Below are positions 1-64,000 of a DNA stretch of 64,000 bases, one piece after another. Within the stretch, counting starts at the first letter, position 1, and each line of letters starts with the position of its first letter. The stretch spans positions 1 to 64,000 of the forward strand of contig NZ_JACHCI010000014.1 of NCBI RefSeq assembly GCF_014200675.1, written 5' to 3'. Below the pieces are notes generated by a model. The model worked only from the letters and a program-made list of their open reading frames with translations, did no database searches and had not been told where the DNA came from. The translations under genes and the position numbers were made by a program. The DNA comes from Janthinobacterium saanense (GTDB lineage: Bacteria > Pseudomonadota > Gammaproteobacteria > Burkholderiales > Burkholderiaceae_D).

Positions 1-63
1 AGGGTCATCGAGCATGCTCGGCAGGTTAACAGCTGAACTTGCCGTTTACAAGACCCAAATAAA

Positions 64-120
64 AATGCCGTTCAGTCTTAACTGAACGGCATTACAGCTT
101 CGCGCTGTCTTTTTGTTTTT
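64..120 (+). terminator. Two adjacent hairpins, the second followed by a T-tract
   Basis: A perfect 13-bp inverted repeat (AATGCCGTTCAGT at 64-76, ACTGAACGGCATT at 81-93, 4-nt loop) is preceded by an A-run. It is followed directly by a second short stem (ACAGC 94-98, GCTGT 104-108) that runs into CTTTTTGTTTTT. This looks like the intrinsic terminator of a gene lying left of the window. The first hairpin could also end transcription leftward. Confidence 0.7.
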
Positions 121-168
121 TGCCGCATCCACGTTCATCGTGTCGTGTCTGAGAAAAATACAGCAGTG

Positions 169-183
169 TGTAAGCGTTTGTAA
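169..183 (+). promoter_or_regulatory. RstA/CpxR-like box upstream of Asr-like gene 1
   Basis: TGTAAGCGTTTGTAA is a direct repeat TGTAA-N5-TGTAA (10-bp phasing), the arrangement bound by OmpR-family response regulators. Its reverse complement, TACAAACGCTTACA, matches 9 of 12 defined bases of the E. coli RstA box (TACATNTNGTTACA) that controls asr. The same box recurs at 5280-5294 and, with one change, at 21075-21089, each time before an Asr-like gene. The box ends 105 nt before the start codon here and at copy 2. Binding by a particular regulator is an inference. Confidence 0.55.
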
Positions 184-288
184 TCGCCGTCAACGCCATG
201 CTGACGGGCCGCGTTTTATGCTCAGTGACACGGCAAACATGCCGACACGGATTGAAATACCAGACAAACCACCACTGAGGACTGCACC

Positions 289-525
289 ATGAAAAAAGTA
301 TTAGCTACCCTGATCGCCGGCCTGTTCGCTACCGCTGCTTTTGCTCAAACGCCTGCAGCTCCTGCCCCGGCAGCAGCACCCGCCGCAGCGTCGGCTAGCG
401 CGTCGGCACCGGCCAAAGCCGTCAAATCGAAAACGCATCACAAGGCACACAAGACCAACAAGCTGAAAGCCGATGAAACGAAAGCGGCCGATGCTACCCC
501 TGCAACGCCAGCAGCAGCGAAGTAA
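289..525 (+). CDS. Asr-like small periplasmic Ala/Lys-rich protein (copy 1)
   Basis: A 78-residue secreted protein. Residues 1-20 form a signal peptide ending FATAAFAQ. The mature part is almost entirely Ala and Pro followed by a basic His/Lys segment (KSKTHHKAHKTNK). This layout matches enterobacterial acid-shock protein Asr, an intrinsically disordered periplasmic chaperone. Homology is inferred from composition and layout only, because low-complexity proteins align poorly. The start is supported by GAGGA 9 nt upstream. Paralogues lie at 5400-5654 and 20677-20958; the upstream regions of copies 1 and 2 are nearly identical over more than 100 bp. An intrinsic terminator follows. Confidence 0.75.
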   Translation: MKKVLATLIAGLFATAAFAQTPAAPAPAAAPAAASASASAPAKAVKSKTHHKAHKTNKLKADETKAADATPATPAAAK

Positions 526-582
526 GCAGCAAGCAGTAGCAGCAAGCAAGCCCCCTGCAACGTCAGCAATACCAGCAAGACT

Positions 583-608
583 AAAAGACAGCTTCGGCTG
601 TCTTTTTG
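583..608 (+). terminator. Intrinsic terminator after Asr-like gene 1
   Basis: AAAAGACAGC (583-592), TTCG tetraloop, GCTGTCTTTTT (597-607): a ten-base-pair stem closed by a UUCG loop with a T-run. The same GACAG core is used by the terminators of the other two Asr-like genes. Confidence 0.85.
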
Positions 609-733
609 CATTTTCAGTCACAAAAAAACAGCGCAACACCGGTGCAGGCTCGATGTAAATCGATGTAAAAATCGCGGCAATAACGCTTCCTGGTCACAGA
701 AATGTTTGCCTGAATACCCGACCATCAAATACA

Positions 734-752
734 ATTGAGAACTATTCGCATT
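734..752 (+). promoter_or_regulatory. Fur box upstream of the TonB receptor
   Basis: ATTGAGAACTATTCGCATT matches 16 of 19 positions of the classical palindromic Fur site of pseudomonads and related bacteria (AATGAGAATTATTCTCATT). It lies 36 nt before the receptor start codon and predicts iron repression of the receptor and the following PepSY gene. Confidence 0.7.
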
Positions 753-788
753 AACGTTTTCATTTGCTTACCCTTCAGGAGTGTTTTA

Positions 789-2957
789 ATGCCCGGCCGT
801 CCCCCTTTCGCCTCCCCTTCCCTCGCTGCCTCCCTGACAACACCCGTACTGCGCCCACTGGCCCTGGCCATCTCGCTGGCGCTCGGCGCGGGTTTGGCCC
901 ATGCCACCGATGCACTACCTGCTGCACCGGCCGGCAATGGCGATGACGCCGTCATGCAAACCATCACGGTCACGGGCAAGAATGACGACGAAGCGTACAC
1001 GGCGCGCAAGAGCGCTTCGGCCAGCAAACTCGATCTGTCGCTGCGCGAAACGCCGCAATCGGTGTCGGTCGTCACGCGCGCGCAGATGGATGATTTCAAG
1101 CTCGACAACGCCAGCAAGGTGCTGGCGCAAACCACGGGCGTGACGGTGGAAGCGGTGGAAACGGACCGCAGCTATTACACGGCGCGCGGCTACGACATTA
1201 CCAATTTCCAGTATGACGGCGTAGGCATTCCCTTCGTCTTCGGCAATGTGATGGGCGACCTCGATACGGCAGTGTTTGAGCGCGTCGATGTGGTGCGCGG
1301 CGCGAACGGCTTGATTTCCTCGACCGGCAATCCATCGGCCACCATCAACTTCGTGCGCAAGCGCCCCGTCGCCGGCCTGGCCGCATCGGCCGCCTTCACG
1401 CTGGGCTCCTGGGATACGCGCCGCTTCGACGCCGACGTCTCGACGCCGCTCAGCGCCGATGGCAAGGTAGCGGCGCGCTTCGTGGTGGTCCACCAGGAAG
1501 GCAATTCCTACCTGGACCGCTACTCGCCGCAAAAGGATGTCGTCTACGGCATCGTCGAAGCGAAGCTGACGCCGGACACCACGCTCACCGTCGGCAATAC
1601 CTATCAAAAGAACCAGGAACGGGGCGGCATGTGGGGCGCCCTGCCCCTGTCGTACAGCGATGGCACGCCGACCGATTACCCGATTTCCACTTCCACCTCG
1701 GCCAACTGGTCGCGCTGGAATATCAAGACCAACAATACCTTTGCCGAACTGGCCCACCAGTTCAATGACGACTGGAGTTTGAAATCGACCCTGAGCTACA
1801 CGCGCGCCACCTCGGATTCGACGCTGCTGTATGTGTATGGCACGCCCGACCGCACTACCGGCGACGGCTTGTTCAGCTACCCGTCGGCCTATAACTCGAA
1901 CAATGGCCAGACGCTGGTCGATATTTCAGCCAATGGCAAATTCATGCTGGGCGGGCGCAAACACGACATCACCCTGGGACTGGGCTGGTCGAAATCCACG
2001 CTGAGCGAAACCTCGTATTATGGCCGCGGCATCGGCACTCCGCTGCCGAATGGCACGGCCTTCAACGGTTCCTATCCCGAGCCGGTTTTCGACGCCTCGA
2101 CCGACGGCAGCGCCTATACCGACAAGCGCAAGAACGCTTTCGTCGCTGCCCGCTTCAACCTGGCCGACAATACCAAGCTGCTGGCCGGCTTCAATACCGT
2201 CCAGGCTGACAGCACCGGCACCGCCTACGGCGTCAGCCAGGCCAAATCGCAAAGCGACACCACGCCCTACGTGGGCCTGGTGTACGACATCAACCGCAAT
2301 GTGTCGGCCTACGGCAGCTACACGGGTATCTTCAATCCGCAAAGCAGCATCGATTCCCGCGGCCAGACGCTGTCTGCGGCAACCGGCAAGAGCCTGGAAG
2401 CGGGCCTGAAAAGCGAATGGTTCGGCGGAAAACTGAACCTGTCGGGCGCCTTGTTCAAGACGCGCCAGGACAATGCAGCCGAAGTGGCAGGCACCACGGC
2501 CGACTTCAGGACCTACTACAAGGGCGTCAATTCGGAATCGAAAGGCCTGGAGTTCGACGTGGCGGGCGAACTGGCCAAGGGCTGGCAGGCGAACGCCGGC
2601 TACTCGCAATTGCACATCACGGGCGACGATGGCCAGGACGCCCGCACCTTCATCCCGCGCAAGCAGTTCCACCTGGCCAGCACCTACCGCGTAGCCGGTT
2701 TGCCAGCAATGAAAGTGGGCGCCAGCCTGACCTGGCAAGACGCCATCTACAACCAGGTCAGCGACAGCCTCACCCTGCATCAGGGCGCGTATGGACAACT
2801 GGGACTGATGGCCAGCTACGATATCAGCCGCAATGTCAGCCTGTCGATGAACCTGAACAATGTGACGGACAACAAGCATTTGACCAGCCTGTACTGGACC
2901 CAGTCGCTGTATGCGCCCGGCCGCAATGGCAGCGTGACCCTGAGCTGGAAGTACTAG
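789..2957 (+). CDS. TonB-dependent siderophore receptor (FhuE/FpvA-like)
   Basis: An outer-membrane receptor of 722 residues for ferric siderophore uptake, powered by TonB-ExbBD. I start at 789 rather than the in-frame ATG at 735, because AGGAG lies 8 nt before 789 and a signal peptide (ending AGLAHA) follows. After a possible TonB box (QTITVTG) comes a plug domain with the usual landmarks ETPQSVSVVT, TTGV and RGANGLISSTGNPSATIN, then a beta-barrel ending in an aromatic residue (TLSWKY). The plug resembles receptors for hydroxamate siderophores, but the ligand cannot be read from sequence. It is probably co-transcribed with the PepSY protein starting 9 nt downstream. Confidence 0.9.
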   Translation: MPGRPPFASPSLAASLTTPVLRPLALAISLALGAGLAHATDALPAAPAGNGDDAVMQTITVTGKNDDEAYTARKSASASKLDLSLRETPQSVSVVTRAQMDDFKLDNASKVLAQTTGVTVEAVETDRSYYTARGYDITNFQYDGVGIPFVFGNVMGDLDTAVFERVDVVRGANGLISSTGNPSATINFVRKRPVAGLAASAAFTLGSWDTRRFDADVSTPLSADGKVAARFVVVHQEGNSYLDRYSPQKDVVYGIVEAKLTPDTTLTVGNTYQKNQERGGMWGALPLSYSDGTPTDYPISTSTSANWSRWNIKTNNTFAELAHQFNDDWSLKSTLSYTRATSDSTLLYVYGTPDRTTGDGLFSYPSAYNSNNGQTLVDISANGKFMLGGRKHDITLGLGWSKSTLSETSYYGRGIGTPLPNGTAFNGSYPEPVFDASTDGSAYTDKRKNAFVAARFNLADNTKLLAGFNTVQADSTGTAYGVSQAKSQSDTTPYVGLVYDINRNVSAYGSYTGIFNPQSSIDSRGQTLSAATGKSLEAGLKSEWFGGKLNLSGALFKTRQDNAAEVAGTTADFRTYYKGVNSESKGLEFDVAGELAKGWQANAGYSQLHITGDDGQDARTFIPRKQFHLASTYRVAGLPAMKVGASLTWQDAIYNQVSDSLTLHQGAYGQLGLMASYDISRNVSLSMNLNNVTDNKHLTSLYWTQSLYAPGRNGSVTLSWKY

Positions 2958-2966
2958 GGAAGCCGG

Positions 2967-4175
2967 ATGCGTTTGCGCCCTGCCCTGGTCGTACTGCACC
3001 GCTGGTTCGGACTGGCGGCGGCCGTATTCCTGTTTATCTCCGGCTTGACGGGCGCCGTCATTTCGTGGGACCACGAACTCGACGCCTGGCTCAATCCGCA
3101 GCTGTTTCATGCGCAGAGTCGAACGGGATCAGCGCAATCAGGCCTGGCGCTGGCGCAGCAGCTGGAGGCGCAGAATCCGCGCCTGCGCGTCAACTACCTG
3201 CTGACGACAATGGAGCCGGGGCACACGGCGCTACTGTCCGTCGAAGGCAGGGTCGATGCTGCCACCGGCAAGCCCTATGCACTGGGCTACAACCAGGTAG
3301 CGCTGGACCCCGTCAGCGGCAAGGTACAGGGCACGCGCGAGTGGGGCGCCGTGTCGCTGACGCGCGAAAACCTGCTGCCCTTCCTGTACAAGCTGCACTA
3401 CACCATGCATATTCCCGATGGCCGGGGCATCGAGCTGGGCTTGTGGTTCATGGGGATCATCGGCATGGTGTGGTTTGTCGACTGCTTTATCGCCCTCTAC
3501 CTGTCGTTCCCCAACTGGCGCAGCTGGCGCAAGTCGCTGGCCTTCCGCTGGCGCCAAGGCAGCCATAAGCTGAACTTTGACCTGCACCGTTCTGGCGGCG
3601 TGTGGGTTTGGCTGCTCTTGCTGATACTGGCGCTGACATCGGTGTCCATGAATCTGCAAACCCAGGTGATGCGCCCCCTGGTGGCGAAGTTTTCCACCCT
3701 CAGCCCGAACGCCTTCGACAGCCGCACGCCGCGTACGCCCGCGCAGCAAGGCGCACCGCGCCTCACGCGCGAGCAGGCGGTGGCGCTGGCAAAAACGGAG
3801 GCGGCAAAACGGGGCTGGCTGCTGCCGGCTGGCGGGGTATTTTATTCATCGGCCTACGGCTTGTATGGCGTGGGCTTTTTCAATGCCGACAATGACCATG
3901 GCGACGGTGGCCTGGGCAATGCGTGGCTGTATTTCGACAGCAGCGATGGCAGCCCCGCCGGTGGCGTGATACCCGGCACGGGCAGCGCCGGCGATATCTT
4001 CCTGCAAGCGCAATTCCCGCTGCATTCTGGCCGCATCATCGGGCTGGCGGGACGCATATTAATTTCCGCCATGGGCCTGGTGGTAGCGATGCTGAGCGCC
4101 ACGGGCTTGATCATCTGGGTGCGCAAGCGCCGCGCGCGCTTCATGCAAACTTCAGGCAAACGGCAATTTATATAA
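2967..4175 (+). CDS. PepSY-associated TM protein (iron-siderophore reductase-like)
   Basis: An inner-membrane protein of 402 residues with four predicted membrane segments: near residues 7-32, about 150-175, about 210-230 and the C-terminal VVAMLSATGLIIWV region. A large periplasmic region between the first two segments contains the PepSY fold. Members next to TonB receptors (PiuB/FsrB type) are thought to reduce or release iron from siderophores in the periplasm, with conserved membrane histidines as possible haem ligands. Placement 9 nt after the receptor gene behind one Fur box supports that role; the enzymatic activity itself is an inference. Confidence 0.8.
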   Translation: MRLRPALVVLHRWFGLAAAVFLFISGLTGAVISWDHELDAWLNPQLFHAQSRTGSAQSGLALAQQLEAQNPRLRVNYLLTTMEPGHTALLSVEGRVDAATGKPYALGYNQVALDPVSGKVQGTREWGAVSLTRENLLPFLYKLHYTMHIPDGRGIELGLWFMGIIGMVWFVDCFIALYLSFPNWRSWRKSLAFRWRQGSHKLNFDLHRSGGVWVWLLLLILALTSVSMNLQTQVMRPLVAKFSTLSPNAFDSRTPRTPAQQGAPRLTREQAVALAKTEAAKRGWLLPAGGVFYSSAYGLYGVGFFNADNDHGDGGLGNAWLYFDSSDGSPAGGVIPGTGSAGDIFLQAQFPLHSGRIIGLAGRILISAMGLVVAMLSATGLIIWVRKRRARFMQTSGKRQFI

Positions 4176-4235
4176 AGACAAGACGGGGAAATTGAGCGAC
4201 ACTTTCCATCCGATTATCATGCTGGATAGCCGCCC

Positions 4236-5258
4236 ATGCCACGCCTTGCTTCTCCCCTGCTCTTATTACCACTGTTCGTCTCCTGCGCCGCCCTGGCGCA
4301 AGCAGACGCCCCATCCCCCCTCTCCACTGTGTTGCAAACCTACGACAGCGACCCGCACGGCGACTTGCGCGCCGTGGTCGTGCTGCGCGATGGCGCCCTG
4401 GTCGCCGAACGTTATTACAACGGCGAGACGGCGGACACCCTGCACGATATCCGCTCGGCCGGCAAAAGCATCACCGCCCTGCTGGCGGGCGCCGCCGTGG
4501 CGCGCGGCCAGCTGCAAACGACGGGCACCGTGGGCCAGTACTGGCCCGAAGTCGCCAACAGCCCTGCCGGCAAGGTGGTGCTGGACGACGTGCTGACCAT
4601 GCGTTCCGGCCTGGCCGCGTTTGACGAAGACGAAAACTCCCCCGGCAATGAAGACAAGCTCGATGAGGCGCCAGATCCCAGCGATTTCGTGCGCGGCGTG
4701 CCATCGAACGTCACGCCTGGCACCGTCTACCGCTATAACTCGCTGACCGCCTATATCGCCGGGCGCGTGGTGGAACAGGCCAGCGGCGCCGACCTGGAAA
4801 CCTTTGCGAGCAAAACCCTGTTTGCACCGCTGGGCATCACGCGCTGGAGCTGGGGCCGCGATGTCGCGGGCCACCCCAAAGGCCAGGGCAACCTGTCCCT
4901 GCGCGCGCGCGACACGGCGAAGATAGGCCAGATGGTGCTCGATGAAGGTGTGTTTGACGGCCGTCGCGTGATCGAGGCCAGCTGGATCAAGGCGGCATTG
5001 GCGCCGCGCGTGGCCACCGGCAAGGCAGACCGCTATGCCGATCACTATGGCTATTTCTGGTATGCGAAGACGCAGGAGATCAGCGGCGAAAAAATTCCCG
5101 TCTTTTTCGCCTCTGGCAATGGTGGCAACAAGATCTATGTGATTCCCGCACGCCACATGGTAGTCAGCATCGCATCGAGCGCCTATGGCAAGGGCTATGG
5201 CCAGCGCCGCTCGGAAGAGATTTTGAAGGCCTTGCTACAGGCAGAAAAAGCCCGCTAG
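4236..5258 (+). CDS. Secreted serine hydrolase of the beta-lactamase/DD-peptidase fold
   Basis: A 340-residue protein with an N-terminal signal peptide (VSCAALAQA, cut near residue 22). The SxxK nucleophile motif is S74-A-G-K77 in DIRSAGKSITALLAG. The second motif appears as Y167-N-S in place of the common YxN. This belongs to the broad Pfam beta-lactamase family (class C-like) of esterases, D-aminopeptidases and amide hydrolases; antibiotic hydrolysis should not be assumed. The start is the first ATG with a weak GGATAG upstream. It follows the iron genes by 60 nt, and I see no clear promoter of its own. Confidence 0.75.
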   Translation: MPRLASPLLLLPLFVSCAALAQADAPSPLSTVLQTYDSDPHGDLRAVVVLRDGALVAERYYNGETADTLHDIRSAGKSITALLAGAAVARGQLQTTGTVGQYWPEVANSPAGKVVLDDVLTMRSGLAAFDEDENSPGNEDKLDEAPDPSDFVRGVPSNVTPGTVYRYNSLTAYIAGRVVEQASGADLETFASKTLFAPLGITRWSWGRDVAGHPKGQGNLSLRARDTAKIGQMVLDEGVFDGRRVIEASWIKAALAPRVATGKADRYADHYGYFWYAKTQEISGEKIPVFFASGNGGNKIYVIPARHMVVSIASSAYGKGYGQRRSEEILKALLQAEKAR

Positions 5259-5279
5259 GCCAGGAAAAAAACACGTAGA

Positions 5280-5294
5280 TGTAAGCGTTTGTAA
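5280..5294 (+). promoter_or_regulatory. RstA/CpxR-like box upstream of Asr-like gene 2
   Basis: TGTAAGCGTTTGTAA is identical to the box at 169-183, again ending 105 nt before the start codon. The whole leader after it, including TGCTCAGTGACACGGCAAAC and CACCACTGAGGACTGCACC, is shared with copy 1, which indicates duplication of promoter and leader together. Confidence 0.55.
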
Positions 5295-5399
5295 TCCCCG
5301 TCAACGCAGTGCTGGCGGGGCGCGTTTTCTGCTCAGTGACACGGCAAACATGCCGACACAAACAGAAGCACCAGACAAACCACCACTGAGGACTGCACC

Positions 5400-5654
5400 A
5401 TGAAAAAACGCATTTTCAACGTTACAGCTACCCTGATCGCTACCCTGTTCGCTACCGCCGCTTTTGCACAAACGCCAGCCGCACCGGCAGCGGCATCGGC
5501 CACTGCCACCGCGCCAGCAGCGAAAGCTGAAACGCCAGCACCGGCCGCCAAGGTTGCGCACAAGAAAGCCAAACATCACAAGGCGAAGACAGCCAAGCCA
5601 GCCGAAGCAGCTGCTTCAGCAGCGCCGGCCACGCCAGCAACGCCAGCCAAATAA
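5400..5654 (+). CDS. Asr-like small periplasmic Ala/Lys-rich protein (copy 2)
   Basis: An 84-residue protein with a signal peptide to about residue 24 (LFATAAFAQ), an Ala/Pro-rich stretch, a central basic patch (HKKAKHHKAKTAK) and an Ala-rich tail. It has the same architecture as the copies at 289 and 20677. A secreted, disordered, positively charged protein of this kind fits acid or envelope stress protection as proposed for E. coli Asr. The Shine-Dalgarno region CTGAGGACTGCACC is identical to copy 1. It is followed by its own terminator. Confidence 0.75.
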   Translation: MKKRIFNVTATLIATLFATAAFAQTPAAPAAASATATAPAAKAETPAPAAKVAHKKAKHHKAKTAKPAEAAASAAPATPATPAK

Positions 5655-5672
5655 TCGGGCTGCAGTATTCAG

Positions 5673-5702
5673 AAAGACAGGGCTAGCCCTGTCTTTTTTT
5701 TC
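5673..5702 (+). terminator. Intrinsic terminator after Asr-like gene 2
   Basis: GACAGGGC (5676-5683) pairs with GCCCTGTC (5686-5693) across a TA loop. Flanking AAA/TTT pairs extend the stem and a run of T residues continues to 5701. On the other strand it could also end the convergent fasciclin gene. Confidence 0.85.
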
Positions 5703-5718
5703 GTCCGATTATTTGTAC

Positions 5719-6276
5719 TTACTTCGGCATCAGCACCGTGTCGATCACATTGATCACGCCATTCGACTGGTACACATCATAGGTGCTGATGTTGGCGCTA
5801 TTACCGCTTTCATCCATCACCACGATGTTGTGCATGCCGTTCATGGCGAACATCAGCTTGCCGCCGCTGGCCGTGGCCAGGGTCGCTTTACCGTCATGCA
5901 TCTTGATTTCGTGGGCCAGGGCCTTGAAGTCGTATTTGCCGGGAACCACGTGGTAGGTCAGGATTTTTGTCAAGGTGGCCTTGTTTTCTGGCTTGACCAG
6001 GGTGTCCACGGTACCGGCTGGCAGTTTGCCGAAAGCCGCATTGGTGGGCGCGAAGACCGTGAACGGGCCCTTGCCTTTCAGGGTATCGACCAGGCCTGCC
6101 GCCTTGACGGCTGCGACCAGGGTGGTGTGATCGGCCGAATTGACGGCGTTGTCGACGATGTCCTTGCTGGGGTACATGCTTTGGCCACCGACCATGGTGG
6201 TCATGTCGGCGGCGAAGCTGGCGCCGGTGGCCAGCATGGAAGTGGCAAACAAGACTGCTGGAATGAAGGTGCGCAT
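5719..6276 (-). CDS. Secreted fasciclin (FAS1) domain protein
   Basis: A 185-residue protein with a signal peptide (ATGASFAADM, cut near residue 23) and one FAS1 domain. The H1 motif is FTVFAPTNAAF, followed by the YHVV element, and the H2-like ending is NGVINVIDTVLMP. Bacterial single-FAS1 proteins are extracytoplasmic and associated with adhesion or surface interactions; the ligand is unknown. AGGAG lies just upstream of the ATG. It is monocistronic and convergent with Asr-like gene 2. A 7-bp inverted repeat (GGCTGG/CCAGCC, 6305-6323) lies in its leader or promoter. Confidence 0.88.
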   Translation of the reverse strand: MRTFIPAVLFATSMLATGASFAADMTTMVGGQSMYPSKDIVDNAVNSADHTTLVAAVKAAGLVDTLKGKGPFTVFAPTNAAFGKLPAGTVDTLVKPENKATLTKILTYHVVPGKYDFKALAHEIKMHDGKATLATASGGKLMFAMNGMHNIVVMDESGNSANISTYDVYQSNGVINVIDTVLMPK

Positions 6277-6402
6277 GATGATCTCCTGGTGTCTGACTGT
6301 CTGAAGGCTGGCTAAACCAGCCTGTGCGTGATTGCACAGTCATTTACGCGCCCATGCAGCGATCGGATTCAGTTATTTTTGCTGCCTTGAAGGCAAACCC
6401 CC

Positions 6403-6441
6403 AAAAAAATACGGCGCAGCGCAAAATGCGCATACGCCGTA
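6403..6441 (-). terminator. Intrinsic terminator of the RND efflux operon
   Basis: Read on the minus strand: TACGGCG, an inner stem TGCGC-loop-GCGCA, CGCCGTA, then seven T residues (A-run at 6403-6409 on the plus strand). It is a long bipartite hairpin with a strong U-tract, about 75 nt downstream of the outer-membrane factor stop codon. Confidence 0.85.
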
Positions 6442-6516
6442 CTCAGTTACTATTCAATCACTATTCAATCAAATCCCAAGGCGCGGGCCGGGGTTAGCCA
6501 GCCCGCGCTGCCGGGA

Positions 6517-8043
6517 TCAGTTGGCCGCGACTTGCGGCTCAGGCTCGCCCCAGCCACCGCCCAGGGCGCGGATCAGCGCCACGGTGGTGACGGCGCGGTT
6601 GCCCCGCAATTGCACGGCATTGCGCTCGATGGTGGCCAGGTTGCGCTGTGCGTCCAGCAGGTCCAGGTAGCTGGAACGGCCGGCTGCGTACAGTTTTTGC
6701 GCCAGGTCGGCAGAACGGCGGGCCGATACCACGGCTTCATCGATCTGCTGCGTCTGACCCGACAGGATGCGCAGGCCGGCCAGGTTGTCTTCCACCTCGG
6801 CGAACGCCACCAGCACGCTCTGGCGATAGGTCGCCACCGATTCTTCCAGCTGCGCTTCGCTGCGCGTCACGGCTGCCTTGTTGCGGCCGCCATCGATGAT
6901 CGGCATCGACATCAGGGCGCCCAGCAGCCAGGAGCGGCTGCTCCACTTGAAGATGTCCGCGACGGTGTCACCCGTGCCGCCAGCAGCGGCATTCAGGGTC
7001 AGGGCCGGGAACATGGCCGATTTCGCCACGCCGATACGCGCATTCGACGCTTCCATGGTGCGCTGGGCCGACGCGATGTCGGGACGGCGCTCCAGCAAGG
7101 ACGAAGGCAGGCCAGCCGGTATCACGGGCAGGAAAGCGCTGTCTTGCAGCGGATTGACCGACGCCGTGAAACTGGCGGCCGGTTTGCCCAGCAAGACGGC
7201 CAGCGCATGCTCGTTGGTGGTGCGCTGGCGCTGCAGGCCAATCGCTTCGGCGCGCGCCGTCGACAGCTCCGTGCGGGCACGGGCCAGATCGAACTCGCCG
7301 ATGTCGCCCAGGTCGTAGCGGCGCTGGTTCACATGCACGCTTTCTTCACGCAGGCGCACCGTCTGTTCCAGGGTCGCCAGTTCCGCATCGGTTTCACGCA
7401 GCATGAAATAAGTCTGCGCCACGTCCGCTTGCAAGGAGAGCAGCACCGAACGGTAAGTCGCTTCCACCGCCAGCGCATCGTTGCGCGCAGCGCTGACATT
7501 GGACGATACGCGGCCGAACAGGTCGACTTCGTAGCTGGCCGTCAGGTTGGCCTGGTACACATTGCCAGGCGCGACTGGTGTGCCTTCCGGCAGCGACAGC
7601 GACAGTGCGGAAGCGCGGTTGCGCTGTGCACCCACGTTCACGCCCACTTGCGGAATGCGGTCTGCTTCGGCGATACCGGCAATCGCCCTCGCCTGCTTGA
7701 CGCGGGCGGCGGCCACGGCCAGGTTGGCGTTGGCCTTGGTCGCTTCGCCTATCAGCTCGGTCAAGGCCGGGTCATTAAAGGCCAGCCACCATTCGCCACG
7801 CGCCTGGCGTTCCGCCGGCACGCCCTGCTTCCAGCGCGTGCCATCGGATGCCGTCTGCACGGCCGCCAGCGTTTGATCTTCCTTGAACGCGGCGGGCGTG
7901 GCTATTTGCGGCTGCTTGAACTCAGGCGCAGCGCAGGCCGCCAGCAGCACGGCAGCGGCCATGGCCGTCAAGGTCGTGCGCAAGGCAGTTGCAGCCCTGG
8001 GTGCAGCCATGCGTGTCATGACATTTTTTTTCACGATACTCAC
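6517..8043 (-). CDS. RND efflux outer-membrane factor lipoprotein (OprM/NodT family)
   Basis: A 508-residue TolC-like channel that completes the tripartite pump with the two upstream genes. The N-terminus has a hydrophobic segment ending in lipobox LLAAC, so it is likely acylated and exported, followed by two outer-membrane efflux protein repeats. The start is probably GTG at 8043: AAGGAG lies 8 nt upstream, and this GTG overlaps the TGA of the pump gene (GTGA), implying translational coupling. In-frame ATGs a few codons later are alternatives. It is the last gene of the operon. Confidence 0.92.
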   Translation of the reverse strand: MSIVKKNVMTRMAAPRAATALRTTLTAMAAAVLLAACAAPEFKQPQIATPAAFKEDQTLAAVQTASDGTRWKQGVPAERQARGEWWLAFNDPALTELIGEATKANANLAVAAARVKQARAIAGIAEADRIPQVGVNVGAQRNRASALSLSLPEGTPVAPGNVYQANLTASYEVDLFGRVSSNVSAARNDALAVEATYRSVLLSLQADVAQTYFMLRETDAELATLEQTVRLREESVHVNQRRYDLGDIGEFDLARARTELSTARAEAIGLQRQRTTNEHALAVLLGKPAASFTASVNPLQDSAFLPVIPAGLPSSLLERRPDIASAQRTMEASNARIGVAKSAMFPALTLNAAAGGTGDTVADIFKWSSRSWLLGALMSMPIIDGGRNKAAVTRSEAQLEESVATYRQSVLVAFAEVEDNLAGLRILSGQTQQIDEAVVSARRSADLAQKLYAAGRSSYLDLLDAQRNLATIERNAVQLRGNRAVTTVALIRALGGGWGEPEPQVAAN

Positions 8044-11000
8044 GATACATCTCCTTCCAGATCCAGCACAGGCGCTGCAGCATGCTTGACCACCGCATCG
8101 GCCGGCTTTTTCTCAAAACGCTGCGCCAGAGTGCGCAGCAATACATAGAACACAGGCGTCAGGAACAGGCCGAAGAAGGTCACGCCCAGCATGCCGGCAA
8201 ACACCGCCACACCCATCGCATGACGCATTTCCGAACCGGCGCCGTGCGAGAACACCAGGGGCACGACACCCATGATGAAGGCGATCGACGTCATCAGGAT
8301 AGGACGCAGACGCAGACGGCAAGCTTCCAGCGCCGCTTGCACGATGGTGCGGCCATGGTCTTCCAGTTCACGCGCAAACTCCACGATCAGAATCGCATTC
8401 TTCGACGCCAGCCCCACCAGCACGAACAGGGCGATCTGCGTAAAGACGTTGTTGTCGCCACCGGTCAGCTTGACGCCGAGCAAAGCGCACAGAATCGACA
8501 TCGGCACGATCAAAATCACCGCCAGCGGCAGGGTCCAGCTCTCGTACTGGGCAGCCAACACCAGGAATACCAGCAGCACGCACAGCGGGAACACATAGAT
8601 CATCGTGTTACCGGACAAGATGTCCTGGTAGGTCAGCTCGGTCCATTCAAACGAAATCCCTTGCGGCAGTACTTCCTTGGCGATGCGTTCCAGCGCGGCT
8701 TGCGCCTGGCCACTCGATACACCCGCTGCAGGACCGCCGTTGAAGTCGGCTGCGGCGTAGGCGTTGTAGCGCTGTACGCGGTCCGGACCATAGGTATCCT
8801 TGACGCGCATCAGCGACGACAGAGGAATCATCTCGCCCTTGTCGCTGCGTACTTTCAGCTGCGCGATGTCTTGCGCATGCGAACGGAAGGCTGCATCGGC
8901 TTGCACACGGACCTGATAAGTGCGGCCAAACTGGTTGAAGTCGTTCACGTACAGCGAACCGAGGTTGATCTGCAAGGTCTGGTAGATCGTTTGCAGCTGC
9001 ACGCCCATCTGCTTGGCTTTCACGCGGTCGACATCGGCAAACAGCTGTGGCACGTTGATCTGGTAACCCGAGAACACGCCCGCCAGTTGCGGCGTCTGGT
9101 AAGCCTTGGCGGCCAGCGCCTGCGTCGCGTTGTACAGCGCGTCGTAACCGAGGTTGCCACGGTCTTCGATCATCATCTTGAAGCCGCCGATGGTACCCAG
9201 GCCGTTGACCGGCGGTGGCGGGAAGACCATGATGAAGGCGTCCTGGATACCGCCCAGGCGCTTGTTGATCTCGGCCGCGATGGCGCCGCCCGACAATTCC
9301 TTGGTGGTGCGCTGGTCAAACGGTTTCAAGGTGGCGAACACGATGCCCGAGTTAGGTGCATTGGTGAAGTCGTTGATCGACAGGCCGGGGAAGGCAATCG
9401 TCGACTCAACGCCAGGCACCGATTTGATCACGTCGGACATGCGGCGCACGACATCTTCCGTGCGGTCCAGCGAGGCGGCGTCAGGCAATTGCGCAAAACC
9501 GACCAGGTACTGTTTATCCTGGCCTGGCACGAAGCCGGCCGGCACTGCCTTGAAGGTGAAGATGGCGGCAATCACCAGCAGCACGTACACGCCCAGCGAC
9601 GCGCTCTTGCGGCCCAACACACCTTTGACGCCCGCTTCATAGCGGTGCGAAGCACGGCCGAAGAAACGGTTGAACCAGGCGAAGAAGCGGCCGAAGACTT
9701 TATCCATCACGCGCGTCAGCGCATCTTTCGGTGCATCGTGCGGTTTCAAGAGCGCGGCCGACAAGGCTGGCGCCAGGGTCAGCGAGCTGAAAGCGGAGAT
9801 TACGGTCGAAATTGCAATCGTCAGTGCGAACTGGCGATAGAACTCGCCCGACAGGCCAGGAACAAAGGCGATCGGCACGAACACGGCGCACAGCACCAGG
9901 GCGATGGCGATAATCGGGCCACTCACCTCTTTCATGGCCTGGATGGTGGCGTCGCGTGGCGACAGGCCTTCTTCGATATTACGCTCGACGTTTTCTACCA
10001 CCACGATGGCGTCATCGACCACGATACCGATGGCCAGCACGAGGCCGAACAGCGACAGGGTATTGATCGAGAAACCAAAGCCCAGCATCACGGCGAAGGT
10101 GCCGACGATGGAAACCGGAACGGCCAGCAGTGGAATGATGGACGCGCGCCAGGTTTGCAGGAAGATGATCACGACCAGTACCACCAGTGCGATCGCTTCG
10201 AGCAGGGTGTGGATCACGGCTTCGATCGAGGAGCGCACGAACTGGGTCGGGTCGTACTCGATGCGGTATTCCACGCCTTGCGGGAAGTCTTTTTTCAGCT
10301 CTTCCATCTTGGCGCGTACATCGCTGGACAATTGCAGCGCGTTGGCGTTAGGTGCTTCGAAAATACCCATGCCGACGGCCGGATTATTATTGAGCAGCGA
10401 ACGCAGCGAGTAGCTATTGGCGCCCATTTCCACCCGCGCCACATCGCGCAGGTGCGTCACTGCGCCATCGCCATTGGTACGCACGATGATGTCGCCAAAC
10501 TGCTCTGGCGTTTGCAGACGGCCCTGGGTGTTGACGGTCAGCTGGAATGGCGCATTCTTCGCTGGCGACGCGCCGATCACACCGGCGGCGACCTGCACGT
10601 TCTGTTCGCGGATGGCGTCAACGACATCATTGGCCGTCATGCTGCGGGCAGCGACTTTTTGCGGATCGAGCCAGATGCGCATGGCGTAATCGCCGGCGCC
10701 GAAGATCTGGATATCACCCATGCCCGGCAAGCGTGCCAGCTGGTCCTTAACGTTCAGCACGGCGTAGTTACGCAGATACATATCGTCATAGCGCTTGTTC
10801 GGCGAGACCAGATGCACCACCATGGTCAGATTGGGCGAGGACTTGACCGTCGTCACACCGATCTGGCGCACTTCTTCCGGCAGGCGCGGCAAGGCGCGCT
10901 GCACGCGGTTCTGCACCTGCGTTTCAGCTTGCTCGACGTTGGTGCCGATCTTGAAGGTCACGGTCAGCATCATCGCGCCGTCCGAGGTGTTTTGCGAAGA

Positions 11001-11240
11001 CATGTAGAGCATGTTCTCGACACCGTTGATCTGCTCTTCGAGCGGTGCTGCCACCGTCTCGGCGATCACTTTCGGGTTTGCACCCGGATACTGCGCGCGC
11101 ACCACCACCGATGGCGGCACGACGTCAGGATATTCGGAGATGGGCAAGCCGAAAATCGACAATAGCCCCGCTACGAATATGATGATCGACAAGACCGCCG
11201 CAAAAATCGGCTTGTCGATGAAAAAGCGTGAAAAATTCAT
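8040..11240 (-). CDS. RND multidrug efflux pump, inner-membrane transporter (AcrB/MexB, HAE1 family)
   Basis: A 1066-residue proton/drug antiporter, the usual length for HAE1 pumps. It begins MNFSRFFIDKPIFAAVLSII, typical of AcrB. The proton-relay motif GIVVDDAIVVVENVER carries the adjacent Asp pair in the fourth membrane helix, and the Lys of the tenth helix is in ASKNAILIVEFA. The two large periplasmic loops are full length. It starts 3 nt after the fusion-protein stop, with AAGGAA before the ATG. Substrates are likely multiple drugs, dyes or solvents, but the spectrum cannot be predicted. Confidence 0.95.
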   Translation of the reverse strand: MNFSRFFIDKPIFAAVLSIIIFVAGLLSIFGLPISEYPDVVPPSVVVRAQYPGANPKVIAETVAAPLEEQINGVENMLYMSSQNTSDGAMMLTVTFKIGTNVEQAETQVQNRVQRALPRLPEEVRQIGVTTVKSSPNLTMVVHLVSPNKRYDDMYLRNYAVLNVKDQLARLPGMGDIQIFGAGDYAMRIWLDPQKVAARSMTANDVVDAIREQNVQVAAGVIGASPAKNAPFQLTVNTQGRLQTPEQFGDIIVRTNGDGAVTHLRDVARVEMGANSYSLRSLLNNNPAVGMGIFEAPNANALQLSSDVRAKMEELKKDFPQGVEYRIEYDPTQFVRSSIEAVIHTLLEAIALVVLVVIIFLQTWRASIIPLLAVPVSIVGTFAVMLGFGFSINTLSLFGLVLAIGIVVDDAIVVVENVERNIEEGLSPRDATIQAMKEVSGPIIAIALVLCAVFVPIAFVPGLSGEFYRQFALTIAISTVISAFSSLTLAPALSAALLKPHDAPKDALTRVMDKVFGRFFAWFNRFFGRASHRYEAGVKGVLGRKSASLGVYVLLVIAAIFTFKAVPAGFVPGQDKQYLVGFAQLPDAASLDRTEDVVRRMSDVIKSVPGVESTIAFPGLSINDFTNAPNSGIVFATLKPFDQRTTKELSGGAIAAEINKRLGGIQDAFIMVFPPPPVNGLGTIGGFKMMIEDRGNLGYDALYNATQALAAKAYQTPQLAGVFSGYQINVPQLFADVDRVKAKQMGVQLQTIYQTLQINLGSLYVNDFNQFGRTYQVRVQADAAFRSHAQDIAQLKVRSDKGEMIPLSSLMRVKDTYGPDRVQRYNAYAAADFNGGPAAGVSSGQAQAALERIAKEVLPQGISFEWTELTYQDILSGNTMIYVFPLCVLLVFLVLAAQYESWTLPLAVILIVPMSILCALLGVKLTGGDNNVFTQIALFVLVGLASKNAILIVEFARELEDHGRTIVQAALEACRLRLRPILMTSIAFIMGVVPLVFSHGAGSEMRHAMGVAVFAGMLGVTFFGLFLTPVFYVLLRTLAQRFEKKPADAVVKHAAAPVLDLEGDVS

Positions 11241-11243
11241 GTT

Positions 11244-12488
11244 TTATTCCTTGGTAGTCGATGCTGCTTTCGCGGCAATCTTGGCGTCTTTTGCTTCAGG
11301 TTTCGCCGGTGCAGCCGGTGCGGTTGGATCAAAGTCCATCGCCACCAGTTGTGGCGTCACCGCTGCGCCTGGGCGCACGCGCTGCAAACCATTCACGACG
11401 ATCTTCTCGCCCACTTTCAAGCCTTCGCGCACCACGCGCAAGCCGTCCGAATTCGGACCCAGCTTGACGGCGCGGTATTCAGCCTTGTTGTCGGCGCCGA
11501 TCACGTAGACGAATTTACGGCTTTGGTCGGTGCCCACGGCGCGGTCGCTGATCAGCAGCGCCGTGCTTTGCGCCTTCGGACCGTTGCCGCCATCGAGCTG
11601 GACGCGTGCAAACAGGCCAGGCACAAGTTCGCGGTCGGTATTGGCGAAGGTGGCGCGCATGCGCACGCTGCCGGTAGCCGGATCGAGCCGGTTGTCGACG
11701 AATTCCAGCTTGCCTTCATGCGGGAAACCGGTTTCATTGGCCAGGCCGATTTTCACGGTGACGGGCGTGCCTTTTTGCGCCGTACCGGCGACGCGCAGAT
11801 AAGTGTCTTCATCGCCGTCAAAGCTGGCGTAGATGCGGTCGGTCGACACCACGGAGGTGAGGATGGCGGTAGCATCGATCAGGTTGCCGACGGTGATTTC
11901 AGCCTTGCTGACGCGGCCGCTGATAGGCGACTCGACGCGGGTATAGGACAGATTCAGCTTGGCCGCGTCATACGAGGCTTGCGCCGCGCGGGCATCGGCT
12001 TCCAGCCCTTTCATATCGGCCGCTTTTTCATCGTATTCGCGCTGGGCGATGGCTTTTTCAGCCAGCAGCTTTTCAGAGCGCGTCAACTCCAGCTTGGCCA
12101 GGCCAGCCTTGGCGCGGGCCGAGGCGGCAGCGCCTTCGGTGCGTTCCACTTCCGCCTGGTATGGGCGCGGGTCGATCACGAACAGCACATCGCCCTTTTT
12201 CACTTCGCTGCCTGGCTTGAAGTTCACGGACGTGATGAAGCCGTTGACGCGCGAGCGGATTTCCACGCGGTCGATCGCTTCCAGGCGGCCCGAGAATTCC
12301 TGCGTTTCCGTGATCTGTTTTTCCACCACGGCGGCGGTGGAGACCGGCGGACCGCCGGCTGCGGGCGCGTCGGGCACCTTGCTATTCGCCGAATCGCAGC
12401 CAGCCAGGCTCACGGCAACCAGTCCGGCCAGCGCGAGCGATGCGGCCAGGGGCTTGAGCAGCGTCGAAAATTGTTGAACGTTTTTCAT
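11244..12488 (-). CDS. RND efflux periplasmic adaptor (AcrA/MexA family)
   Basis: A 414-residue membrane fusion protein linking pump and outer-membrane channel. The N-terminus has a lipoprotein signal (AVSLAGC, acylated Cys near residue 30). It is followed by a lipoyl/hairpin region (FVIDPRPYQAEVERTEG), the coiled-coil hairpin, the beta-barrel (GNLIDATAILTSVVSTDRIY) and an Ala/Lys-rich tail. AGGGAA precedes the ATG. It is the first gene of the operon, with the promoter and two palindromic operators 200-250 bp upstream. Confidence 0.93.
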   Translation of the reverse strand: MKNVQQFSTLLKPLAASLALAGLVAVSLAGCDSANSKVPDAPAAGGPPVSTAAVVEKQITETQEFSGRLEAIDRVEIRSRVNGFITSVNFKPGSEVKKGDVLFVIDPRPYQAEVERTEGAAASARAKAGLAKLELTRSEKLLAEKAIAQREYDEKAADMKGLEADARAAQASYDAAKLNLSYTRVESPISGRVSKAEITVGNLIDATAILTSVVSTDRIYASFDGDEDTYLRVAGTAQKGTPVTVKIGLANETGFPHEGKLEFVDNRLDPATGSVRMRATFANTDRELVPGLFARVQLDGGNGPKAQSTALLISDRAVGTDQSRKFVYVIGADNKAEYRAVKLGPNSDGLRVVREGLKVGEKIVVNGLQRVRPGAAVTPQLVAMDFDPTAPAAPAKPEAKDAKIAAKAASTTKE

Positions 12489-12689
12489 TTTATTTCCCTG
12501 TCTTATGAAAATTTCTAATGGTATGGGCGGCAGGAAGCAACCCAGCTAAAAAGGTACTGTTGGTGCCATGGCGCCCGACGGCGCTCGATCAAAGGTAAAC
12601 AGGCCGCCTGCGGCTTAAAAGCAGACGGGGACGACAAAGCTGGCTGTGCGAGTGCACAACGCAGGCAGAAAGGGAATTACACCAAGAAC

Positions 12690-12705
12690 TACACTACATA
12701 GTGTA
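12690..12705 (-). promoter_or_regulatory. Operator 1 over the -10 of the RND promoter
   Basis: TACACTACATAGTGTA is a 7+2+7 inverted repeat. On the minus strand its TACACT half coincides with a candidate -10 hexamer (12700-12705). It fits a TetR-type repressor site, but the protein that binds it is not encoded nearby. Confidence 0.6.
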
Positions 12706-12724
12706 ACAACCAAAACTCAAAAAG

Positions 12725-12740
12725 TAAACTGCTTAGTGTA
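12725..12740 (-). promoter_or_regulatory. Operator 2 over the -35 of the RND promoter
   Basis: TAAACTGCTTAGTGTA matches operator 1 at 13 of 16 positions and is displaced by 35 bp. It covers the candidate -35 hexamer TTTACT (minus strand, 12723-12728), which is 17 bp from the TACACT -10. Two related sites over one promoter suggest repression by dimers. Confidence 0.5.
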
Positions 12741-12770
12741 ATTTTTTTTGTGATGCCGCGAAGATCGGCG

Positions 12771-13634
12771 TCATGACTCGGGTTCTTGTCCCAAGCCAGC
12801 CACAAAACTGGCAATTTCACCCAATACGTGCACTCTGCACGCGCATTCATTGCGGGCGCCCGCTTCATTGAGGGGCGCGGCGGGCATGCGCCGCACGGTC
12901 GTCTTGATGCCACAAGCGATCAGCTTGCTGCCGTATTGTTCAGCCTCATCGCGTAATGGGTCATCTTCGCTGGACAGGATGAGCGCTGGCGGCAAATTCT
13001 TCAGCCGGCTCGACTGCAGCGGCGACGCGTACGGATGGGCGCGGTCAGCGGCGTTCGGCAAATAGCCACGGTAGGCGGCGGCGCATTTATCAGCCACTTC
13101 CACCAGTTCCGGACAAGTCGGCAAGGCGCGCATCGAGCACGACGACAAGCCGGGGTCCAGCATGGGCATGATCAAGACCTGGCCAGCGAGCGGCGGGCCG
13201 CCCCGGTCGCGCGACATCATGGCGCACACGGCAGCCAGGTTGGCGCCCGCCTCGATGCCGGACACCACCATCTGCTTGCCCGTCCAGCCCAGCTTGGTCT
13301 TGTTCTTTTTCGCCCACAGCAGCACCGCATGCGCGTCTTCGACGGCGGCGGGAAATGGGCGCACCTTGGCCAGGGTGTAATTCGATGCCAGCACCACGTG
13401 GTCCGGGTTGCTCAACACCAGGCAGCGCAGAAAGTCGTCAGATTCGTCGAGGTCGCCATCGACAAAACCGCCGCCGTGGAAAAATACGATCAGGCTGGAC
13501 TGCCTGGCGCCAGGCACACCGGCCGTATAGAGCCGCGCAGCGAGCGGCTCTTGCGCGCCCTGCACTTGAATATCGCGTATCTTCAACGCCTGGCCAGGCG
13601 CCAATTCGGCGACCAGCGCACTGACCTGGCTCAT
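12771..13634 (-). CDS. Degenerate alpha/beta-hydrolase (HSL family) lacking the catalytic serine
   Basis: A 287-residue protein with the hormone-sensitive-lipase fold. The oxyanion motif HGGG is at residues 53-56, and the acid-loop region DDPLRDEAE (D225) is intact. The nucleophile elbow, normally GDSAG, reads G126-I-E128-A-G130: the codon is GAG, so Glu replaces Ser. The region expected to supply the catalytic His (after residue 250) has no His in the usual place. It is therefore probably a pseudoenzyme or a protein with a new role, not an active esterase. Its ATG overlaps the stop of the small membrane protein upstream (ATGA), so the two are likely translated together. Confidence 0.75.
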   Translation of the reverse strand: MSQVSALVAELAPGQALKIRDIQVQGAQEPLAARLYTAGVPGARQSSLIVFFHGGGFVDGDLDESDDFLRCLVLSNPDHVVLASNYTLAKVRPFPAAVEDAHAVLLWAKKNKTKLGWTGKQMVVSGIEAGANLAAVCAMMSRDRGGPPLAGQVLIMPMLDPGLSSCSMRALPTCPELVEVADKCAAAYRGYLPNAADRAHPYASPLQSSRLKNLPPALILSSEDDPLRDEAEQYGSKLIACGIKTTVRRMPAAPLNEAGARNECACRVHVLGEIASFVAGLGQEPES

Positions 13635-13843
13635 TGCGCCACCACCGGCTGCACTGCAGCATCGACCACAGTATCATTCAGGCACAGCAGCGCGGCGCGG
13701 CCGACTTCATGGGTCAGGGCGTTATAGCCGCTGGCTTCGGATTGCGCCGCCTGCGAGTACGCGTCCGTATATACCATCGCGGACAAGGCAAGCGCACTCA
13801 GCAATATTGCGAGCACTGCAAAGCTTCCATTTCGATGACCCAT
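13631..13843 (-). CDS. Small membrane-anchored or secreted protein of unknown function
   Basis: A 70-residue protein starting MGHRNGSFAVLAILL, with one hydrophobic segment (residues 8-24) followed by a polar 45-residue tail containing one Cys. I prefer the ATG at 13843, preceded by AGGAG at good spacing, over an upstream extension. It overlaps the following hydrolase-like gene by 4 nt, so both are probably made together. I do not recognise the family. Confidence 0.55.
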   Translation of the reverse strand: MGHRNGSFAVLAILLSALALSAMVYTDAYSQAAQSEASGYNALTHEVGRAALLCLNDTVVDAAVQPVVAQ

Positions 13844-13943
13844 GATCTTTCTCCTGATGACTGTCTGCAGACACTTCTTTATGCTGCAGTACAACAACTA
13901 TAGACTTGTTCTACAATCTGATAAAGAGTGCAATGACGAATTG

Positions 13944-13965
13944 ATTGTTCAGAATCTCGAACAAT
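13944..13965 (+). promoter_or_regulatory. LysR-type operator before the LysR gene
   Basis: ATTGTTC-N8-GAACAAT is a perfect inverted repeat containing a T-N11-A arrangement, the LysR-family consensus. It ends 10 nt before the regulator's start codon, in the intergenic space shared with the divergent small membrane protein gene. A second TTGTTC half-site lies near 13908. Autoregulation is likely, and control of the divergent pair is possible. Confidence 0.55.
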
Positions 13966-13975
13966 AAGGAAGAAC

Positions 13976-14926
13976 ATGAATAAACTGCAGGCAATGGAAG
14001 TATTCATACAGGTAGTCGATGCGGGCGGTTTTACGCGCGCTGCCGAAAACATGCAGTTACCCAAGGCGACCGTCTCGACCCTGATACAGTCGCTGGAAGC
14101 GAGTTTGTCCGTCAAACTGCTGAACCGCACCACGCGACACGTCAGCATCACCTCGGACGGCGCCGCCTATTACGAGCGCTGCGTGCGCATCCTGTCGGAC
14201 GTGCGCGAAGCGGAGGAATCGCTGTCGCGCACCCGGCTCAGCCCCAGCGGACGCTTGCGCGTGGATGCGCCCACGGCCCTGGCCAGCGAATTGCTGATCC
14301 CTGCCCTGCCCGACTTTTTTGCGCGCTATCCCGACATCGTGCTCGAACTCGGTTGCAGCGACCGCCCCGTGGACTTGATCGAGGAAGGCGTCGATTGCGC
14401 CGTGCGCGGCGGCGAACTGGGCGATTTGAACCTGATCGCCCGGCGCGTGGGCCAGTTGCATTTCATGACTTGCGCCTCGCCCGGCTACCTGGCACAGCAT
14501 GGTACGCCCACGCACCCGAATGATTTGACGGCCCACCGTGGCGTCAACTTTTTCTCGGCCAAGACGGGCAAGACCTTCGACTGGGATTTTACGCGCGACG
14601 GCGAACGTATCCAGATCGCCATGAACAGCCATATCGCGCTGAACGATTCGAACGCCTACACGGCGGCCGGACTGGCGGGACTGGGCGTCATCCAGATGAC
14701 CCACTTCATGCTCGAACCCCTGAAGCGGCAAGGCAGGATGATCGAATTGCTGGAAGACTGGCATTCAGACCCGCTGCCCATCCACGTGATCTATCCGCCG
14801 AACCGCCACCTGTCCGCCAAGGTGCGCGTATTCGTCGAATGGGTCGCCGACATGTTTTCCACCCACCCGGCCACGCAGCTCAAGAACAAGCATGCGCGGC
14901 CTGAACTCCCGGAGACACAGCCATGA
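13976..14926 (+). CDS. LysR-family transcriptional regulator
   Basis: A 316-residue protein with an N-terminal winged helix-turn-helix (residues 1-60; DAGGFTRAAENMQLPKATVS is the recognition region) and a LysR substrate-binding domain from about residue 90. The DNA-binding part resembles the large subgroup with the QLEASLSVKLLNRTTR type of linker helix. AAGGAA precedes the ATG. Its stop overlaps the start of the dehydrogenase gene (ATGA), so the regulator and enzyme form one translationally coupled unit, and the dehydrogenase substrate is a candidate effector. Confidence 0.9.
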   Translation: MNKLQAMEVFIQVVDAGGFTRAAENMQLPKATVSTLIQSLEASLSVKLLNRTTRHVSITSDGAAYYERCVRILSDVREAEESLSRTRLSPSGRLRVDAPTALASELLIPALPDFFARYPDIVLELGCSDRPVDLIEEGVDCAVRGGELGDLNLIARRVGQLHFMTCASPGYLAQHGTPTHPNDLTAHRGVNFFSAKTGKTFDWDFTRDGERIQIAMNSHIALNDSNAYTAAGLAGLGVIQMTHFMLEPLKRQGRMIELLEDWHSDPLPIHVIYPPNRHLSAKVRVFVEWVADMFSTHPATQLKNKHARPELPETQP

Positions 14927-15894
14927 CCGCAGTTCCCGCAACACCGCACAAGATCGTCTTCCTCGACCGCGACAGCCTGATCGCCACCGTCCGCGCACCA
15001 GCGTTTGTTCACGAATGGGCCGAATATCCGCATACCAAGGGCAGCGCACAAACCGTGGAACGTTTGCAAGACGCCAGCATCGCCATCAGCAACAAGGTGC
15101 CGCTGCGCGCGGCCGAACTGGCGCAACTGCCGCAACTGAAAATGATCGCCGTGGCCGCCACCGGCACGGACATCATCGACCTGGCCGCCTGCCGCGAGCG
15201 CGGCATTATCGTCGCCAACATCCGCGACTACGCGCGCGCCACCGTGCCCGAACACACGCTGGCGCTGATGCTGGCCTTGCGCCGCCAGTTAATCGCCTAC
15301 CGGGCGGACGTGGAAGCGGGCCTGTGGCAGGCATCCGAACGTTTCTGCCTGTTCGGCCACCCGATCCGCGACCTGGCCGGCAGCCGCCTGGGCTTGCTGG
15401 GCTATGGCGCGCTGGGCAAGGCCGTGGCCCAGTTGGCGCGCGCCTTCGGCATGCAGGTGGCCGTGCATAACCGCTCGCCCATCAACGAGACCGATGTGCT
15501 GGAAGTATCAAAAGAAGAACTGCTGGCCACCTCCGACATCCTCAGCCTGCATTTGCCGCTGACCGACAAGACGCGCAACATCATCGGCGCGCTTGAGCTG
15601 GCCAGCATGAAGCCGACCGCCCTCTTGATCAATACGGCGCGCGGCGGCCTGGTCGATGAAGCAGCGCTGGCCCATGCCTTGCACACCGGCGTGATCGCCG
15701 GCGCCGGCTTCGACGTACTTAGCCAGGAGCCGCCGCCGCCCGACAACGTGCTGCTGAAGCTGCGCCTGCCCAACTTTATCCTCACGCCGCACACGGCCTG
15801 GGCAAGCGGCGAGGCCATGCAGAAACTGGCCGAGCAGCTCATCGACAATGTGGAAGCGTTTGAACGGGGCGCGCCGACGAATCTCGTCGGCTGA
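14923..15894 (+). CDS. D-2-hydroxyacid dehydrogenase (NAD(P)-dependent)
   Basis: A 323-residue cytosolic oxidoreductase interconverting a 2-keto acid and its D-2-hydroxy acid (glycerate, hydroxypyruvate or similar). The nucleotide site is GLLGYGALGKAVA (GxGxxG). The catalytic Arg is in NTARGGLVDE, the Glu in VLSQEPP and the His in LTPHTAWAS, so the active site is complete. GGAGA precedes the start. The overlap with the LysR gene suggests a small self-contained metabolic module. The exact substrate is not evident. Confidence 0.88.
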   Translation: MTAVPATPHKIVFLDRDSLIATVRAPAFVHEWAEYPHTKGSAQTVERLQDASIAISNKVPLRAAELAQLPQLKMIAVAATGTDIIDLAACRERGIIVANIRDYARATVPEHTLALMLALRRQLIAYRADVEAGLWQASERFCLFGHPIRDLAGSRLGLLGYGALGKAVAQLARAFGMQVAVHNRSPINETDVLEVSKEELLATSDILSLHLPLTDKTRNIIGALELASMKPTALLINTARGGLVDEAALAHALHTGVIAGAGFDVLSQEPPPPDNVLLKLRLPNFILTPHTAWASGEAMQKLAEQLIDNVEAFERGAPTNLVG

Positions 15895-15901
15895 TCGTCG
15901 C

Positions 15902-16088
15902 TTACAGTTTCTGCTTGCCGCGCTGCGTATCGTTGCCGACCCGGCGCAAATCGGCCTGTTGCACAGAACCGAGCGCGCCCGAGCCTGAGCGGCTGGCGTT
16001 GATGTCGCTGATCTGGTCGATGCGCACCGTCAAGTCATTACCGTAGACGGTGCTGTGCAACTTCAGCGTGCCCGCATTGTTGTCAAAC
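15902..16088 (-). pseudogene. Orphan 3' coding fragment downstream of the GNAT gene
   Basis: This stretch reads as a clean, codon-biased frame ending in TAA (residues such as LHSTVYGNDLTVRID and GSVQQADLRRVGND). It has no start codon or Shine-Dalgarno of its own. The frame continues upstream only inside the 3' end of the GNAT gene in a different frame, where the composition is not coding-like. The best reading is the truncated tail of a gene that lost its 5' part. A small gene starting inside GNAT is possible. Family not recognised. Confidence 0.4.
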
Positions 16089-16652
16089 TTATGCTTGCTG
16101 AAGACGCCGCGCCTGCCACTCGCGCCGCAGCAAGCCATACAGGGCCGAATCGCTGACCTGGCCGCCGACAATCCAGCGCTCAGGCAAGAAACCTTCCTGC
16201 TTGAAACCCTGGCGTTCCAGCGCGCTGGCCGAACCCTTGTTGAGCGGATCGATATCGGCTTCCAGGCGGTTCAAGTCCCGTTCGATGAAAGCGTATTCCA
16301 GCAAGGCGTTCAGCGCCTCCTGCATATAGCCGTGGCCCCAATGCTGGCGTCCCAGCACGTAGCCGAGCTCGGCGCGGCGGTTTTGCTTGTGCAGCGCAAA
16401 CAGGTTGCAACTACCCAGGTATTCTCCGGTGGCCTTCAGTTCGATGGCGAAGCGAAAAAATTCTTCCTTTTCAAACGCGGCGACGTCTTCGGCAATCTTG
16501 GTAGCGGCGCGTTCGCGGTCCGTCCAGGGCGGTTCGCTGAAATAGCGCATGACTTCAGGGTCGGAGTGGATGGCAAACATGGCTGCGGCATCGGAGGGCT
16601 GCGTCTTGCGCAGGATCAGGCGGGTGGTGGTAATCGTCTTCGAGTAAGCCAT
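16089..16652 (-). CDS. GNAT-family N-acetyltransferase (RimJ/RimL type)
   Basis: A 187-residue protein with the order typical of ribosomal-protein or metabolite acetyltransferases: TTRLILRKTQPSDAAAMF at the N-terminus, RRAELGYVLGRQHWGHGYM as the acetyl-CoA binding motif region, and NRLEADIDPLNKGSASALER near the C-terminus. It would transfer acetyl from acetyl-CoA to an amine; the acceptor is unknown. It stands alone, with no obvious operon partner. Confidence 0.85.
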   Translation of the reverse strand: MAYSKTITTTRLILRKTQPSDAAAMFAIHSDPEVMRYFSEPPWTDRERAATKIAEDVAAFEKEEFFRFAIELKATGEYLGSCNLFALHKQNRRAELGYVLGRQHWGHGYMQEALNALLEYAFIERDLNRLEADIDPLNKGSASALERQGFKQEGFLPERWIVGGQVSDSALYGLLRREWQARRLQQA

Positions 16653-17092
16653 GCAATTCTTTCTGTCTCCAATCAGCGATTCTTATTATTTCATGCAACT
16701 ATAATGATGTGGCAATTTTTTTAGCAAGGACATTTTCCAGGATAGAGGCATGTCGTTTTTAGCTGATGCGCTGCGGCAAACGTTGACGCAACTGGGCAGG
16801 CAGCAGCCAGCACCGGGGTTTGCCCACACGTCCAGCCACTCGATGCTGCCTCATTTGGCGAGCCGTGGACACAAATCGATCTGAAAACAGCAGCCCAGCA
16901 TTGACAAGCAGAAATGCGCGTGGCATCGTGAGGCCATGCCATCCTCATTCCCCCACCTTTCGATTATTGCCACCATGACGCACAAGGTGGCTTAGCAGAG
17001 GAATGACATTGCAAAAGCCGCCTGCGGGGCGGCTTTGTTGCATCAGGCGTCGCGCAGGTTTTATCTCCAGCAACAGAAACCAGCGAGCGACC
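16653..17092. other. Intergenic region with a doubtful micro-ORF
   Basis: About 440 bp between divergent genes. It contains a 44-codon plus-strand ORF at 16750-16884 (starts MSFLADALRQTLTQLGRQQ) with AGGATAGAGG upstream, but there is no other support, so I do not call it a gene. A terminator-like hairpin lies at 17014-17036. Otherwise I see nothing identifiable. Confidence 0.4.
17014..17036 (+). terminator. GC-rich hairpin, terminator-like
   Basis: AAAGCCGCC (17014-17022), 5-nt loop, GGCGGCTTT (17028-17036): a perfect 9-bp stem but only a short broken T-tract (TTTGTTG). It sits before the P-loop kinase gene, so it could act as an attenuator or a weak terminator. Confidence 0.4.
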
Positions 17093-17602
17093 ATGCACTC
17101 CACTTCCAACACGCCATTTTCCACACCGACCCTGCACCTGGTATGCGGCAAGATCGCCTCGGGCAAATCCACCTTGACCAGCCGCCTGGCTGCGGCGCCG
17201 CAGACGGTGCGCATCAGCGAAGATAGCTTGCTGGCGCAGCTGTATCCAAACCAGATAAGCAGCCTGGCCGATTACGTGGCCCACGCGGCGCGCCTGCGGG
17301 CGGCCATGCAGCCGCTATGCCTGCAAATGCTGCGCGCCGGCGTTTCCGTGGTGCTCGATTTCCCGGCCAACACGCCCGCCAGCCGCGCCTGGATGCGCGA
17401 GCTGGCAGAGCAGAGCGGCGCGCCGCATGTGCTGCACTTTCTCGATGTGCCCGATGAGGTCTGCAAGGCGCGCCTGCGCAAGCGCAATGAAGATGGCAAG
17501 CATCCATTCCAGACCAGCGAAGAACAATTCGACGCCATCACGCGCCACTTCGTGCCGCCCTCCGCAGAGGAAGGATTTGTGATCGTCCGCGCGGACAGTT
17601 AA
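17093..17602 (+). CDS. P-loop ATPase/kinase (AAA_33, zeta-toxin-like fold)
   Basis: A 169-residue protein with Walker [10 protein letters not shown] near residue 19 and a compact nucleoside/small-molecule kinase layout, including a C-terminal basic segment [13 protein letters not shown] that resembles a lid. Proteins of this type phosphorylate small molecules; they share a fold with zeta toxins and chloramphenicol phosphotransferase. No antitoxin-like gene is adjacent, so a toxin role is unsupported. I start at the ATG at 17093, because the in-frame upstream region is not coding-like. Confidence 0.7.
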
Positions 17603-19224
17603 TACAGCACCAGCTCGCGTGCCGGCTTGACAGGGGTACGGCGCGGCGTCGCCACGGCGCGCACCGGTGCCGCATCCTCCAGCGCGAAACGCGACACCAG
17701 CTGCGCCAGGTTGGCCGCCTGGTCTTGCAAGCTGCCAGCCGCCGCGGCCGCCTGCTCCACCAGCGCTGCGTTTTGCTGGGTAACGCCATCCATTTCCGTG
17801 ATGGCCTGGTTGACGTGGCTGATGCCCGTGCTTTGCTCTTGCGAGGCGGCCGTGATGTCCGCCATGATGTCGGTGACCCGCGACACGCTGGCCACCACCT
17901 GGTCCATGGTGGTGCCGGCCTGCGCCACCAGGGTGCTGCCGGCATTGATGCTGTCGACCGAATCGCCGATCAGCACCTTGATTTCCTTGGCCGCCGCCGC
18001 GCTGCGGTGCGCCAGGTTGCGCACCTCGGTCGCCACCACCGCAAAGCCGCGTCCCTGCTCGCCGGCGCGCGCCGCTTCCACGGCAGCGTTCAAGGCCAGG
18101 ATATTGGTCTGGAAGGCGATGCCGTCGATGACGCTGATGATATCGACGATGCGGGTCGCCGAATGATTGATGGTCTGCATGGTCTCTATCACTTTGGCCA
18201 CCACCACGCCGCCCTGCTGCGCCACTTCAGACGCAGCCTTGGCCAGCTGGTTCGCCTGCAAGGCGTTTTGCACATTATTGGTGACGGTCGAGGTCAGTTC
18301 TTCCATCGAGGCGGCGGTTTCTTCCAGCGAACTGGCTTGCATCTCAGTGCGCGCCGACAAGTCCATATTGCCACTGGCAATTTCACGCGAGGCGGTGGCG
18401 ATGGTGTCGGCACTCTGGCGGATTTCAGCGATGGTGCTGGCCAGATTGCTTTGCATGGTTTTCATGGCGAACAGCACGCTGCCCCTGTCATCGGCATGGG
18501 TGATGACGACGCCGCTCAAATCGTTGTGGGCGATTTTTTCGGCGACCTGCGCCGCGTAGGCCGGCTCGCCGCCCAGCGCATGGCGCAGGTTGCGGTTAAT
18601 CGCCAGCACGATGAGCGACAAGGCCCCGCACAAGACGGCCAGCAAACCCAGCGATTTCCACAATGCTTCCTGGAACGCTTCGTCGATATCGTCCATGTAC
18701 ACGCCGACCATCACATTCCAGCGCCATGGTTTGTAGCCAGCCACCCGGCTCAGTTTCGGCACGGCGCTGCTTTGCCCCGGCCGTGGCCACACGTAACGCA
18801 CAAAACCGGCGCCGGCCTCGCTCATGCCGGCCGCCACGATGTCGTGGTACATATACTTGCCGTTGGCATCCTGGAAATTCATCATGTTCTTGCCATTGTT
18901 TTCAGGCTTGAACGGATTCATCAGGGCGTAACCGTCAAAGTTGGTAATCGTCAGATAACCATCTTTGCCGAAACGCATGTTCTTGATGATCTCGGTGGCT
19001 TGCTTTTGCGCCTCTTCCTTGCTGATCTTGCCCGCCGCAGCCTGGTCGCCAAACAGCTTGATGGTGCTCAAGCCCAGGTCGGCGATATTACTGAGGTCGG
19101 CGCTGCGCTCTTCGATGCGTATCTTGCGCACTTCGTAGGCGTCGTACACGAAAATACCGGTGATGCACAGCAGGCTGCACAGCAGCGGTATCCATAATTT
19201 TTGCTGAAACGAGAGCTTGTTCAT
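17599..19224 (-). CDS. Methyl-accepting chemotaxis protein with single-Cache sensor
   Basis: A 541-residue chemoreceptor. The first membrane segment is residues 9-27, then a periplasmic sCache_2 domain (about 40-185, with [20 protein letters not shown]), the second membrane segment 191-209, HAMP 211-265, and the cytoplasmic signalling domain (tip motif [20 protein letters not shown]). Cache_2 receptors often sense small organic acids; the ligand is not predictable here. There is no C-terminal CheR-tethering pentapeptide (ends ELVLY). The start at the ATG at 19224 is backed by GGAGA; an upstream in-frame start at 19263 is less likely. The signalling core is almost identical in DNA to the receptor at 33080. 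Confidence 0.92.
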
Positions 19225-19374
19225 GCGGTCTCCAACGTAGGTGGCGGTCACGGTCAAGACCACAATACGTTGGAAGCAGGCCCAATTTCATGCGAATAAA
19301 CAATGTTTTAGCTACATACTCATTAATGTGTTGCAACTTGTTTTCAGCCGCAACAGGTGCTGCGAAGGCTGCTT

Positions 19375-20532
19375 TTAAAACGTCCCCGGCAGCAAAATTT
19401 TCTTGTCCACCTGCTGCAGGTCGCGCAAGCCGCAAAAAGCCATCGTCAAGTCCAGTTCGTTGCGGATGATGTCCAGGCATTTTGTCACGCCCTGCTCGCC
19501 CATCGCGCCCAGGCCATACAGGAAAGGCCGGCCGATATACACCCCCTTGGCGCCCAGGGCCACGGCCTTGAGCACGTCCTGGCCCGAGCGGATGCCGCCA
19601 TCCATATGTACTTCGATCTGCGCGCCGACGGTGTCGACGATGGCGGGCAAAGCTTCGATCGATGATTGCGCGCCATCGAGCTGGCGGCCGCCATGGTTGG
19701 ACACGATCAGCGCATCGGCGCCGCTGGCCACGGCCAGGCGCGCGTCTTCCGGGTCCATGATGCCCTTGATGATGAGCTTACCGCCCCAGCGCTGCTTGAT
19801 CCATTCCACGTCCGCCCACGACAGGCTCAAGTCGAACTGCTGCTGGGTCCAGGCCGACAGCGAAGACATGTCGGACACGGAAGTGGCGTGGCCGACGATA
19901 TTGCCGAAACCGCGGCGTTTAGTCGCCAGCATACCCGCCACCCAGCGCGGCTTGGTGGCCATATTGAGGATATTCGGGATGGTCAGTTTGGGCGGCGCCG
20001 ACAAGCCGTTGCGTATATCCTTGTGGCGCTGGCCCAGCACCTGCAAGTCCAGGGTCAGCACCAGCGCGCTGCAGTTTGCCGCCTTCGCGCGGTCGATCAG
20101 GCGATTGATGAATTCGCGGTCCTTCATCACATACAGCTGGAACCAGAACGGTTTGGTGGTGTTCGCCGCCACGTCTTCGATCGAACAGATGCTCATGGTC
20201 GACAAGGTGAACGGCACGCCGAAACGTTCGGCCGCCCTGGCCGCCAGGATTTCACCATCCGCATGCTGCATGCCCGTCAAACCCGTGGGCGACAGGGCCA
20301 CCGGCATCGCCACTTGCTGGCCCACCATGGTCGTAGCCAGGTTGCGGTTTTCCAGGTTGACGGCCACCCGCTGGCGAAATTTGATTTTGGCGAAATCGCT
20401 GTTGTTGGCGCGGTAAGTCGATTCCGTCCAGGAACCGGAATCGGCATAATCGTAAAACATGCGCGGCACCCGTTTTTGGGCCAGCAGACGCAAATCTTCG
20501 ATGCAGGTGATGATATTCGTGCCCATGCTCAT
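19375..20532 (-). CDS. lldD: FMN-dependent L-lactate dehydrogenase / alpha-hydroxyacid oxidase
   Basis: A 385-residue FMN enzyme oxidising L-lactate to pyruvate, normally membrane-associated and feeding the respiratory chain. The active-site motif SNHGGRQLDG is intact (catalytic His and Arg). The N-terminal YDYADSGSWTE, the FMN-binding ALSPTGLTGM and the phosphate loop DGGIRSGQDVLKAVALGAKGVYIGRP (split here as DGGIRSGQDVLK / GAKGVYIGRP) are typical of the LldD group. The start at 20532 has GGGGAAA upstream; 20526 is the alternative. It stands alone, without lldP or lldR beside it. Confidence 0.87.
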   Translation of the reverse strand: MSMGTNIITCIEDLRLLAQKRVPRMFYDYADSGSWTESTYRANNSDFAKIKFRQRVAVNLENRNLATTMVGQQVAMPVALSPTGLTGMQHADGEILAARAAERFGVPFTLSTMSICSIEDVAANTTKPFWFQLYVMKDREFINRLIDRAKAANCSALVLTLDLQVLGQRHKDIRNGLSAPPKLTIPNILNMATKPRWVAGMLATKRRGFGNIVGHATSVSDMSSLSAWTQQQFDLSLSWADVEWIKQRWGGKLIIKGIMDPEDARLAVASGADALIVSNHGGRQLDGAQSSIEALPAIVDTVGAQIEVHMDGGIRSGQDVLKAVALGAKGVYIGRPFLYGLGAMGEQGVTKCLDIIRNELDLTMAFCGLRDLQQVDKKILLPGTF

Positions 20533-20633
20533 GCGTTTCCCCGGTCGATAACAAGTCAAAGCATGATCCTGCATTTGCCGGCAATTGTCTATCCGCCACA
20601 TGATTTGCTGTAGACCGACCGCTGCGGCCATAA

Positions 20634-20659
20634 AAAAAGACAGGCGAACCTGTCTTTTT
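20634..20659 (-). terminator. Intrinsic terminator after Asr-like gene 3
   Basis: AAAAAGACAGG (20634-20644), CGAA loop, CCTGTCTTTTT (20649-20659): an 11-bp stem with A/T tracts on both sides, usable in both directions. Confidence 0.85.
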
Positions 20660-20676
20660 GTGGGTACAACGCGCGC

Positions 20677-20958
20677 TTACTTGGCTGCTGGCGCTGGCGT
20701 TACTGGTGCGCTGGCGACCTTGGTGTCAGCGGCCTTGGCTTCGGTTTTCTTCACGCTTTTATGCGCTTTTTTCTTGGCAACCTTGGCTTCAGGGCTGGCG
20801 GCTGGGGTAGCTTCCTTGCCTGGCTTGACCTGGGCCTTCATCGCCACTGGTGCGGAAGCGGCTGGCGTAGCGGCTGGAGCTGGTGCTTGAGCGAATGCAG
20901 CGGAAGCGAACAGACCGGCGATCAGGGTAGCGCTCAGTTTGGCAAAAACGTTTTTCAT
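20677..20958 (-). CDS. Asr-like small periplasmic Ala/Lys-rich protein (copy 3)
   Basis: A 93-residue protein with a signal peptide (LFASAAFAQ, cut near residue 25). The mature region is Ala/Pro-rich, then strongly basic (KVAKKKAHKSVKKTEAK), then Ala-rich again. The architecture is that of the copies at 289 and 5400, but the sequence and leader are more diverged, so this is an older paralogue. I start at the ATG at 20958, preceded by GAGGATTGCACC as in the other copies. The longer in-frame extension is leader sequence. It is followed by its own terminator. Confidence 0.75.
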   Translation of the reverse strand: MKNVFAKLSATLIAGLFASAAFAQAPAPAATPAASAPVAMKAQVKPGKEATPAASPEAKVAKKKAHKSVKKTEAKAADTKVASAPVTPAPAAK

Positions 20959-21074
20959 GGTGCAATCCTCAAGTTCAAGTGGTTGATTTATCTGTCTATC
21001 TGTCCTTCTGTGACGCGGTGTTTTGCGTGTCACAGAGCAAAAAACGCGGTGGCAGGCACTGGCGTTGACGGGCA

Positions 21075-21089
21075 TTACAAACACTTACA
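21075..21089 (-). promoter_or_regulatory. RstA/CpxR-like box upstream of Asr-like gene 3
   Basis: On the minus strand TGTAAGTGTTTGTAA, one base different from the boxes at 169 and 5280. It is followed like them by a CCGTCAACGC element and ends 116 nt before the start codon. Conservation of the box while much of the leader has diverged supports function. Confidence 0.55.
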
Positions 21090-21090
21090 T

Positions 21091-21426
21091 TGTGGCGTTG
21101 GATGCCGCGCTTGATGTTATGCAGAACCGATAAAAGGGACTCAAGTTGTAGTTCAAGCCGGCTCGCCGCCAAAGTCCAATTCGGCCCCTCCTCCGGCCAA
21201 GGCTCACCGGGCCCAGCGGGCCTGAAAAATGTTCAGGGCAAGGCGCGCGGGCGCAGACAGTACGCATGTACGGCAAGCCCAAGCAACGCAGCCATGGACA
21301 TTTTCTCAGGCCCGCGACTCAGGCCCGCACTTCCAGTCGATGAACGGTGGCAAAGTAACGGGCTAGCGGGGCAAAGGTCACCTTAAATCCTTCTGTCATG
21401 GATATCACCCGAGGAAACTATTTACG
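21091..21426. other. Intergenic region containing a palindromic element
   Basis: About 335 bp between the Asr-like promoter and the PhyH gene. It has no coding-like frame. Its main content is the 100-bp inverted-repeat element at 21216-21315; the rest is featureless. Confidence 0.6.
21216..21315. repeat. 100-bp imperfect palindromic intergenic element
   Basis: Outer arms GCGGGCCTGA (21216-21225) and TCAGGCCCGC (21306-21315) are perfect complements. They continue inward with AAAATGTTC versus GAAAATGTCC (one bulge). The centre contains GTACGCATGTAC and GC-rich matter. It is not a terminator (no T-tract). It looks like a REP/MITE-type dispersed element, but only one copy is in the window, so its repetitive nature is unproven. 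Confidence 0.5.
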
Positions 21427-22383
21427 CTACCAGTCGCGCAGACCGAGAATCTTCTGCCCCAGCTCGCTCAGCTGCGCCTGCGGATACAGCCGCTTTTCCT
21501 GCTCCAGCGGGTCGCCAGGAAAAGCATACCCTTGCGGCGCGCTGCGCTCGCGCCAGCTTTGCACACGCCAGTCGCGCAAGCTTTGCTGCTCTTGCTGGGC
21601 GGGCGTAAAGGAAATATATTGCGCCAGCCGCACCTGGTCCGTGGAGGTATTCGGGCGGATGCCGTGCGCCAGCAAGCTGTTGAAGATCAATAGCTCACCT
21701 TTTTTCATGGCAATGAATTCCATCGGATACGGCACCGTTGCCAGATCAGGCTGCCATGGGTTGCGCTCCTTGGCAGCCTGCGCGCGCCAGGCGGCAAAGT
21801 GCTGAAACAGTTGCGGATAACATTGAAAGCCGCCGCTCTCGGGTGTCGTGTCGGACAGGGCCAGCACGCCCTGCACGTTGACGGGCAGCGGGTCGATTGT
21901 CGTGTCCGCATCCCAGTGGATGAAACCGCCAAACTTGCGCTTGCCCTGATTCGGCGTGTTCAGATTGGCGCGATCTATCGTCACCCATAAATCTTCGCGG
22001 TCCCAGATATCGACGAAGGCATCGTAGACTCTAGCCGTCTGGCGGTTATCCCAGAGTGTCTGGTTGTGGTACGCCTCCACCATGCCGGAACCGTTGAGCT
22101 CCTGCATGGCGTGATCGCGCAATTGATCGCGGTTCCAGCTGGCAGGGTCGTGCTGGTCCAGGCCCTGGAATTGCCACAGAAAATCCGTGGTGCGCCGCAC
22201 CTGCTCTGGCGTGACGGCATCCTTGACGATCACATAGCCATAGCTTTGCCAGTGCAGAAAATCGCTGTCGGACAGCACGCGCAGCGGCAACTGCTTTTGC
22301 AGCTCGCGCAACTGGGTTTGCACCGTGTACGCCACGGAAGGGTTGCCGGGGCGCTGGTCGCCATACTTATACTGATCTTGCAT
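21427..22383 (-). CDS. Phytanoyl-CoA dioxygenase (PhyH) family oxygenase
   Basis: A 318-residue Fe(II)/2-oxoglutarate-dependent oxygenase. The iron triad is visible as H156-x-D158 (GFIHWDADTT) and H240 (NSLLAHG), with R252 placed to bind 2-oxoglutarate. The family hydroxylates small molecules or lipids; the substrate is unknown. AAGGAG precedes the ATG. It is divergent from an AraC regulator with a cupin sensor domain 117 bp away, which probably controls it; together they suggest an inducible catabolic step. Confidence 0.85.
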   Translation of the reverse strand: MQDQYKYGDQRPGNPSVAYTVQTQLRELQKQLPLRVLSDSDFLHWQSYGYVIVKDAVTPEQVRRTTDFLWQFQGLDQHDPASWNRDQLRDHAMQELNGSGMVEAYHNQTLWDNRQTARVYDAFVDIWDREDLWVTIDRANLNTPNQGKRKFGGFIHWDADTTIDPLPVNVQGVLALSDTTPESGGFQCYPQLFQHFAAWRAQAAKERNPWQPDLATVPYPMEFIAMKKGELLIFNSLLAHGIRPNTSTDQVRLAQYISFTPAQQEQQSLRDWRVQSWRERSAPQGYAFPGDPLEQEKRLYPQAQLSELGQKILGLRDW

Positions 22384-22500
22384 CGCTGTCTCCTTGGGTA
22401 TGTTGTGAGACAGATTGTGCGATGCCGGCGCCGGTCAAAATGCGCGCAAAGTCGCCAATACTGATACGATCCTGACTATTCATCCCTATAAAACGTCACG

Positions 22501-23361
22501 ATGACACCGCTATTCGAGCAAGTCACGATACCGCCAGGTCACTCCTGGGGCTTGCTGTGGCGCCAGCTCGACGCGATTCCATTTATCTGGCATTACCACC
22601 CGCAGTTCGAGCTGACGTTGACGGTCAATGCGCGCGGCCAGCGCTATATCGGCGACCATCTCGGCGATTTCGAGCCTGGCGACCTGGTGCTGGTGGGGCC
22701 GAACTTGCCGCATACCTGGTCGGCGCATGAGCGCATCGATGCTAAGCAGCCGATGCTGGCGGTGGTGGTGTGGTTTTCGCCGGAATGGATCACGCAATTG
22801 GCGGCGGTATTTCCCGAGTTGCAAAGCTTGCGGCAACTGGCCATGCGCGCCGGCCCCGCCCTGTGTTTTTCACCAGAAACCAGCGCGCGCTGCGCCGAAC
22901 GGCTGTTGCAACTGCAAGCCTTGCCGGTACCGCAGCGTTTGCCGCTGCTGCTCGATGTGCTGCTGATGCTGGCCGGCGATGGCCGCGCGCAGACGCTGGC
23001 GTCGACGGCGCAAACGCCGATCAAGGCCGACGGCCAGCAAAAACGCATGGAAAAAGTACTCGACCATATGCATGCGCATTTCCGCGACGAGATCGCGCTG
23101 GAAACCCTGGCGCAGCAGGCAGCGCTGTCGCTGGGCGCTTTTCACCGCTTTTTCAAGCGCCACGCGTTTTGCACGCCGGGCGCTTATCTGGCCCGGCTGC
23201 GCATCGGCCGTGCCTGCCAGCAATTGATCGAGAGTGAATTGAGCATCGCCGTGATCGCGCAGGAAGCCGGTTACCGCAACCTGGCGCATTTCAACCGCCA
23301 GTTTCTGGCGACCAAGCGTGTGACGCCACGGAAATTTCGCCGGCAATATCGTAACGATTAA
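22501..23361 (+). CDS. AraC-family regulator with cupin sensor domain
   Basis: A 286-residue protein with an N-terminal cupin fold (residues 10-110; HYHPQFELTLTVNARGQRYIG and DFEPGDLVLVGPNLPH) and two C-terminal AraC helix-turn-helix units (residues 185-283; ALETLAQQAALSLGAFHRFF and SELSIAVIAQEAGYRNLAHF). Such regulators sense small, often sugar-like or acid ligands. The divergent PhyH oxygenase gene is the likely target. The start has no strong Shine-Dalgarno sequence. Confidence 0.88.
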   Translation: MTPLFEQVTIPPGHSWGLLWRQLDAIPFIWHYHPQFELTLTVNARGQRYIGDHLGDFEPGDLVLVGPNLPHTWSAHERIDAKQPMLAVVVWFSPEWITQLAAVFPELQSLRQLAMRAGPALCFSPETSARCAERLLQLQALPVPQRLPLLLDVLLMLAGDGRAQTLASTAQTPIKADGQQKRMEKVLDHMHAHFRDEIALETLAQQAALSLGAFHRFFKRHAFCTPGAYLARLRIGRACQQLIESELSIAVIAQEAGYRNLAHFNRQFLATKRVTPRKFRRQYRND

Positions 23362-23380
23362 AAAAACCAGCAGAAAAACG

Positions 23381-23413
23381 AAAAAGGGGACCAGATTTTT
23401 CAATCTGATCCCC
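23381..23413 (-). terminator. Terminator of the tRNA-Arg cluster
   Basis: On the minus strand, GGGGATCAGATT and AATCTGGTCCCC (one G-T pair) form a stem over a short A-rich loop, followed by TTTTT. It lies 8 nt past the CCA end of the last tRNA and also separates the cluster from the convergent AraC gene. Confidence 0.85.
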
Positions 23414-23420
23414 AATATTC

Positions 23421-23497
23421 TGGTGCGGCTGGCAGGAATTGAACCCACGACCCCTTGGTTCGTAGCCAAGTACTCTATCCAGCTGAGCTACAGCCGC
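23421..23497 (-). tRNA. tRNA-Arg (anticodon ACG), copy 4 in transcription order
   Basis: A 77-nt cloverleaf. The acceptor GCGGCTG pairs with CAGCCGC, with encoded ACCA end. The anticodon stem CTTGG/CCAAG holds loop CTACGAA (anticodon ACG, wobble A normally converted to inosine, reading CGU/CGC/CGA). The T-arm contains GGTTCAATTCC. It is identical to the three genes upstream. Confidence 0.97.
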
Positions 23498-23577
23498 AAA
23501 ACTTCTACATCACTTCACCAGACTGCATGAAGCTTGAAACTTGAATCGGCACCGTTTTCACGATGCGGACCTGATAC

Positions 23578-23654
23578 TGGTGCGGCTGGCAGGAATTGAA
23601 CCCACGACCCCTTGGTTCGTAGCCAAGTACTCTATCCAGCTGAGCTACAGCCGC
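23578..23654 (-). tRNA. tRNA-Arg (anticodon ACG), copy 3
   Basis: Identical 77-nt sequence to the neighbouring copies, with encoded CCA. The 80-bp spacer below it and the 83-bp spacer above it share long stretches (AAAACTTCTACATC, CTGCATGAAG, TTGAAACTTG), so gene plus spacer was duplicated as a unit. Confidence 0.97.
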
Positions 23655-23737
23655 AAAACTTCTACATCGCTTCACCGAACTGCATGAAGTTTGAAACTTG
23701 ATATCTACACCGTGCTAATACGGCGCTGACCTGATAC

Positions 23738-23814
23738 TGGTGCGGCTGGCAGGAATTGAACCCACGACCCCTTGGTTCGTAGCCAAGTACTCTATCCAGC
23801 TGAGCTACAGCCGC
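23738..23814 (-). tRNA. tRNA-Arg (anticodon ACG), copy 2
   Basis: Identical tRNA sequence with encoded CCA. The spacer between it and the first gene (23815-23917) is different and AT-rich, which suggests the older duplication. Confidence 0.97.
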
Positions 23815-23917
23815 AAAACTTTTACATCGCTACACTTTACTGCACGCAGCCAATTACTAAAACTACGCATTAAAACTTTTTACAACAAAACCAGAAAATA
23901 TCTGATTTTTAGAATTC

Positions 23918-23994
23918 TGGTGCGGCTGGCAGGAATTGAACCCACGACCCCTTGGTTCGTAGCCAAGTACTCTATCCAGCTGAGCTACAGCCGC
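23918..23994 (-). tRNA. tRNA-Arg (anticodon ACG), copy 1 (promoter-proximal)
   Basis: Identical tRNA sequence with encoded CCA. It is the first gene of the cluster, starting 10 nt downstream of a good -10 element. Confidence 0.97.
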
Positions 23995-24004
23995 GCAGGC
24001 AAAC

Positions 24005-24033
24005 ATTATAACGTATTCATTTCGCTTTGAAAA
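24005..24033 (-). promoter_or_regulatory. Sigma-70 promoter of the tRNA-Arg cluster
   Basis: On the minus strand a perfect -10 TATAAT (24005-24010) is spaced 17 bp from a -35 TTTTCA (24028-24033, 4 of 6). The -10 ends only 10 nt before the mature tRNA. Confidence 0.7.
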
Positions 24034-24442
24034 GTTCGATTTTTCAATCGCTTAGCTGGTTTTGACAGAACAATCGTCCTATCGTATCCCGCTACTTTTC
24101 ATCACGAAAAAGCCTACGTCATTCTGCACACGACACCCTGCTTGCGCAGAGTACTTCCAGTGCATCGAGTAGTTGCTGTCTCGAAAGAAGCGGGATTATA
24201 GGCACTGCTTTCCACTGTGTCCAGTGCTATCTCTCATAGAGTGAAAACAAGCGCAAAAACAGCTGACCGGCCTGACGGCAATTATCCCCACAAACCTGGC
24301 GGCAAGCGTGTGGTGGCCGCCAGGCGCTTGGGGCTACAATGACCGCATCGTCCAAGCCAGGCATGGCCTGGCCTGGCAAATACATGGCGGACTTCCATCA
24401 TGACCAGACATACCAAAGACATCAGCGGTCACAGGAGGCCAG
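24034..24442. other. Intergenic region upstream of the hybrid kinase
   Basis: About 410 bp. The left half is AT-rich and carries a consensus -35 TTGACA (24062-24067) with a poor -10 17 bp on. I see no gene, no repeat and no clear operator. The right end holds only the Shine-Dalgarno AGGAGG of the kinase gene. Confidence 0.5.
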
Positions 24443-26956
24443 ATGGCCAAGCGTGAACGCAAAACAAGTCTGCCGCCCGCCGCCGCACCAAGCCTGCCGG
24501 ATGAGCGCCTGGGCCATCTGCTTGAAGGCATCGCCGATGGCGTTTGCCTGCTGGACCGCGACTGGACCATCCGTTATATCAATACGCACGGTGCCGACAT
24601 GCTGGCGCCGCAGCGCCCTGCCGGCAGCGCGCTGGCCGGCCAGTCCCTGTGGCTGGCCTGCCCCGAGATGCCGGGCACCGAAATGGAAGTGCAATACCGG
24701 CGCGCCATGGCGCAGCAGCAAAGCGGCAGCTTCGAATTGTTTTATCTGCCGCTGGGGCGCTGGCTGGAAGTGCGCCTGTTTCCCTCGGCCGAAGGCCTGA
24801 GCACGTATATCCAGGACATCAGCCAGCGCAAGACCTCGGAAGACAGCTTGCGCCAGAGCGAGGAAGACTTGCGCGCGCTGGCCAATTCGATCCCGCAACT
24901 GGCCTGGATCGCCAGCTTCGATGGCACCATGGCCTGGTATAACCAGCGCTGGCACGATTACACCGGCACCACGCCCGAACAGATGGCCGGCGAAGGCTGG
25001 AGCACGGCGTACGACCCGCAGCGCCTGCCCGACATGCTGCAGGCATGGAAGGATGCCTTGCACAGCGGCACGCCCTTCGAGATGGAATTCCCCATCCGTG
25101 GCAGCGATGGCCAGTACCGCTGGTTCCTCACGCGCGCCAATCCCGTGCGCGACCGGGGCGGCCAACTGCTGCGCTGGTTTGGCACCAGCACCGACGTGGA
25201 CCAGGTCAAGCGGGCCCAGGAAGCACTGCGCGATGAAACGCGGGTACTGGAATTGCTTAACAACACGGGCGCCGCGCTGGCCCGCACGCTGGACTTGCCT
25301 GCCCTGCTGCAGGAAACAGTCAATGCGGCCACCCGCATCAGCGGCGCGCGCTTTGGCGCCTTCTATTATGGCGTCGACCATGACGAACACCATCTGCACG
25401 AGAGCGGCGACGGCCACGAACCGCCGCTGCCTGCGGCGCGCGCGGTGAGCGGCATCAGCGCCGGCCAGGCCGAAGCCATCGACATCGACCTGCGCCAGGG
25501 CCCCGGCATGCGCCACAACGATTTGCTGGCCGCCCCCGATCAGCGCACCGACGGCGCACCCGCCTTGCGCAGCTGCCTGAGCATGCCCGTGCGCTCGCGC
25601 TCGGGCCAGTTGCTGGGCCGCTTGCTGCTGGGTCATCCACAAGCAGGCATGTTCAACGCACGCAGCGAACGCATCGTTGCCGCCATCGCGGCCCAGGCCG
25701 CCGTCGCACTCGACAACACGCGTTTGTACGCAGCCGCCCGGCGCGCGGCCGAAGAGCGCAAGGTGCTGCTCGACAGCGAGCGCGAGGCGCGCGCCGAAGC
25801 CGAACGCACCAACCAGTTGAAAGACGAATTCCTGGCCACGCTGTCGCATGAACTGCGCACGCCGCTGTCGGCCATCCTGGGCTGGGCGCAAGTATTGCGG
25901 CGCGGCACGCGCGACCAGGCCGACCTGCACCGCGGCCTGCACAGCATAGAGCGCAATGCCCGGGCGCAGGCGCAGCTGATCGAAGACTTGCTCGACATGA
26001 GCCGCATCACCTCCGATAAAGTCATGCTCGACATGCAGACCATCGTGCCGGCCAGCGTGATCGCCTCGGCCATCGAAACCCTGCGCCCGGCCGCCGACGC
26101 CAGGCACATTGCGCTCAATACCATCATCGCGCCCGATGCGGGCACCATCATCGGCGACCCTGGACGGATGCAGCAGGTGATCTGGAATCTGCTGTCGAAT
26201 GCGCTGAAATTCACGCCGCAGGGTGGCCAGGTGACGATCAGCGTGCAGCGCGACAGCAGCTATCTGACCATCACCGTGGCCGACAACGGCATGGGCATAC
26301 AGGCCAGCTTCCTGCCCTATGTGTTCGAGCGTTTCCGCCAGGCCGATGCCTCGACCACGCGCAAGCATGGCGGCCTGGGCCTGGGACTGGCCATCGTCAA
26401 GCACTTGGTCGAACAGCACGGCGGCGCTGTCACGGCCAGCAGCGCCGGCGAGATGCAGGGCGCCACTTTTACCGTGCGCCTGCCATTGAGCCGCCAGGCT
26501 GGCAACGAGCTGGCGCAAAACGATGGGGCGGTAGCCAGCGACGCCGGCCTGTGCGACCTGTCTGGCATCAAAGTGCTGCTGGTCGACGATGAGGCCGATG
26601 CGCGCGAGCTGGCCGAACGCATATTGCGCGGCAGCCATGCCGAGGTCTGCAGTGCGGCCAACGCGGCGCAGGCGCTGCAGCTGATGAGCAGCGAACGGCC
26701 CGATGTGCTGGTCAGCGACATCGGCATGCCCAATATCGACGGCCTGGAATTACTGGCCCTGATACGCGCACTGGGGCCAGACCATGGCGGCGCCCTGCCC
26801 GCGCTGGCGCTGACGGCCTTTGCCCGTCCACAAGACCGTCAGCGTGCACTGGAAGGCAGTTTCCAGGCCTATGCCTCCAAGCCGCTGGACCCTTCGGCCT
26901 TGCTGGCGACAGTGGCCCAACTAGCAAAAACAGTGAAGCAAGGCAATCAAAATTGA
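24443..26956 (+). CDS. Hybrid sensor histidine kinase (PAS-PAS-GAF-HisKA-HATPase-REC)
   Basis: An 837-residue soluble hybrid kinase; no membrane segment is seen. PAS 1 spans about 20-130, and PAS 2 with PAC about 140-258 (YRWFLTRANPVRDRGGQ). GAF is at about 270-430. HisKA has H469 in LATLSHELRTPLSAILGW. The ATPase domain shows NLLSNALKFTP, DNGMGI and GGLGLGLAIVKHL. The C-terminal receiver (from about 708) has D715/D716, phosphoacceptor D759 and K813. The start is backed by AGGAGG. The separate REC-GGDEF protein 330 bp downstream is a natural phosphotransfer partner, an inference from proximity only. Confidence 0.92.
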   Translation: MAKRERKTSLPPAAAPSLPDERLGHLLEGIADGVCLLDRDWTIRYINTHGADMLAPQRPAGSALAGQSLWLACPEMPGTEMEVQYRRAMAQQQSGSFELFYLPLGRWLEVRLFPSAEGLSTYIQDISQRKTSEDSLRQSEEDLRALANSIPQLAWIASFDGTMAWYNQRWHDYTGTTPEQMAGEGWSTAYDPQRLPDMLQAWKDALHSGTPFEMEFPIRGSDGQYRWFLTRANPVRDRGGQLLRWFGTSTDVDQVKRAQEALRDETRVLELLNNTGAALARTLDLPALLQETVNAATRISGARFGAFYYGVDHDEHHLHESGDGHEPPLPAARAVSGISAGQAEAIDIDLRQGPGMRHNDLLAAPDQRTDGAPALRSCLSMPVRSRSGQLLGRLLLGHPQAGMFNARSERIVAAIAAQAAVALDNTRLYAAARRAAEERKVLLDSEREARAEAERTNQLKDEFLATLSHELRTPLSAILGWAQVLRRGTRDQADLHRGLHSIERNARAQAQLIEDLLDMSRITSDKVMLDMQTIVPASVIASAIETLRPAADARHIALNTIIAPDAGTIIGDPGRMQQVIWNLLSNALKFTPQGGQVTISVQRDSSYLTITVADNGMGIQASFLPYVFERFRQADASTTRKHGGLGLGLAIVKHLVEQHGGAVTASSAGEMQGATFTVRLPLSRQAGNELAQNDGAVASDAGLCDLSGIKVLLVDDEADARELAERILRGSHAEVCSAANAAQALQLMSSERPDVLVSDIGMPNIDGLELLALIRALGPDHGGALPALALTAFARPQDRQRALEGSFQAYASKPLDPSALLATVAQLAKTVKQGNQN

Positions 26957-27289
26957 TGAAAAGAAACAAATATGGCGAGTCAAAATGATCACGATCGTGG
27001 GTTGCCACTCCTACTTTTAGACGCGGCCCTGTCCTACAAGCAACTTCCACGAAGTTTGCTACACTAAAAAAAATCACTGTTATGGCTATACAGCAATGAT
27101 ACGGCTTAGCACCTGATCAGCGGTGCGGCGGCGGCAAGCCCATCGGCTGTCGTGCGCCCTGTCTTGTTGCATAAAGATACTATCACTCTGATATGCTGCC
27201 AGCCGATGATGTTGCCAGCCGTGATGCTACCAGCCGAAATACAAGCTGCGTCGCCAGCGCTAATTTGATGCATAGACCTGAGACCACAC
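26957..27289. other. Intergenic region with short tandem repeat
   Basis: About 330 bp without a gene. At 27192-27237 there are three imperfect direct repeats with core ATG(C/T)T(G/A)CCAGCCG, 15-16 bp apart. They lie 50-100 nt upstream of the cyclase start and could be a regulator binding array or a replication-slippage product. Confidence 0.4.
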
Positions 27290-28273
27290 ATGCCCAGCCA
27301 AGATGAGATTTTGAAAGCCAAAATTTTGGTCGTCGACGACTCCCCCGACAATGTCGACCTGATGCTGGAAATCCTGCGCGATGCGGGCTATAGCAATGTG
27401 ACAGCCACCATGCGGCCGGCCCAGGTCTGCCCCTTGCATCTGGAACATTGCTACGATTTGATACTGCTGGACTTGCAGATGCCCGAATTGAATGGCTTTG
27501 AAGTCATGAAAGGCTTGAAAGAGATCGAACACGGCGGCTATCTGCCCGTGCTGGCCTTGACGGCGCAACCGAGTTTCAAGATTGCCGCGCTGGAAGCGGG
27601 CGCGCGCGATTTCATCAGCAAGCCTTTCGACCTGATGGAAGTACATAAACGCATACACAATATGCTGGAAGTGCGGCTGCTGTACAAGGAACTGGCGCAA
27701 TACAGCAAGCAGCAGCAGGAACTGGCCTTGCACGATCCACTGACGGGCCTGCCTAATCGCCGCCTGCTGGAAGACCGCATCGAACATACGGTGCAGCAAT
27801 CGGCCCGCAACCGGGGCAAATCCGCCGTGCTGTATCTGGATCTGGATGGCTTCAAGGCGATTAATGACCGCTATGGCCACGGTTATGGCGATGAAATACT
27901 GAAAATGGTAGCCGCCCGCCTGGTCGGCGCCTCGCGCAAGGAAGATACCGTGGCCCGCATCGGCGGCGACGAGTTCGTCATCGTGCTGGGCAACCTGGCC
28001 GGCAAGGGCGATGCGCGCGAACCAGCCGCCAAGCTGATCGAAGTCATTTCAGAACCGTATTTCATCAACGACTTGACCCTGCGCCTGTCGACCAGCATCG
28101 GCATCAGCATTTATCCCGACGACGCCACTTGCGTCGAAGTTTTGCTCAGCTCGGCCGACACGGCCCTGTACGAAGCCAAGCGCGCCGGCAAGAACCGCTA
28201 TTGCTGCACGCCCCATGACGTGGTCGCCTCGCAAGCCAGCAAGCAAAAGAGCGGCCTCGCTTCCATCCTCTGA
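27290..28273 (+). CDS. Response regulator with diguanylate cyclase output (REC-GGDEF)
   Basis: A 327-residue cytosolic protein. The receiver domain (10-125) has D16/D17, phosphoacceptor D61 and K111. The GGDEF domain (145-315) has the intact active-site motif GGDEF at 225-229. It also has an RxxD inhibitory site (R216-K-E-D219) five residues before it, so it should make cyclic di-GMP under product inhibition. It lies downstream of the hybrid kinase in the same direction. A strong bidirectional terminator follows. Confidence 0.92.
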   Translation: MPSQDEILKAKILVVDDSPDNVDLMLEILRDAGYSNVTATMRPAQVCPLHLEHCYDLILLDLQMPELNGFEVMKGLKEIEHGGYLPVLALTAQPSFKIAALEAGARDFISKPFDLMEVHKRIHNMLEVRLLYKELAQYSKQQQELALHDPLTGLPNRRLLEDRIEHTVQQSARNRGKSAVLYLDLDGFKAINDRYGHGYGDEILKMVAARLVGASRKEDTVARIGGDEFVIVLGNLAGKGDAREPAAKLIEVISEPYFINDLTLRLSTSIGISIYPDDATCVEVLLSSADTALYEAKRAGKNRYCCTPHDVVASQASKQKSGLASIL

Positions 28274-28291
28274 ACAAGCTGCATGCCTGAC

Positions 28292-28330
28292 AAAAAACCG
28301 GGATGCCACCCGATGGCATCCCGGTTTTTT
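28292..28330. terminator. Bidirectional intrinsic terminator
   Basis: A perfect 17-bp inverted repeat (AAAAAACCGGGATGCCA / TGGCATCCCGGTTTTTT) with a 5-nt loop, between two convergent genes. A and T tracts on both sides make it effective in either direction. Confidence 0.92.
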
Positions 28331-28350
28331 TATTGATTGAAATGCATCGC

Positions 28351-28797
<447 letters not shown>

Positions 28798-29025
28798 TCA
28801 CGGCAAGACAGCCCCACTATGGCAGCGGCGAGCGCCTGAGTATGTGCGCAGCCGTACGTAAAAACCGAGGCTTGCGACACCCGTCCGACAGGGATTAAAT
28901 AGTCCAAACACATTATAATTGCCCAAAAGACATATTTTTTCCATACATGCGCCTTGTGGCGAAATCCTCATGTATGATCCTCACCTTCCATCCTGTCGTA
29001 TTCTTTTTATTATTTACGGGGCGCC

Positions 29026-29739
29026 ATGTCCGCACAAACAGATCCGAACCAGGAAGCTTACAGGGCCGATGCGGAACGCGCCGCCGATCTCAGCGAGTTG
29101 CTGGGGCATGTCAATACCAGTTGGGACAATGAACGGCGCGCCCTGTCGCGCCAGTTGCACGACAGCCTGGGCTCGTCGCTGACGGCGCTGACCATGCATC
29201 TGTCGCTGCTGACCCAAAAGATGCCGCAGGAAGCACCGTTGCTGGACCGCGCGGCAACCATGAAGCAATTGCTGCTGAACGTGATTGAAACCAATCGCCA
29301 GATGCAGATGAAATTGTGGAACGACAAGCTGGAATTTTTGGGCGTGAATGTGGCGCTCAGTGAACTGGCCGCGCAATTTGCCGAACAGCACAAAATCACC
29401 GTGCGCTGCAGCCTGCCTGAAGATGAATTGATGTGCCCCCGCAACGTGGGCGTGGCCCTGCTGCGCACCCTGGAAGAAGCGCTGAGCAACATCGCCGCAC
29501 ACGCGCAGGCAACAGAAGTGGACATCATCGTCGATGACAATGACGAGGGACTGATGCTGACCATCAAGGATAACGGCGTGGGCCTGCCGGCCAACAAACC
29601 GGTTGAAATGAGCAAGCATGGCCTGCGCTCCGTGCGCGAACGCGTGCACTACCTGGGCGGCACCCTGGCCTTGTCGGCCCATCCGCAAGGCGGCACGATA
29701 TTGCAAGCCATCTTGCCGCGCATTTTGCCGAAAGAATAG
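29026..29739 (+). CDS. Sensor-less NarX/DegS-type histidine kinase (HisKA_3)
   Basis: A 237-residue protein consisting almost only of the catalytic core. The HisKA_3 phosphoacceptor is H45 in LSRQLHDSLGSSLTALTMHL, followed by a HATPase domain with DNGVGL and HGLRSVRERVHYLGG. There is no membrane segment or sensory domain, and no LuxR-type response regulator is adjacent, so its input and partner are elsewhere. The reading frame is complete and it starts at the first ATG. It is followed 14 nt later by a DUF6265 gene in the same operon. Confidence 0.85.
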   Translation: MSAQTDPNQEAYRADAERAADLSELLGHVNTSWDNERRALSRQLHDSLGSSLTALTMHLSLLTQKMPQEAPLLDRAATMKQLLLNVIETNRQMQMKLWNDKLEFLGVNVALSELAAQFAEQHKITVRCSLPEDELMCPRNVGVALLRTLEEALSNIAAHAQATEVDIIVDDNDEGLMLTIKDNGVGLPANKPVEMSKHGLRSVRERVHYLGGTLALSAHPQGGTILQAILPRILPKE

Positions 29740-29753
29740 ACAAAGAGGACAGC

Positions 29754-30269
29754 ATGCACCGATGCGCCGCTATTTTGCTGGGAACGCTAATAAGTGTGGG
29801 AAATGTGCAGGCTGCCGAAAAAACCGTGCCGCCACCGGATACGGTGGACAAGCTGGCCTGGCTGAGCGGCTGCTGGCTGGTCGATGGCGCCGAGCCGGGC
29901 ACCGGTGAACAATGGAGCACGGCGGCCGGCGGCACCATGCTGGGCGCCAGCCGCACCGTCAAGGGTGGCAAGACCACCGAGTTTGAATTCGTGCAGATCC
30001 GCATCACCGATCCGGGCCAGCTGGCCTACATCGTGCAGCCATCGGGCAAGGCGCCCGTGGTCTTCAACTTGCTGCGCCAGGATAAAGCGAATGAATTTAT
30101 TTTCGCCAACCTGGACAACGATTTCCCCAGCCGCATCACCTACCGCCATGATAGCCAGCGCATCTTGCATGCCAGCATCACCGGCAGCTTGAAAGGGAAA
30201 TTGACCACCATCGCATTCCCGATGACGCGGGCGCGCTGCGACGCTGTCACCAGCGAGCGCTCCCGCTAA
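29754..30269 (+). CDS. Secreted DUF6265-like protein
   Basis: A 171-residue protein with a signal peptide (residues 1-20, VGNVQA) and a lipocalin-like beta-rich domain beginning KLAWLSGCWLVDGAEPGTGE, the hallmark of the DUF6265 group. TGEQWSTAAGGTMLGASRTV follows. AGAGGA precedes the ATG, 14 nt after the kinase stop. Function is unknown. The pairing with a cytosolic kinase is probably only co-transcription. Confidence 0.72.
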   Translation: MHRCAAILLGTLISVGNVQAAEKTVPPPDTVDKLAWLSGCWLVDGAEPGTGEQWSTAAGGTMLGASRTVKGGKTTEFEFVQIRITDPGQLAYIVQPSGKAPVVFNLLRQDKANEFIFANLDNDFPSRITYRHDSQRILHASITGSLKGKLTTIAFPMTRARCDAVTSERSR

Positions 30270-30298
30270 GGCCAAGGGTCAAGGGTCAAGGCAACTCG

Positions 30299-31597
30299 TC
30301 AGTGCAGCTTGACCTGCGGCGTGCTGCGCTTGATCAAAAAGCGCCCCATCGCCATCACGCCCGTGCGCACGCTGCCCAGCACCGCCTTGTGGTGCATCAG
30401 GTGCAGGCTCACATACATCATGCGCGCAACAAAACCTTCGACGAACCAGCTCAGGCCTTTAAGCGAACCCATCAAGGTTCCCACCGAGGTGGTGCGGCCG
30501 AACGACACCAGCGAACCGTAATCGAGATACTCATACGGCTTGGTTTGCGGCGGCTTGCCTTTGACCTGCAACAGGAAGGTCTTCAGCAGATAATCGGCCT
30601 GCTGATGCGCAGCCTGGGCGCGTGGCGGCACCAGCTTGCCATCGGCGCCGGCGCACGCCGCGCAATCGCCCAGCGCATAGATATTCGCCTGGCCCTGCAC
30701 ATTGAGCATGCCCGTCACTTCCAGCTGGCCGGCGCGGTTGGTCGGCAAACCTAAAGTAGACAAAAATTCGGGTGCGCGGATGCCGGCCGCCCAGACGCAG
30801 ATATCGGCCGCATAGGTGGTGCCGCTGGCGATCGTGACCTTGTCCGCTTCGATGGAAGTGACGCGCGTATCGGTCGCTACCGAAATACCATGCTGGTTAA
30901 GCAGCTTCAAGGCTGCCCGCGAGACACGCTCGGGCAGCGGCGCCAGGATGCGCGGTGCCCCTTCGAGCAGGGTGATGCGCACATCCTTGATGGCGTTCAG
31001 GTTCTGGAAGCCATACGCCGCATACACGCCGCTCGCTTCACGCAATTCAGCCGCCAGTTCCACCCCCGTGGCGCCGCCACCGATGATGACGATGTCGACG
31101 CCAGGATGGCCCAGGTCGCCCTGGCGCTGCTCGGCCATGGCCAGCAGTTTGAGCAGGGTCAGACGGAAACGCTCGGCGTCTTCCGTGGCATTGAGGGAAA
31201 TCGTGTTTTCCTTGGCGCCAGGCACACCGAAATAATTCGAGGTGCTGCCCACGGCCAGCACCAGCTGCTCGTAGCCGATCTGGCGTTCCGGCAGCAGCTG
31301 CTCGCCCTTGTCGGTGGCAATGGCGCCCACCGTGATACGGTTCGCCGCCGCATCGAGCGCCATCAAGGGGCCATACACATAGGTAAAGCCGTTATCGTGG
31401 GCCAGCATCTGGTAGGACAAGCCTTCCTGGTGGATGTCCAGGGTGCCCGCCGCCACTTCATGCAGCGACGGTTTCCAGATATGGTAAAGACGGCTGTCGA
31501 CCAGGGTCACCTGGCCGGGGCCGAGTTTGCGGCTAAGTTTGCAGGCCAGCTCCAGGCCGCCTGCCCCACCGCCTACGATGAGTATTTTACTGTGCAA
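30299..31597 (-). CDS. ndh: Type II NADH dehydrogenase (NDH-2)
   Basis: A 432-residue FAD enzyme that oxidises NADH and passes electrons to quinone without pumping protons; peripheral on the inner membrane. The FAD motif is ILIVGGGAGGLELA, the NADH-binding motif VIIGGGATGVELAAEL, and the conserved C-terminal block includes IYALGDCAAC. The start codon is TTG: GGAGGA lies 4 nt upstream and no suitable ATG precedes the dinucleotide fold. A C-terminal amphipathic segment is in line with membrane attachment. Single gene. Confidence 0.9.
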   Translation of the reverse strand: MHSKILIVGGGAGGLELACKLSRKLGPGQVTLVDSRLYHIWKPSLHEVAAGTLDIHQEGLSYQMLAHDNGFTYVYGPLMALDAAANRITVGAIATDKGEQLLPERQIGYEQLVLAVGSTSNYFGVPGAKENTISLNATEDAERFRLTLLKLLAMAEQRQGDLGHPGVDIVIIGGGATGVELAAELREASGVYAAYGFQNLNAIKDVRITLLEGAPRILAPLPERVSRAALKLLNQHGISVATDTRVTSIEADKVTIASGTTYAADICVWAAGIRAPEFLSTLGLPTNRAGQLEVTGMLNVQGQANIYALGDCAACAGADGKLVPPRAQAAHQQADYLLKTFLLQVKGKPPQTKPYEYLDYGSLVSFGRTTSVGTLMGSLKGLSWFVEGFVARMMYVSLHLMHHKAVLGSVRTGVMAMGRFLIKRSTPQVKLH

Positions 31598-31637
31598 AGA
31601 TCCTCCGTACGATTGCTATGATGAATTCTGTTACTGC

Positions 31638-32162
31638 TTACCTGCGGTCGCCACCGCGGTCGCCGCCCCGGTCATTGCCTGGCCCACGGTCTCCCGGTCC
31701 ACGGTCATTGCCGGGACGATTGCCTGGCCGGTCGCCCGGGCGATTATCATGGCGGTCATCGGGCCGGTTGGGCCTGGCCTGTGGCGGTGGTGGCGGACGA
31801 TAGCCCGGACGGCCATGATAGCGGTCCGGATGCTGCTGGCGATAGCGCGGTATATACTGGTCGGTATACCAACGGTCCTGAACAAAGTATACCTCTTGGT
31901 TACAGGCATTGTACACGCGGCAGTAGCGGGGCCAGTTTTGCGCATAGCCCGGTGGCACGCGCAGGTAGATAGGACGGCCCGCATAGTGGCTGGGACGCTG
32001 GACAATTATCGGTTGCGGATAGAGCAGTTCGGGCGCGGGATAATCGCCCACGTCGATACGGCCGAAAAAGCCGGGCTGGCCGATACTGATGGATACACCC
32101 GTTTGCGCCTGGGCGCCGGCGGTAATCGCCAGCAAGGCAATCGCGAGGGTCAGGGTTTTCAT
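31638..32162 (-). CDS. Secreted protein with Tyr/Pro-rich domain and Arg/Gly/Asp low-complexity tail
   Basis: A 174-residue protein with a clear signal peptide (LLAITAGAQAQ, cut near residue 20). A central region is rich in Tyr, Pro and Arg (VPPGYAQNWPRYCRVYNAC; two Cys may pair). The final 50 residues are repeats of the type DRPGN/DRGPG. Similar small envelope proteins of unknown function are common in Burkholderiales. The ATG at 32162 has AGGAG upstream. A much longer in-frame reading upstream is not coding and is rejected. Confidence 0.75.
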   Translation of the reverse strand: MKTLTLAIALLAITAGAQAQTGVSISIGQPGFFGRIDVGDYPAPELLYPQPIIVQRPSHYAGRPIYLRVPPGYAQNWPRYCRVYNACNQEVYFVQDRWYTDQYIPRYRQQHPDRYHGRPGYRPPPPPQARPNRPDDRHDNRPGDRPGNRPGNDRGPGDRGPGNDRGGDRGGDRR

Positions 32163-32263
32163 TGAGAACTCCTGTAGATGGCAGTACATCAATTGTAGTC
32201 CTTGTTTGAAAACAAGTCGGTACGCATGAACACTTAGCGCCTGACGCCCGGCTTTATCCGTCA

Positions 32264-33067
32264 TTACCAGTATTTTGCCAGCGGGACGACCAGGCCGCTG
32301 AACAGCGACCAGCTGGGCGAGGCCGGGGTCAAACCGCGCGCCAGGCCCATGTCGATGGCCAGGCGCGGCGTGGGATTCCAGGTCGCCGCCAGCAGTAGCT
32401 GGGCCGTAGCCGGCGCGCCACGCAGTCGCGTGCCCGACAATTCCGCCGTGGCGCCCCAGCGCGTGCTGACAGGCAGGGAAAAGGATGACGCCCAGCCGGT
32501 TTGCACCCGGCCAGCTTGCGGCGTTTGCGCGCCCAGCCGCGTGGCATTCAGATTGATATCCATATGGAGAATGTCGAGGTCGTGGCTGACGATGCCGTTC
32601 ACGGACAGATCGCTCTTGCCGCTGCCTATGCTGTCTTTCGCGGTGGGAAATTTCCAGCCCAGCTCCAGGCCCAGCGCCGTTGCGCTGTCGAGCAGGAAAG
32701 CGCGCTTGAGCACCACCGTGGTATCGCCCACGCCAGAGGCAGGCGCCCCCGCTGCATCGCGCGCATGCACCGCCGCCTCGCCTTCCAGCAAGAGCCCCCA
32801 TTCGGGCGTGAAGGCCAGCTTGAAGGTATAAGGCAGACTGGTCCGGCGCGTCTCGCCCGTCTTGCTGGACAAGCCGCCCGCCTCGAACTCAAGCTGGCCA
32901 GGCACGGGTAACTGGGCAGGCGTGGATACGGAGGGACGGTAAGGCAGGACGGCATCGCCGGCGTCCTGCTGCGCCTGCACGGGTGCTGCAAGCAAGGCGG
33001 CCCAAGCGATAAAGATGCTCAGGAAGAACAGCCTGGCGCCTGGCAAGCAACTGCGTCTTTTGCCCAC
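32264..33067 (-). CDS. Putative outer-membrane beta-barrel (MetA-type transporter-like)
   Basis: A 267-residue protein with a signal peptide (AALLAAPVQAQ, cut near residue 32) and alternating hydrophobic/polar strands ending in a C-terminal aromatic (VVPLAKYW), as in outer-membrane barrels. Segments such as LGLELGWKFPTAKDS and KLAFTPEWGLLLEGE resemble the family called transporter / phenol-degradation MetA. The start is probably GTG at 33067, without a strong Shine-Dalgarno sequence. The substrate is unknown. It lies 12 nt downstream of a chemoreceptor gene, so it may be co-transcribed. Confidence 0.65.
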   Translation of the reverse strand: MGKRRSCLPGARLFFLSIFIAWAALLAAPVQAQQDAGDAVLPYRPSVSTPAQLPVPGQLEFEAGGLSSKTGETRRTSLPYTFKLAFTPEWGLLLEGEAAVHARDAAGAPASGVGDTTVVLKRAFLLDSATALGLELGWKFPTAKDSIGSGKSDLSVNGIVSHDLDILHMDINLNATRLGAQTPQAGRVQTGWASSFSLPVSTRWGATAELSGTRLRGAPATAQLLLAATWNPTPRLAIDMGLARGLTPASPSWSLFSGLVVPLAKYW

Positions 33068-33079
33068 TTCAAGCCAACA

Positions 33080-34732
33080 TCAGGCTAATCTGCGCACAGT
33101 CTGCCTGGCCGCGGGCGCCGGACGGCGCAGCGGCGTGACATTGCTGGCCGCCGCTGCGGCCGGGCTTTCCTGGGCATGCAGGCGGAATACGCCGACCAGA
33201 TCGCTCAAGGCATGGGCTTGTTCCTGCAGCGATTCGGCAGCCGCAGCAGCCTCTTCTACCAGGGCCGCGTTTTGCTGCGTCACCTGGTCCATCTGCACCA
33301 CGGCCTGGTTGACCTGTTCGATGCCCGCGCTTTGCTCGGTACTGGCGGCCGTAATTTCCTGCATGATATCGGCCACCCGGCGCACGCTGCTGACCACTTC
33401 ATCCATCGTCAAGCCCGCGTCTTGCACCAGCCTGGCGCCAATTTCCACCTGCTCGACCGAATCGCCGATCAGGGTCTTGATTTCCTTGGCCGCCGCCGCG
33501 CTGCGGTGCGCCAGGTTGCGCACCTCGGTCGCCACCACTGCAAAGCCGCGCCCCTGCTCGCCTGCCCGCGCCGCTTCCACGGCCGCATTCAAGGCCAGGA
33601 TATTGGTCTGGAAGGCGATGCCGTCGATCACGCTGATGATGTCGACGATCTTGCGCGAGGACGTATTAATCGATTCCATGGTTTGCACCACTTGCCCCAC
33701 CACCGCGCCACCCTTGCCGGCCACTTCGGAGGCGGCGCCGGCCAGCACATTGGCCTGGCGCGCATTGTCTGCATTCTGGCGCACGGTGGAAGTGAGCTCT
33801 TCCATCGACGAGGCGGTCTCTTCCAGCGAACTGGCCTGCTCTTCCGTGCGGGACGACAGGTCCAGATTGCCCTGGGCGATTTCGCCCGAGGCCGTATTGA
33901 TGGTTTCCGTGCCCGCACGCACCTGGCTGACGATGCCGACCAGCTTGTCGCGCATGCCTTTCATGGCATACAGCAAGCTGCTATTGTCATGGCGACCGGT
34001 GCGAATCTCGACCGTCAGGTCGCCCTCGGCAATCGCGCCTGCAATTTTGACGGCATAGTCCGGTTCACCACCGAGCTGGCGCGTCAGGCTGCGCGTGATC
34101 AGCGCGCCCAGCGCCAGGCCAGCTGCCAGGCTGCCCAGCACCAGCGCGATCATGAAGCTGCGGCTGCCCTCATAGACACTGTTAGCTTGATCGGCGGCAA
34201 CTTTGGCCCGCTCTTCCTTTTGCTGCGACAAGGTATCGAGCACGGTATCGAGCTCATCGGCATGCGCACGCGTCTTGTTCAACAAGGCATCGAGCTCGGC
34301 GCTGTGCTGCGACAGGGGCTCGGAAGTTGCCAGCGCCAACGCTTCTTGCATGGTGCTGCGGTATTCGGCGTCGACGGTAGCAAAACGGGCAAACAATTCC
34401 TTGGCCGCCGGCGTGACGAACAGCGGTTGCGCCTTGGCCAGATTGGTCTTGTTGATGTCCAGGTATTTGGCGATATCGGCCTGGCGCGTACTGCGTTCTT
34501 CGGGGGTCGTGGCCAGCAAGAAATTGCTGCGCGCCCGGCCTACCTTGGTCAGCGCGATATTGGCTTCCTTGATATACGACAGCCCCAGCAACTCATTGTG
34601 GTACATCTCGCCAGCCATGGTATCGATCTTGCCCATATTGAAGATACCAATGCCCGCCACGATGGCGCCCAGCAGCGCGACACCAAAGAATGCAGCGATC
34701 AAACGCGTCCCCACCTTCATCCGATTCAACAT
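33080..34732 (-). CDS. Methyl-accepting chemotaxis protein with four-helix-bundle sensor
   Basis: A 551-residue receptor. Membrane segment 1 lies at about residues 10-30, then a periplasmic 4HB_MCP domain (35-190), membrane segment 2 (SFMIALVLGSLAAGLALGAL), HAMP, and the signalling domain with tip [20 protein letters not shown]. This is the Tar/Tsr-like class that binds amino acids or similar ligands directly. There is no C-terminal CheR pentapeptide. I start at the ATG at 34732, preceded by GGAGGAA. About 200 bp of the tip region are nearly identical in DNA to the receptor at 17599. Confidence 0.92.
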   Translation of the reverse strand: MLNRMKVGTRLIAAFFGVALLGAIVAGIGIFNMGKIDTMAGEMYHNELLGLSYIKEANIALTKVGRARSNFLLATTPEERSTRQADIAKYLDINKTNLAKAQPLFVTPAAKELFARFATVDAEYRSTMQEALALATSEPLSQHSAELDALLNKTRAHADELDTVLDTLSQQKEERAKVAADQANSVYEGSRSFMIALVLGSLAAGLALGALITRSLTRQLGGEPDYAVKIAGAIAEGDLTVEIRTGRHDNSSLLYAMKGMRDKLVGIVSQVRAGTETINTASGEIAQGNLDLSSRTEEQASSLEETASSMEELTSTVRQNADNARQANVLAGAASEVAGKGGAVVGQVVQTMESINTSSRKIVDIISVIDGIAFQTNILALNAAVEAARAGEQGRGFAVVATEVRNLAHRSAAAAKEIKTLIGDSVEQVEIGARLVQDAGLTMDEVVSSVRRVADIMQEITAASTEQSAGIEQVNQAVVQMDQVTQQNAALVEEAAAAAESLQEQAHALSDLVGVFRLHAQESPAAAAASNVTPLRRPAPAARQTVRRLA

Positions 34733-34857
34733 GATTCCTCCTTTTCTAGTCGTTCGACACACTGGCCATATAGCTAATCTATTGATTATAAAGAAGAAAA
34801 GAAAGGACAAATGCTCGGATTGTCACTAAGCAACAATTGCTTGATTTAGCACAACAA

Positions 34858-34887
34858 CTAAAACGGCTTGCCGTGATAGCAAGCCGT
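34858..34887 (-). terminator. Terminator of the copper operon
   Basis: On the minus strand ACGGCTTGC, 7-nt loop, GCAAGCCGT, then TTTTAG. A perfect 9-bp stem 29 nt past the multicopper oxidase stop codon. Confidence 0.75.
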
Positions 34888-34915
34888 ATGTTGCACTGCG
34901 GAATGTTCCGCTATC

Positions 34916-36307
34916 TTAATGGTCCATCTGTCCTGAGGGTTTGCGCACCGTCATCTCGACGCCATGTTGGCCAGGCGCCAGGTGTTTACCGACTCCCTGG
35001 CCGCGTACCGTCTCGGGCAAGGCGCCCGTCCATTCATAGGCCAGCGTGCCGGCCGGGTGCTGGTACCAGCCCGGATCGCGGTAATCGCCCGGCTTCTGGT
35101 CCTTGCGCACCTTGACCGTGGTAAACATGCCGCCCATGCCGATGGCGCCAAATGGGCCGTCGCCGGCCATCATCGGCAAGGTATTGTCGGGCACAGGCAT
35201 CTGCATTTCGCCCATGTCGGCCATGCCCCGCTCGCCCATCACCATATAACCGGGCACCAGTTGGTTGATCTTGGCGGCTATGCCCTTGTGATCGACGCCT
35301 ATCATGGTGGGCACATCATGGCCCATGGCATTCATGGTGTGGTGCGACTTGTGGCAATGGAAAGCCCAGTCGCCCAGTTCGGTGGCCGTGAATTCCATGG
35401 CGCGCATCTGGCCCACGGCCACGTCCACCGTCACTTCGGGCCAGCGCGATTCCGGGCGCGTCCAGCCGCCATCCGTGCCCGTCACCTCGAATTCATGGCC
35501 ATGCATGTGGATAGGGTGGTTGGTCATGGTCAGATTGCCCACGCGCACCCTCACCTTGTCGCCCTGGCGCACCACCATCGGGTCGATGCCGGGGAAAACG
35601 CGGCTGTTGAAGGTGTATAGATTAAAGTCGTTCATGGTCATGATCTTGGGCGTGTAGCTGCCCGGATCGATGTCGTAATTGCTGAGCAGGAAGACGAAAT
35701 CGCGGTCCACCTTCATGAAATTCGGGTCTTTCGGATGCGTGACCCAGAAACCCATCATGCCCATCGCCATCTGCGTCATTTCGTCCGCATGCGGGTGGTA
35801 CATGAAAGTACCGGGCCGTTTGGCGATGAATTCATACACAAAGGTCTTGCCGGGTGCAATGCCGGGCTGGGTCACGCCCGTGACGCCATCCATGCCATTG
35901 GGCAAGCGCTGCCCATGCCAATGCACACTCGTGTGTTCCGGCAATTTGTTGGTGACAAAGATGCGCACGCGGTCGCCCTCCACCACTTCAATCGTGGGCC
36001 CCGGCGACTGGCCGTTGTAGCCCCACAGATTGGCCACCATGCCGGGCGCCAGTTCGCGCACGACAGGCTCGGCCACCAGGTGGAATTCCTTGACGTTGTT
36101 ATTCATGCGCCATGGCAAGGACCAGCCATTCAGGGTCACCACGGGATAGTACGGCCGGCCATTCGGCGGCGGCGGCGGGGTCCTGGTGTCGGCCGTGCTC
36201 ATGCTGACGGCTTCCGGCAGGGAAGCGGCGCCCACACGGCTGACGGCGGCGGCGCTCAAGGCGACGGCGCCCGCGTTCATGAAGAAGTTTCTACGTGTAA
36301 TCATCAT
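34916..36307 (-). CDS. Tat-exported multicopper oxidase (CopA/CueO-like)
   Basis: A 463-residue periplasmic copper enzyme, probably oxidising Cu(I) to the less toxic Cu(II). The N-terminus carries a twin-arginine signal (ITRRNFFMNAG). All copper-binding clusters are visible: H129-W-H131, H171-P-H173, H264-P-x-H267-x-H269 and H317-C318-H319 with nearby H322/H323 and Met. A Met-rich loop (about residues 345-385; MVMGERGMADMGEMQMP) is typical of copper-detoxifying members. Its ATG shares one base with the stop of the TolC-like gene (TAATG), implying coupled translation. Last gene of the operon. Confidence 0.92.
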   Translation of the reverse strand: MMITRRNFFMNAGAVALSAAAVSRVGAASLPEAVSMSTADTRTPPPPPNGRPYYPVVTLNGWSLPWRMNNNVKEFHLVAEPVVRELAPGMVANLWGYNGQSPGPTIEVVEGDRVRIFVTNKLPEHTSVHWHGQRLPNGMDGVTGVTQPGIAPGKTFVYEFIAKRPGTFMYHPHADEMTQMAMGMMGFWVTHPKDPNFMKVDRDFVFLLSNYDIDPGSYTPKIMTMNDFNLYTFNSRVFPGIDPMVVRQGDKVRVRVGNLTMTNHPIHMHGHEFEVTGTDGGWTRPESRWPEVTVDVAVGQMRAMEFTATELGDWAFHCHKSHHTMNAMGHDVPTMIGVDHKGIAAKINQLVPGYMVMGERGMADMGEMQMPVPDNTLPMMAGDGPFGAIGMGGMFTTVKVRKDQKPGDYRDPGWYQHPAGTLAYEWTGALPETVRGQGVGKHLAPGQHGVEMTVRKPSGQMDH

Positions 36308-37656
36308 TATTCCTTGTTGGGGTTGCCGCTGTTACCTGCGCCATTGATGGCGGCCTGCAGTTCGGTTTGGGCGATCCAGAAGTCGCGCTGGGCTTCGATG
36401 GCGCCATTCACGCTCATCACCTGTTCGCGCGCATCGGCCAAGAGCTCGAACACGCTGGCCAGCATGCCGTTGTAGCGCAGCAGCACTTCATGCGAAATCG
36501 TCTTGCGCAAAGGCACGACTTCATCGCGGTAATGGCGCGCCAGGTCGTAGGCCGTGCGGTAGCCGGAATACGATACGCGCACTTCGGAGCGGGCGCGGAT
36601 GGCGGTGTCGGCCGTGCGCTGCAAGGATTGCTCGTACAGCGCTTGCGCCTTGGCGTTGCGGGCCGTGCCCCAGTCGAACAAGGGCAGCTCCAGCGCAACT
36701 TCGTAACCGTTTTCGCGTGGCGCGCCATTGACGCTCTTGTTGGTGTAACCGGCGTCGAGTACATTGACCAGGCTGGTGACTTTCGACAAGCCCAGCGCAT
36801 CGGCTGTGGCATGGGCGTCCATCTTCGCGCTTTGCACGTCGAGGCGCTGCTCCATCGCCTGCGCCTCGATATTGCCCGCTTCCGGCAGCTTGGCTGGCAA
36901 GTCGGGCAAGCGGTCCGGCAGGCTGAAGTTCGTCTGCGCGCCCCACAAGCCCAGCAAGCGCGTCAAGCGCTCGCGCGCTGCCGTCGCCTGATGCCGGGCG
37001 CGCGCCAGTTCGCTGACGGCGTCTGCATAAAACACTTGCTGGCGCGCCTGGTCGAGCCGGCTCCAGTTGCCTACCTGCTGCATGCGGCCCGCCAGTTCGG
37101 CGCCCGCTTCGGCGGACACGCGCGCCTGCTGCATGAATTTTTCCGTCTGCACACTGGCCACCGCGTTGAAATAGGCACGCCGCGTATCGGCCGCCAGTTG
37201 CACGGCGCTGCTGGCCGCCTGCAGCTTGGCTTGCTCAAAGCGGCCTTTTTCTATTTTCACGCGCATGGGCATGGTCAGCAAACCGGCCAGGTCAAAGCTG
37301 ACGCTGCGGTCGATTTCATTGCCATCGCCACCATGGACGCGGCCAAACGACAGGCCGGGATTACGCAAGCGGCCCGCTTGCACCAGGTCCGCCTCGGACG
37401 CGCCCAGTTCGGCCAGGGCGATTTTCAAGCTGCGATTGTTCAGCAAGGCAATCTGCACGGCGCTGTCTGCGCTCAGGGGCTGCGACAATAACTGTGTCAA
37501 TTGCGCATCGTCAGCCTGCCTGGCGAGCGTGGCGCTCTGGCCCACGCGTGCCGAGGTCAATGCCGACACCTCCTGCAAGCCGCCATCCTGGCTGAAACTG
37601 GCGCATCCGCTCAACAGCAAAGCCAGCGCCAGCGCGCTCATTTTGGGATAAGCCAT
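36307..37656 (-). CDS. TolC-family outer-membrane channel lipoprotein (copper operon)
   Basis: A 449-residue protein with lipobox LLLSGC at about residue 17 and two outer-membrane efflux protein repeats. It resembles CusC/CzcC-type channels, but no RND pump or adaptor is present in this operon, so the partner must be encoded elsewhere or the channel acts differently. I start at the ATG at 37656, with AGGGG 7 nt upstream and one base after the stop of the Met-rich protein. Upstream in-frame starts lack a ribosome site. Confidence 0.88.
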   Translation of the reverse strand: MAYPKMSALALALLLSGCASFSQDGGLQEVSALTSARVGQSATLARQADDAQLTQLLSQPLSADSAVQIALLNNRSLKIALAELGASEADLVQAGRLRNPGLSFGRVHGGDGNEIDRSVSFDLAGLLTMPMRVKIEKGRFEQAKLQAASSAVQLAADTRRAYFNAVASVQTEKFMQQARVSAEAGAELAGRMQQVGNWSRLDQARQQVFYADAVSELARARHQATAARERLTRLLGLWGAQTNFSLPDRLPDLPAKLPEAGNIEAQAMEQRLDVQSAKMDAHATADALGLSKVTSLVNVLDAGYTNKSVNGAPRENGYEVALELPLFDWGTARNAKAQALYEQSLQRTADTAIRARSEVRVSYSGYRTAYDLARHYRDEVVPLRKTISHEVLLRYNGMLASVFELLADAREQVMSVNGAIEAQRDFWIAQTELQAAINGAGNSGNPNKE

Positions 37657-37657
37657 G

Positions 37658-37975
37658 TCAATGCCCCTCATGCTGATGTGCATCTTGCTTGGCAGGCATC
37701 TTCATGGGTTCCATCTTGTCCATCTTCATATGCTCCATCTTGTCCATCTTCATATTCCCCATATGGCCACCGGCATCGCCGACCGTCTTGTTGGCCGCCA
37801 CCCACACTGCATCGGGCGTCTTGTCGGCTTCGTCAAACGCCTGGTAACCGTCCAGGGCGGAGTGGAATTTGGTGGCGGGAACAGGCGCTTGCCCATCCTG
37901 CGGTTGTGGCGTGCTGGAAGGTGCGGCAGCAGCCAGCAGCGGCCAGGCGAACGCCAGGCAGAGTAATTGCTTCAT
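37658..37975 (-). CDS. Met/His-rich periplasmic copper-binding protein
   Basis: A 105-residue protein with a signal peptide (residues 1-18) and a short middle region. From residue 70 it carries a Met-rich repeat of the form HMxxMKMDKMxxMKM, followed by a His tail (DAHQHEGH). Met/His clusters of this kind bind Cu(I)/Cu(II) in periplasmic copper carriers. The repeat is visible in DNA as tandem copies of a CATCTTCAT-type unit. The start at 37975 is chosen for the signal peptide. It sits between the Cys/His-rich protein and the channel in the CueR-controlled operon. Confidence 0.8.
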   Translation of the reverse strand: MKQLLCLAFAWPLLAAAAPSSTPQPQDGQAPVPATKFHSALDGYQAFDEADKTPDAVWVAANKTVGDAGGHMGNMKMDKMEHMKMDKMEPMKMPAKQDAHQHEGH

Positions 37976-38088
37976 GTTATTTCCTGATGGTAAAAAGTCG
38001 CGCACGGGGCACGGCGCAAGATATGGATAACGCTAGCGATAGCGAAGCTGAAGGCGCAGCCAGGCAGCGCCGCCAGGTTCACGGGCGG

Positions 38089-38460
38089 TCAGGCGGAGCG
38101 GACCAGTCTCGGCGGACGTTCCAGGCCGGCAGGGATATGCCCGCTGAACAGCAGGCTGCCAGCCAGCGGCACGGGAGCGCCGCACAGGCTCAAAGGCTGC
38201 AGCGCCAGCATGGCGGGCGGCGCCGTGGCGCCTGCAGTGCAAGCGCCGTGGTTGCTGCAATCGTGGCCATGGTGCATGCCCATGTCCGCTTTGGCAGCAG
38301 CCGGTTCGGCCATGTCGTGGCAATGGGAAACCTGCGCCGTGACGACAGTGGCCACCACCGCTTCCTCCACGCAACAGGCGCGCATGGACGACGCGTACCC
38401 TTGCAGGGGGAGCGCGGCGATCAGCAGCCAGAGCAGGAAACGGAAAAAAACGCGGTGCAT
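38089..38460 (-). CDS. Cys/His-rich small copper-response protein (CopL-like)
   Basis: A 123-residue secreted protein, the first gene of the copper operon. The N-terminal hydrophobic signal (WLLIAALPLQGYAS) is followed by a Cys/His-rich core (MRACCVEEAV, SHCHDMAEP, MGMHHGHDCSNHGAC) suited to metal binding. Position, size and residue content resemble CopL/DUF2946-type leader proteins of copper operons; the match is by layout, not alignment. Its ATG lies about 40 nt downstream of the CueR-type promoter. Confidence 0.7.
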   Translation of the reverse strand: MHRVFFRFLLWLLIAALPLQGYASSMRACCVEEAVVATVVTAQVSHCHDMAEPAAAKADMGMHHGHDCSNHGACTAGATAPPAMLALQPLSLCGAPVPLAGSLLFSGHIPAGLERPPRLVRSA

Positions 38461-38500
38461 GGAGTCAGGTATTCTCTAAAAAACCTTGATTAACGACCTC

Positions 38501-38531
38501 ACTATAAACCTTCCCATGTAAGGAAGGTCAA
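38501..38531 (-). promoter_or_regulatory. CueR-type (MerR family) copper promoter
   Basis: The dyad ACCTTCC-N7-GGAAGGT (38508-38528) is identical in its arms to the E. coli copA CueR site. On the minus strand it lies between -35 TTGACC (38526-38531) and -10 TATAGT (38501-38506), with the over-long 19-bp spacer that MerR-family activators require. It predicts Cu(I)-induced transcription of the four downstream genes. No cueR gene is in the window. Confidence 0.9.
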
Positions 38532-40126
38532 GCATTATCGATCAGTAAATGCTCTTGCGCACTGGCCACGCCCACGCAGTTGCGGCCCTTTTTCTTGGCT
38601 TCATACAGCGCTGCATCGGCGGCGTGCAGGATGGCGGCGGCATCCACGGCCTCTTGCACCGAGGCCACCACGCCCAGCGACACAGTGACGGCGCCGGCGC
38701 CTGGAATATCGGCGTCGGCCACGCGCGCGCGCAGGCGCTCGGCCACGCGCACCGCCGCATTCAGGCCGGCGTCAGGCAAGAGCATCAGGAATTCATCGCC
38801 GCCATTGCGGCACAGCACGTCGGCATCGCGCGAACAAGAGCGCATCAGCTGGGCCAGGTGCAGAATGACTGCATCGCCGACGGCATGGCCGCGCTGGTCG
38901 TTGACTTGCTTGAAATGGTCGATATCGATGGCCACCACCGCGAATGGCCGCGCCTGCGCCTGCCACGCTTCCAGCGCCGCCGCCATGCCGCGCCGGTTGG
39001 ACAGTCCCGTCAGCGGGTCGGTCTGCACGTCGAACTTCAGCTTGCCTATCTTGTGCTGCAATAGCGACAAGCCCAGCAGCAAGGCCTTTTTAATTTGCGA
39101 CGCTTCCAGATACCAGGCGCGGATGGTGCCGATATGCTCGGCCGTGCCATGCCGGTCCATGCGGCTGGCGCTTTCCGCCAATTGACCCAGGGGCCGCGAA
39201 ATCAGCCTGGCCAGCCACCAGATGAATGGCAGGCTCAGCAAGGCGATCGGCAAGGAATGCCAGACGGTATCGAGCATCAGCTGGTTCAAGGGCGCCAGGG
39301 TCATCGCCGTGGGCCGCTGGGCCACGATGCCCCAGCCCGTCGACGGCATCACGGCGTAGCCAGCCAGCATGTCGACACCAACACTGTTGACCATGCGGGT
39401 GCTGCCCGCCTCACGCCGCGCGATGATGGTGTCGATCATGCTGTTGGCGCCGACCTGCTCGCCCAGCCGTTCAGGGTCCGGGTGGTACAGCAGACGCCGG
39501 TTCTGGTCGACCACATATAAATAAGAGCCATCGCGGTAGTAGTGATGGCCGAGCATGCTGAACAGGATGCTCTTTTGCTTCAGATAAATACTGCCGCCCA
39601 CATAACCAAGATAGCGGCCATCCTTGTCGACGATGGGGTGGGAAATAAACACCACCAGATTACCTGCCGTCGAGACATAGGGTTCGCTGATCACGGGGCG
39701 GCGCTCTTGCAGCGCATGTCTGGCGCCCGGCGAATCGAGTTGGCGGTTTTTCAAGCCCAGGGTTTCCGGCGACACGCCCAGCACCTTGCCCTGGGCGTTG
39801 ACGATCAGTACGGAATTAAAGCTGTTGGTTTGCAGGCGCAAACGTTGCGCCTCATCGGCCAGCATATCGCCATTGGCCATGTGCAGCGGCAAGCGCGCGG
39901 CGCTATAGGCCAGTTGCTGGCGGGCCGACTGCAGGAAATCCTCGGCCGTGCTGGCCAGCTTGCTTGCATAGGCGTGATTGGCTTCCAGTGTGGTGTTGAT
40001 CAGCAACTGGCGCTGGACCTTGTAGCTGGCATAGAAAGTATTGACCAGGGAAATCAAGGCGCTGGCAAAAGCGACCAGCACGATCAAACGGCGCAAGTTC
40101 ATGCGCAGAACAGGTTTAGTCCACAT
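38528..40126 (-). CDS. Membrane diguanylate cyclase with dCache sensor
   Basis: A 532-residue inner-membrane protein: membrane segment 1 (about 13-30), periplasmic double-Cache domain (about 45-290, HPIVDKDGRYLGYVGGSIYL), membrane segment 2 (SLPIALLSLPFIWWLA), a HAMP-like linker, and a GGDEF domain. GGDEF is intact at 442-446 with an RxxD inhibitory site (R433-D-A-D436), so cyclic di-GMP synthesis with feedback is expected. The start ATG at 40126 is preferred; an in-frame TTG at 40162 is weaker. Its stop codon overlaps the -35 of the copper promoter. Confidence 0.9.
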   Translation of the reverse strand: MWTKPVLRMNLRRLIVLVAFASALISLVNTFYASYKVQRQLLINTTLEANHAYASKLASTAEDFLQSARQQLAYSAARLPLHMANGDMLADEAQRLRLQTNSFNSVLIVNAQGKVLGVSPETLGLKNRQLDSPGARHALQERRPVISEPYVSTAGNLVVFISHPIVDKDGRYLGYVGGSIYLKQKSILFSMLGHHYYRDGSYLYVVDQNRRLLYHPDPERLGEQVGANSMIDTIIARREAGSTRMVNSVGVDMLAGYAVMPSTGWGIVAQRPTAMTLAPLNQLMLDTVWHSLPIALLSLPFIWWLARLISRPLGQLAESASRMDRHGTAEHIGTIRAWYLEASQIKKALLLGLSLLQHKIGKLKFDVQTDPLTGLSNRRGMAAALEAWQAQARPFAVVAIDIDHFKQVNDQRGHAVGDAVILHLAQLMRSCSRDADVLCRNGGDEFLMLLPDAGLNAAVRVAERLRARVADADIPGAGAVTVSLGVVASVQEAVDAAAILHAADAALYEAKKKGRNCVGVASAQEHLLIDNA

Positions 40127-40282
40127 GGAGTCGGCAACAATGCGCACGATTGCGCGTAGCAAAAGTGCACATTATACGAGCAGAAAAGTAGGCCTAAGCT
40201 GTAAAAAAACAAATACACGCCACAAAAGACTATTTTCAGGCGGCAATGATAACTTTGCCGCCCAAGTCAGTTAATGCCCTGC

Positions 40283-40840
40283 TCAGGCGTGAATCGCGTG
40301 CTTTTTTACCCAGTCCACATAGCGCTGCATCCAGCCCTGGAAGAAACCCAGGCTGGCCGCGCCGATGGCGCCATGCTCGTCGAACAAGCCCTCTTTGGCC
40401 TGGATAAACATTTCCGGCTGGGCCAGCAGCGGCACGTCGAGGTAGGCCAGCACATTGCGCAAATGCTGCTGCGCCAGGGCCGTGCCGACGGCGCCCACAG
40501 ACACGCCCAGCACGGCGCCCGGCTTGCCGGCCCACACGCTTTGGCCATACGGACGCGAGGCGTGATCGATGGCGTTTTTCAGCACGCCGGGTATCGAACG
40601 GTTGTATTCGGGGGTAAGGAAGAGTACAGCTTGCGAATCGGCAATATCGGTCTTCAAGCGCCGCACCTGTTCGGCCTGGGCGCCGTCGTCATCCTGGTTA
40701 TACAAAGGCAGGTCGCCGATTTCAATATGCTTGAACGAAAATTCAGGCGGCGCCAGCTTGATGATGGCCTCGGCCAGTTTGCGGTTGAAGGAATCCTTGC
40801 GCAGGCTGCCAACAATGATTGCCACTTGGTATTGACTCAT
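40283..40840 (-). CDS. NADPH-dependent FMN reductase (ChrR/azoreductase-like)
   Basis: A 185-residue flavodoxin-fold reductase with the FMN phosphate loop GSLRKDSFNRKLA and the isoalloxazine loop TPEYNRSIPGVLKNAID. Relatives reduce quinones, chromate or azo dyes by two electrons and protect from oxidative stress. I start at the ATG at 40840; the upstream extension is not coding-like. It is monocistronic. Its physiological substrate cannot be told. Confidence 0.88.
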   Translation of the reverse strand: MSQYQVAIIVGSLRKDSFNRKLAEAIIKLAPPEFSFKHIEIGDLPLYNQDDDGAQAEQVRRLKTDIADSQAVLFLTPEYNRSIPGVLKNAIDHASRPYGQSVWAGKPGAVLGVSVGAVGTALAQQHLRNVLAYLDVPLLAQPEMFIQAKEGLFDEHGAIGAASLGFFQGWMQRYVDWVKKHAIHA

Positions 40841-40927
40841 GGGAACTCCTGATATGGTTGAAAAAAAGCCCTGGAGCAGAACGTCACGCCAGGGCCATCT
40901 TGCCACAAAATTCAGGAATTTCTCACG

Positions 40928-42058
40928 CTAGTGTGCCGCCCCTGCCAGGCCTTGCGCCAATCCTTGATACTCGCGGTAATAACGTCCACCGAGATTGGTC
41001 AGCACCTCGTAGCCGATGGTATTGGCCATGGCGGCCACCGCATCGACCGTATGTTCGGCGCAGATCAGGTCCACCAGGCTGCCGGGCGACAGGCGTTCCG
41101 GCGCAATCGCGCTGACGTCGAGGGTGATCGAATCCATCGAGATATTGCCGATTTGCGGCACTTTGACGCCATCGACGATGGCCAGGCCCTGGTTGCTCAT
41201 GCTGCGCAGCCAGCCATCGGCGTAACCGACGGACACCGTGGCCACCTGGCGCGGCTCGCTGGCCGTGTAGCGGCGGCTGTAACCCACATGGTCACCGGCG
41301 GCAATCGTGCGCGTCTGCAATACCTTGCCTTGCAGCCGCACTACCGGACGCAAGGGATTCGGTGCATCGGCGTGCGGCGCAATGCCGTACAGGGCCGCGC
41401 CGGGGCGCACCAGGTCGAAGTGATAGTCGGGCGACAAGAATACACCCGAGGAATTGGCCAGGCTGGCGCGGTATTGCGGCAAGCGCGCGCGGATGGCGGT
41501 GAAGCAAGCCAGCTGCTCGGCATTCATGGGGTGGCTGCGTTCATCGGCGCAGGCCAGGTGGCTCATTATGTAGCGCACATTGATGCCATCGAGAAAGTTC
41601 GCGTCGGCCAGCCAGGCATCGACTTCCTGCGGCGACAAGCCCATGCGCGACATGCCACTGTCGACTTGCACGATGGCGTCCAAGGTCTTGCCGAGCAGCT
41701 TGGCATGGGCGCGCCAGCCGGCTACCTGCTGCGTGCTGTTGAGCACGGGAATCAAGCCATGGGCGGTGAATTCGCCTTCCGTGCCGACCGGCGGGCCGTG
41801 CAGCACGAAGATATCGGCATCGGTCGCCACGTGCGGGCGCAGGCTGATGCCCTCTTCCAGGTGGGCCACGAAAAAGTGGCGGCAACCCTCTTCATACAGG
41901 GCCGCACCGACTTGCGCGGCGCCCAGGCCATAGGCGTCGGACTTCACCACCGCCGAGCAGACTGCCGGATGGGCGGTGCTGCGCAGCAAGCGGTAGTTGG
42001 CGCGCACGGCGCCCAGGTCCACCGTCAGGATGGCGCCGCTACGCTCTTTCGGAGGCAT
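40928..42058 (-). CDS. dadX: Alanine racemase, catabolic (DadX)
   Basis: A 376-residue PLP enzyme interconverting L- and D-alanine. The PLP lysine is K39 in VVKSDAYGLGA and the catalytic Tyr is Y260 in HVGYSRRYT. Pairing with dadA directly upstream (gap of a few nt) and a divergent Lrp regulator identifies it as the catabolic isozyme rather than the biosynthetic Alr. The start could be 42058 or the ATG two codons earlier at 42064, which begins 1 nt after the dadA stop. Confidence 0.9.
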   Translation of the reverse strand: MPPKERSGAILTVDLGAVRANYRLLRSTAHPAVCSAVVKSDAYGLGAAQVGAALYEEGCRHFFVAHLEEGISLRPHVATDADIFVLHGPPVGTEGEFTAHGLIPVLNSTQQVAGWRAHAKLLGKTLDAIVQVDSGMSRMGLSPQEVDAWLADANFLDGINVRYIMSHLACADERSHPMNAEQLACFTAIRARLPQYRASLANSSGVFLSPDYHFDLVRPGAALYGIAPHADAPNPLRPVVRLQGKVLQTRTIAAGDHVGYSRRYTASEPRQVATVSVGYADGWLRSMSNQGLAIVDGVKVPQIGNISMDSITLDVSAIAPERLSPGSLVDLICAEHTVDAVAAMANTIGYEVLTNLGGRYYREYQGLAQGLAGAAH

Positions 42059-42065
42059 GACCATC

Positions 42066-43355
42066 TCAGGCACCCGCGTATTGCAGCTTGCCGCCGCGCT
42101 GCAGGCCCGCATAGCGGCTGACGGACAAATCGTCGGCCAGGATGGCTGGCTTTTTCGACGAGATCAGGTCGGACAGCAATTGCGCCGAACCGCAGGACAT
42201 GGTCCAGCCCAGAGTGCCGTGACCCGTGTTCAGGAACAGATTGCGCAGCGGCGTGCGGCCGACGATAGGCGTGCCGTCCGGCGTCATCGGGCGCAAGCCG
42301 GTCCAGAAGGTGGCTTCGGCCGTGTTGCCGCCGCCAGGGAACAGGTCGTTGACGACCATTTCCAGGGTTTCGCGGCGGCGCGGGTTCAAACGCAGATTGT
42401 AGCCCGCGATCTCGGCCATGCCGCCCGCACGGATGCGGTCATCGAAACGGGTGACGGCGATCTTGTAGGTTTCGTCGAGGATGGTCGAGGTGGGCGCCTT
42501 GCTGCCGTCGACGATGGGCACGGTGATCGAATAACCTTTCAGCGGATACACGGGAATTTCCAGCAGCGGCTGCATGAAGCCGGTCGAATAGGAACCCAGG
42601 GCCACCACATAGGAATCGGCCTTGAGCACTTCCGCGCCGCACTGCACGCCGGCAATGGTATCGTTTTCCGTCAGCAAGGCGTCGATCGCCACGCCGTAGC
42701 GGAATGTCACGCCCAGTGCCACGGCCATTTCAGCCAATCGGGTGGTAAACAACTGGCAGTCGCCGGTTTCATCGTTGGGCAAACGCAGGCCGCCAAACAA
42801 TTTATCCTTGACCGCTTCCAGCGCCGGCTCGGCGCGCGACAATTCATCGCGCTGCAGCACTTCAAACGGCACGCCCGCGTCTTTCAGTACTTCGATATCC
42901 TTGGCGGCCTCGTTGTACTGTTTTTCAGTACGGAACAATTGCATGGTGCCTTGCTGGCGGCCTTCATAAGTAATGCCCGCTTCGGCGCGCAAGACTTTAA
43001 AGCAGTCGCGGCTGTACTCGGCCAGGCGCACCATGCGTTCCTTGTTGACGGCATACGCTTCCGGCGTGCAGTTCTGCAGCATTTGCCACATCCATTTCAG
43101 CTGCGCCATGCTGCCATCGAGCGAGATCGACAACGGCGCGTGGCGCTGCATCATCCATTTCACGGCCTTCAGGGGAATGCCGGGCGCAGCCCACGGCGAG
43201 GCGTAGCCGGGAGAAATCTGACCCGCATTGGCGAAGCTGGTTTCCAGCGCCGGACCGGGCTGGCGGTCGATGACGGTCACTTCATGTCCCGCCTTGGCCA
43301 GATAGTAGGCACTGGTGACGCCGATGACGCCGCTACCCAGAATCACGATACGCAT
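42066..43355 (-). CDS. dadA: D-amino acid dehydrogenase small subunit (DadA)
   Basis: A 429-residue FAD enzyme at the inner membrane oxidising D-alanine to pyruvate and ammonia. The dinucleotide motif is [20 protein letters not shown] at the N-terminus. The conserved [14 protein letters not shown] and the C-terminal [14 protein letters not shown] are typical of DadA. GAGGAAA precedes the ATG. It is the first gene of the dadA-dadX operon; the intergenic region to the divergent Lrp gene is AT-rich and likely carries Lrp sites. Confidence 0.94.
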
Positions 43356-43460
43356 AATTTCCTCAATTAAATTTAGGGCACATTGCCAAATTTACCGCTA
43401 TCATATTGGGAATGACCCAGTATTTGTTCACGTATAAATCGAGAAATTCAGCAATAAATC
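43356..43460. promoter_or_regulatory. Divergent promoter region dadA / lrp
   Basis: A 105-bp AT-rich gap in an otherwise GC-rich area, with several A/T-tracts (AATTAAATTTA, CCAAATTTACC, CGTATAAATCG). This is the expected setting for Lrp/AsnC multimers controlling both genes. I cannot single out one operator. Confidence 0.5.
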
Positions 43461-43961
43461 ATGAGAATTCTTAAAGAATCGGCGCGGGGACTCGATAAGC
43501 TGGATCGCCACATCCTGCGCATCCTGCAACAGGATGGCCGCGTGTCCATGAAAGAGCTCGGTGAACAGGTGGGATTGTCGATCACGCCCTGCATCGAAAG
43601 GGTCAAGCGCATGGAGCGCGACGGCGTCATCACCGGCTATCACGCCAAGGTCAACCCGGCTGCGCTGGGCGCCAAACTGCTGGTGTTTGTCGAAATTACC
43701 CTCAATCAAAAATCGGCGCTGGCCTTCGAGCAATTCCGCCGCGAAGTGCTGCAGATCCCCGAAGTGCAGGAATGCCATCTGGTCTCGGGCGACTTCGATT
43801 ACCTGATCAAGGCGCGCATCCACGAAATGGCCGAGTACCGCAAATTGCTGGGCGACATGCTGCTGCAACTGCCCGGCGCCGCGCAATCGAAAAGCTATGT
43901 GGTGATGGAAGAGATCAAGGAAACCCTGGCGCTGTCTACCGAGGTACTGCAAAACCGGTAA
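43461..43961 (+). CDS. lrp: Lrp/AsnC-family regulator of alanine catabolism
   Basis: A 166-residue protein with an N-terminal helix-turn-helix (LDKLDRHILRILQQDGRVSM, ELGEQVGLSITPCIERVKRM) and a C-terminal RAM (AsnC) ligand domain (VQECHLVSGDFDYLIKA). Divergent arrangement with dadA matches the known Lrp/DadR activation of D-alanine catabolism by alanine. No strong Shine-Dalgarno sequence precedes the ATG. It could be called dadR; I use lrp for family only. Confidence 0.9.
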   Translation: MRILKESARGLDKLDRHILRILQQDGRVSMKELGEQVGLSITPCIERVKRMERDGVITGYHAKVNPAALGAKLLVFVEITLNQKSALAFEQFRREVLQIPEVQECHLVSGDFDYLIKARIHEMAEYRKLLGDMLLQLPGAAQSKSYVVMEEIKETLALSTEVLQNR

Positions 43962-44107
43962 AAGTACCGGAATGCAGTACCAGTGGCATTGCTATTTGCA
44001 CCTTTGTATAATCATGTAGCCTGTTTGACGAAACGCCAGCACACTGCAGTCCTGACATCGCGCACCTCCCCGAGATTGGAAGCCGTGATGCACACAGGGA
44101 GCATGTT

Positions 44108-44455
44108 ATGAATACAATCATGAAACTGGCGTTTTGCTGCCTCGCGGGCCTGGCCGTCGCCATGTGCACTGCCAGCGAATACAAGGTCAACCGCGCCCCG
44201 GCCAATGGCGCCATTTATCAAAACATTACCGTCGGCAAAACCACCCGCGTCGACCTCGACGCCGCCCTGGGCAACGCCACCGTCGTCAGCTTCGACCCCG
44301 GCTATGAAGTCTGGGTTTATAAAAACCAGTTGCAATCGCCGTCCGTCAGCCGCTACCTCCCTCTGCTGGAACCGAAAGGCACGCGCGAAGTGGCCGTCAT
44401 GTTCGACCAGGCCGGGGTAGTTCGGAAATACCGGATACACGAGCCACGCCGATAG
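44108..44455 (+). CDS. BamE/SmpA-like small lipoprotein
   Basis: A 115-residue protein with a lipoprotein-type signal (GLAVAMC, Cys at about 20). Its short alpha/beta domain has the pattern of the SmpA/OmlA fold: TVGKTTRVDLDAALGNATVV, then a hydrophobic strand with YEVWVYKN and AVMFDQAGVVRKYRI. Such lipoproteins assist outer-membrane assembly or bind partners, but this is a paralogue and not the housekeeping BamE with certainty. GGGAG precedes the start. A good -10 (TATAAT at 44007-44012) lies 95 nt upstream. Confidence 0.7.
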   Translation: MNTIMKLAFCCLAGLAVAMCTASEYKVNRAPANGAIYQNITVGKTTRVDLDAALGNATVVSFDPGYEVWVYKNQLQSPSVSRYLPLLEPKGTREVAVMFDQAGVVRKYRIHEPRR

Positions 44456-44482
44456 CGCTTTACACAACACACAGTCACCCCG

Positions 44483-44520
44483 CTCAGCCTGATGGCATGC
44501 CATCGGGCTGAGTCCTTTTC
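44483..44520 (+). terminator. Terminator overlapping the 3' end of the DMT gene
   Basis: CTCAGCCTGATGG (44483-44495), CATG loop, CCATCGGGCTGAG (44500-44512) with one T-G mismatch, then TCCTTTT. It ends the BamE-like gene. On the other strand it lies within the last codons of the exporter gene. Confidence 0.65.
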
Positions 44521-45443
44521 AGCGCCGTCTTTTGCGATGGCCGGTGGGCCAGGGCGCAAGACACCACGCCCGCCACCAGCAAGCTCATCGCGGCGCACTC
44601 GGCAACCGTCGGCCAGCGCTGCTCCCAAATATAGCCATATAACAGGGCAAACAGGAATTCAAACACGATCATTTGCCCCATCATGGCCAGCGGCAAGACG
44701 CGGCTGGCATAATTCCACAAGCCATTGCCGACTACCGAGCACAAGATAGCCACGCCACTGACCACGCCGGCAAACACCAGCCATGCCGAGCTACTGCGCC
44801 CGGAAGTCGCCACGCCCAGCGCCGGTATCAGCAGCAATAGCGCGCCAGCGCCCGTGACCAGCCCCGTCAGCAAATTCCATTCCTGCGCCGACACACCGCG
44901 CAACTGGCCCAGCCATCGGCTATTGCTGACGGCATACACAGTCCACGACAGCAGCGCCGCGATTGCACACAGCAAGCCGATCACCGAGCCATGGCCCGGA
45001 TGCGAGAGCGGCTGCCAGCTGATGCACAGCAAGCCGCCAGCGCTCAGCAGCAGCGAAGGAAGCAAGCGCCGCAGTGGCACGGCGTGCTGGTCGCGGCTGC
45101 CGACCAGGGTGACCACCACCGGCAGCAAGCCGATCACCATCGACGTCAGCGCCACGCCGCCCGTTTGCACGGCGCTGGCCAGCAAGATGTAATACACGAT
45201 ATTGCCTGTCAGGCTGAGCCAGACCAGGGCGCGCCAATCCTGCCACGTCAGGGTACGCAGCAAGCGCATCCAGGCAGGCGCGATCAGGATGGCGGCAATC
45301 AGGCCATAGGCCAGGTAACGCCCGGCCGCCAGTTCCAAAGGGTGAAACGCGGGGATCAAGGCCGGGGCCAGGAATACCAGCCCCCACAGCGCACCGGCAA
45401 CGATGCCGGCGGCCATCCCCGAGCGGGTCTTGTTTACTTCCAT
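44484..45443 (-). CDS. DMT-superfamily (EamA) transporter
   Basis: A 319-residue inner-membrane protein with ten predicted helices arranged as two EamA repeats (first residues 10-145, second about 160-300). It probably exports an amino acid or other metabolite. I start at the ATG at 45443, with AGGAGA upstream; the in-frame extension is not coding-like. It lies directly downstream of an AraC regulator in the same direction, a likely regulator-exporter pair. Confidence 0.85.
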   Translation of the reverse strand: MEVNKTRSGMAAGIVAGALWGLVFLAPALIPAFHPLELAAGRYLAYGLIAAILIAPAWMRLLRTLTWQDWRALVWLSLTGNIVYYILLASAVQTGGVALTSMVIGLLPVVVTLVGSRDQHAVPLRRLLPSLLLSAGGLLCISWQPLSHPGHGSVIGLLCAIAALLSWTVYAVSNSRWLGQLRGVSAQEWNLLTGLVTGAGALLLLIPALGVATSGRSSSAWLVFAGVVSGVAILCSVVGNGLWNYASRVLPLAMMGQMIVFEFLFALLYGYIWEQRWPTVAECAAMSLLVAGVVSCALAHRPSQKTALKRTQPDGMPSG

Positions 45444-45503
45444 ACACAATCTCCTGAAAAGAAGACAGTGTGGAAGGAATAGCCGGGCAATTCTTGACAC
45501 GCT

Positions 45504-46268
45504 CTACTGCACTTTTGACCTGGCCTCGCGACGTAGACGGCGGTAGGCAGACGGCGTCACATCAATGCTGTCGCGCATGGCGCGCGTCAATGCGCTCTGC
45601 TCTGAAAAACCGGCAAGCAAGGCGATCTGGGCAATCGTGGCCTTGCTGGTCGTCAATAGTTCGCAGGCGCGGCTCAGGCGCTGCTGCAACAGCCAGGCAT
45701 GCGGCGTGGTCTGCAATTCCGAGCGGAACAAGGCGTGCAGGCGGCTCACGCTCAAACAGGCGCAGCGCGCCATGGTGTCCGTCGACCACGGCTGGCCCGG
45801 ATCGCTTTGCACGCGCACCAGCAGCGCGCTCAGGCGCGAGGTGGCTTGCGGCGCATCGAGCAGCAGCGTATCGAGCAGCAACGGCGTCCAGCCCTGGGCC
45901 AGGGCTGGCGTCAGCATCTGCTGCTGCGCCATCAAGCCCATGTATTCAATCAATTTTCGCGCCCCCTGGCCAAGCGCCATATACGGTTTATCCAGCAGAC
46001 GCTGCCAATTGCCAGATGTCACGCTCGCCTCATCCACGTCAAGGATGATGGAACTATTGGCCACCTGGCTATGCTGGGCATGCCAGGCGCCGGACGGTAT
46101 CACCACACCCTGCTGCGTATCGACCCGCCCTGTCCTGCCCTCTATCTCCAGCAGCAACTGCCCATGCATGGGCAACACCAGCTGCACATAATCATGCCGG
46201 TTCGGCGCGCGCAACTCCGCATAACTGCGCAGGCTGAGATCGATGAGAGTGGACGAGGTGCTGGACAT
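45504..46268 (-). CDS. AraC-family transcriptional regulator
   Basis: A 254-residue protein with an N-terminal cupin-like sensing domain (residues 15-95; YVQLVLPMHGQLLLEIEGRT) and C-terminal AraC helix-turn-helix pair (160-250; ATIAQIALLAGFSEQSALTR). It is located 60 nt upstream of the EamA exporter, which it probably controls. The N-terminus resembles regulators that sense small ligands through a cupin pocket, ligand unknown. Confidence 0.85.
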   Translation of the reverse strand: MSSTSSTLIDLSLRSYAELRAPNRHDYVQLVLPMHGQLLLEIEGRTGRVDTQQGVVIPSGAWHAQHSQVANSSIILDVDEASVTSGNWQRLLDKPYMALGQGARKLIEYMGLMAQQQMLTPALAQGWTPLLLDTLLLDAPQATSRLSALLVRVQSDPGQPWSTDTMARCACLSVSRLHALFRSELQTTPHAWLLQQRLSRACELLTTSKATIAQIALLAGFSEQSALTRAMRDSIDVTPSAYRRLRREARSKVQ

Positions 46269-46296
46269 GGCGTGGCCGTGTGGCGCGGGGAAGGGT

Positions 46297-47280
46297 TTAT
46301 TCTAGCAGTTCAGCCTGCTGCCGGAACAACTTGCGGTAGGCCGACGGTGAAGTCTGCAGGCTGGCCCGAAAATGCTGGCGCAGCGATAATGCCGTGCCGA
46401 AACCGGCTTCTTGCGCCACGACATCGATCGATGCCTCGCTTTTTTCCAGCATGCCTTGCGCATGGGTCAGGCGCTGGTTCAGCAGCCATTGTTTAAATGA
46501 TGTACCCGTGGCTTGGCGGAAATGCCGGGTGAAGTTGCGGCGGCTCATGGCGGCCCGCTCGGCCAGCGCATCGATGTTGTGGTCCATCCCCAGGTTGGCC
46601 GTGACGCAGGCCAGCACGTCGGCAAACCGGCCGTCACTGCCGGACACGGGCAGCGGCCACTCGATGAATTGCGCCTGCCCACCCTGGCGATGGGGCGCCA
46701 CCAGCAAGCGCCGCGCCACCCGGTTGGCCACCTCGGCGCCGGCCAGCTGGCGCAGCAGAAACAAGCAGCAATCGAGGCCCGCCGCCACGCCAGCCGAGGT
46801 CAGCACGCCGCCATCGTCGACATACAGCACTTCGCGGTCCACTTTGACTTTGGGATAGCGCACCGCCAGCGCGTCTGCCATATTCCAGTGCGTGGCGGCG
46901 ATCTTGCCATCCAGCAGCCCCGCCTGCGCGAGTGGAAATGCCCCCAGGCACAGGCCCACCATGCGCGCGCCGCGCACACTGGCAGCACGCAAGGCGTCGA
47001 GCAAGGACGGTGATGCATCGCGGCAATCGTCGTGCCAGGCCGGCATGATGATGATATCGGCGCCGTCCAGCCCCTCAAGGCCGAACTCGGGCGTGATGGC
47101 AAAGCCGGCTGCCGTGCCCAAGGGCACAGGATCGGCAGCGCAGACGCGCACCTGAAAGCGGGGCAGATCAGGTTCGTTCAACTGGGCGCCAAACACCAGG
47201 CAAGGCACGGACAGGTGAAACGGCGTCATGCCATCAAAGGCGATCACGGCCACGGTCAGGGGAGTGTGTATATTCAGCAT
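46297..47280 (-). CDS. GlxA-family regulator (DJ-1/PfpI domain plus AraC HTH)
   Basis: A 327-residue protein. Residues 10-180 form a class-I amidotransferase-like (DJ-1/PfpI) domain with the nucleophile-elbow-like MVGLCLGAFPLAQAG. Residues 220-315 form the AraC helix-turn-helix region (NIDALAERAAMSRRNFTRHF, ASIDVVAQEAGFGTALSLRQ). The DJ-1 domain in such regulators senses rather than catalyses. It is divergent from a cysteine hydrolase gene; regulators of this type often control the adjacent gene. A TGGCCTTCAGGCCA inverted repeat (47301-47314) lies between them. Confidence 0.9.
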   Translation of the reverse strand: MLNIHTPLTVAVIAFDGMTPFHLSVPCLVFGAQLNEPDLPRFQVRVCAADPVPLGTAAGFAITPEFGLEGLDGADIIIMPAWHDDCRDASPSLLDALRAASVRGARMVGLCLGAFPLAQAGLLDGKIAATHWNMADALAVRYPKVKVDREVLYVDDGGVLTSAGVAAGLDCCLFLLRQLAGAEVANRVARRLLVAPHRQGGQAQFIEWPLPVSGSDGRFADVLACVTANLGMDHNIDALAERAAMSRRNFTRHFRQATGTSFKQWLLNQRLTHAQGMLEKSEASIDVVAQEAGFGTALSLRQHFRASLQTSPSAYRKLFRQQAELLE

Positions 47281-47300
47281 GGCCCGATTCTATCTCATAA

Positions 47301-47314
47301 TGGCCTTCAGGCCA
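47301..47314. promoter_or_regulatory. Small palindrome between glxA-type regulator and cysteine hydrolase
   Basis: TGGCCT-TC-AGGCCA is a perfect 6+2+6 inverted repeat in the 107-bp divergent promoter region. It is a candidate operator for the GlxA-type regulator, or a chance GC-rich palindrome. Confidence 0.3.
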
Positions 47315-47387
47315 CTCGCCGGCGACAGCGCGCCGTCCCACAATGTGGCTATCAACTTTTAAACCGGACTTTTCAAGGAGAACTCCC

Positions 47388-48020
47388 ATGTCCCCAGCCC
47401 CAGCTCCACGCCGCGCCCTGCTCGTCATCGATGTGCAAAATGAATACTTTACGGGCAATATGCCCATCGAATACCCGTCCGTGGATATTTCCCTGCCAAA
47501 TATCAGCAAGGCCATGAACGCAGCGCGCGCCGCCGGCGTGCCCGTGATCGTGGTCCAGCACGACGCGCCATCCGACTCGCCGGTGTTTGCCAAGGGCAGC
47601 GACAACTGGCAGTTGCACCCGGCCGTGGCCAGCTTTGCCGCCGACCACCACATCAACAAAAGCATGAGCAGCGCCTTTGCCGGCACCGACCTGGCGGCCT
47701 GGCTGGCCCAGCACAATATCGACACCTTGAGCATCGTCGGCTACATGACGCATAACTGCAACGCAGCCGCCATCTTTCACGCGGTCCACAACGGTTTGCA
47801 CGTGGAAACACTCAGCGACGCGACCGGCTCGCTGCCCTACGCCAATGCGGCCGGCCAGGCCAGCGCCGAAGAAATCCACCGCGTCTTCAGCACGGTCTTC
47901 CATTCCAACTTCGCGCCCGTGGTCAGCACGCAAGAATGGATCGCGGCCGTGCAGCAAGGCAATCCTTTGGAGAGGGACAATATTTACCTGTCGAACCAGC
48001 GCGCCCGGACCGCAGCTTGA
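47388..48020 (+). CDS. Cysteine hydrolase (isochorismatase family)
   Basis: A 210-residue cytosolic hydrolase with the family's triad: D15 (VIDVQNEYF), K91 (INKSMSSAF) and C124 (YMTHNCNAA). Relatives hydrolyse isochorismate, nicotinamide, ureidoacrylate or carbamoylated amines; which one is not clear. I start at the ATG at 47388 with AAGGAG upstream. It is probably controlled by the divergent GlxA-type regulator. Confidence 0.87.
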   Translation: MSPAPAPRRALLVIDVQNEYFTGNMPIEYPSVDISLPNISKAMNAARAAGVPVIVVQHDAPSDSPVFAKGSDNWQLHPAVASFAADHHINKSMSSAFAGTDLAAWLAQHNIDTLSIVGYMTHNCNAAAIFHAVHNGLHVETLSDATGSLPYANAAGQASAEEIHRVFSTVFHSNFAPVVSTQEWIAAVQQGNPLERDNIYLSNQRARTAA

Positions 48021-48023
48021 GTT

Positions 48024-48509
48024 TTAAAAGCGCCGGTGCCCGTCATCGGGCTCGCAGCGGCCGCTGAACTTGATCATGCCGTCGACCGTGATCACGCCGC
48101 TGCGGCGGTTGATCACGAGGGTGGGCCGGTTCAGGCTATTGAGCTGGAAGCGGCCGCGTATTTCATCGTGGCCGACAATCAGATCCATCACATCCCACCA
48201 GCCATTATTGCTGTCCGAGTGGATCGGCGGCACCAGTTGCTTCGGCAAGTGGATCTGGGCGGCACTACCGTGCACCGAGACATTGACGGCCGTATCGAAA
48301 TTGCTCTTGCCCGTTTCAATCGCCGATTTCTGCACGTATTGGTGCTTGTCATTGTCCCATTCCATGCCGGAACGGTTCTGCACGATGGTTTTTTCCGCTT
48401 CGCCGTAACACACCAGCTGGATATCATCGCCGCGCTCGGCGCGCTCATATTGTCCATCCGCTTGCGCGGCCAGGGCCATGGCGATCAAAAGAGTGGAAAC
48501 GGCTGTCAT
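48024..48509 (-). CDS. Secreted protein of unknown function
   Basis: A 161-residue protein with a signal peptide (STLLIAMALAAQADG, cut near residue 16) and a beta-rich mature part. Notable segments are RGDDIQLVCYGEAEKT, VNVSVHGSAAQIHLPKQLV and GVITVDGMIKFSGRCEP. Two Cys (near 34 and 152) could form a disulphide joining the ends. AGGAGG precedes the ATG. It is convergent with the cysteine hydrolase. I do not recognise the family. Confidence 0.7.
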   Translation of the reverse strand: MTAVSTLLIAMALAAQADGQYERAERGDDIQLVCYGEAEKTIVQNRSGMEWDNDKHQYVQKSAIETGKSNFDTAVNVSVHGSAAQIHLPKQLVPPIHSDSNNGWWDVMDLIVGHDEIRGRFQLNSLNRPTLVINRRSGVITVDGMIKFSGRCEPDDGHRRF

Positions 48510-48870
48510 CGGGAGCCTCCTGGTGAGTCTGTCACGACAAATTATCAGATAATTAATCCTAACATAGAAAAAGCCATGGCACTGTCAAGTGTGGAACTCT
48601 CCCGGCGTTGCCTTCAATACTGTTCGACCGGTCTGATCAGTCAGACCTCAGCCTTGCAGGAAGATTCCCCATTTATTGCGGACAGGGCCATTCTGAATGG
48701 TTCCCTGGTATCGCGCGCCATCGTCATTCAGGGCTACACAACATGATGCAAGGCCCGAAGCTTCTGTCCAGAAGCACCTTTATTGAGCGGTATTGGTGTC
48801 ACAGTGTGTTATCTGGATAAAAAAATGATTGCGGTATCATATTAATTCCACAATGAACCAGGGACACGAC
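48510..48870. other. AT-richer intergenic region before the Mrr-like gene
   Basis: About 360 bp with lower GC than the surroundings. It contains a stem GGTCTGA-TCAG-TCAGACC (48630-48647) and A/T-rich stretches. A 70-codon ORF (48608-48820) has no ribosome site and unusual composition, so I do not call it. The region may be part of the same imported segment as the following gene. Confidence 0.5.
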
Positions 48871-50484
48871 ATGGGGCGCCGCTCAGGATTTGAAGGATTC
48901 ATCCGCGCTACAGGCAGAGCCATCGCAGCTGCGGAGAGGGAAAGGAAGCGACAAGAGCGAGGCGCCGCAACGATGCAGCGCGTTTATGAGCGCAAGCAGC
49001 GGATGGCCGCTGCGCAATCCCTGCGTGATATAAAGGCTTCAGAAAAACAGGCAAAGATCGACTATCTGGAATTAAGGCAGCAAGAGGTCGCAGACCTGAA
49101 CGATGAAATTGAGGATTGCCTGGCTAGTTTGCGTGGCGTGCTGGCTCACACTCTTGCTGTTGATGATACGATTAATTTTGATCGTCTTCGGCCAACGGAA
49201 AAATTCGCCCCTTTTGAAATATCGCCCCGCTTGCGCAGTAGCTCAAGTCCAGAGCGGGTTCTGCACCAACCTCCTCCCGCGTGGTCAACATTCATACCTC
49301 ATGTAGCCAGGCGTCATGAATTGCAGGAAAAAACCGCAACAGAAAATTATAACAAGCAGTTGTTAGCATTCAACATACAGGAGATCGCAAAGAATTTCTT
49401 CAGGGAGCAGGAGCGCCATGAATATGACGCGCGAAAAGCAGCTTTTTATGCGGCCCAATCAGAGCGGAATAGCGAGATCGATCAATTCAAGGCGGATTAT
49501 TTCTCACACGACCGCGATGCCCTGGTCACTTACTGTGAAATGGTGCTATCCAGGTCAGAGTATCCCGTCAACGATTTCCCTCAACAATTTCGTCTGGCCT
49601 TCGACCCGCAAAACGGTACATTGGCTGTTGAGTACGACTTGCCATTGATTTCGATAGTCCCTGCCACCATCGAATTTCGCCACATAAAAAGCAAAGACAG
49701 TATCGAACCCAAAGTGCGTAAGCCCGCAGATATCCAGGGCATTTACCGGCAACTGATCGCGGAAATTGCCTTGCGCACCATGCACGAGCTCTTCGAAGCC
49801 GATCAGGCATTGGCGATCCAGGTGCTCTCATTTACCGGCATCATTGATACGCATGATCCGGCGACAGGCCACGATACCCGCGTGCCTGTCATTTCGGTGC
49901 GTGCAGCACGCGATACTTTTATAATGATTAATTTGCACCGCGCCGATCCTGTCGCATGCTTGCGTACCCTGGGTGCACATATTTCTGCCCGTCCCGCTGA
50001 ACTGCTCGCAGTCAAACCGGTCATCGAATTTAATATGGTCGATAAGCGATTTGTTTTGCAGGGCGATGCATTGAATGAGTTGGAAAACCGGGCAAATTTA
50101 CTTGAACTCACTCCAACACAGTTTGAGGTTCTGGTTGCAAATTTATTTGGGAAAATGGGACTGGAGACCAAGCTCACTTGCAGCTCACGGGACGGTGGGG
50201 TGGACGCCGTGGCATTTGATATCCGGCCTGTCCTCGGTGGAAAAGTTGTTATTCAGGCCAAACGATATAAAGATACCGTAGGTGTGAGTGCAGTGCGAGA
50301 TCTATACGGGACCATGTTAAATGAAGGAGCAAACAAGGGCATCCTGGTCACAACCAGCAAATATGGCCCCGACGCCTATACTTTCTCGGCCGATAAGCCG
50401 ATCGAACTGATAGACGGCTCAGCTTTACTATACCTGCTGCGAGAGCACGCTGATGTGCATGCCAGGATTGTTCCGGTCAGCTAG
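48871..50484 (+). CDS. Solitary Mrr-like restriction endonuclease domain protein with coiled-coil N-terminus
   Basis: About 537 residues. The N-terminal 90 residues are highly charged and helical (AAAERERKRQERGA, YLELRQQEVADLNDEIEDCL), suggesting a coiled coil. A central region of unknown fold follows. Residues 413-525 form an Mrr-type PD-(D/E)xK nuclease domain: E419 (LTPTQFEVLVANLF), D445 (DGGVDAVAFD) and Q462-A-K464 (KVVIQAKRYKD), so the catalytic core is intact. Codon use and GC are lower than the neighbours, pointing to acquisition. No methyltransferase or helicase partner is adjacent. The start at 48871 (AGGGA upstream) is uncertain; 48853 is possible. Confidence 0.75.
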   Translation: MGRRSGFEGFIRATGRAIAAAERERKRQERGAATMQRVYERKQRMAAAQSLRDIKASEKQAKIDYLELRQQEVADLNDEIEDCLASLRGVLAHTLAVDDTINFDRLRPTEKFAPFEISPRLRSSSSPERVLHQPPPAWSTFIPHVARRHELQEKTATENYNKQLLAFNIQEIAKNFFREQERHEYDARKAAFYAAQSERNSEIDQFKADYFSHDRDALVTYCEMVLSRSEYPVNDFPQQFRLAFDPQNGTLAVEYDLPLISIVPATIEFRHIKSKDSIEPKVRKPADIQGIYRQLIAEIALRTMHELFEADQALAIQVLSFTGIIDTHDPATGHDTRVPVISVRAARDTFIMINLHRADPVACLRTLGAHISARPAELLAVKPVIEFNMVDKRFVLQGDALNELENRANLLELTPTQFEVLVANLFGKMGLETKLTCSSRDGGVDAVAFDIRPVLGGKVVIQAKRYKDTVGVSAVRDLYGTMLNEGANKGILVTTSKYGPDAYTFSADKPIELIDGSALLYLLREHADVHARIVPVS

Positions 50485-50537
50485 TTCATACAGAAAAGCA
50501 CAGGTATGATGTTGCCATTCCCTGTACCCGATCAAAG

Positions 50538-51098
50538 ATGCACAAACTCATACTGCTGACCTTGGCCGCTGCCGGCACCTTTCTGCTGGCCACCGGCGCC
50601 CTCGTTGCCACGGGCCTGCACGACCAGCTGGCGCAAGCCGACATGATCGTCGTGCCCGGCAACACCATCGCGCCCGATGGCCGGCCCAGCCCTCGCCTGC
50701 AGGCGCGGCTCGATGTGGCCTTGAAGCAATTCCGGGAACGGCGCTCGCCGCGCCTGTTTGTCAGCGGCGGCACCGGCAAGGAAGGTTTTGACGAGGCAGC
50801 CTCGATGGCCAGTTACCTGCGCAAGCAGGGCGTGCCGGATAGCGCCATCATCGAGGATAATCAAGGCTGGACCACGGAGGCGACTGCCCGCAACGCGGCA
50901 ACGTACTTGCGCAGCCATGGCTTGCAGACGGCCATGGTGGCGACCCAGTATTTCCATGTGCCACGCTTCAGGCTGGCGCTGGAACGGGCCGGCATCGCCG
51001 TCAGCGGCAATGTGCATGCGCCCTACTTCGAGCTGCGCGACCTGTATTCGGTTCCGCGCGAAACGGTGGCGTACGCCGTGTATTACACGAAGCCTTAA
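50538..51098 (+). CDS. YdcF-family (DUF218) membrane-anchored protein
   Basis: A 186-residue protein with an N-terminal membrane anchor (residues 3-24) and a DUF218 domain. The family pattern is visible as [46 protein letters not shown] and [16 protein letters not shown]. Members have been linked to envelope or polysaccharide metabolism and S-adenosylmethionine binding; the role is unsettled. It overlaps the convergent glpK by 4 nt at the 3' end. Confidence 0.85.
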
Positions 51099-52594
51099 CT
51101 TCCTGCGCTCCAGTCGCGCGAACGATCCACGGCGCGCTGCCACTTATGCAGGCGCGCCAGGCGTTCATCGGCTCCCATGGCTGGCTCGAAACGCCGCGCC
51201 ACCTGCCATTGGGACGCGATTTCTTCTTCGGAATCCCAGAAACCCACGGCCAGACCCGCCAGGTAGGCCGCGCCCAGGGCGGTGGTTTCCGTCACCACGG
51301 GGCGCACCACGGGCACATTTAATATGTCGGCCTGGAATTGCATCAGCATATCGTTGCGGGCCGCGCCGCCATCGACGCGCAATTCGCTCAGCGCAATGCC
51401 GGCGTCATCCTGCATGGCGGACAATACGTCCACGTTTTGATAGGCCACGCCTTCCAGCGCGGCGCGCGCGATGTGGGCTTTCCCCGTGCCGCGCGTGATG
51501 CCGATCAAGGTGCCGCGCGCATACGGGTCCCAGTACGGCGCGCCCAGGCCGGCAAATGCAGGCACGAACACCAGGCCGCCGGTATCGGGCACGCTGGTGG
51601 CCAGCGCTTCCACTTCGGACGAGTCGCGGATGATGCCCAGGCCGTCGCGCATCCATTGCACGGCTGCGCCGGCGATAAAGGCGCTGCCTTCCAGCAGATA
51701 ATCTGTGCTGCCCCTGGCTTCGCTCAAGCTCCAGCCCACGGTCGTCAAGAGCCGGTTTTTCGATGGCAGCGGCTGCTTGCCCACATTCATCAGCATGAAA
51801 CAGCCCGTGCCATAGGTATTTTTCGCCATGCCGGGCTGCAAGCAAGCCTGGCCAAAGGTGGCCGCCTGCTGGTCGCCGGCGATGCCGGCAATCGGCACGG
51901 GTACACCCAAGAGCGCCGCATGCGTGTGCGCGGCCACGCCGCTCGACGGCAGCACATCGGGCAATAGCGAGGCGGGAATCTCCAGCAGCGCCAGCAAATC
52001 CGCATCCCATTGCAGGGTGTGAATATTGAACAGCATGGTGCGCGAGGCATTGCTGGTGTCGGTGATGTGCGCGCCGCTCAGCTTGTAGATCAGCCAGGTA
52101 TCGATGGTGCCGAACGCCAGTTCGCCGCGTTCGGCGCGCGCGCGGGCGCCCGGCACGTGATCGAGCAGCCATTTCAGCTTGGTGGCGGAAAAATACGCAT
52201 CCAGCACCAGCCCCGTCTTTTGCTGTATCGACTGCGCCTTGCCCTGCGCCAGCAGTTGCTCGCAGAACGCGGCATTGCGCCGGTCTTGCCAGACGATCGC
52301 ATTGGCGACGGGCTCGCCCGTGGCCCGGTCCCACAACACGGTAGTTTCGCGCTGGTTGGCCACGCCGATGGCGGCGATATCGCTGGCCGCCACGCCGCTG
52401 TCGCGCATCAGCTGTTGCAGCACCGCCAGTTGCGAGCTCCAGATTTCATTGGAGTCGTGCTCTACCCAGCCCGGCTGCGGGAATAGTTGGCGAAATTCCT
52501 GCTGCGCGCTGGCGTGCGGCCGGCCTGCATGGTCGAACAGGATGGCGCGCGAACTGGTGGTTCCCTGGTCCAGGGCAAGTATGTATTGAGTCAT
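51095..52594 (-). CDS. glpK: Glycerol kinase
   Basis: A 499-residue FGGY kinase phosphorylating glycerol to sn-glycerol-3-phosphate with ATP. The N-terminal ATPase motif [16 protein letters not shown], the glycerol-binding [10 protein letters not shown] and the FGGY signature region ([20 protein letters not shown]) are all present, and the length is normal. I start at the ATG at 52594, 5 nt after the glpD stop. It forms the glpD-glpK operon; the uptake facilitator glpF and glpR are not in the window. Confidence 0.95.
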
Positions 52595-52599
52595 GGGTA

Positions 52600-54171
52600 T
52601 TATGTGTTCTTGTATGGATGATCTTGTAGCCAGCTTTCCAGTCTGGCAGCCGTCTCGGGCGGCAGATGCAGGCCCAGCTTGGAGCGCCGCCACAGTATAT
52701 CGTCGGCGCTCACGGCCCATTCGTGGCGCTGCAGATAGTCCACTTCAGCCGCATACAGGCTGGCGGCAATTTCCTCGCCCATCTCGGGCACACTGCTGCG
52801 GCCGGCCAGCAGCACATGGGTGCGGCTGCCATAAGCGCGCGCGTAACGGGCCACCAGCGCAGCCGGCAGCCAGCCATATTGCCGCTGCAGCGCCAACACG
52901 AACTGACCGAATTCGCGCACGGAACGGTTGCTGGGCTCGCTGCCAAACAGGTCGCCACCGGGCAGGCAGGCGTTTTCCGTCCAGGCGCCATGCTTATTGC
53001 CCAGCAGCGGCGCCAGCAAGTCCAGCGCTTCTTCGGCCAGCTTGCGGAAGGTGGTGATCTTGCCGCCAAATATGCTCAGCAGCGGCGGGCCATGCCCCTC
53101 CTGGTCCAGCTCGAAACGGTAATCGCGCGTGACGGCTTTCGCATCTTCCTGGCTAGCTGCCGCCTCTTCCACCAGCGGACGCAGGCCCGCATAGGTCCAG
53201 ACCACGTCAGCGGGCACAATCGGCTGGCTGAAATACTCGCTCGACAGTGCACATAGATAGGCAATTTCCGCTGCATCGATTTCCACCCTGGCGCTGTCGC
53301 CGTGGTAATCGAGATCGGTGGTGCCGATCAGGGTAAAGTCGTGTTCATACGGAATCGCAAACACGATGCGGCCGTCATGGTGCTGGAAGATGTAGGCATG
53401 ATCATGCGCAAACAGGCGCTTGACGACAATATGGCTGCCCTTGATCAAACGCACATGCTGGCGGTGGTTGCCGGGCGCGGCCTGCTGTAAAAAATCCGAA
53501 GTCCAGGGGCCGGCCGCGTTGACCACGGCGCGCGCCCGCACGGTGGACTGCCTGCCGTCACCGTGCTGCAAGGTCGCCCGCCAGTATTGCCCGTCACGCA
53601 GCAAGGCCGTGCAGCGCGTGCGCGTATGGATGCGCGCCCCATGCTCTTTGGCGTCGATGGCGTTGAGTACCACCAGGCGCGCATCGTCGACCCAGCCGTC
53701 GGCATACACGAAACCGCGCCTGAACTCGGGTTTCAAGGGCTGGCCCGCCACATGCTTGCGCAAGTCGATGCCATGCGAAGCGGGCAGCAATTCGCGCCGC
53801 GCCAGATGATCATATAGAAACAGGCCAGCCCGTATCAGCCAGGCCGGGCGCTGCCCACGGGCGTGCGGCATCACAAAAGACAAGGGCCAGATGATGTGGG
53901 GCGCCGAGCGCAGCAGCACTTCGCGCTCGGCCAGCGCCTTGCGCACCAGGCGAAATTCATAATATTCCAGGTAGCGCAAGCCGCCATGTATCAGCTTGGT
54001 GGAAGCGGACGAGGTATGCGCCGCCAGGTCATGCTGTTCGCACAGCAGCACTGACAGGCCACGCCCGGCCGCATCGCGCGCAATGCCGGCGCCATTGATG
54101 CCGCCGCCCACCACCAGCAGCTCGCAGTCACTTTCCAGGGGAACTGCTTCATCGTACGGTGTTGCGGCCAT
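52600..54171 (-). CDS. glpD: Glycerol-3-phosphate dehydrogenase (aerobic)
   Basis: A 523-residue FAD enzyme on the inner membrane that oxidises glycerol-3-phosphate to dihydroxyacetone phosphate and reduces quinone. The FAD motif [20 protein letters not shown] is near the N-terminus. [17 protein letters not shown] is the GlpD signature. The C-terminal domain runs to the end ([15 protein letters not shown]). It is first in the operon with glpK. Its promoter is in the 398-bp gap shared with the MarR gene. Confidence 0.95.
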
Positions 54172-54569
54172 CTGGACTCCATGATTGCCTGTGGCAGGCA
54201 GAAAGAAGGAGGTTACGCCAGAACACGAATACTCAGCAACACATTCTCCATACGCGTTGCCCGCATCGCCACCCGCCGCCGTGATCAGAAAGCGCCATGA
54301 AAGCTTGATGGATAGCCCAAGATGATGTTACAATAGATACAACATGCATTATTTTTTTAATCTTGCTATCTGGCAATACAGTTATATAAATGATATTTGT
54401 CTTAAGTGCATCTTAAGTAAAGAAAATAAAGATCCGCATGAAACGTTGTAATTCTTGTCAAATCAGTGAGAAATAACTCGCAATATGACTGTTCCCCAAC
54501 AAACCACTCGACAGCAAAAGCGCGAAGGCCCCAACCCCGCCGGTTGCGCCGCGAAGTGAAGGAAATAAA
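54172..54569. other. Divergent intergenic region glpD / marR
   Basis: A 398-bp, AT-rich gap. It holds a plus-strand promoter (-35 TTGATG 54305-54310, 18-bp spacer, -10 TACAAT 54329-54334) and a PmrA-type box (54401-54417). It also holds a possible 24-codon leader ORF (ATG 54485, stop 54557-54559) directly before the MarR gene. I found no convincing GlpR site. Confidence 0.55.
54401..54417. promoter_or_regulatory. PmrA/BasR-type box
   Basis: CTTAAGTGCATCTTAAG fits exactly the PmrA (BasR) consensus YTTAAK-N5-YTTAAK, a direct repeat with 11-bp phasing. It lies 152 nt before the MarR start and 230 nt from the divergent glpD start. An OmpR-family regulator of the PmrA/QseB type is the likely ligand, but a chance match in AT-rich DNA is possible. 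Confidence 0.5.
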
Positions 54570-55073
54570 ATGAGCCATAATTTTGAAGCGGCCGTCATGC
54601 CGCCTGCCTCCCGCCCGAATACGGCCTCTGTCAGCGAACTGGAAGCACACCTGGGATACTGGCTGCGCTTTGTTTCCAATCACGTTTCGCACAGCTTCCA
54701 GAAAAAAGCCGAAGCCAATGGCGTTACCGTTTCCGAATGGGTGGTTTTGCGGGAAATGTTCCGCCTGGGCTGCACCTCGCCCACTGTGCTGGCGCAAGTG
54801 GCCGGCATGAGCAAGGGCGCCGTGTCAAAACTGATCGATCGCCTGGAAAGCAAGGGCATGGTCAGCAAATCGATCTTGCTGGCCGACCGCCGCCAGCACT
54901 CGATCGAGCTGACCAGCGAAGGCGAGGCGCTGGTGCCGGTGCTGGCCGGCATCGCCGACCAGAACGACGAGGAATTCTTTGGCAAGCTGCCCCAGCAATT
55001 GCGTGAGGACTTGCTCGAAGCGCTGAAGGAAGTGGCGCGCACGCACCAATTGAAGAGCGTCCCGCTCAATTAA
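54570..55073 (+). CDS. MarR-family transcriptional regulator
   Basis: A 167-residue winged-helix dimeric regulator. The DNA-binding region is residues 60-115 (VTVSEWVVLREMFRLGC, VAGMSKGAVSKLIDRLESKG, then the wing LADRRQHSIELTSEGEAL). GAAGGA precedes the ATG. The ligand and targets are unknown; the neighbouring amidohydrolase is convergent, not divergent, and the coding ends overlap by 4 nt. It is perhaps controlled by a PmrA-type regulator. Confidence 0.88.
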   Translation: MSHNFEAAVMPPASRPNTASVSELEAHLGYWLRFVSNHVSHSFQKKAEANGVTVSEWVVLREMFRLGCTSPTVLAQVAGMSKGAVSKLIDRLESKGMVSKSILLADRRQHSIELTSEGEALVPVLAGIADQNDEEFFGKLPQQLREDLLEALKEVARTHQLKSVPLN

Positions 55074-55975
55074 AAGCGGAACAGCCGTGCCGGCGTATCG
55101 TGCAGCACCACCTGGCGCTGCGCCAGATCCGGCAGCCAGCTTTCCATCAGCCTGAACTCGGTATCGTAATGCGCGGTTTTCTCGAACAGCGTATGCGGCC
55201 AGTCGCTGCCCCATATCAACCGCTCCGCACCAAATTCACGCAATAGCAAGGGCATCGCGGCCAGCGCCGTTTCTTCGCCGCGGCCACCAGGGCCGTTGCG
55301 GTAGGCGCCAGACAGCTTGACCCAGACGCGCCGCGTCTGCCCCAGCGACAGCAGATAGCGAAAGCCGGGATCATTGACGCCCAGCATGGCGCTGGGGCGG
55401 CCAAAATGGTCGACCACCACTTTTACACCAGCGGCCAGCAAGGGCGCCAGCACCGGTTTTAGTTCCTGCGCTATCTGGTGCACCTCGACTTGCCAATCGC
55501 GCAACCTCACCTGTTCCAGCAATTCCGGCCAGCCAGGGCTGGCAAAGTCGGGCGCCGGCAAGCCGACCAGGTTCAGGCGGATGCCGACCACGCCAGCACC
55601 CTGCAAGGCGTCGAGTTCTTGCACCGATACGCCGGGCGCCACCACGGCGATGCCGCGCAAGCGCCGGGGATGGGCGCGCAATACGCTGACCAGATAGCTA
55701 TTGTCGAGACCGAGAAAACTGGGTTGCACCAGCACTCCGTGCGACATGCCGTGGGCATCCAGCAAACCCAGATAAGCGGCCGGCGTCGCATCGTAGCCGG
55801 CTGGTGCGCGGCGCGGGTCCGGCATCGGCAGGCTGTGCAGGAATACATGGGCATGGCAATCGATAGCGGTCATGGAAGTCATTCTTTGCGTGGTCGCGCA
55901 TCCGGCCAGGGGCGCAAGCGCCATCCCTGCAGCCGAACACATCAGGGTAAAAGTAAAATCGCGTCGCGTCGTCAT
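55070..55975 (-). CDS. Exported amidohydrolase (PDC-lactonase-like TIM barrel)
   Basis: A 301-residue amidohydrolase-2 family protein. The N-terminus carries a twin-arginine motif (TTRRDFTFTLM) and a possible lipobox (LAPLAGC), so it is likely Tat-exported and perhaps lipid-anchored. Catalytic-site features are DCHAHVF (metal-site His pair), VVVDHFG and WGSDWPHT (C-terminal Asp). The relationship is to 2-pyrone-4,6-dicarboxylate lactonase and related hydrolases. I choose the ATG at 55975 with GAGTGA upstream; a GTG at 55984 is possible. It is downstream of the MFS gene in one operon. Confidence 0.82.
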   Translation of the reverse strand: MTTRRDFTFTLMCSAAGMALAPLAGCATTQRMTSMTAIDCHAHVFLHSLPMPDPRRAPAGYDATPAAYLGLLDAHGMSHGVLVQPSFLGLDNSYLVSVLRAHPRRLRGIAVVAPGVSVQELDALQGAGVVGIRLNLVGLPAPDFASPGWPELLEQVRLRDWQVEVHQIAQELKPVLAPLLAAGVKVVVDHFGRPSAMLGVNDPGFRYLLSLGQTRRVWVKLSGAYRNGPGGRGEETALAAMPLLLREFGAERLIWGSDWPHTLFEKTAHYDTEFRLMESWLPDLAQRQVVLHDTPARLFRF

Positions 55976-55996
55976 CGTGATCACTCGATTGAGGTT

Positions 55997-57241
55997 TTAA
56001 TGGGAAGCCACCGCGTCAAGCGTGCCATCGAGCTTCTTGCCCATGGTTTCAGGCAGCAGCAAGACGGTGATCACCACCAGGCCGTAGGCGATGGCGGCGT
56101 CGATGCCGATCGCCTCGCCCAGCGGCATGGAGCGGCTCATATAGCCGACCAGCAGCGGGAAACCGGCCGAGGCGATGCGGCCAAAGTTGTAGCAAAAGCC
56201 CACGCCGGCGCCCCGTATCGCGGCGGGATACAGTTCATTGAACAGCGCGCCCAGGCTGGCCGGTATGCCGGCGGCAAAGAAGCCCAGCGGAAAGCCGAGA
56301 AATAACATGGCCGTATTGCCCATCGGGATCAGCAGATACACCAGCACGGTAATCGTCGAGCAGACGGCGAACAGGGCCACGTTGCGGCGCCGGCCTATGC
56401 GGTCGAGCAATTGCGCACTGGCAATGCAACCGAGCCAGAAGGCGGCGATGATTACCGCCAGGTAGCCGCCGGTGCCCAGCACCGACAGATGGCGTTCCGT
56501 GCCCAGGTAAGTCGGCAGCCAGGTCATCAGCGCGTAATAGCCGCCGTGGGCGCCCATGCCCAGCAGGCTGCCGATCACGGTGGTTTTCAGCAGCGCCGGA
56601 GAAAAGATGCCGACCAGCGCCACCTTGTCTTTGGATGGAGGAAGGACAATCTTGGCCGGCTCGGGTATCGAACGGCGCACATACACCACCAGCAAGGCGG
56701 GCAGCAGGCCCAGCATGAACATGGCGCGCCAGGCCAGGTCCGGCGACAACCAGGAAAACAGTATCGTGTAGAGGATCACGGCAGCGGCCCAGCCTACCGC
56801 CCACGCGCTTTGCACGGTGCCCATGGCCTTGCCGCGATGCTCGCTGCGCACCGATTCAGCCATCAGCACGGCGCCAGCGGCCCACTCGCCGCCGAAACCA
56901 AAGCCTTGCAAGGCTTTCAGCACGATCAATTGCGGGAAGGTTTGCGCAAACGAGCATAAAAACGTGAACAGGGAAAACCAGACGATGGTCAGTTGCAAGG
57001 TGCGCACGCGGCCAAGGCGGTCCGAGACAGCGCCGATCACCCAGCCGCCCAGCGCCGACGAGACCAAGGTCGCGGCGCTGATCATGCCGGCCTGCCCTTT
57101 ATCCAGGCCAAAGGCGGCGATCAGCGCGGGAATGGCGAGGGTAAAAATCTGTACATCGAGCGCATCGAGCGCCCAGCCGCTGAAGCAGGCCCAGAACGTC
57201 TTGCGTTCCAGCGCGGATACCTGCCGATACCAGTTAAACAT
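55997..57241 (-). CDS. MFS transporter (aromatic acid / metabolite:H+ symporter type)
   Basis: A 414-residue inner-membrane carrier with 12 predicted helices and the conserved loop motif GAVSDRLGRVRTLQ between helices 2 and 3. The pattern (GWALDALDVQIFTLAIPALI) is that of the AAHS/sialate-like group for organic acids. It is co-oriented with the amidohydrolase 21 nt downstream and divergent from a GntR regulator, suggesting an operon for uptake and hydrolysis of one organic acid. Confidence 0.88.
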   Translation of the reverse strand: MFNWYRQVSALERKTFWACFSGWALDALDVQIFTLAIPALIAAFGLDKGQAGMISAATLVSSALGGWVIGAVSDRLGRVRTLQLTIVWFSLFTFLCSFAQTFPQLIVLKALQGFGFGGEWAAGAVLMAESVRSEHRGKAMGTVQSAWAVGWAAAVILYTILFSWLSPDLAWRAMFMLGLLPALLVVYVRRSIPEPAKIVLPPSKDKVALVGIFSPALLKTTVIGSLLGMGAHGGYYALMTWLPTYLGTERHLSVLGTGGYLAVIIAAFWLGCIASAQLLDRIGRRRNVALFAVCSTITVLVYLLIPMGNTAMLFLGFPLGFFAAGIPASLGALFNELYPAAIRGAGVGFCYNFGRIASAGFPLLVGYMSRSMPLGEAIGIDAAIAYGLVVITVLLLPETMGKKLDGTLDAVASH

Positions 57242-57297
57242 TGTGTCTCCTCAATTTCATACGACAAGATGGCCTGTCTGTTTTTATTAAATCATAT

Positions 57298-57313
57298 AAA
57301 CATATAGATGTTT
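57298..57313. promoter_or_regulatory. Candidate GntR operator
   Basis: AAACAT-ATAG-ATGTTT is a perfect 6+4+6 inverted repeat in the divergent region between the MFS gene (57 nt away) and the GntR gene (121 nt away). Position and symmetry suit a GntR/HutC dimer; binding is not shown. Confidence 0.45.
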
Positions 57314-57434
57314 GAACGAATCTTAGGCCGGGAAATTGGCTTTGTCAATCAACTTCAGCGGCCGCCGCAGGATGGACTGGCAGCCCATATCCAGATACAG
57401 TGCTGAGCATTCACCCCTTATTCACGTCCAGCCC

Positions 57435-58175
57435 ATGATGAAACACACCATTCCCGCCCACGATGACCGTTTGCCCCTGTACCAGCGTCTGCGCGATGAC
57501 ATGCTGGCCAGGATTGCTGGCGGCGAATGGCAAACGGGCGTGGCGATACCCACTGAAATTGAATTGACCAGGCTGTATGGGGTGGCGATAGGTACGGTGC
57601 GCAAGGCGGTGGAAACGCTGGTGGCCGATGGCATGCTGGAACGCAACCAGGGACGCGGCACGTTCATCCGCCGGCCCAGTTTTGACAGTTCCTTGTTCCG
57701 CTTTTTCCGTCATCAAGTCAGGCAAGGCCAGCCGGTCGTGCCGCAAAGCCGCATCCTGGAACGCAGCCTGACCACGCCGCCGGCGTTTGTCGTGAGCGCG
57801 CTGGGACTGGCAAAAAAAGCGCAAGCCTTGCGCCTGGAGCGCTTGCGCCTGGTCGATGGCAAACCCGTGCTGCTGGAAGAAATCTGGCTGCCGCACACCC
57901 CGTTTGCCGCGCTGCTGAAGGTCGAGGTGGAAGACTTCCCCGATTTGCTGTATCCGTTTTATGAAGCGCGCTGCGGCAAGGTGATCGCTTCGGCGCAGGA
58001 AACGCTGACGGTCGCTTCCGCCGATGAGGACGAGGCCCGCTTACTTGCAATCCAGGCGGGCCAGCCGGTGGTGATCATCGAGCGCCTGGCGCTGGGCTAC
58101 GACCGCCAGCCGCTGGAATGGCGCCGCTCGCGGGGGCCGGCCGATGGTTTCCGCTACCAGGTAGAGATACGTTAA
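57435..58175 (+). CDS. GntR-family regulator (HutC/UTRA type)
   Basis: A 246-residue regulator. The winged helix-turn-helix is at residues 10-80 (LPLYQRLRDDMLARIAGGEW, ELTRLYGVAIGTVRKAVETL, NQGRGTFIRRPS). A UTRA ligand domain occupies the rest (AFVVSALGLAKKAQALRLER, YDRQPLEWRRSRGP). The start at 57435 fits family N-termini; upstream in-frame codons are probably leader. It is divergent from the MFS/amidohydrolase operon, whose substrate is the probable inducer. Confidence 0.85.
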   Translation: MMKHTIPAHDDRLPLYQRLRDDMLARIAGGEWQTGVAIPTEIELTRLYGVAIGTVRKAVETLVADGMLERNQGRGTFIRRPSFDSSLFRFFRHQVRQGQPVVPQSRILERSLTTPPAFVVSALGLAKKAQALRLERLRLVDGKPVLLEEIWLPHTPFAALLKVEVEDFPDLLYPFYEARCGKVIASAQETLTVASADEDEARLLAIQAGQPVVIIERLALGYDRQPLEWRRSRGPADGFRYQVEIR

Positions 58176-58178
58176 GCA

Positions 58179-58715
58179 TCACGCCAGCTGGCGCCGCAGC
58201 AAGGCAACGGCCTCGGCTAGCGATAGCAGAGCCGTGTCAAGCGACAAGGCGGGGGCCAGCGGCGCTTCATAGGGCGCGGAAACGCCCGTAAACTGAGGCA
58301 GTTCACCGGCGCGTGCACGCGCATACAGCCCCTTGGGATCGCGCGCCTCGCACACTGCCACCGGCGTGCTGATATGGATTTCGATGAACTGCGCCGCGCC
58401 GATAATTTCGCCAGCCATGCTGCGGTCGTCGCGGTACGGTGAAATCAGCGCCGCGATCACCAGCACCCCCGCCTGGTTCATCAGGCGCGCCACTTCGGCC
58501 GTACGGCGGATATTTTCACGCCGGTCGCCGGGCGCAAAGCCCAGGTCGCGGTTCAAGCCTTGCCGCAACACATCGCCATCGAGCACAAAGACCGCTACCC
58601 CTTCGGCGCGCAACTGCTGTTCCAGCGCCTGCGCAATGCTGGTCTTGCCCGCGCCGCTCAAGCCTGTCAGCCAGAGCGTGGGCGGCGCGGTGATGGCGTA
58701 TGTCGGCTGTGGCAT
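58179..58715 (-). CDS. cysC: Adenylyl-sulfate (APS) kinase
   Basis: A 178-residue cytosolic kinase making PAPS from APS and ATP in sulfate assimilation or sulfation. Walker A GLSGAGKTS is near residue 18, and VLDGDVLRQGLNRDLGF and RRENIRRTAEVA are the APS-binding signatures. It is compact and stand-alone, not fused to CysN, and no cysDN genes are adjacent. I start at the ATG at 58715 with AGGGA upstream; the long in-frame extension is not coding-like. Convergent with the GntR gene. Confidence 0.9.
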   Translation of the reverse strand: MPQPTYAITAPPTLWLTGLSGAGKTSIAQALEQQLRAEGVAVFVLDGDVLRQGLNRDLGFAPGDRRENIRRTAEVARLMNQAGVLVIAALISPYRDDRSMAGEIIGAAQFIEIHISTPVAVCEARDPKGLYARARAGELPQFTGVSAPYEAPLAPALSLDTALLSLAEAVALLRRQLA

Positions 58716-59029
58716 CGTCTGTCCCTGTTTAATGTGTAGCTTGCAATATAGCAAAGCACTGCAAAAAAACCTATCTTCGCCGCCAATCTGAACACCTGTT
58801 TGCGCCAGATCATATTGGGTGATGCAGGGGCAAGCCATGCCTGCCTCGCCTGAAAAAGTGGCCGCAGATTCTACGGTCAACGGACACACAAGCAAATAAT
58901 ATTGGAAAAGCATGTCTTTTCCTCACTACAACTACACGACACTGGTTCCTCGAGGCAATTCATGGCAACATGGCTGCGCCGTTTTGCTTGCAAAACGCCA
59001 TAGACCAGAACCCTCGAGGAAAAAACGCA

Positions 59030-61168
59030 ATGTCTTTATATCGCAAACTGGCCGGCAGCATGCTGCTGGGCCTGGCTACAGCGGGCATCGCCCACGCACA
59101 ATCCCCTACCCCGGCCGCCGCGCCCGCCAGCGATCCTGCCGTCAGTGACCCGGCCGGCACGGATCCGTATCTGTGGCTGGAAGACGTACTCGGTGAAAAG
59201 TCTTTGGCCTGGGTCAAGCAGCACAATGCTGTCAGCGTCAAGGAGCTGGAAGGCCAGCCCGGCTTCCCTGCCTTGCAGGCGCGCCTGAAAACCATCCTCA
59301 ATTCCAAGGAGCGCATTCCTTACGTCAGCAAGAACGGCGAGTATTACTACAATTTCTGGCGCGACGCCCAGCACGTGCGCGGCATCTGGCGCCGCACCAC
59401 CCTGGCGCAATTCCAGACGCCAGAGCCTGCCTGGGAAACCGTGATCGACCTCGACCAACTGGCGGCCAGCGAGCATGAAAACTGGGTCTGGGCCGGCGCA
59501 TCTTGCCTGTATCCAAAAGGCGAACGCTGTTTGATCTCGCTGTCGCGCGGCGGCGGTGACGCCAATGTCGTGCGCGAATACGACGTGGCCAAGCGCGCTT
59601 TTGTCGAGGGCGGCTTCAGCTTGCCTGAAGCCAAGGGCAGCGCCAGCTGGATAGACCAGGATACCCTGTTCGTTTCTACCGATTTCGGCCCCGGCTCGAT
59701 GACCAGCTCGGGCTACCCGCGCATCATCAAGCAATGGCAGCGCGGCACGCCATTGGCGCAGGCGCAAACCTTGTACGAAGCCAAGCCCGAAGACTTGAGC
59801 GCAGGCGCCTACAAGGATTTCACGCCCGGCCATGAGCACCAGTTCATCGAACGCCAAATCGATTTCTATAGCGGCGAAATGTTCCTGCGCGATGGCGCGA
59901 GCCTGAAAAAAGTCCCGAAACCGGACGACGCCACCGCCTTCACCGTGCGCGACCAGTTGCTGATCACCTTGCGCTCGGCCTGGACCGTCAATGGCAAGAC
60001 CTATCCGCAAGGCGCTTTGCTGGCCACCGATTTCAATGCCTTCATGCAAGGCAAGCAAGACTTGGAAGTGCTGTACGCACCGACGGCCACCTCGTCGCTG
60101 GACAATGTCGCGGCCACCAAATCGGCCATCCTGATCACCGAGCTGGACAAGGTCAAGAACCGCATCACGGAACTGCGCCACGTGAATGGCAAGTGGCAGC
60201 GCCGCGCCGTCGATGCGCCGAAGCTGGGCACCCTGGCCGTCAGCGCGCTCGACCACGTCGATTCAGACCAGTATTTCCTGACCGTTACCGACTTCCTCAA
60301 CCCGACCACGCTCTACCTGGGCACGGCGCAAAACGACAAGCGCACGAAAATCAAGTCGCTGCCGGCCTACTTCGACGCCAGCCCCTACAAGGTCGAGCAA
60401 TTCGAAGCGACTTCGAAAGACGGCACCAAAGTGCCCTACTTCCTCATCATGAACAAGCAGACGAAGTTTGATGGCAGCAATCCGACCGTGCTGTATGGCT
60501 ATGGCGGCTTTGAAGTATCACTGAAGCCGAATTACAGCGGCATCATCGGCGAAGCCTGGCTGAACAAGGGCGGCGTGTACGCGCTGGCCAATATCCGTGG
60601 CGGCGGCGAATTCGGCCCGCGCTGGCACCAGGCGGCGCTGAAGGAAAACCGCCAGCACGCCTATGACGATTTCATCTCGGTGGCGCAAGATTTGATTACG
60701 CGCAAAGTATCGAGCCCGCGCCACCTGGGCATCATGGGCGGCAGCAATGGCGGCCTGCTGACGGGCGCCGTGCTGGTGCAGCGTCCTGACTTGTTCAACG
60801 CCGTCGTCAGCCAGGTACCGCTGCTCGACATGCGCCGCTACAACAAGCTGCTGGCAGGCGCATCGTGGATGGGCGAGTATGGCAACCCGGACGTGCCGGA
60901 ACAATGGGCATACATCAGCAAGTACTCGCCGTACCAGAATGTGTCGAAGGATAAAAAATATCCACGCACCCTGTTTACCACTTCTACACGCGACGACCGG
61001 GTCCACCCTGGCCATGCGCGCAAGATGGTGGCAAAAATGGAAGCCCAAGGCCACGACGTGCTGTACTGGGAAAACACGGAAGGCGGCCATGCCGGCGCCG
61101 CCAATAATGACCAGCAAGCACTGATGTGGGCGCTGACCTACACCTTCCTGCTGGAACAGCTGCGCTGA
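59030..61168 (+). CDS. Secreted prolyl oligopeptidase (S9A family)
   Basis: A 712-residue serine peptidase with a signal peptide (ATAGIAHAQ, cut near residue 20). The N-terminal beta-propeller (about 40-430) is followed by a catalytic alpha/beta-hydrolase domain. The triad is visible: S572 in MGGSNGGLLTG, Asp at 655-656 in TRDDRVHPGHAR and H687 in GGHAGAAN. It hydrolyses peptides after proline; the export signal places it in the periplasm or outside. GAGGA precedes the ATG. Downstream hairpins end the transcript. Confidence 0.93.
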   Translation: MSLYRKLAGSMLLGLATAGIAHAQSPTPAAAPASDPAVSDPAGTDPYLWLEDVLGEKSLAWVKQHNAVSVKELEGQPGFPALQARLKTILNSKERIPYVSKNGEYYYNFWRDAQHVRGIWRRTTLAQFQTPEPAWETVIDLDQLAASEHENWVWAGASCLYPKGERCLISLSRGGGDANVVREYDVAKRAFVEGGFSLPEAKGSASWIDQDTLFVSTDFGPGSMTSSGYPRIIKQWQRGTPLAQAQTLYEAKPEDLSAGAYKDFTPGHEHQFIERQIDFYSGEMFLRDGASLKKVPKPDDATAFTVRDQLLITLRSAWTVNGKTYPQGALLATDFNAFMQGKQDLEVLYAPTATSSLDNVAATKSAILITELDKVKNRITELRHVNGKWQRRAVDAPKLGTLAVSALDHVDSDQYFLTVTDFLNPTTLYLGTAQNDKRTKIKSLPAYFDASPYKVEQFEATSKDGTKVPYFLIMNKQTKFDGSNPTVLYGYGGFEVSLKPNYSGIIGEAWLNKGGVYALANIRGGGEFGPRWHQAALKENRQHAYDDFISVAQDLITRKVSSPRHLGIMGGSNGGLLTGAVLVQRPDLFNAVVSQVPLLDMRRYNKLLAGASWMGEYGNPDVPEQWAYISKYSPYQNVSKDKKYPRTLFTTSTRDDRVHPGHARKMVAKMEAQGHDVLYWENTEGGHAGAANNDQQALMWALTYTFLLEQLR

Positions 61169-61207
61169 TCCCCGCCCCACTGCAAGACTGACTCTTTCTG
61201 TCCTCCC

Positions 61208-61274
61208 CTGCCCGGCGCGCTGACGCCGGGCAGGGCAAACCAGGCGCCGCACGAAAAGCTGCGCCTGGTTTGCC
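61208..61274 (+). terminator. Two tandem strong hairpins after the peptidase gene
   Basis: Stem 1: CTGCCCGGCG (61208-61217) / CGCCGGGCAG (61224-61233). Stem 2: GGCAAACCAGGCGC (61234-61247) / GCGCCTGGTTTGCC (61261-61274), a perfect 14 bp over a 13-nt loop. No T-tract follows, so they may protect the mRNA 3' end or act with Rho rather than as simple intrinsic terminators. Confidence 0.6.
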
Positions 61275-61320
61275 GTATGTAAAATATTTATATTTAAATA
61301 ACAAATAACCGGGAATATGC

Positions 61321-62067
61321 ATGAACCATCCATTGCTGCAGGAAGTACAACGTCAAAATCGTTTATTAAAAGGCATGCTGGGCGTGGCCGGCATCGGCCT
61401 GGTGGCCTTGCTCACCATGGCTGCCAAGAAAGATGACCGCGCCAGCTTTTCCGAAATCAATGTCGAACGCATCAACGTGCTCAACGCCGATGGCGGCCAG
61501 GCCATCGTGATCGCCAACCGCGAACGCTTGCCGCAGGAATTCAAGGTCGACGGCAAGACCATGAGCAGCAATCGTGGCGAGAAGCCAGGCATGATTTTCT
61601 ACAATGGCAGGGGCGACGAAGTGGGCGGCCTGATTTTCGATGGCAAGCTCGATGACAAGGGCAAGCCAGCCTCCGGCATGCATTTCTCCATGGACCGCTT
61701 TGGCGGCGACCAGCAAGTGTCGCTCAGCCATATCGAAAACAATGGCAGCATGGAAACGGGCCTGAAAGTGTATGACCGTGGCCTGCTCAGCGACTATGCA
61801 CCGCTGCAGGAAGCCATGGACAAGGCGCCGCCTGGCCCGGAAAAAGATGCACTGCGCCAAAAATGGAAAGAAGCGGGCGGCGCCCAGACCAGCCGCGTCT
61901 TCGTCGGCCGCACACGCGGTAAATCGTCGGCCGTGATCCTGGCCGATGCGCAGGGACGTCCGAAAATCATGATGCTGGTATCGCCCGACGGCAAGCCTGC
62001 CCTGAACTTCCTCGATGACCAGGGCAATGTGACGCAAAGCTTCCCGCAAGAGCCAGCGGCGAAGTAA
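61321..62067 (+). CDS. Membrane-anchored protein of unknown function
   Basis: A 248-residue protein. The N-terminal 18 residues (MNHPLLQEVQRQNRLLKG) are cytoplasmic, then one membrane helix (about 19-36, GVAGIGLVALLTMAA), then a hydrophilic, beta-rich extracytoplasmic domain of about 210 residues. That domain contains repeats of the kind INVLNADGGQAIVI and KPGMIFYNGRGDEVGGLIF. The frame, codon use and start (CCGGGA upstream) are convincing. I do not recognise the family; the internal strands look like short repeated beta-blades. Confidence 0.75.
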   Translation: MNHPLLQEVQRQNRLLKGMLGVAGIGLVALLTMAAKKDDRASFSEINVERINVLNADGGQAIVIANRERLPQEFKVDGKTMSSNRGEKPGMIFYNGRGDEVGGLIFDGKLDDKGKPASGMHFSMDRFGGDQQVSLSHIENNGSMETGLKVYDRGLLSDYAPLQEAMDKAPPGPEKDALRQKWKEAGGAQTSRVFVGRTRGKSSAVILADAQGRPKIMMLVSPDGKPALNFLDDQGNVTQSFPQEPAAK

Positions 62068-62104
62068 GACTCTCCGCCTGAGCCTGAACGCCCCGAAAAA
62101 CCGC

Positions 62105-62728
62105 TTATTTGATGTGAGCGCTGGGGCGCTCTGCTATCCGGTCACGGAAGGCTTGCAAATGCTGCAAGCCTTCCGCTCCTGGCCGGTATTTCATCAATCC
62201 CCGCGCAAACTCCAGCGCACAAAACGCCGTGATGTCGGCGATGGTGAAACGCTCGCCGGCAATATACGGCTGGCGCGCCAGCAACTGGTCCAGCCATAAG
62301 GCCGTCTCGCGCATCTTCGCCCCCTGGGCCGCGCCGAAATCGGGAAACTGCGGATTTTCCAGCGCCACCAGGGCAGGATGGCTGTGGCGCACACAGTTGG
62401 CGATGCCCATGAACAGGTGCAATTCCACCCGGCGGTCGGCCATTTCAATGAAGGCGCGCTCGTCAAAGCCCTCGCCCATCAAATTCGGTTCTGGCTGCAC
62501 GCCTTCCAGATAGGTGCAGATGGCGCGCGTCTCGGCCAGCACGCGGCCGTCCGGCAATTCCAGCGCCGGCACCCGGGCCATGGGATTTTTCGCCAGAAAG
62601 GCGGTTTCGCGGTGCTGGCCCGCCATCAGGTCCAGCGGCACGTCTTCGATGCCGGTGATGCCTTTTTCAGCGATGAACATGGTCACGCGGCGAGGATTCG
62701 GCGTGCGGGGGCTGGTGTACAGTTTCAT
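62105..62728 (-). CDS. Glutathione S-transferase
   Basis: A 207-residue cytosolic protein with an N-terminal thioredoxin-like domain (SPRTPNPRRVTMFIAEKG; the Ser/Asn at 7-11 region would activate glutathione) and the cis-Pro segment ARVPALELPDGRVLAETRAI. The C-terminal helical domain ends ALEFARGLMKYRP. It conjugates glutathione to electrophiles or reduces peroxides. The substrate is unknown. It is a single gene, convergent with the membrane-anchored protein. Confidence 0.88.
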   Translation of the reverse strand: MKLYTSPRTPNPRRVTMFIAEKGITGIEDVPLDLMAGQHRETAFLAKNPMARVPALELPDGRVLAETRAICTYLEGVQPEPNLMGEGFDERAFIEMADRRVELHLFMGIANCVRHSHPALVALENPQFPDFGAAQGAKMRETALWLDQLLARQPYIAGERFTIADITAFCALEFARGLMKYRPGAEGLQHLQAFRDRIAERPSAHIK

Positions 62729-62950
62729 GGTTTTGTCTCGTTATCAATAATAAAATTTGTTATTTACCTACCATCATAGCAGCCTGACAAGACGGCCAAG
62801 GCGCGTTGACTTTGCCCCGTTTACAGCTTAGATTGCTTGGCGGAAGCGCTGACATCGTGTGCCAGCGCCTCCTCACAATAATCCACAATAATCGACGCAG
62901 GCGGTCCACGAAACCATTATGCGTTTTACCCCATGACCAACAGGCATTCC

Positions 62951-64000
62951 ATGTATCGCAATCTTTCCCGCAGCCGCATCGCCGCAGCCGTCCTGGCGCT
63001 GACGGCGCTAACAGCCAATAGCTACGCCGCCAACAACGTCCCTGCCAAACAGGCAGACGCCACCAATGCCACCACCACGCAATTGCCGCGCGGCGTCACG
63101 CCACAGCACTATGCGCTGTCGCTGACACCCAACGCGCAGGCGGCCACTTTCGCCGCGCGCGCCGTGATCACCATCGACCTGGCCGCGCCTACCAGCTCGA
63201 TCACGCTCAACGCGCTGGAACTGGCGTTCCAGCATGCGGACATCGCGGGTGCTGGCGGCAAAAAACAAACGGCCAGCAAGATCGATATCGATGCAGCCAC
63301 GCAGACGGCTACCTTCCATTTCGCCCGTCCGCTGGCCAAGGGGCAATACAAGCTGGCGCTGGACTACAGCGGCAAGATCGGCACCCAGGCCACCGGCCTG
63401 TTCTCGCTCGACTACGATACACCGGTCGGCCACCAGCGCGCACTGTACACGCAGTTCGAGAACTCGGATGCGCGCAGCGTGATCCCGTCATGGGATGAAC
63501 CGAACTACAAAGCCACGTTCGCGCTCGACGTGACGGTGCCGAGCAATCAGATGGCAGTCGGCAACATGCCCGTGGCCGCTAGCGAAGACCTGGGCAATGG
63601 CAGCAAGCGCGTGAGCTTCGCCGTCACGCCGCGCATGTCGACCTATCTGCTGTTCTTCGGCCTGGGCGACTTTGAACGCTCGACAACGATGGCCGATGGC
63701 ACGGAAATAGGCGTGATTACGCAAAAAGGTTCGCTGGCGCAAGGCAACTTTGCGCTCGATGAATCGGCCAGGACCTTGCGCGAATACAATGATTACTTTG
63801 GCGTACGCTATCCGCTGCCCAAGCTGGACAATATCGCCGCGCCGGGCCGCAGCCAGTTCTTTGCGGCGATGGAAAACTGGGGCGCCGTATTCACCTTTGA
63901 AAACAGCCTGCTGTTCAATCCGGCCATCTCGACCCAGGCCGACAAGGAAAATATCTATTCCACCCTGGCCCATGAAATGGCGCACCAGTGGTTTGGCGAC
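62951..64000 (+). CDS. M1-family aminopeptidase, 5' part (cut by window end)
   Basis: The first 350 codons of a zinc aminopeptidase. A signal peptide (ALTALTANSYAANN) precedes the N-terminal M1 beta domain, with LPRGVTPQHYALSLTPN. The substrate-binding GAMEN-type motif appears as AAMENWGAVF (about residue 310), and the zinc site HEMAHQWFGD (HExxH) occupies the last ten codons visible. It therefore has the expected spacing of GAMEN and zinc site. The remaining catalytic and C-terminal domains lie outside the window. It is probably periplasmic. Confidence 0.92.
   Translation, partial: MYRNLSRSRIAAAVLALTALTANSYAANNVPAKQADATNATTTQLPRGVTPQHYALSLTPNAQAATFAARAVITIDLAAPTSSITLNALELAFQHADIAGAGGKKQTASKIDIDAATQTATFHFARPLAKGQYKLALDYSGKIGTQATGLFSLDYDTPVGHQRALYTQFENSDARSVIPSWDEPNYKATFALDVTVPSNQMAVGNMPVAASEDLGNGSKRVSFAVTPRMSTYLLFFGLGDFERSTTMADGTEIGVITQKGSLAQGNFALDESARTLREYNDYFGVRYPLPKLDNIAAPGRSQFFAAMENWGAVFTFENSLLFNPAISTQADKENIYSTLAHEMAHQWFGD

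Follow-up and report, generated by a model that had tools for sequence, protein, structure and literature searches.

LlpE, an HSL-type protein without the catalytic serine, is conserved beside LysR and RND efflux genes in Janthinobacterium and related bacteria

In this study, an HSL-type protein encoded in a 64,000-nucleotide stretch of Janthinobacterium saanense DNA (the whole stretch is called the window) was compared with its relatives. The window gene is llpE, the counterpart of the gene found in ceoR-llpE-ceoAB and bpeT-llpE-bpeEF-oprC of Burkholderia. Sequence comparisons showed that the Glu-type LlpE, which carries Glu at the position of the catalytic serine, is not a Ser-His-Asp hydrolase, and that it is conserved and operon-linked. 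By analogy with the plant gibberellin receptor GID1, Glu-type LlpE may be a GID1-like protein that binds a ligand without hydrolysing it and belongs to an efflux/stress-response module, a reading to which we assign a probability of about 0.5.

The llpE gene of the window

The cluster in the window runs in the order lysR / llpE / mexE / mexF / oprN, with llpE lying between the divergent LysR gene and a MexE/CeoA-type adaptor gene. Its features are as follows.

6517..8043, minus strand: outer-membrane-factor-like ORF (OprN-type) that overlaps the permease ORF; family named by eye from sequence and position
8040..11240, minus strand: RND permease, MexF/OqxB-like; RND_permease_1 1502 bits (cut-off 1250); 69% identical to the CeoB region of the B. 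cenocepacia record L169
11244..12488, minus strand: RND periplasmic adaptor, MexE/OqxA-like; RND_mfp above cut-off, MexE model below it at 404 bits (cut-off 714)
12771..13634, minus strand: llpE-like gene, 287 aa; HSL/Abhydrolase_3 fold, Glu128 at the nucleophile position, no catalytic His, CxC at 264-266
13251..13253, minus strand: Glu128 codon GAG (GIEAG elbow)
13631..13843, minus strand: small ORF of 70 aa, predicted to span the membrane once; its stop codon shares bases with the llpE start (ATGA); no Pfam match
13976..14926, plus strand: LysR-type regulator, divergent; 52% identity with the LysR adjoining ceoAB in L169

Beyond the cluster, an ORF at 4236-5258 (plus strand), near the cluster end, resembles by eye a secreted beta-lactamase-family serine hydrolase, and a D-2-hydroxyacid dehydrogenase gene at 14923-15894 (plus strand) shares a few bases with the LysR gene end.

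The LysR / hydrolase / adaptor / permease order matches ceoR-llpE-ceoAB-opcM of B. cenocepacia and bpeT-llpE-bpeEF-oprC of B. pseudomallei, and the neighbours of llpE in L169 were predicted as ceoA and ceoB. Burkholderia LlpE is likewise encoded between a divergent LysR gene and an RND adaptor gene; it is homologous to the window protein along its length (39.5% identity to the B. cenocepacia copy over residues 5-251), falls with it in one clade (99/97) and, in B. cenocepacia, also lacks Ser at the elbow (GHDAG). The two differ in that Burkholderia LlpE has an Asp elbow and a His, whereas the window LlpE has Glu, no His, a CxC motif and an overlapping small TM ORF.

The first-pass annotation knew of no description of such a protein; as llpE, the gene is already published in the bpeEF-oprC / ceoAB operons. 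Excerpts of three papers (PMC4396416, PMC5587915, PMC1557404) present llpE as the first gene of these efflux operons and its product as a putative lipase/carboxylesterase of open role, called periplasmic in one of them; no signal peptide was seen in the window LlpE. According to the same excerpts, llpE is co-transcribed with the pump genes in Burkholderia (PMC4396416, PMC5587915) and the first ceoAB operon came from a chloramphenicol-resistance screen (PMC1557404), and other excerpts show llpE serving as a marker or primer target (PMC5461758, PMC12844865). A literature search, with the primary papers of Nair et al. outside its reach, found no published report of the missing serine of LlpE, nor of two elbow types, the CxC loop or the Glu-linked small TM ORF. 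Thus, the llpE gene and its operon are already known, while the family-wide Ser loss, the two elbows, the CxC loop and the small TM ORF are apparently unreported, as judged from the papers found.

The 287-residue protein matched Pfam Abhydrolase_3 in a profile search (1.2e-48). The HGGG motif is intact at residues 53-56, and the acid loop SEDDPLRDE with Asp225 is kept. The elbow reads G126-I127-E128-A129-G130 where HSL enzymes have GDSAG, so that the nucleophilic Ser of GxSxG is absent. The catalytic His after the last strand is absent as well; the loop that follows this strand, MPAAPLNEAGARNECACRVHVL, holds a sole His, His269, which is not conserved, being Gln at 14 of the 18 loci L006-L023. 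These observations bore out the first description of the protein, namely a kept HGGG and acid loop, Glu128 (codon GAG) at the nucleophile and no His at the usual place. Family IV / bacterial HSL esterases share HGGG and the acid Asp with the window LlpE, but they have the triad Ser and His, and the window LlpE has neither. Because both residues are absent, these alignments exclude ester hydrolysis by the HSL mechanism for Glu-type LlpE. The other HSLs examined in the window's genome carry Ser (GDSAG in L002, GESAG in L003). The locus closest to the window, 99% identical, is that of Janthinobacterium sp. K2E3.

In the AF2 model of the window LlpE, built from 38 orthologues (pLDDT 78.8, pTM 0.82), residues 1-12, 159-169 and 256-263 were of low confidence; the latter two form the pocket region, and because its pLDDT is <50 the pocket geometry is not derivable from the model. 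Foldseek and VIA-align placed the model among HSL esterases, which gave its best PDB matches. The fold is shared with family IV enzymes (EstDL136, PestE 2yh2/3zwq, EstE1 and EST2) at VIA Z values of about 28-31, rows that are tied; the top row was the chloramphenicol-metabolising EstDL136 (Z 31.2), with many rows within Z 1 of it. The window LlpE, which lacks the catalytic Ser and His, scored 142.4 bits (1.5e-41) against the NCBIfam model CHL_hydrolase (NF033149), under the curated cut-off of 500, and 199.3 bits against LipP1 (NF058653), under the curated cut-off of 350. Membership of either family was rejected on these scores.

Serine loss and operon linkage across the LlpE family

The similarity search gave 229 matched rows, and repeats of the same sequence as well as two split copies (L164, L166) were removed before counting. 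The resulting 179 distinct genes, near copies included, had Glu in 140, Asp in 21 and Gln in 1 (162 LlpE-like genes) and Ser in 17 (other HSLs). Ser was therefore found at the elbow in 0 of 162 LlpE-like genes and in 17 of 17 other HSLs. Orthologues with an intact GDSAG, which would have spoken for a decaying copy in the window, were looked for and numbered 0 among the 162. Glu128 proved conserved, as Glu in 140 of the 162 genes and in 103/103 close orthologous loci (a count that includes the window copy and some genomes twice), in agreement with the initial proposal of a conserved protein without Ser nucleophile or catalytic His; the remaining 7 of the 110 loci with a match were Ser-bearing paralogues. 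Across 145 aligned genes the Glu codon was GAA in 68 and GAG in 57, which indicates that the Glu residue is held while the third base drifts.

Searches of wider scope gave consistent results. Among 399 genomes of the order, all 31 places matching at 1.6e-75 or better had Glu, Asp or Gln. A score gap followed, the next match being at 6.3e-65, and six places beyond it (L002, L108, L111, L205, L206, L226) had GDSAG; the places examined below the gap, which were some of those present, all had Ser. Only 7 of 370 genomes of the class passed 1e-60; they included the window's genome and one Glu copy (L203), and the other matches examined (L227-L231) had Ser. No mexE was seen downstream of the 17 Ser genes, for which at least 1.3 kb of downstream DNA was available in 15 and <0.5 kb in 2, although a Ser HSL located before mexE and far from LlpE could be missed, since the genes were gathered by similarity to LlpE.

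For trees, the set was thinned to 61 Glu, 20 Asp, 1 Gln and 17 Ser genes. In a careful tree of 62 genes, built without the elbow and C-terminal columns, a branch (99/97) separated the 50 non-Ser genes from the rest, and the Asp genes grouped together (100/100); L172, a long Glu row, bordered the Ser group with weak support (74/34). The best tree contained 3 changes of the Glu label, and a single clade of Glu and Gln was not rejected (AU p 0.154), results that fit one origin of the Glu elbow as well as several. The dN/dS values of the window llpE against its 18 nearest relatives were 0.04-0.15, and those of mexE 0.03-0.14, indicating that Glu-type llpE is under purifying selection in the pairs measured. 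Reading frames were intact in all distinct copies examined other than L164 and L166. In L164 (Janthinobacterium genome G270) llpE is split over two frames, and in L166 (G271, a 48%-complete assembly) it is partial; each is a pseudogene or an assembly error.

By tblastn, both neighbours, LysR and MexE, were found at 127 of the 140 Glu-type genes, and mexE lay 3′ of llpE in 129/140 Glu-type, 21/21 Asp-type and 1/1 Gln-type genes. The first-pass annotation had pictured a pseudoenzyme with a membrane partner. The absence of the Ser-His-Asp machinery, the conservation of the protein and its pairing with a small TM ORF stood, but the main neighbours, LysR and the RND pump, had been missed, and these are present in the Asp type too, without the small ORF. 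Ten of the 140 Glu-type genes had no mexE downstream (8 with LysR, 2 without), and one more could not be scored; L150 was scored as lacking LysR because of a long open frame, and a closer look found that it has one. At L212 and L213, LysR is on the same strand. Behind the pump-less llpE genes were Old Yellow Enzyme genes (identified by Pfam at L146 and L154, from the opening sequence at L152), luciferase-like monooxygenase genes (by Pfam at L140, from the opening sequence at L161), a gene for a Yip1 protein (L155) and several without a clear link. The pump-less copies with LysR suggest that the LysR-LlpE pair can move without the pump, sometimes beside flavoenzymes; its company with Old Yellow Enzyme or luciferase-like monooxygenase genes hints at an electrophile-response theme. 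Some genomes have two LlpE copies (L139/L140 in G055, L143/L144 in G240, L159/L160 in G253), one with and one without the pump or LysR.

Asp-type and Glu-type LlpE

The Asp type was found in Burkholderia cenocepacia, B. multivorans, Caballeronia and Mycetohabitans, with the elbows GHDAG and GDDAG. It keeps HGGG, the acid Asp and a His at the HSL position, each in 21/21 genes, and in an alignment of B. cenocepacia LlpE with 2yh2 the LlpE His falls on the catalytic His. This complete Asp-His-Asp set suggests catalysis in the Asp branch. The Glu type was found in Oxalobacteraceae, Cupriavidus and Comamonadaceae and has lost the His. Of the 140 Glu-type genes, 139 retain the acid Asp and one has a gap there, while the first oxyanion Gly is changed in 49/140 and the His of HGGG is Pro in 10. 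One further operonic LlpE (L202 / L221) has a Gln elbow, GDQAG, and Glu in place of the acid Asp.

On the basis of the Asp-type residues, LlpE might still be an enzyme, now with a carboxylate nucleophile. The Asp type would use its Asp-His-Asp set as haloalkane dehalogenases and epoxide hydrolases do, and the Glu type would be a derivative of altered chemistry; such an LlpE would detoxify an electrophile also exported by the pump. The oxidoreductases of the Old Yellow Enzyme and luciferase-like families behind some pump-less copies are in keeping with such a role. However, the Glu type has no His to activate water, and its oxyanion Gly is altered in the 49 genes mentioned. To our knowledge, neither a carboxylate-nucleophile enzyme of the HSL family nor a Glu nucleophile at the elbow of an alpha/beta-hydrolase has been described. 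According to excerpts of PMC11878206, the fold includes enzymes whose Asp nucleophile acts on C-halogen or C-O substrates; these excerpts do not mention a Glu nucleophile at the elbow. We regard continued catalysis of this kind as rather unlikely.

The Glu type has a motif of its own in the C-terminal segment. CxC near the start of the last helix was present in 127/140 Glu-type genes, CxxC in 2 more, and H-x-x-C occurs in this loop in three Cupriavidus-like copies (L172, L197, L217); in 8 genes the segment is truncated or shows just one Cys, and in 3 the aligned part is free of Cys. The CxC count was zero for the segments of the 21 Asp-type, 1 Gln-type and 17 Ser-type genes, the missing Cys of the Ser type being weak evidence because its segments were shortened by local alignment. 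In the model, the CxC lies just before the last helix (266-280 in the model, residues 267-281) and not clearly at the His position, in a loop modelled at pLDDT <50-67. Selenocysteine in this CAC loop, suggested by an in-frame TGA in some matches, was ruled out, the TGA being a stop near the C-terminal end.

A broader scheme that joins both forms would make LlpE an HSL-derived family that abandoned Ser, stayed tied to a LysR-RND module and split into an Asp-His-Asp form, possibly a carboxylate-nucleophile enzyme, and a Glu/CxC form with a new metal- or thiol-sensing site made from the three former catalytic loops, which, with a one-TM peptide, reports electrophile or metal stress to LysR; we consider this composite scheme improbable. 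Slightly less credible again is that the Glu type is simply a thiol or metal sensor, in which Glu128, Asp225 and CxC, now carried by the three catalytic loops, bind a metal or provide a redox/electrophile-sensitive thiol pair signalling to LysR. The restriction of the cysteine motifs to the Glu type argues for such a sensor, as does the retention of the acid Asp and Glu while the oxyanion loop drifts, but the 11 Glu-type genes with one Cys, a truncated segment or none, the uncertain placement of the CxC relative to the His and the shortened Ser-type segments all count against it.

The small membrane protein and possible roles of LlpE

The small ORF of the window, from the ATG at 13843 to the stop at 13633-13631, contains one hydrophobic stretch, and its stop overlaps the llpE ATG (13634-13632) by four bases (ATGA), exactly the overlap with a 70-residue membrane protein noticed at first. 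The gene pair is conserved. A small TM ORF accompanies 119 of the 140 Glu-type genes, overlapping llpE by 4 nt in 109 cases, and 0/39 non-Glu-type genes, including 0/21 Asp-type genes, by a hydropathy rule (one row of its alignment A3, L154, is a spurious ORF). Twelve of the 21 Glu-type genes without it are outside the window's family; the other 9 are in the family and failed the rule, and a looser scan gave candidates in some of them. In the thinned set it was found in 40/48 in-family vs. 1/13 other Glu-type genes. Its dN/dS was 0.24-0.37 across the 17 comparisons for which the ratio was defined. From charge and hydropathy, the protein is predicted to be N-in with a periplasmic tail, a topology that would leave little contact surface for a soluble cytoplasmic LlpE.

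AcrZ is a small partner of AcrB, and by this likeness LlpE and the small TM protein could together serve the pump as a structural accessory, LlpE being a scaffold without ligand. The overlapping gene pair and the adjacency to mexEF would fit, but 8 Glu-type copies with LysR and without mexE retain llpE, several with a candidate small ORF, and Asp-type operons have no small ORF; we therefore find the accessory role doubtful, marginally more so than a thiol or metal sensor. Decay of an esterase gene that lost its serine in this strain only, for which the two split or frameshifted copies might be cited, is ruled out for practical purposes by the fixed Glu across the lineage, the low dN/dS and the intact state of the other distinct copies.

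The preferred reading, a GID1-like binding role of Glu-type LlpE, takes as its starting point that selection maintains the fold, the Glu, the acid Asp and the CxC loop, which points to a function other than HSL chemistry. LlpE would descend from Ser-His-Asp HSL esterases, its branch having given up the serine; Asp would have come to the elbow in Burkholderia-type LlpE, with the His kept, and Glu, together with His loss, in the LlpE of Oxalobacteraceae, Cupriavidus and Comamonadaceae. As the first enzyme-like gene product of a LysR-controlled MexEF-OprN/CeoAB/BpeEF-type efflux operon, a cytoplasmic Glu-type LlpE might hold in the former active-site pocket a small molecule, toxic or signalling, such as the pump exports, and it might act on LysR or the pump by tuning operon induction or delivery to the pump. 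The overlapping one-TM protein would be a translationally coupled accessory, most likely at the membrane or pump. This path would parallel that of plant GID1, a receptor that arose from an HSL through loss of the catalytic His; as described in excerpts of PMC3531792, GID1 retains the HSL fold, has lost the catalytic His and activity, and binds its ligand in the old pocket. The likeness is by analogy only, in that GID1 keeps the Ser and the window LlpE does not. Deletion of llpE in B. pseudomallei left pump function and specificity for known antibiotics unchanged, according to unpublished data quoted in excerpts of PMC4396416 and PMC5587915, and lends no support to a binding or regulatory role; B. 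pseudomallei LlpE belongs by genus to the Asp-type lineage, so that this result need not speak for the Glu type. Also counting against the binding role are the complete Asp-His-Asp set of the Asp type, which suits an enzyme, and the 10 Glu-type genes without mexE, 2 of which lack LysR as well.

That LlpE is not a serine hydrolase in any sampled lineage would explain why its lipase role has been elusive, and the absence of Ser turns the question of its function towards binding, sensing or carboxylate chemistry. LlpE may also offer, in the harmless host Janthinobacterium, a bacterial case of the passage from HSL to receptor seen in plant GID1, for which the Ser outgroup, the Asp form and the Glu form provide a natural comparison set.
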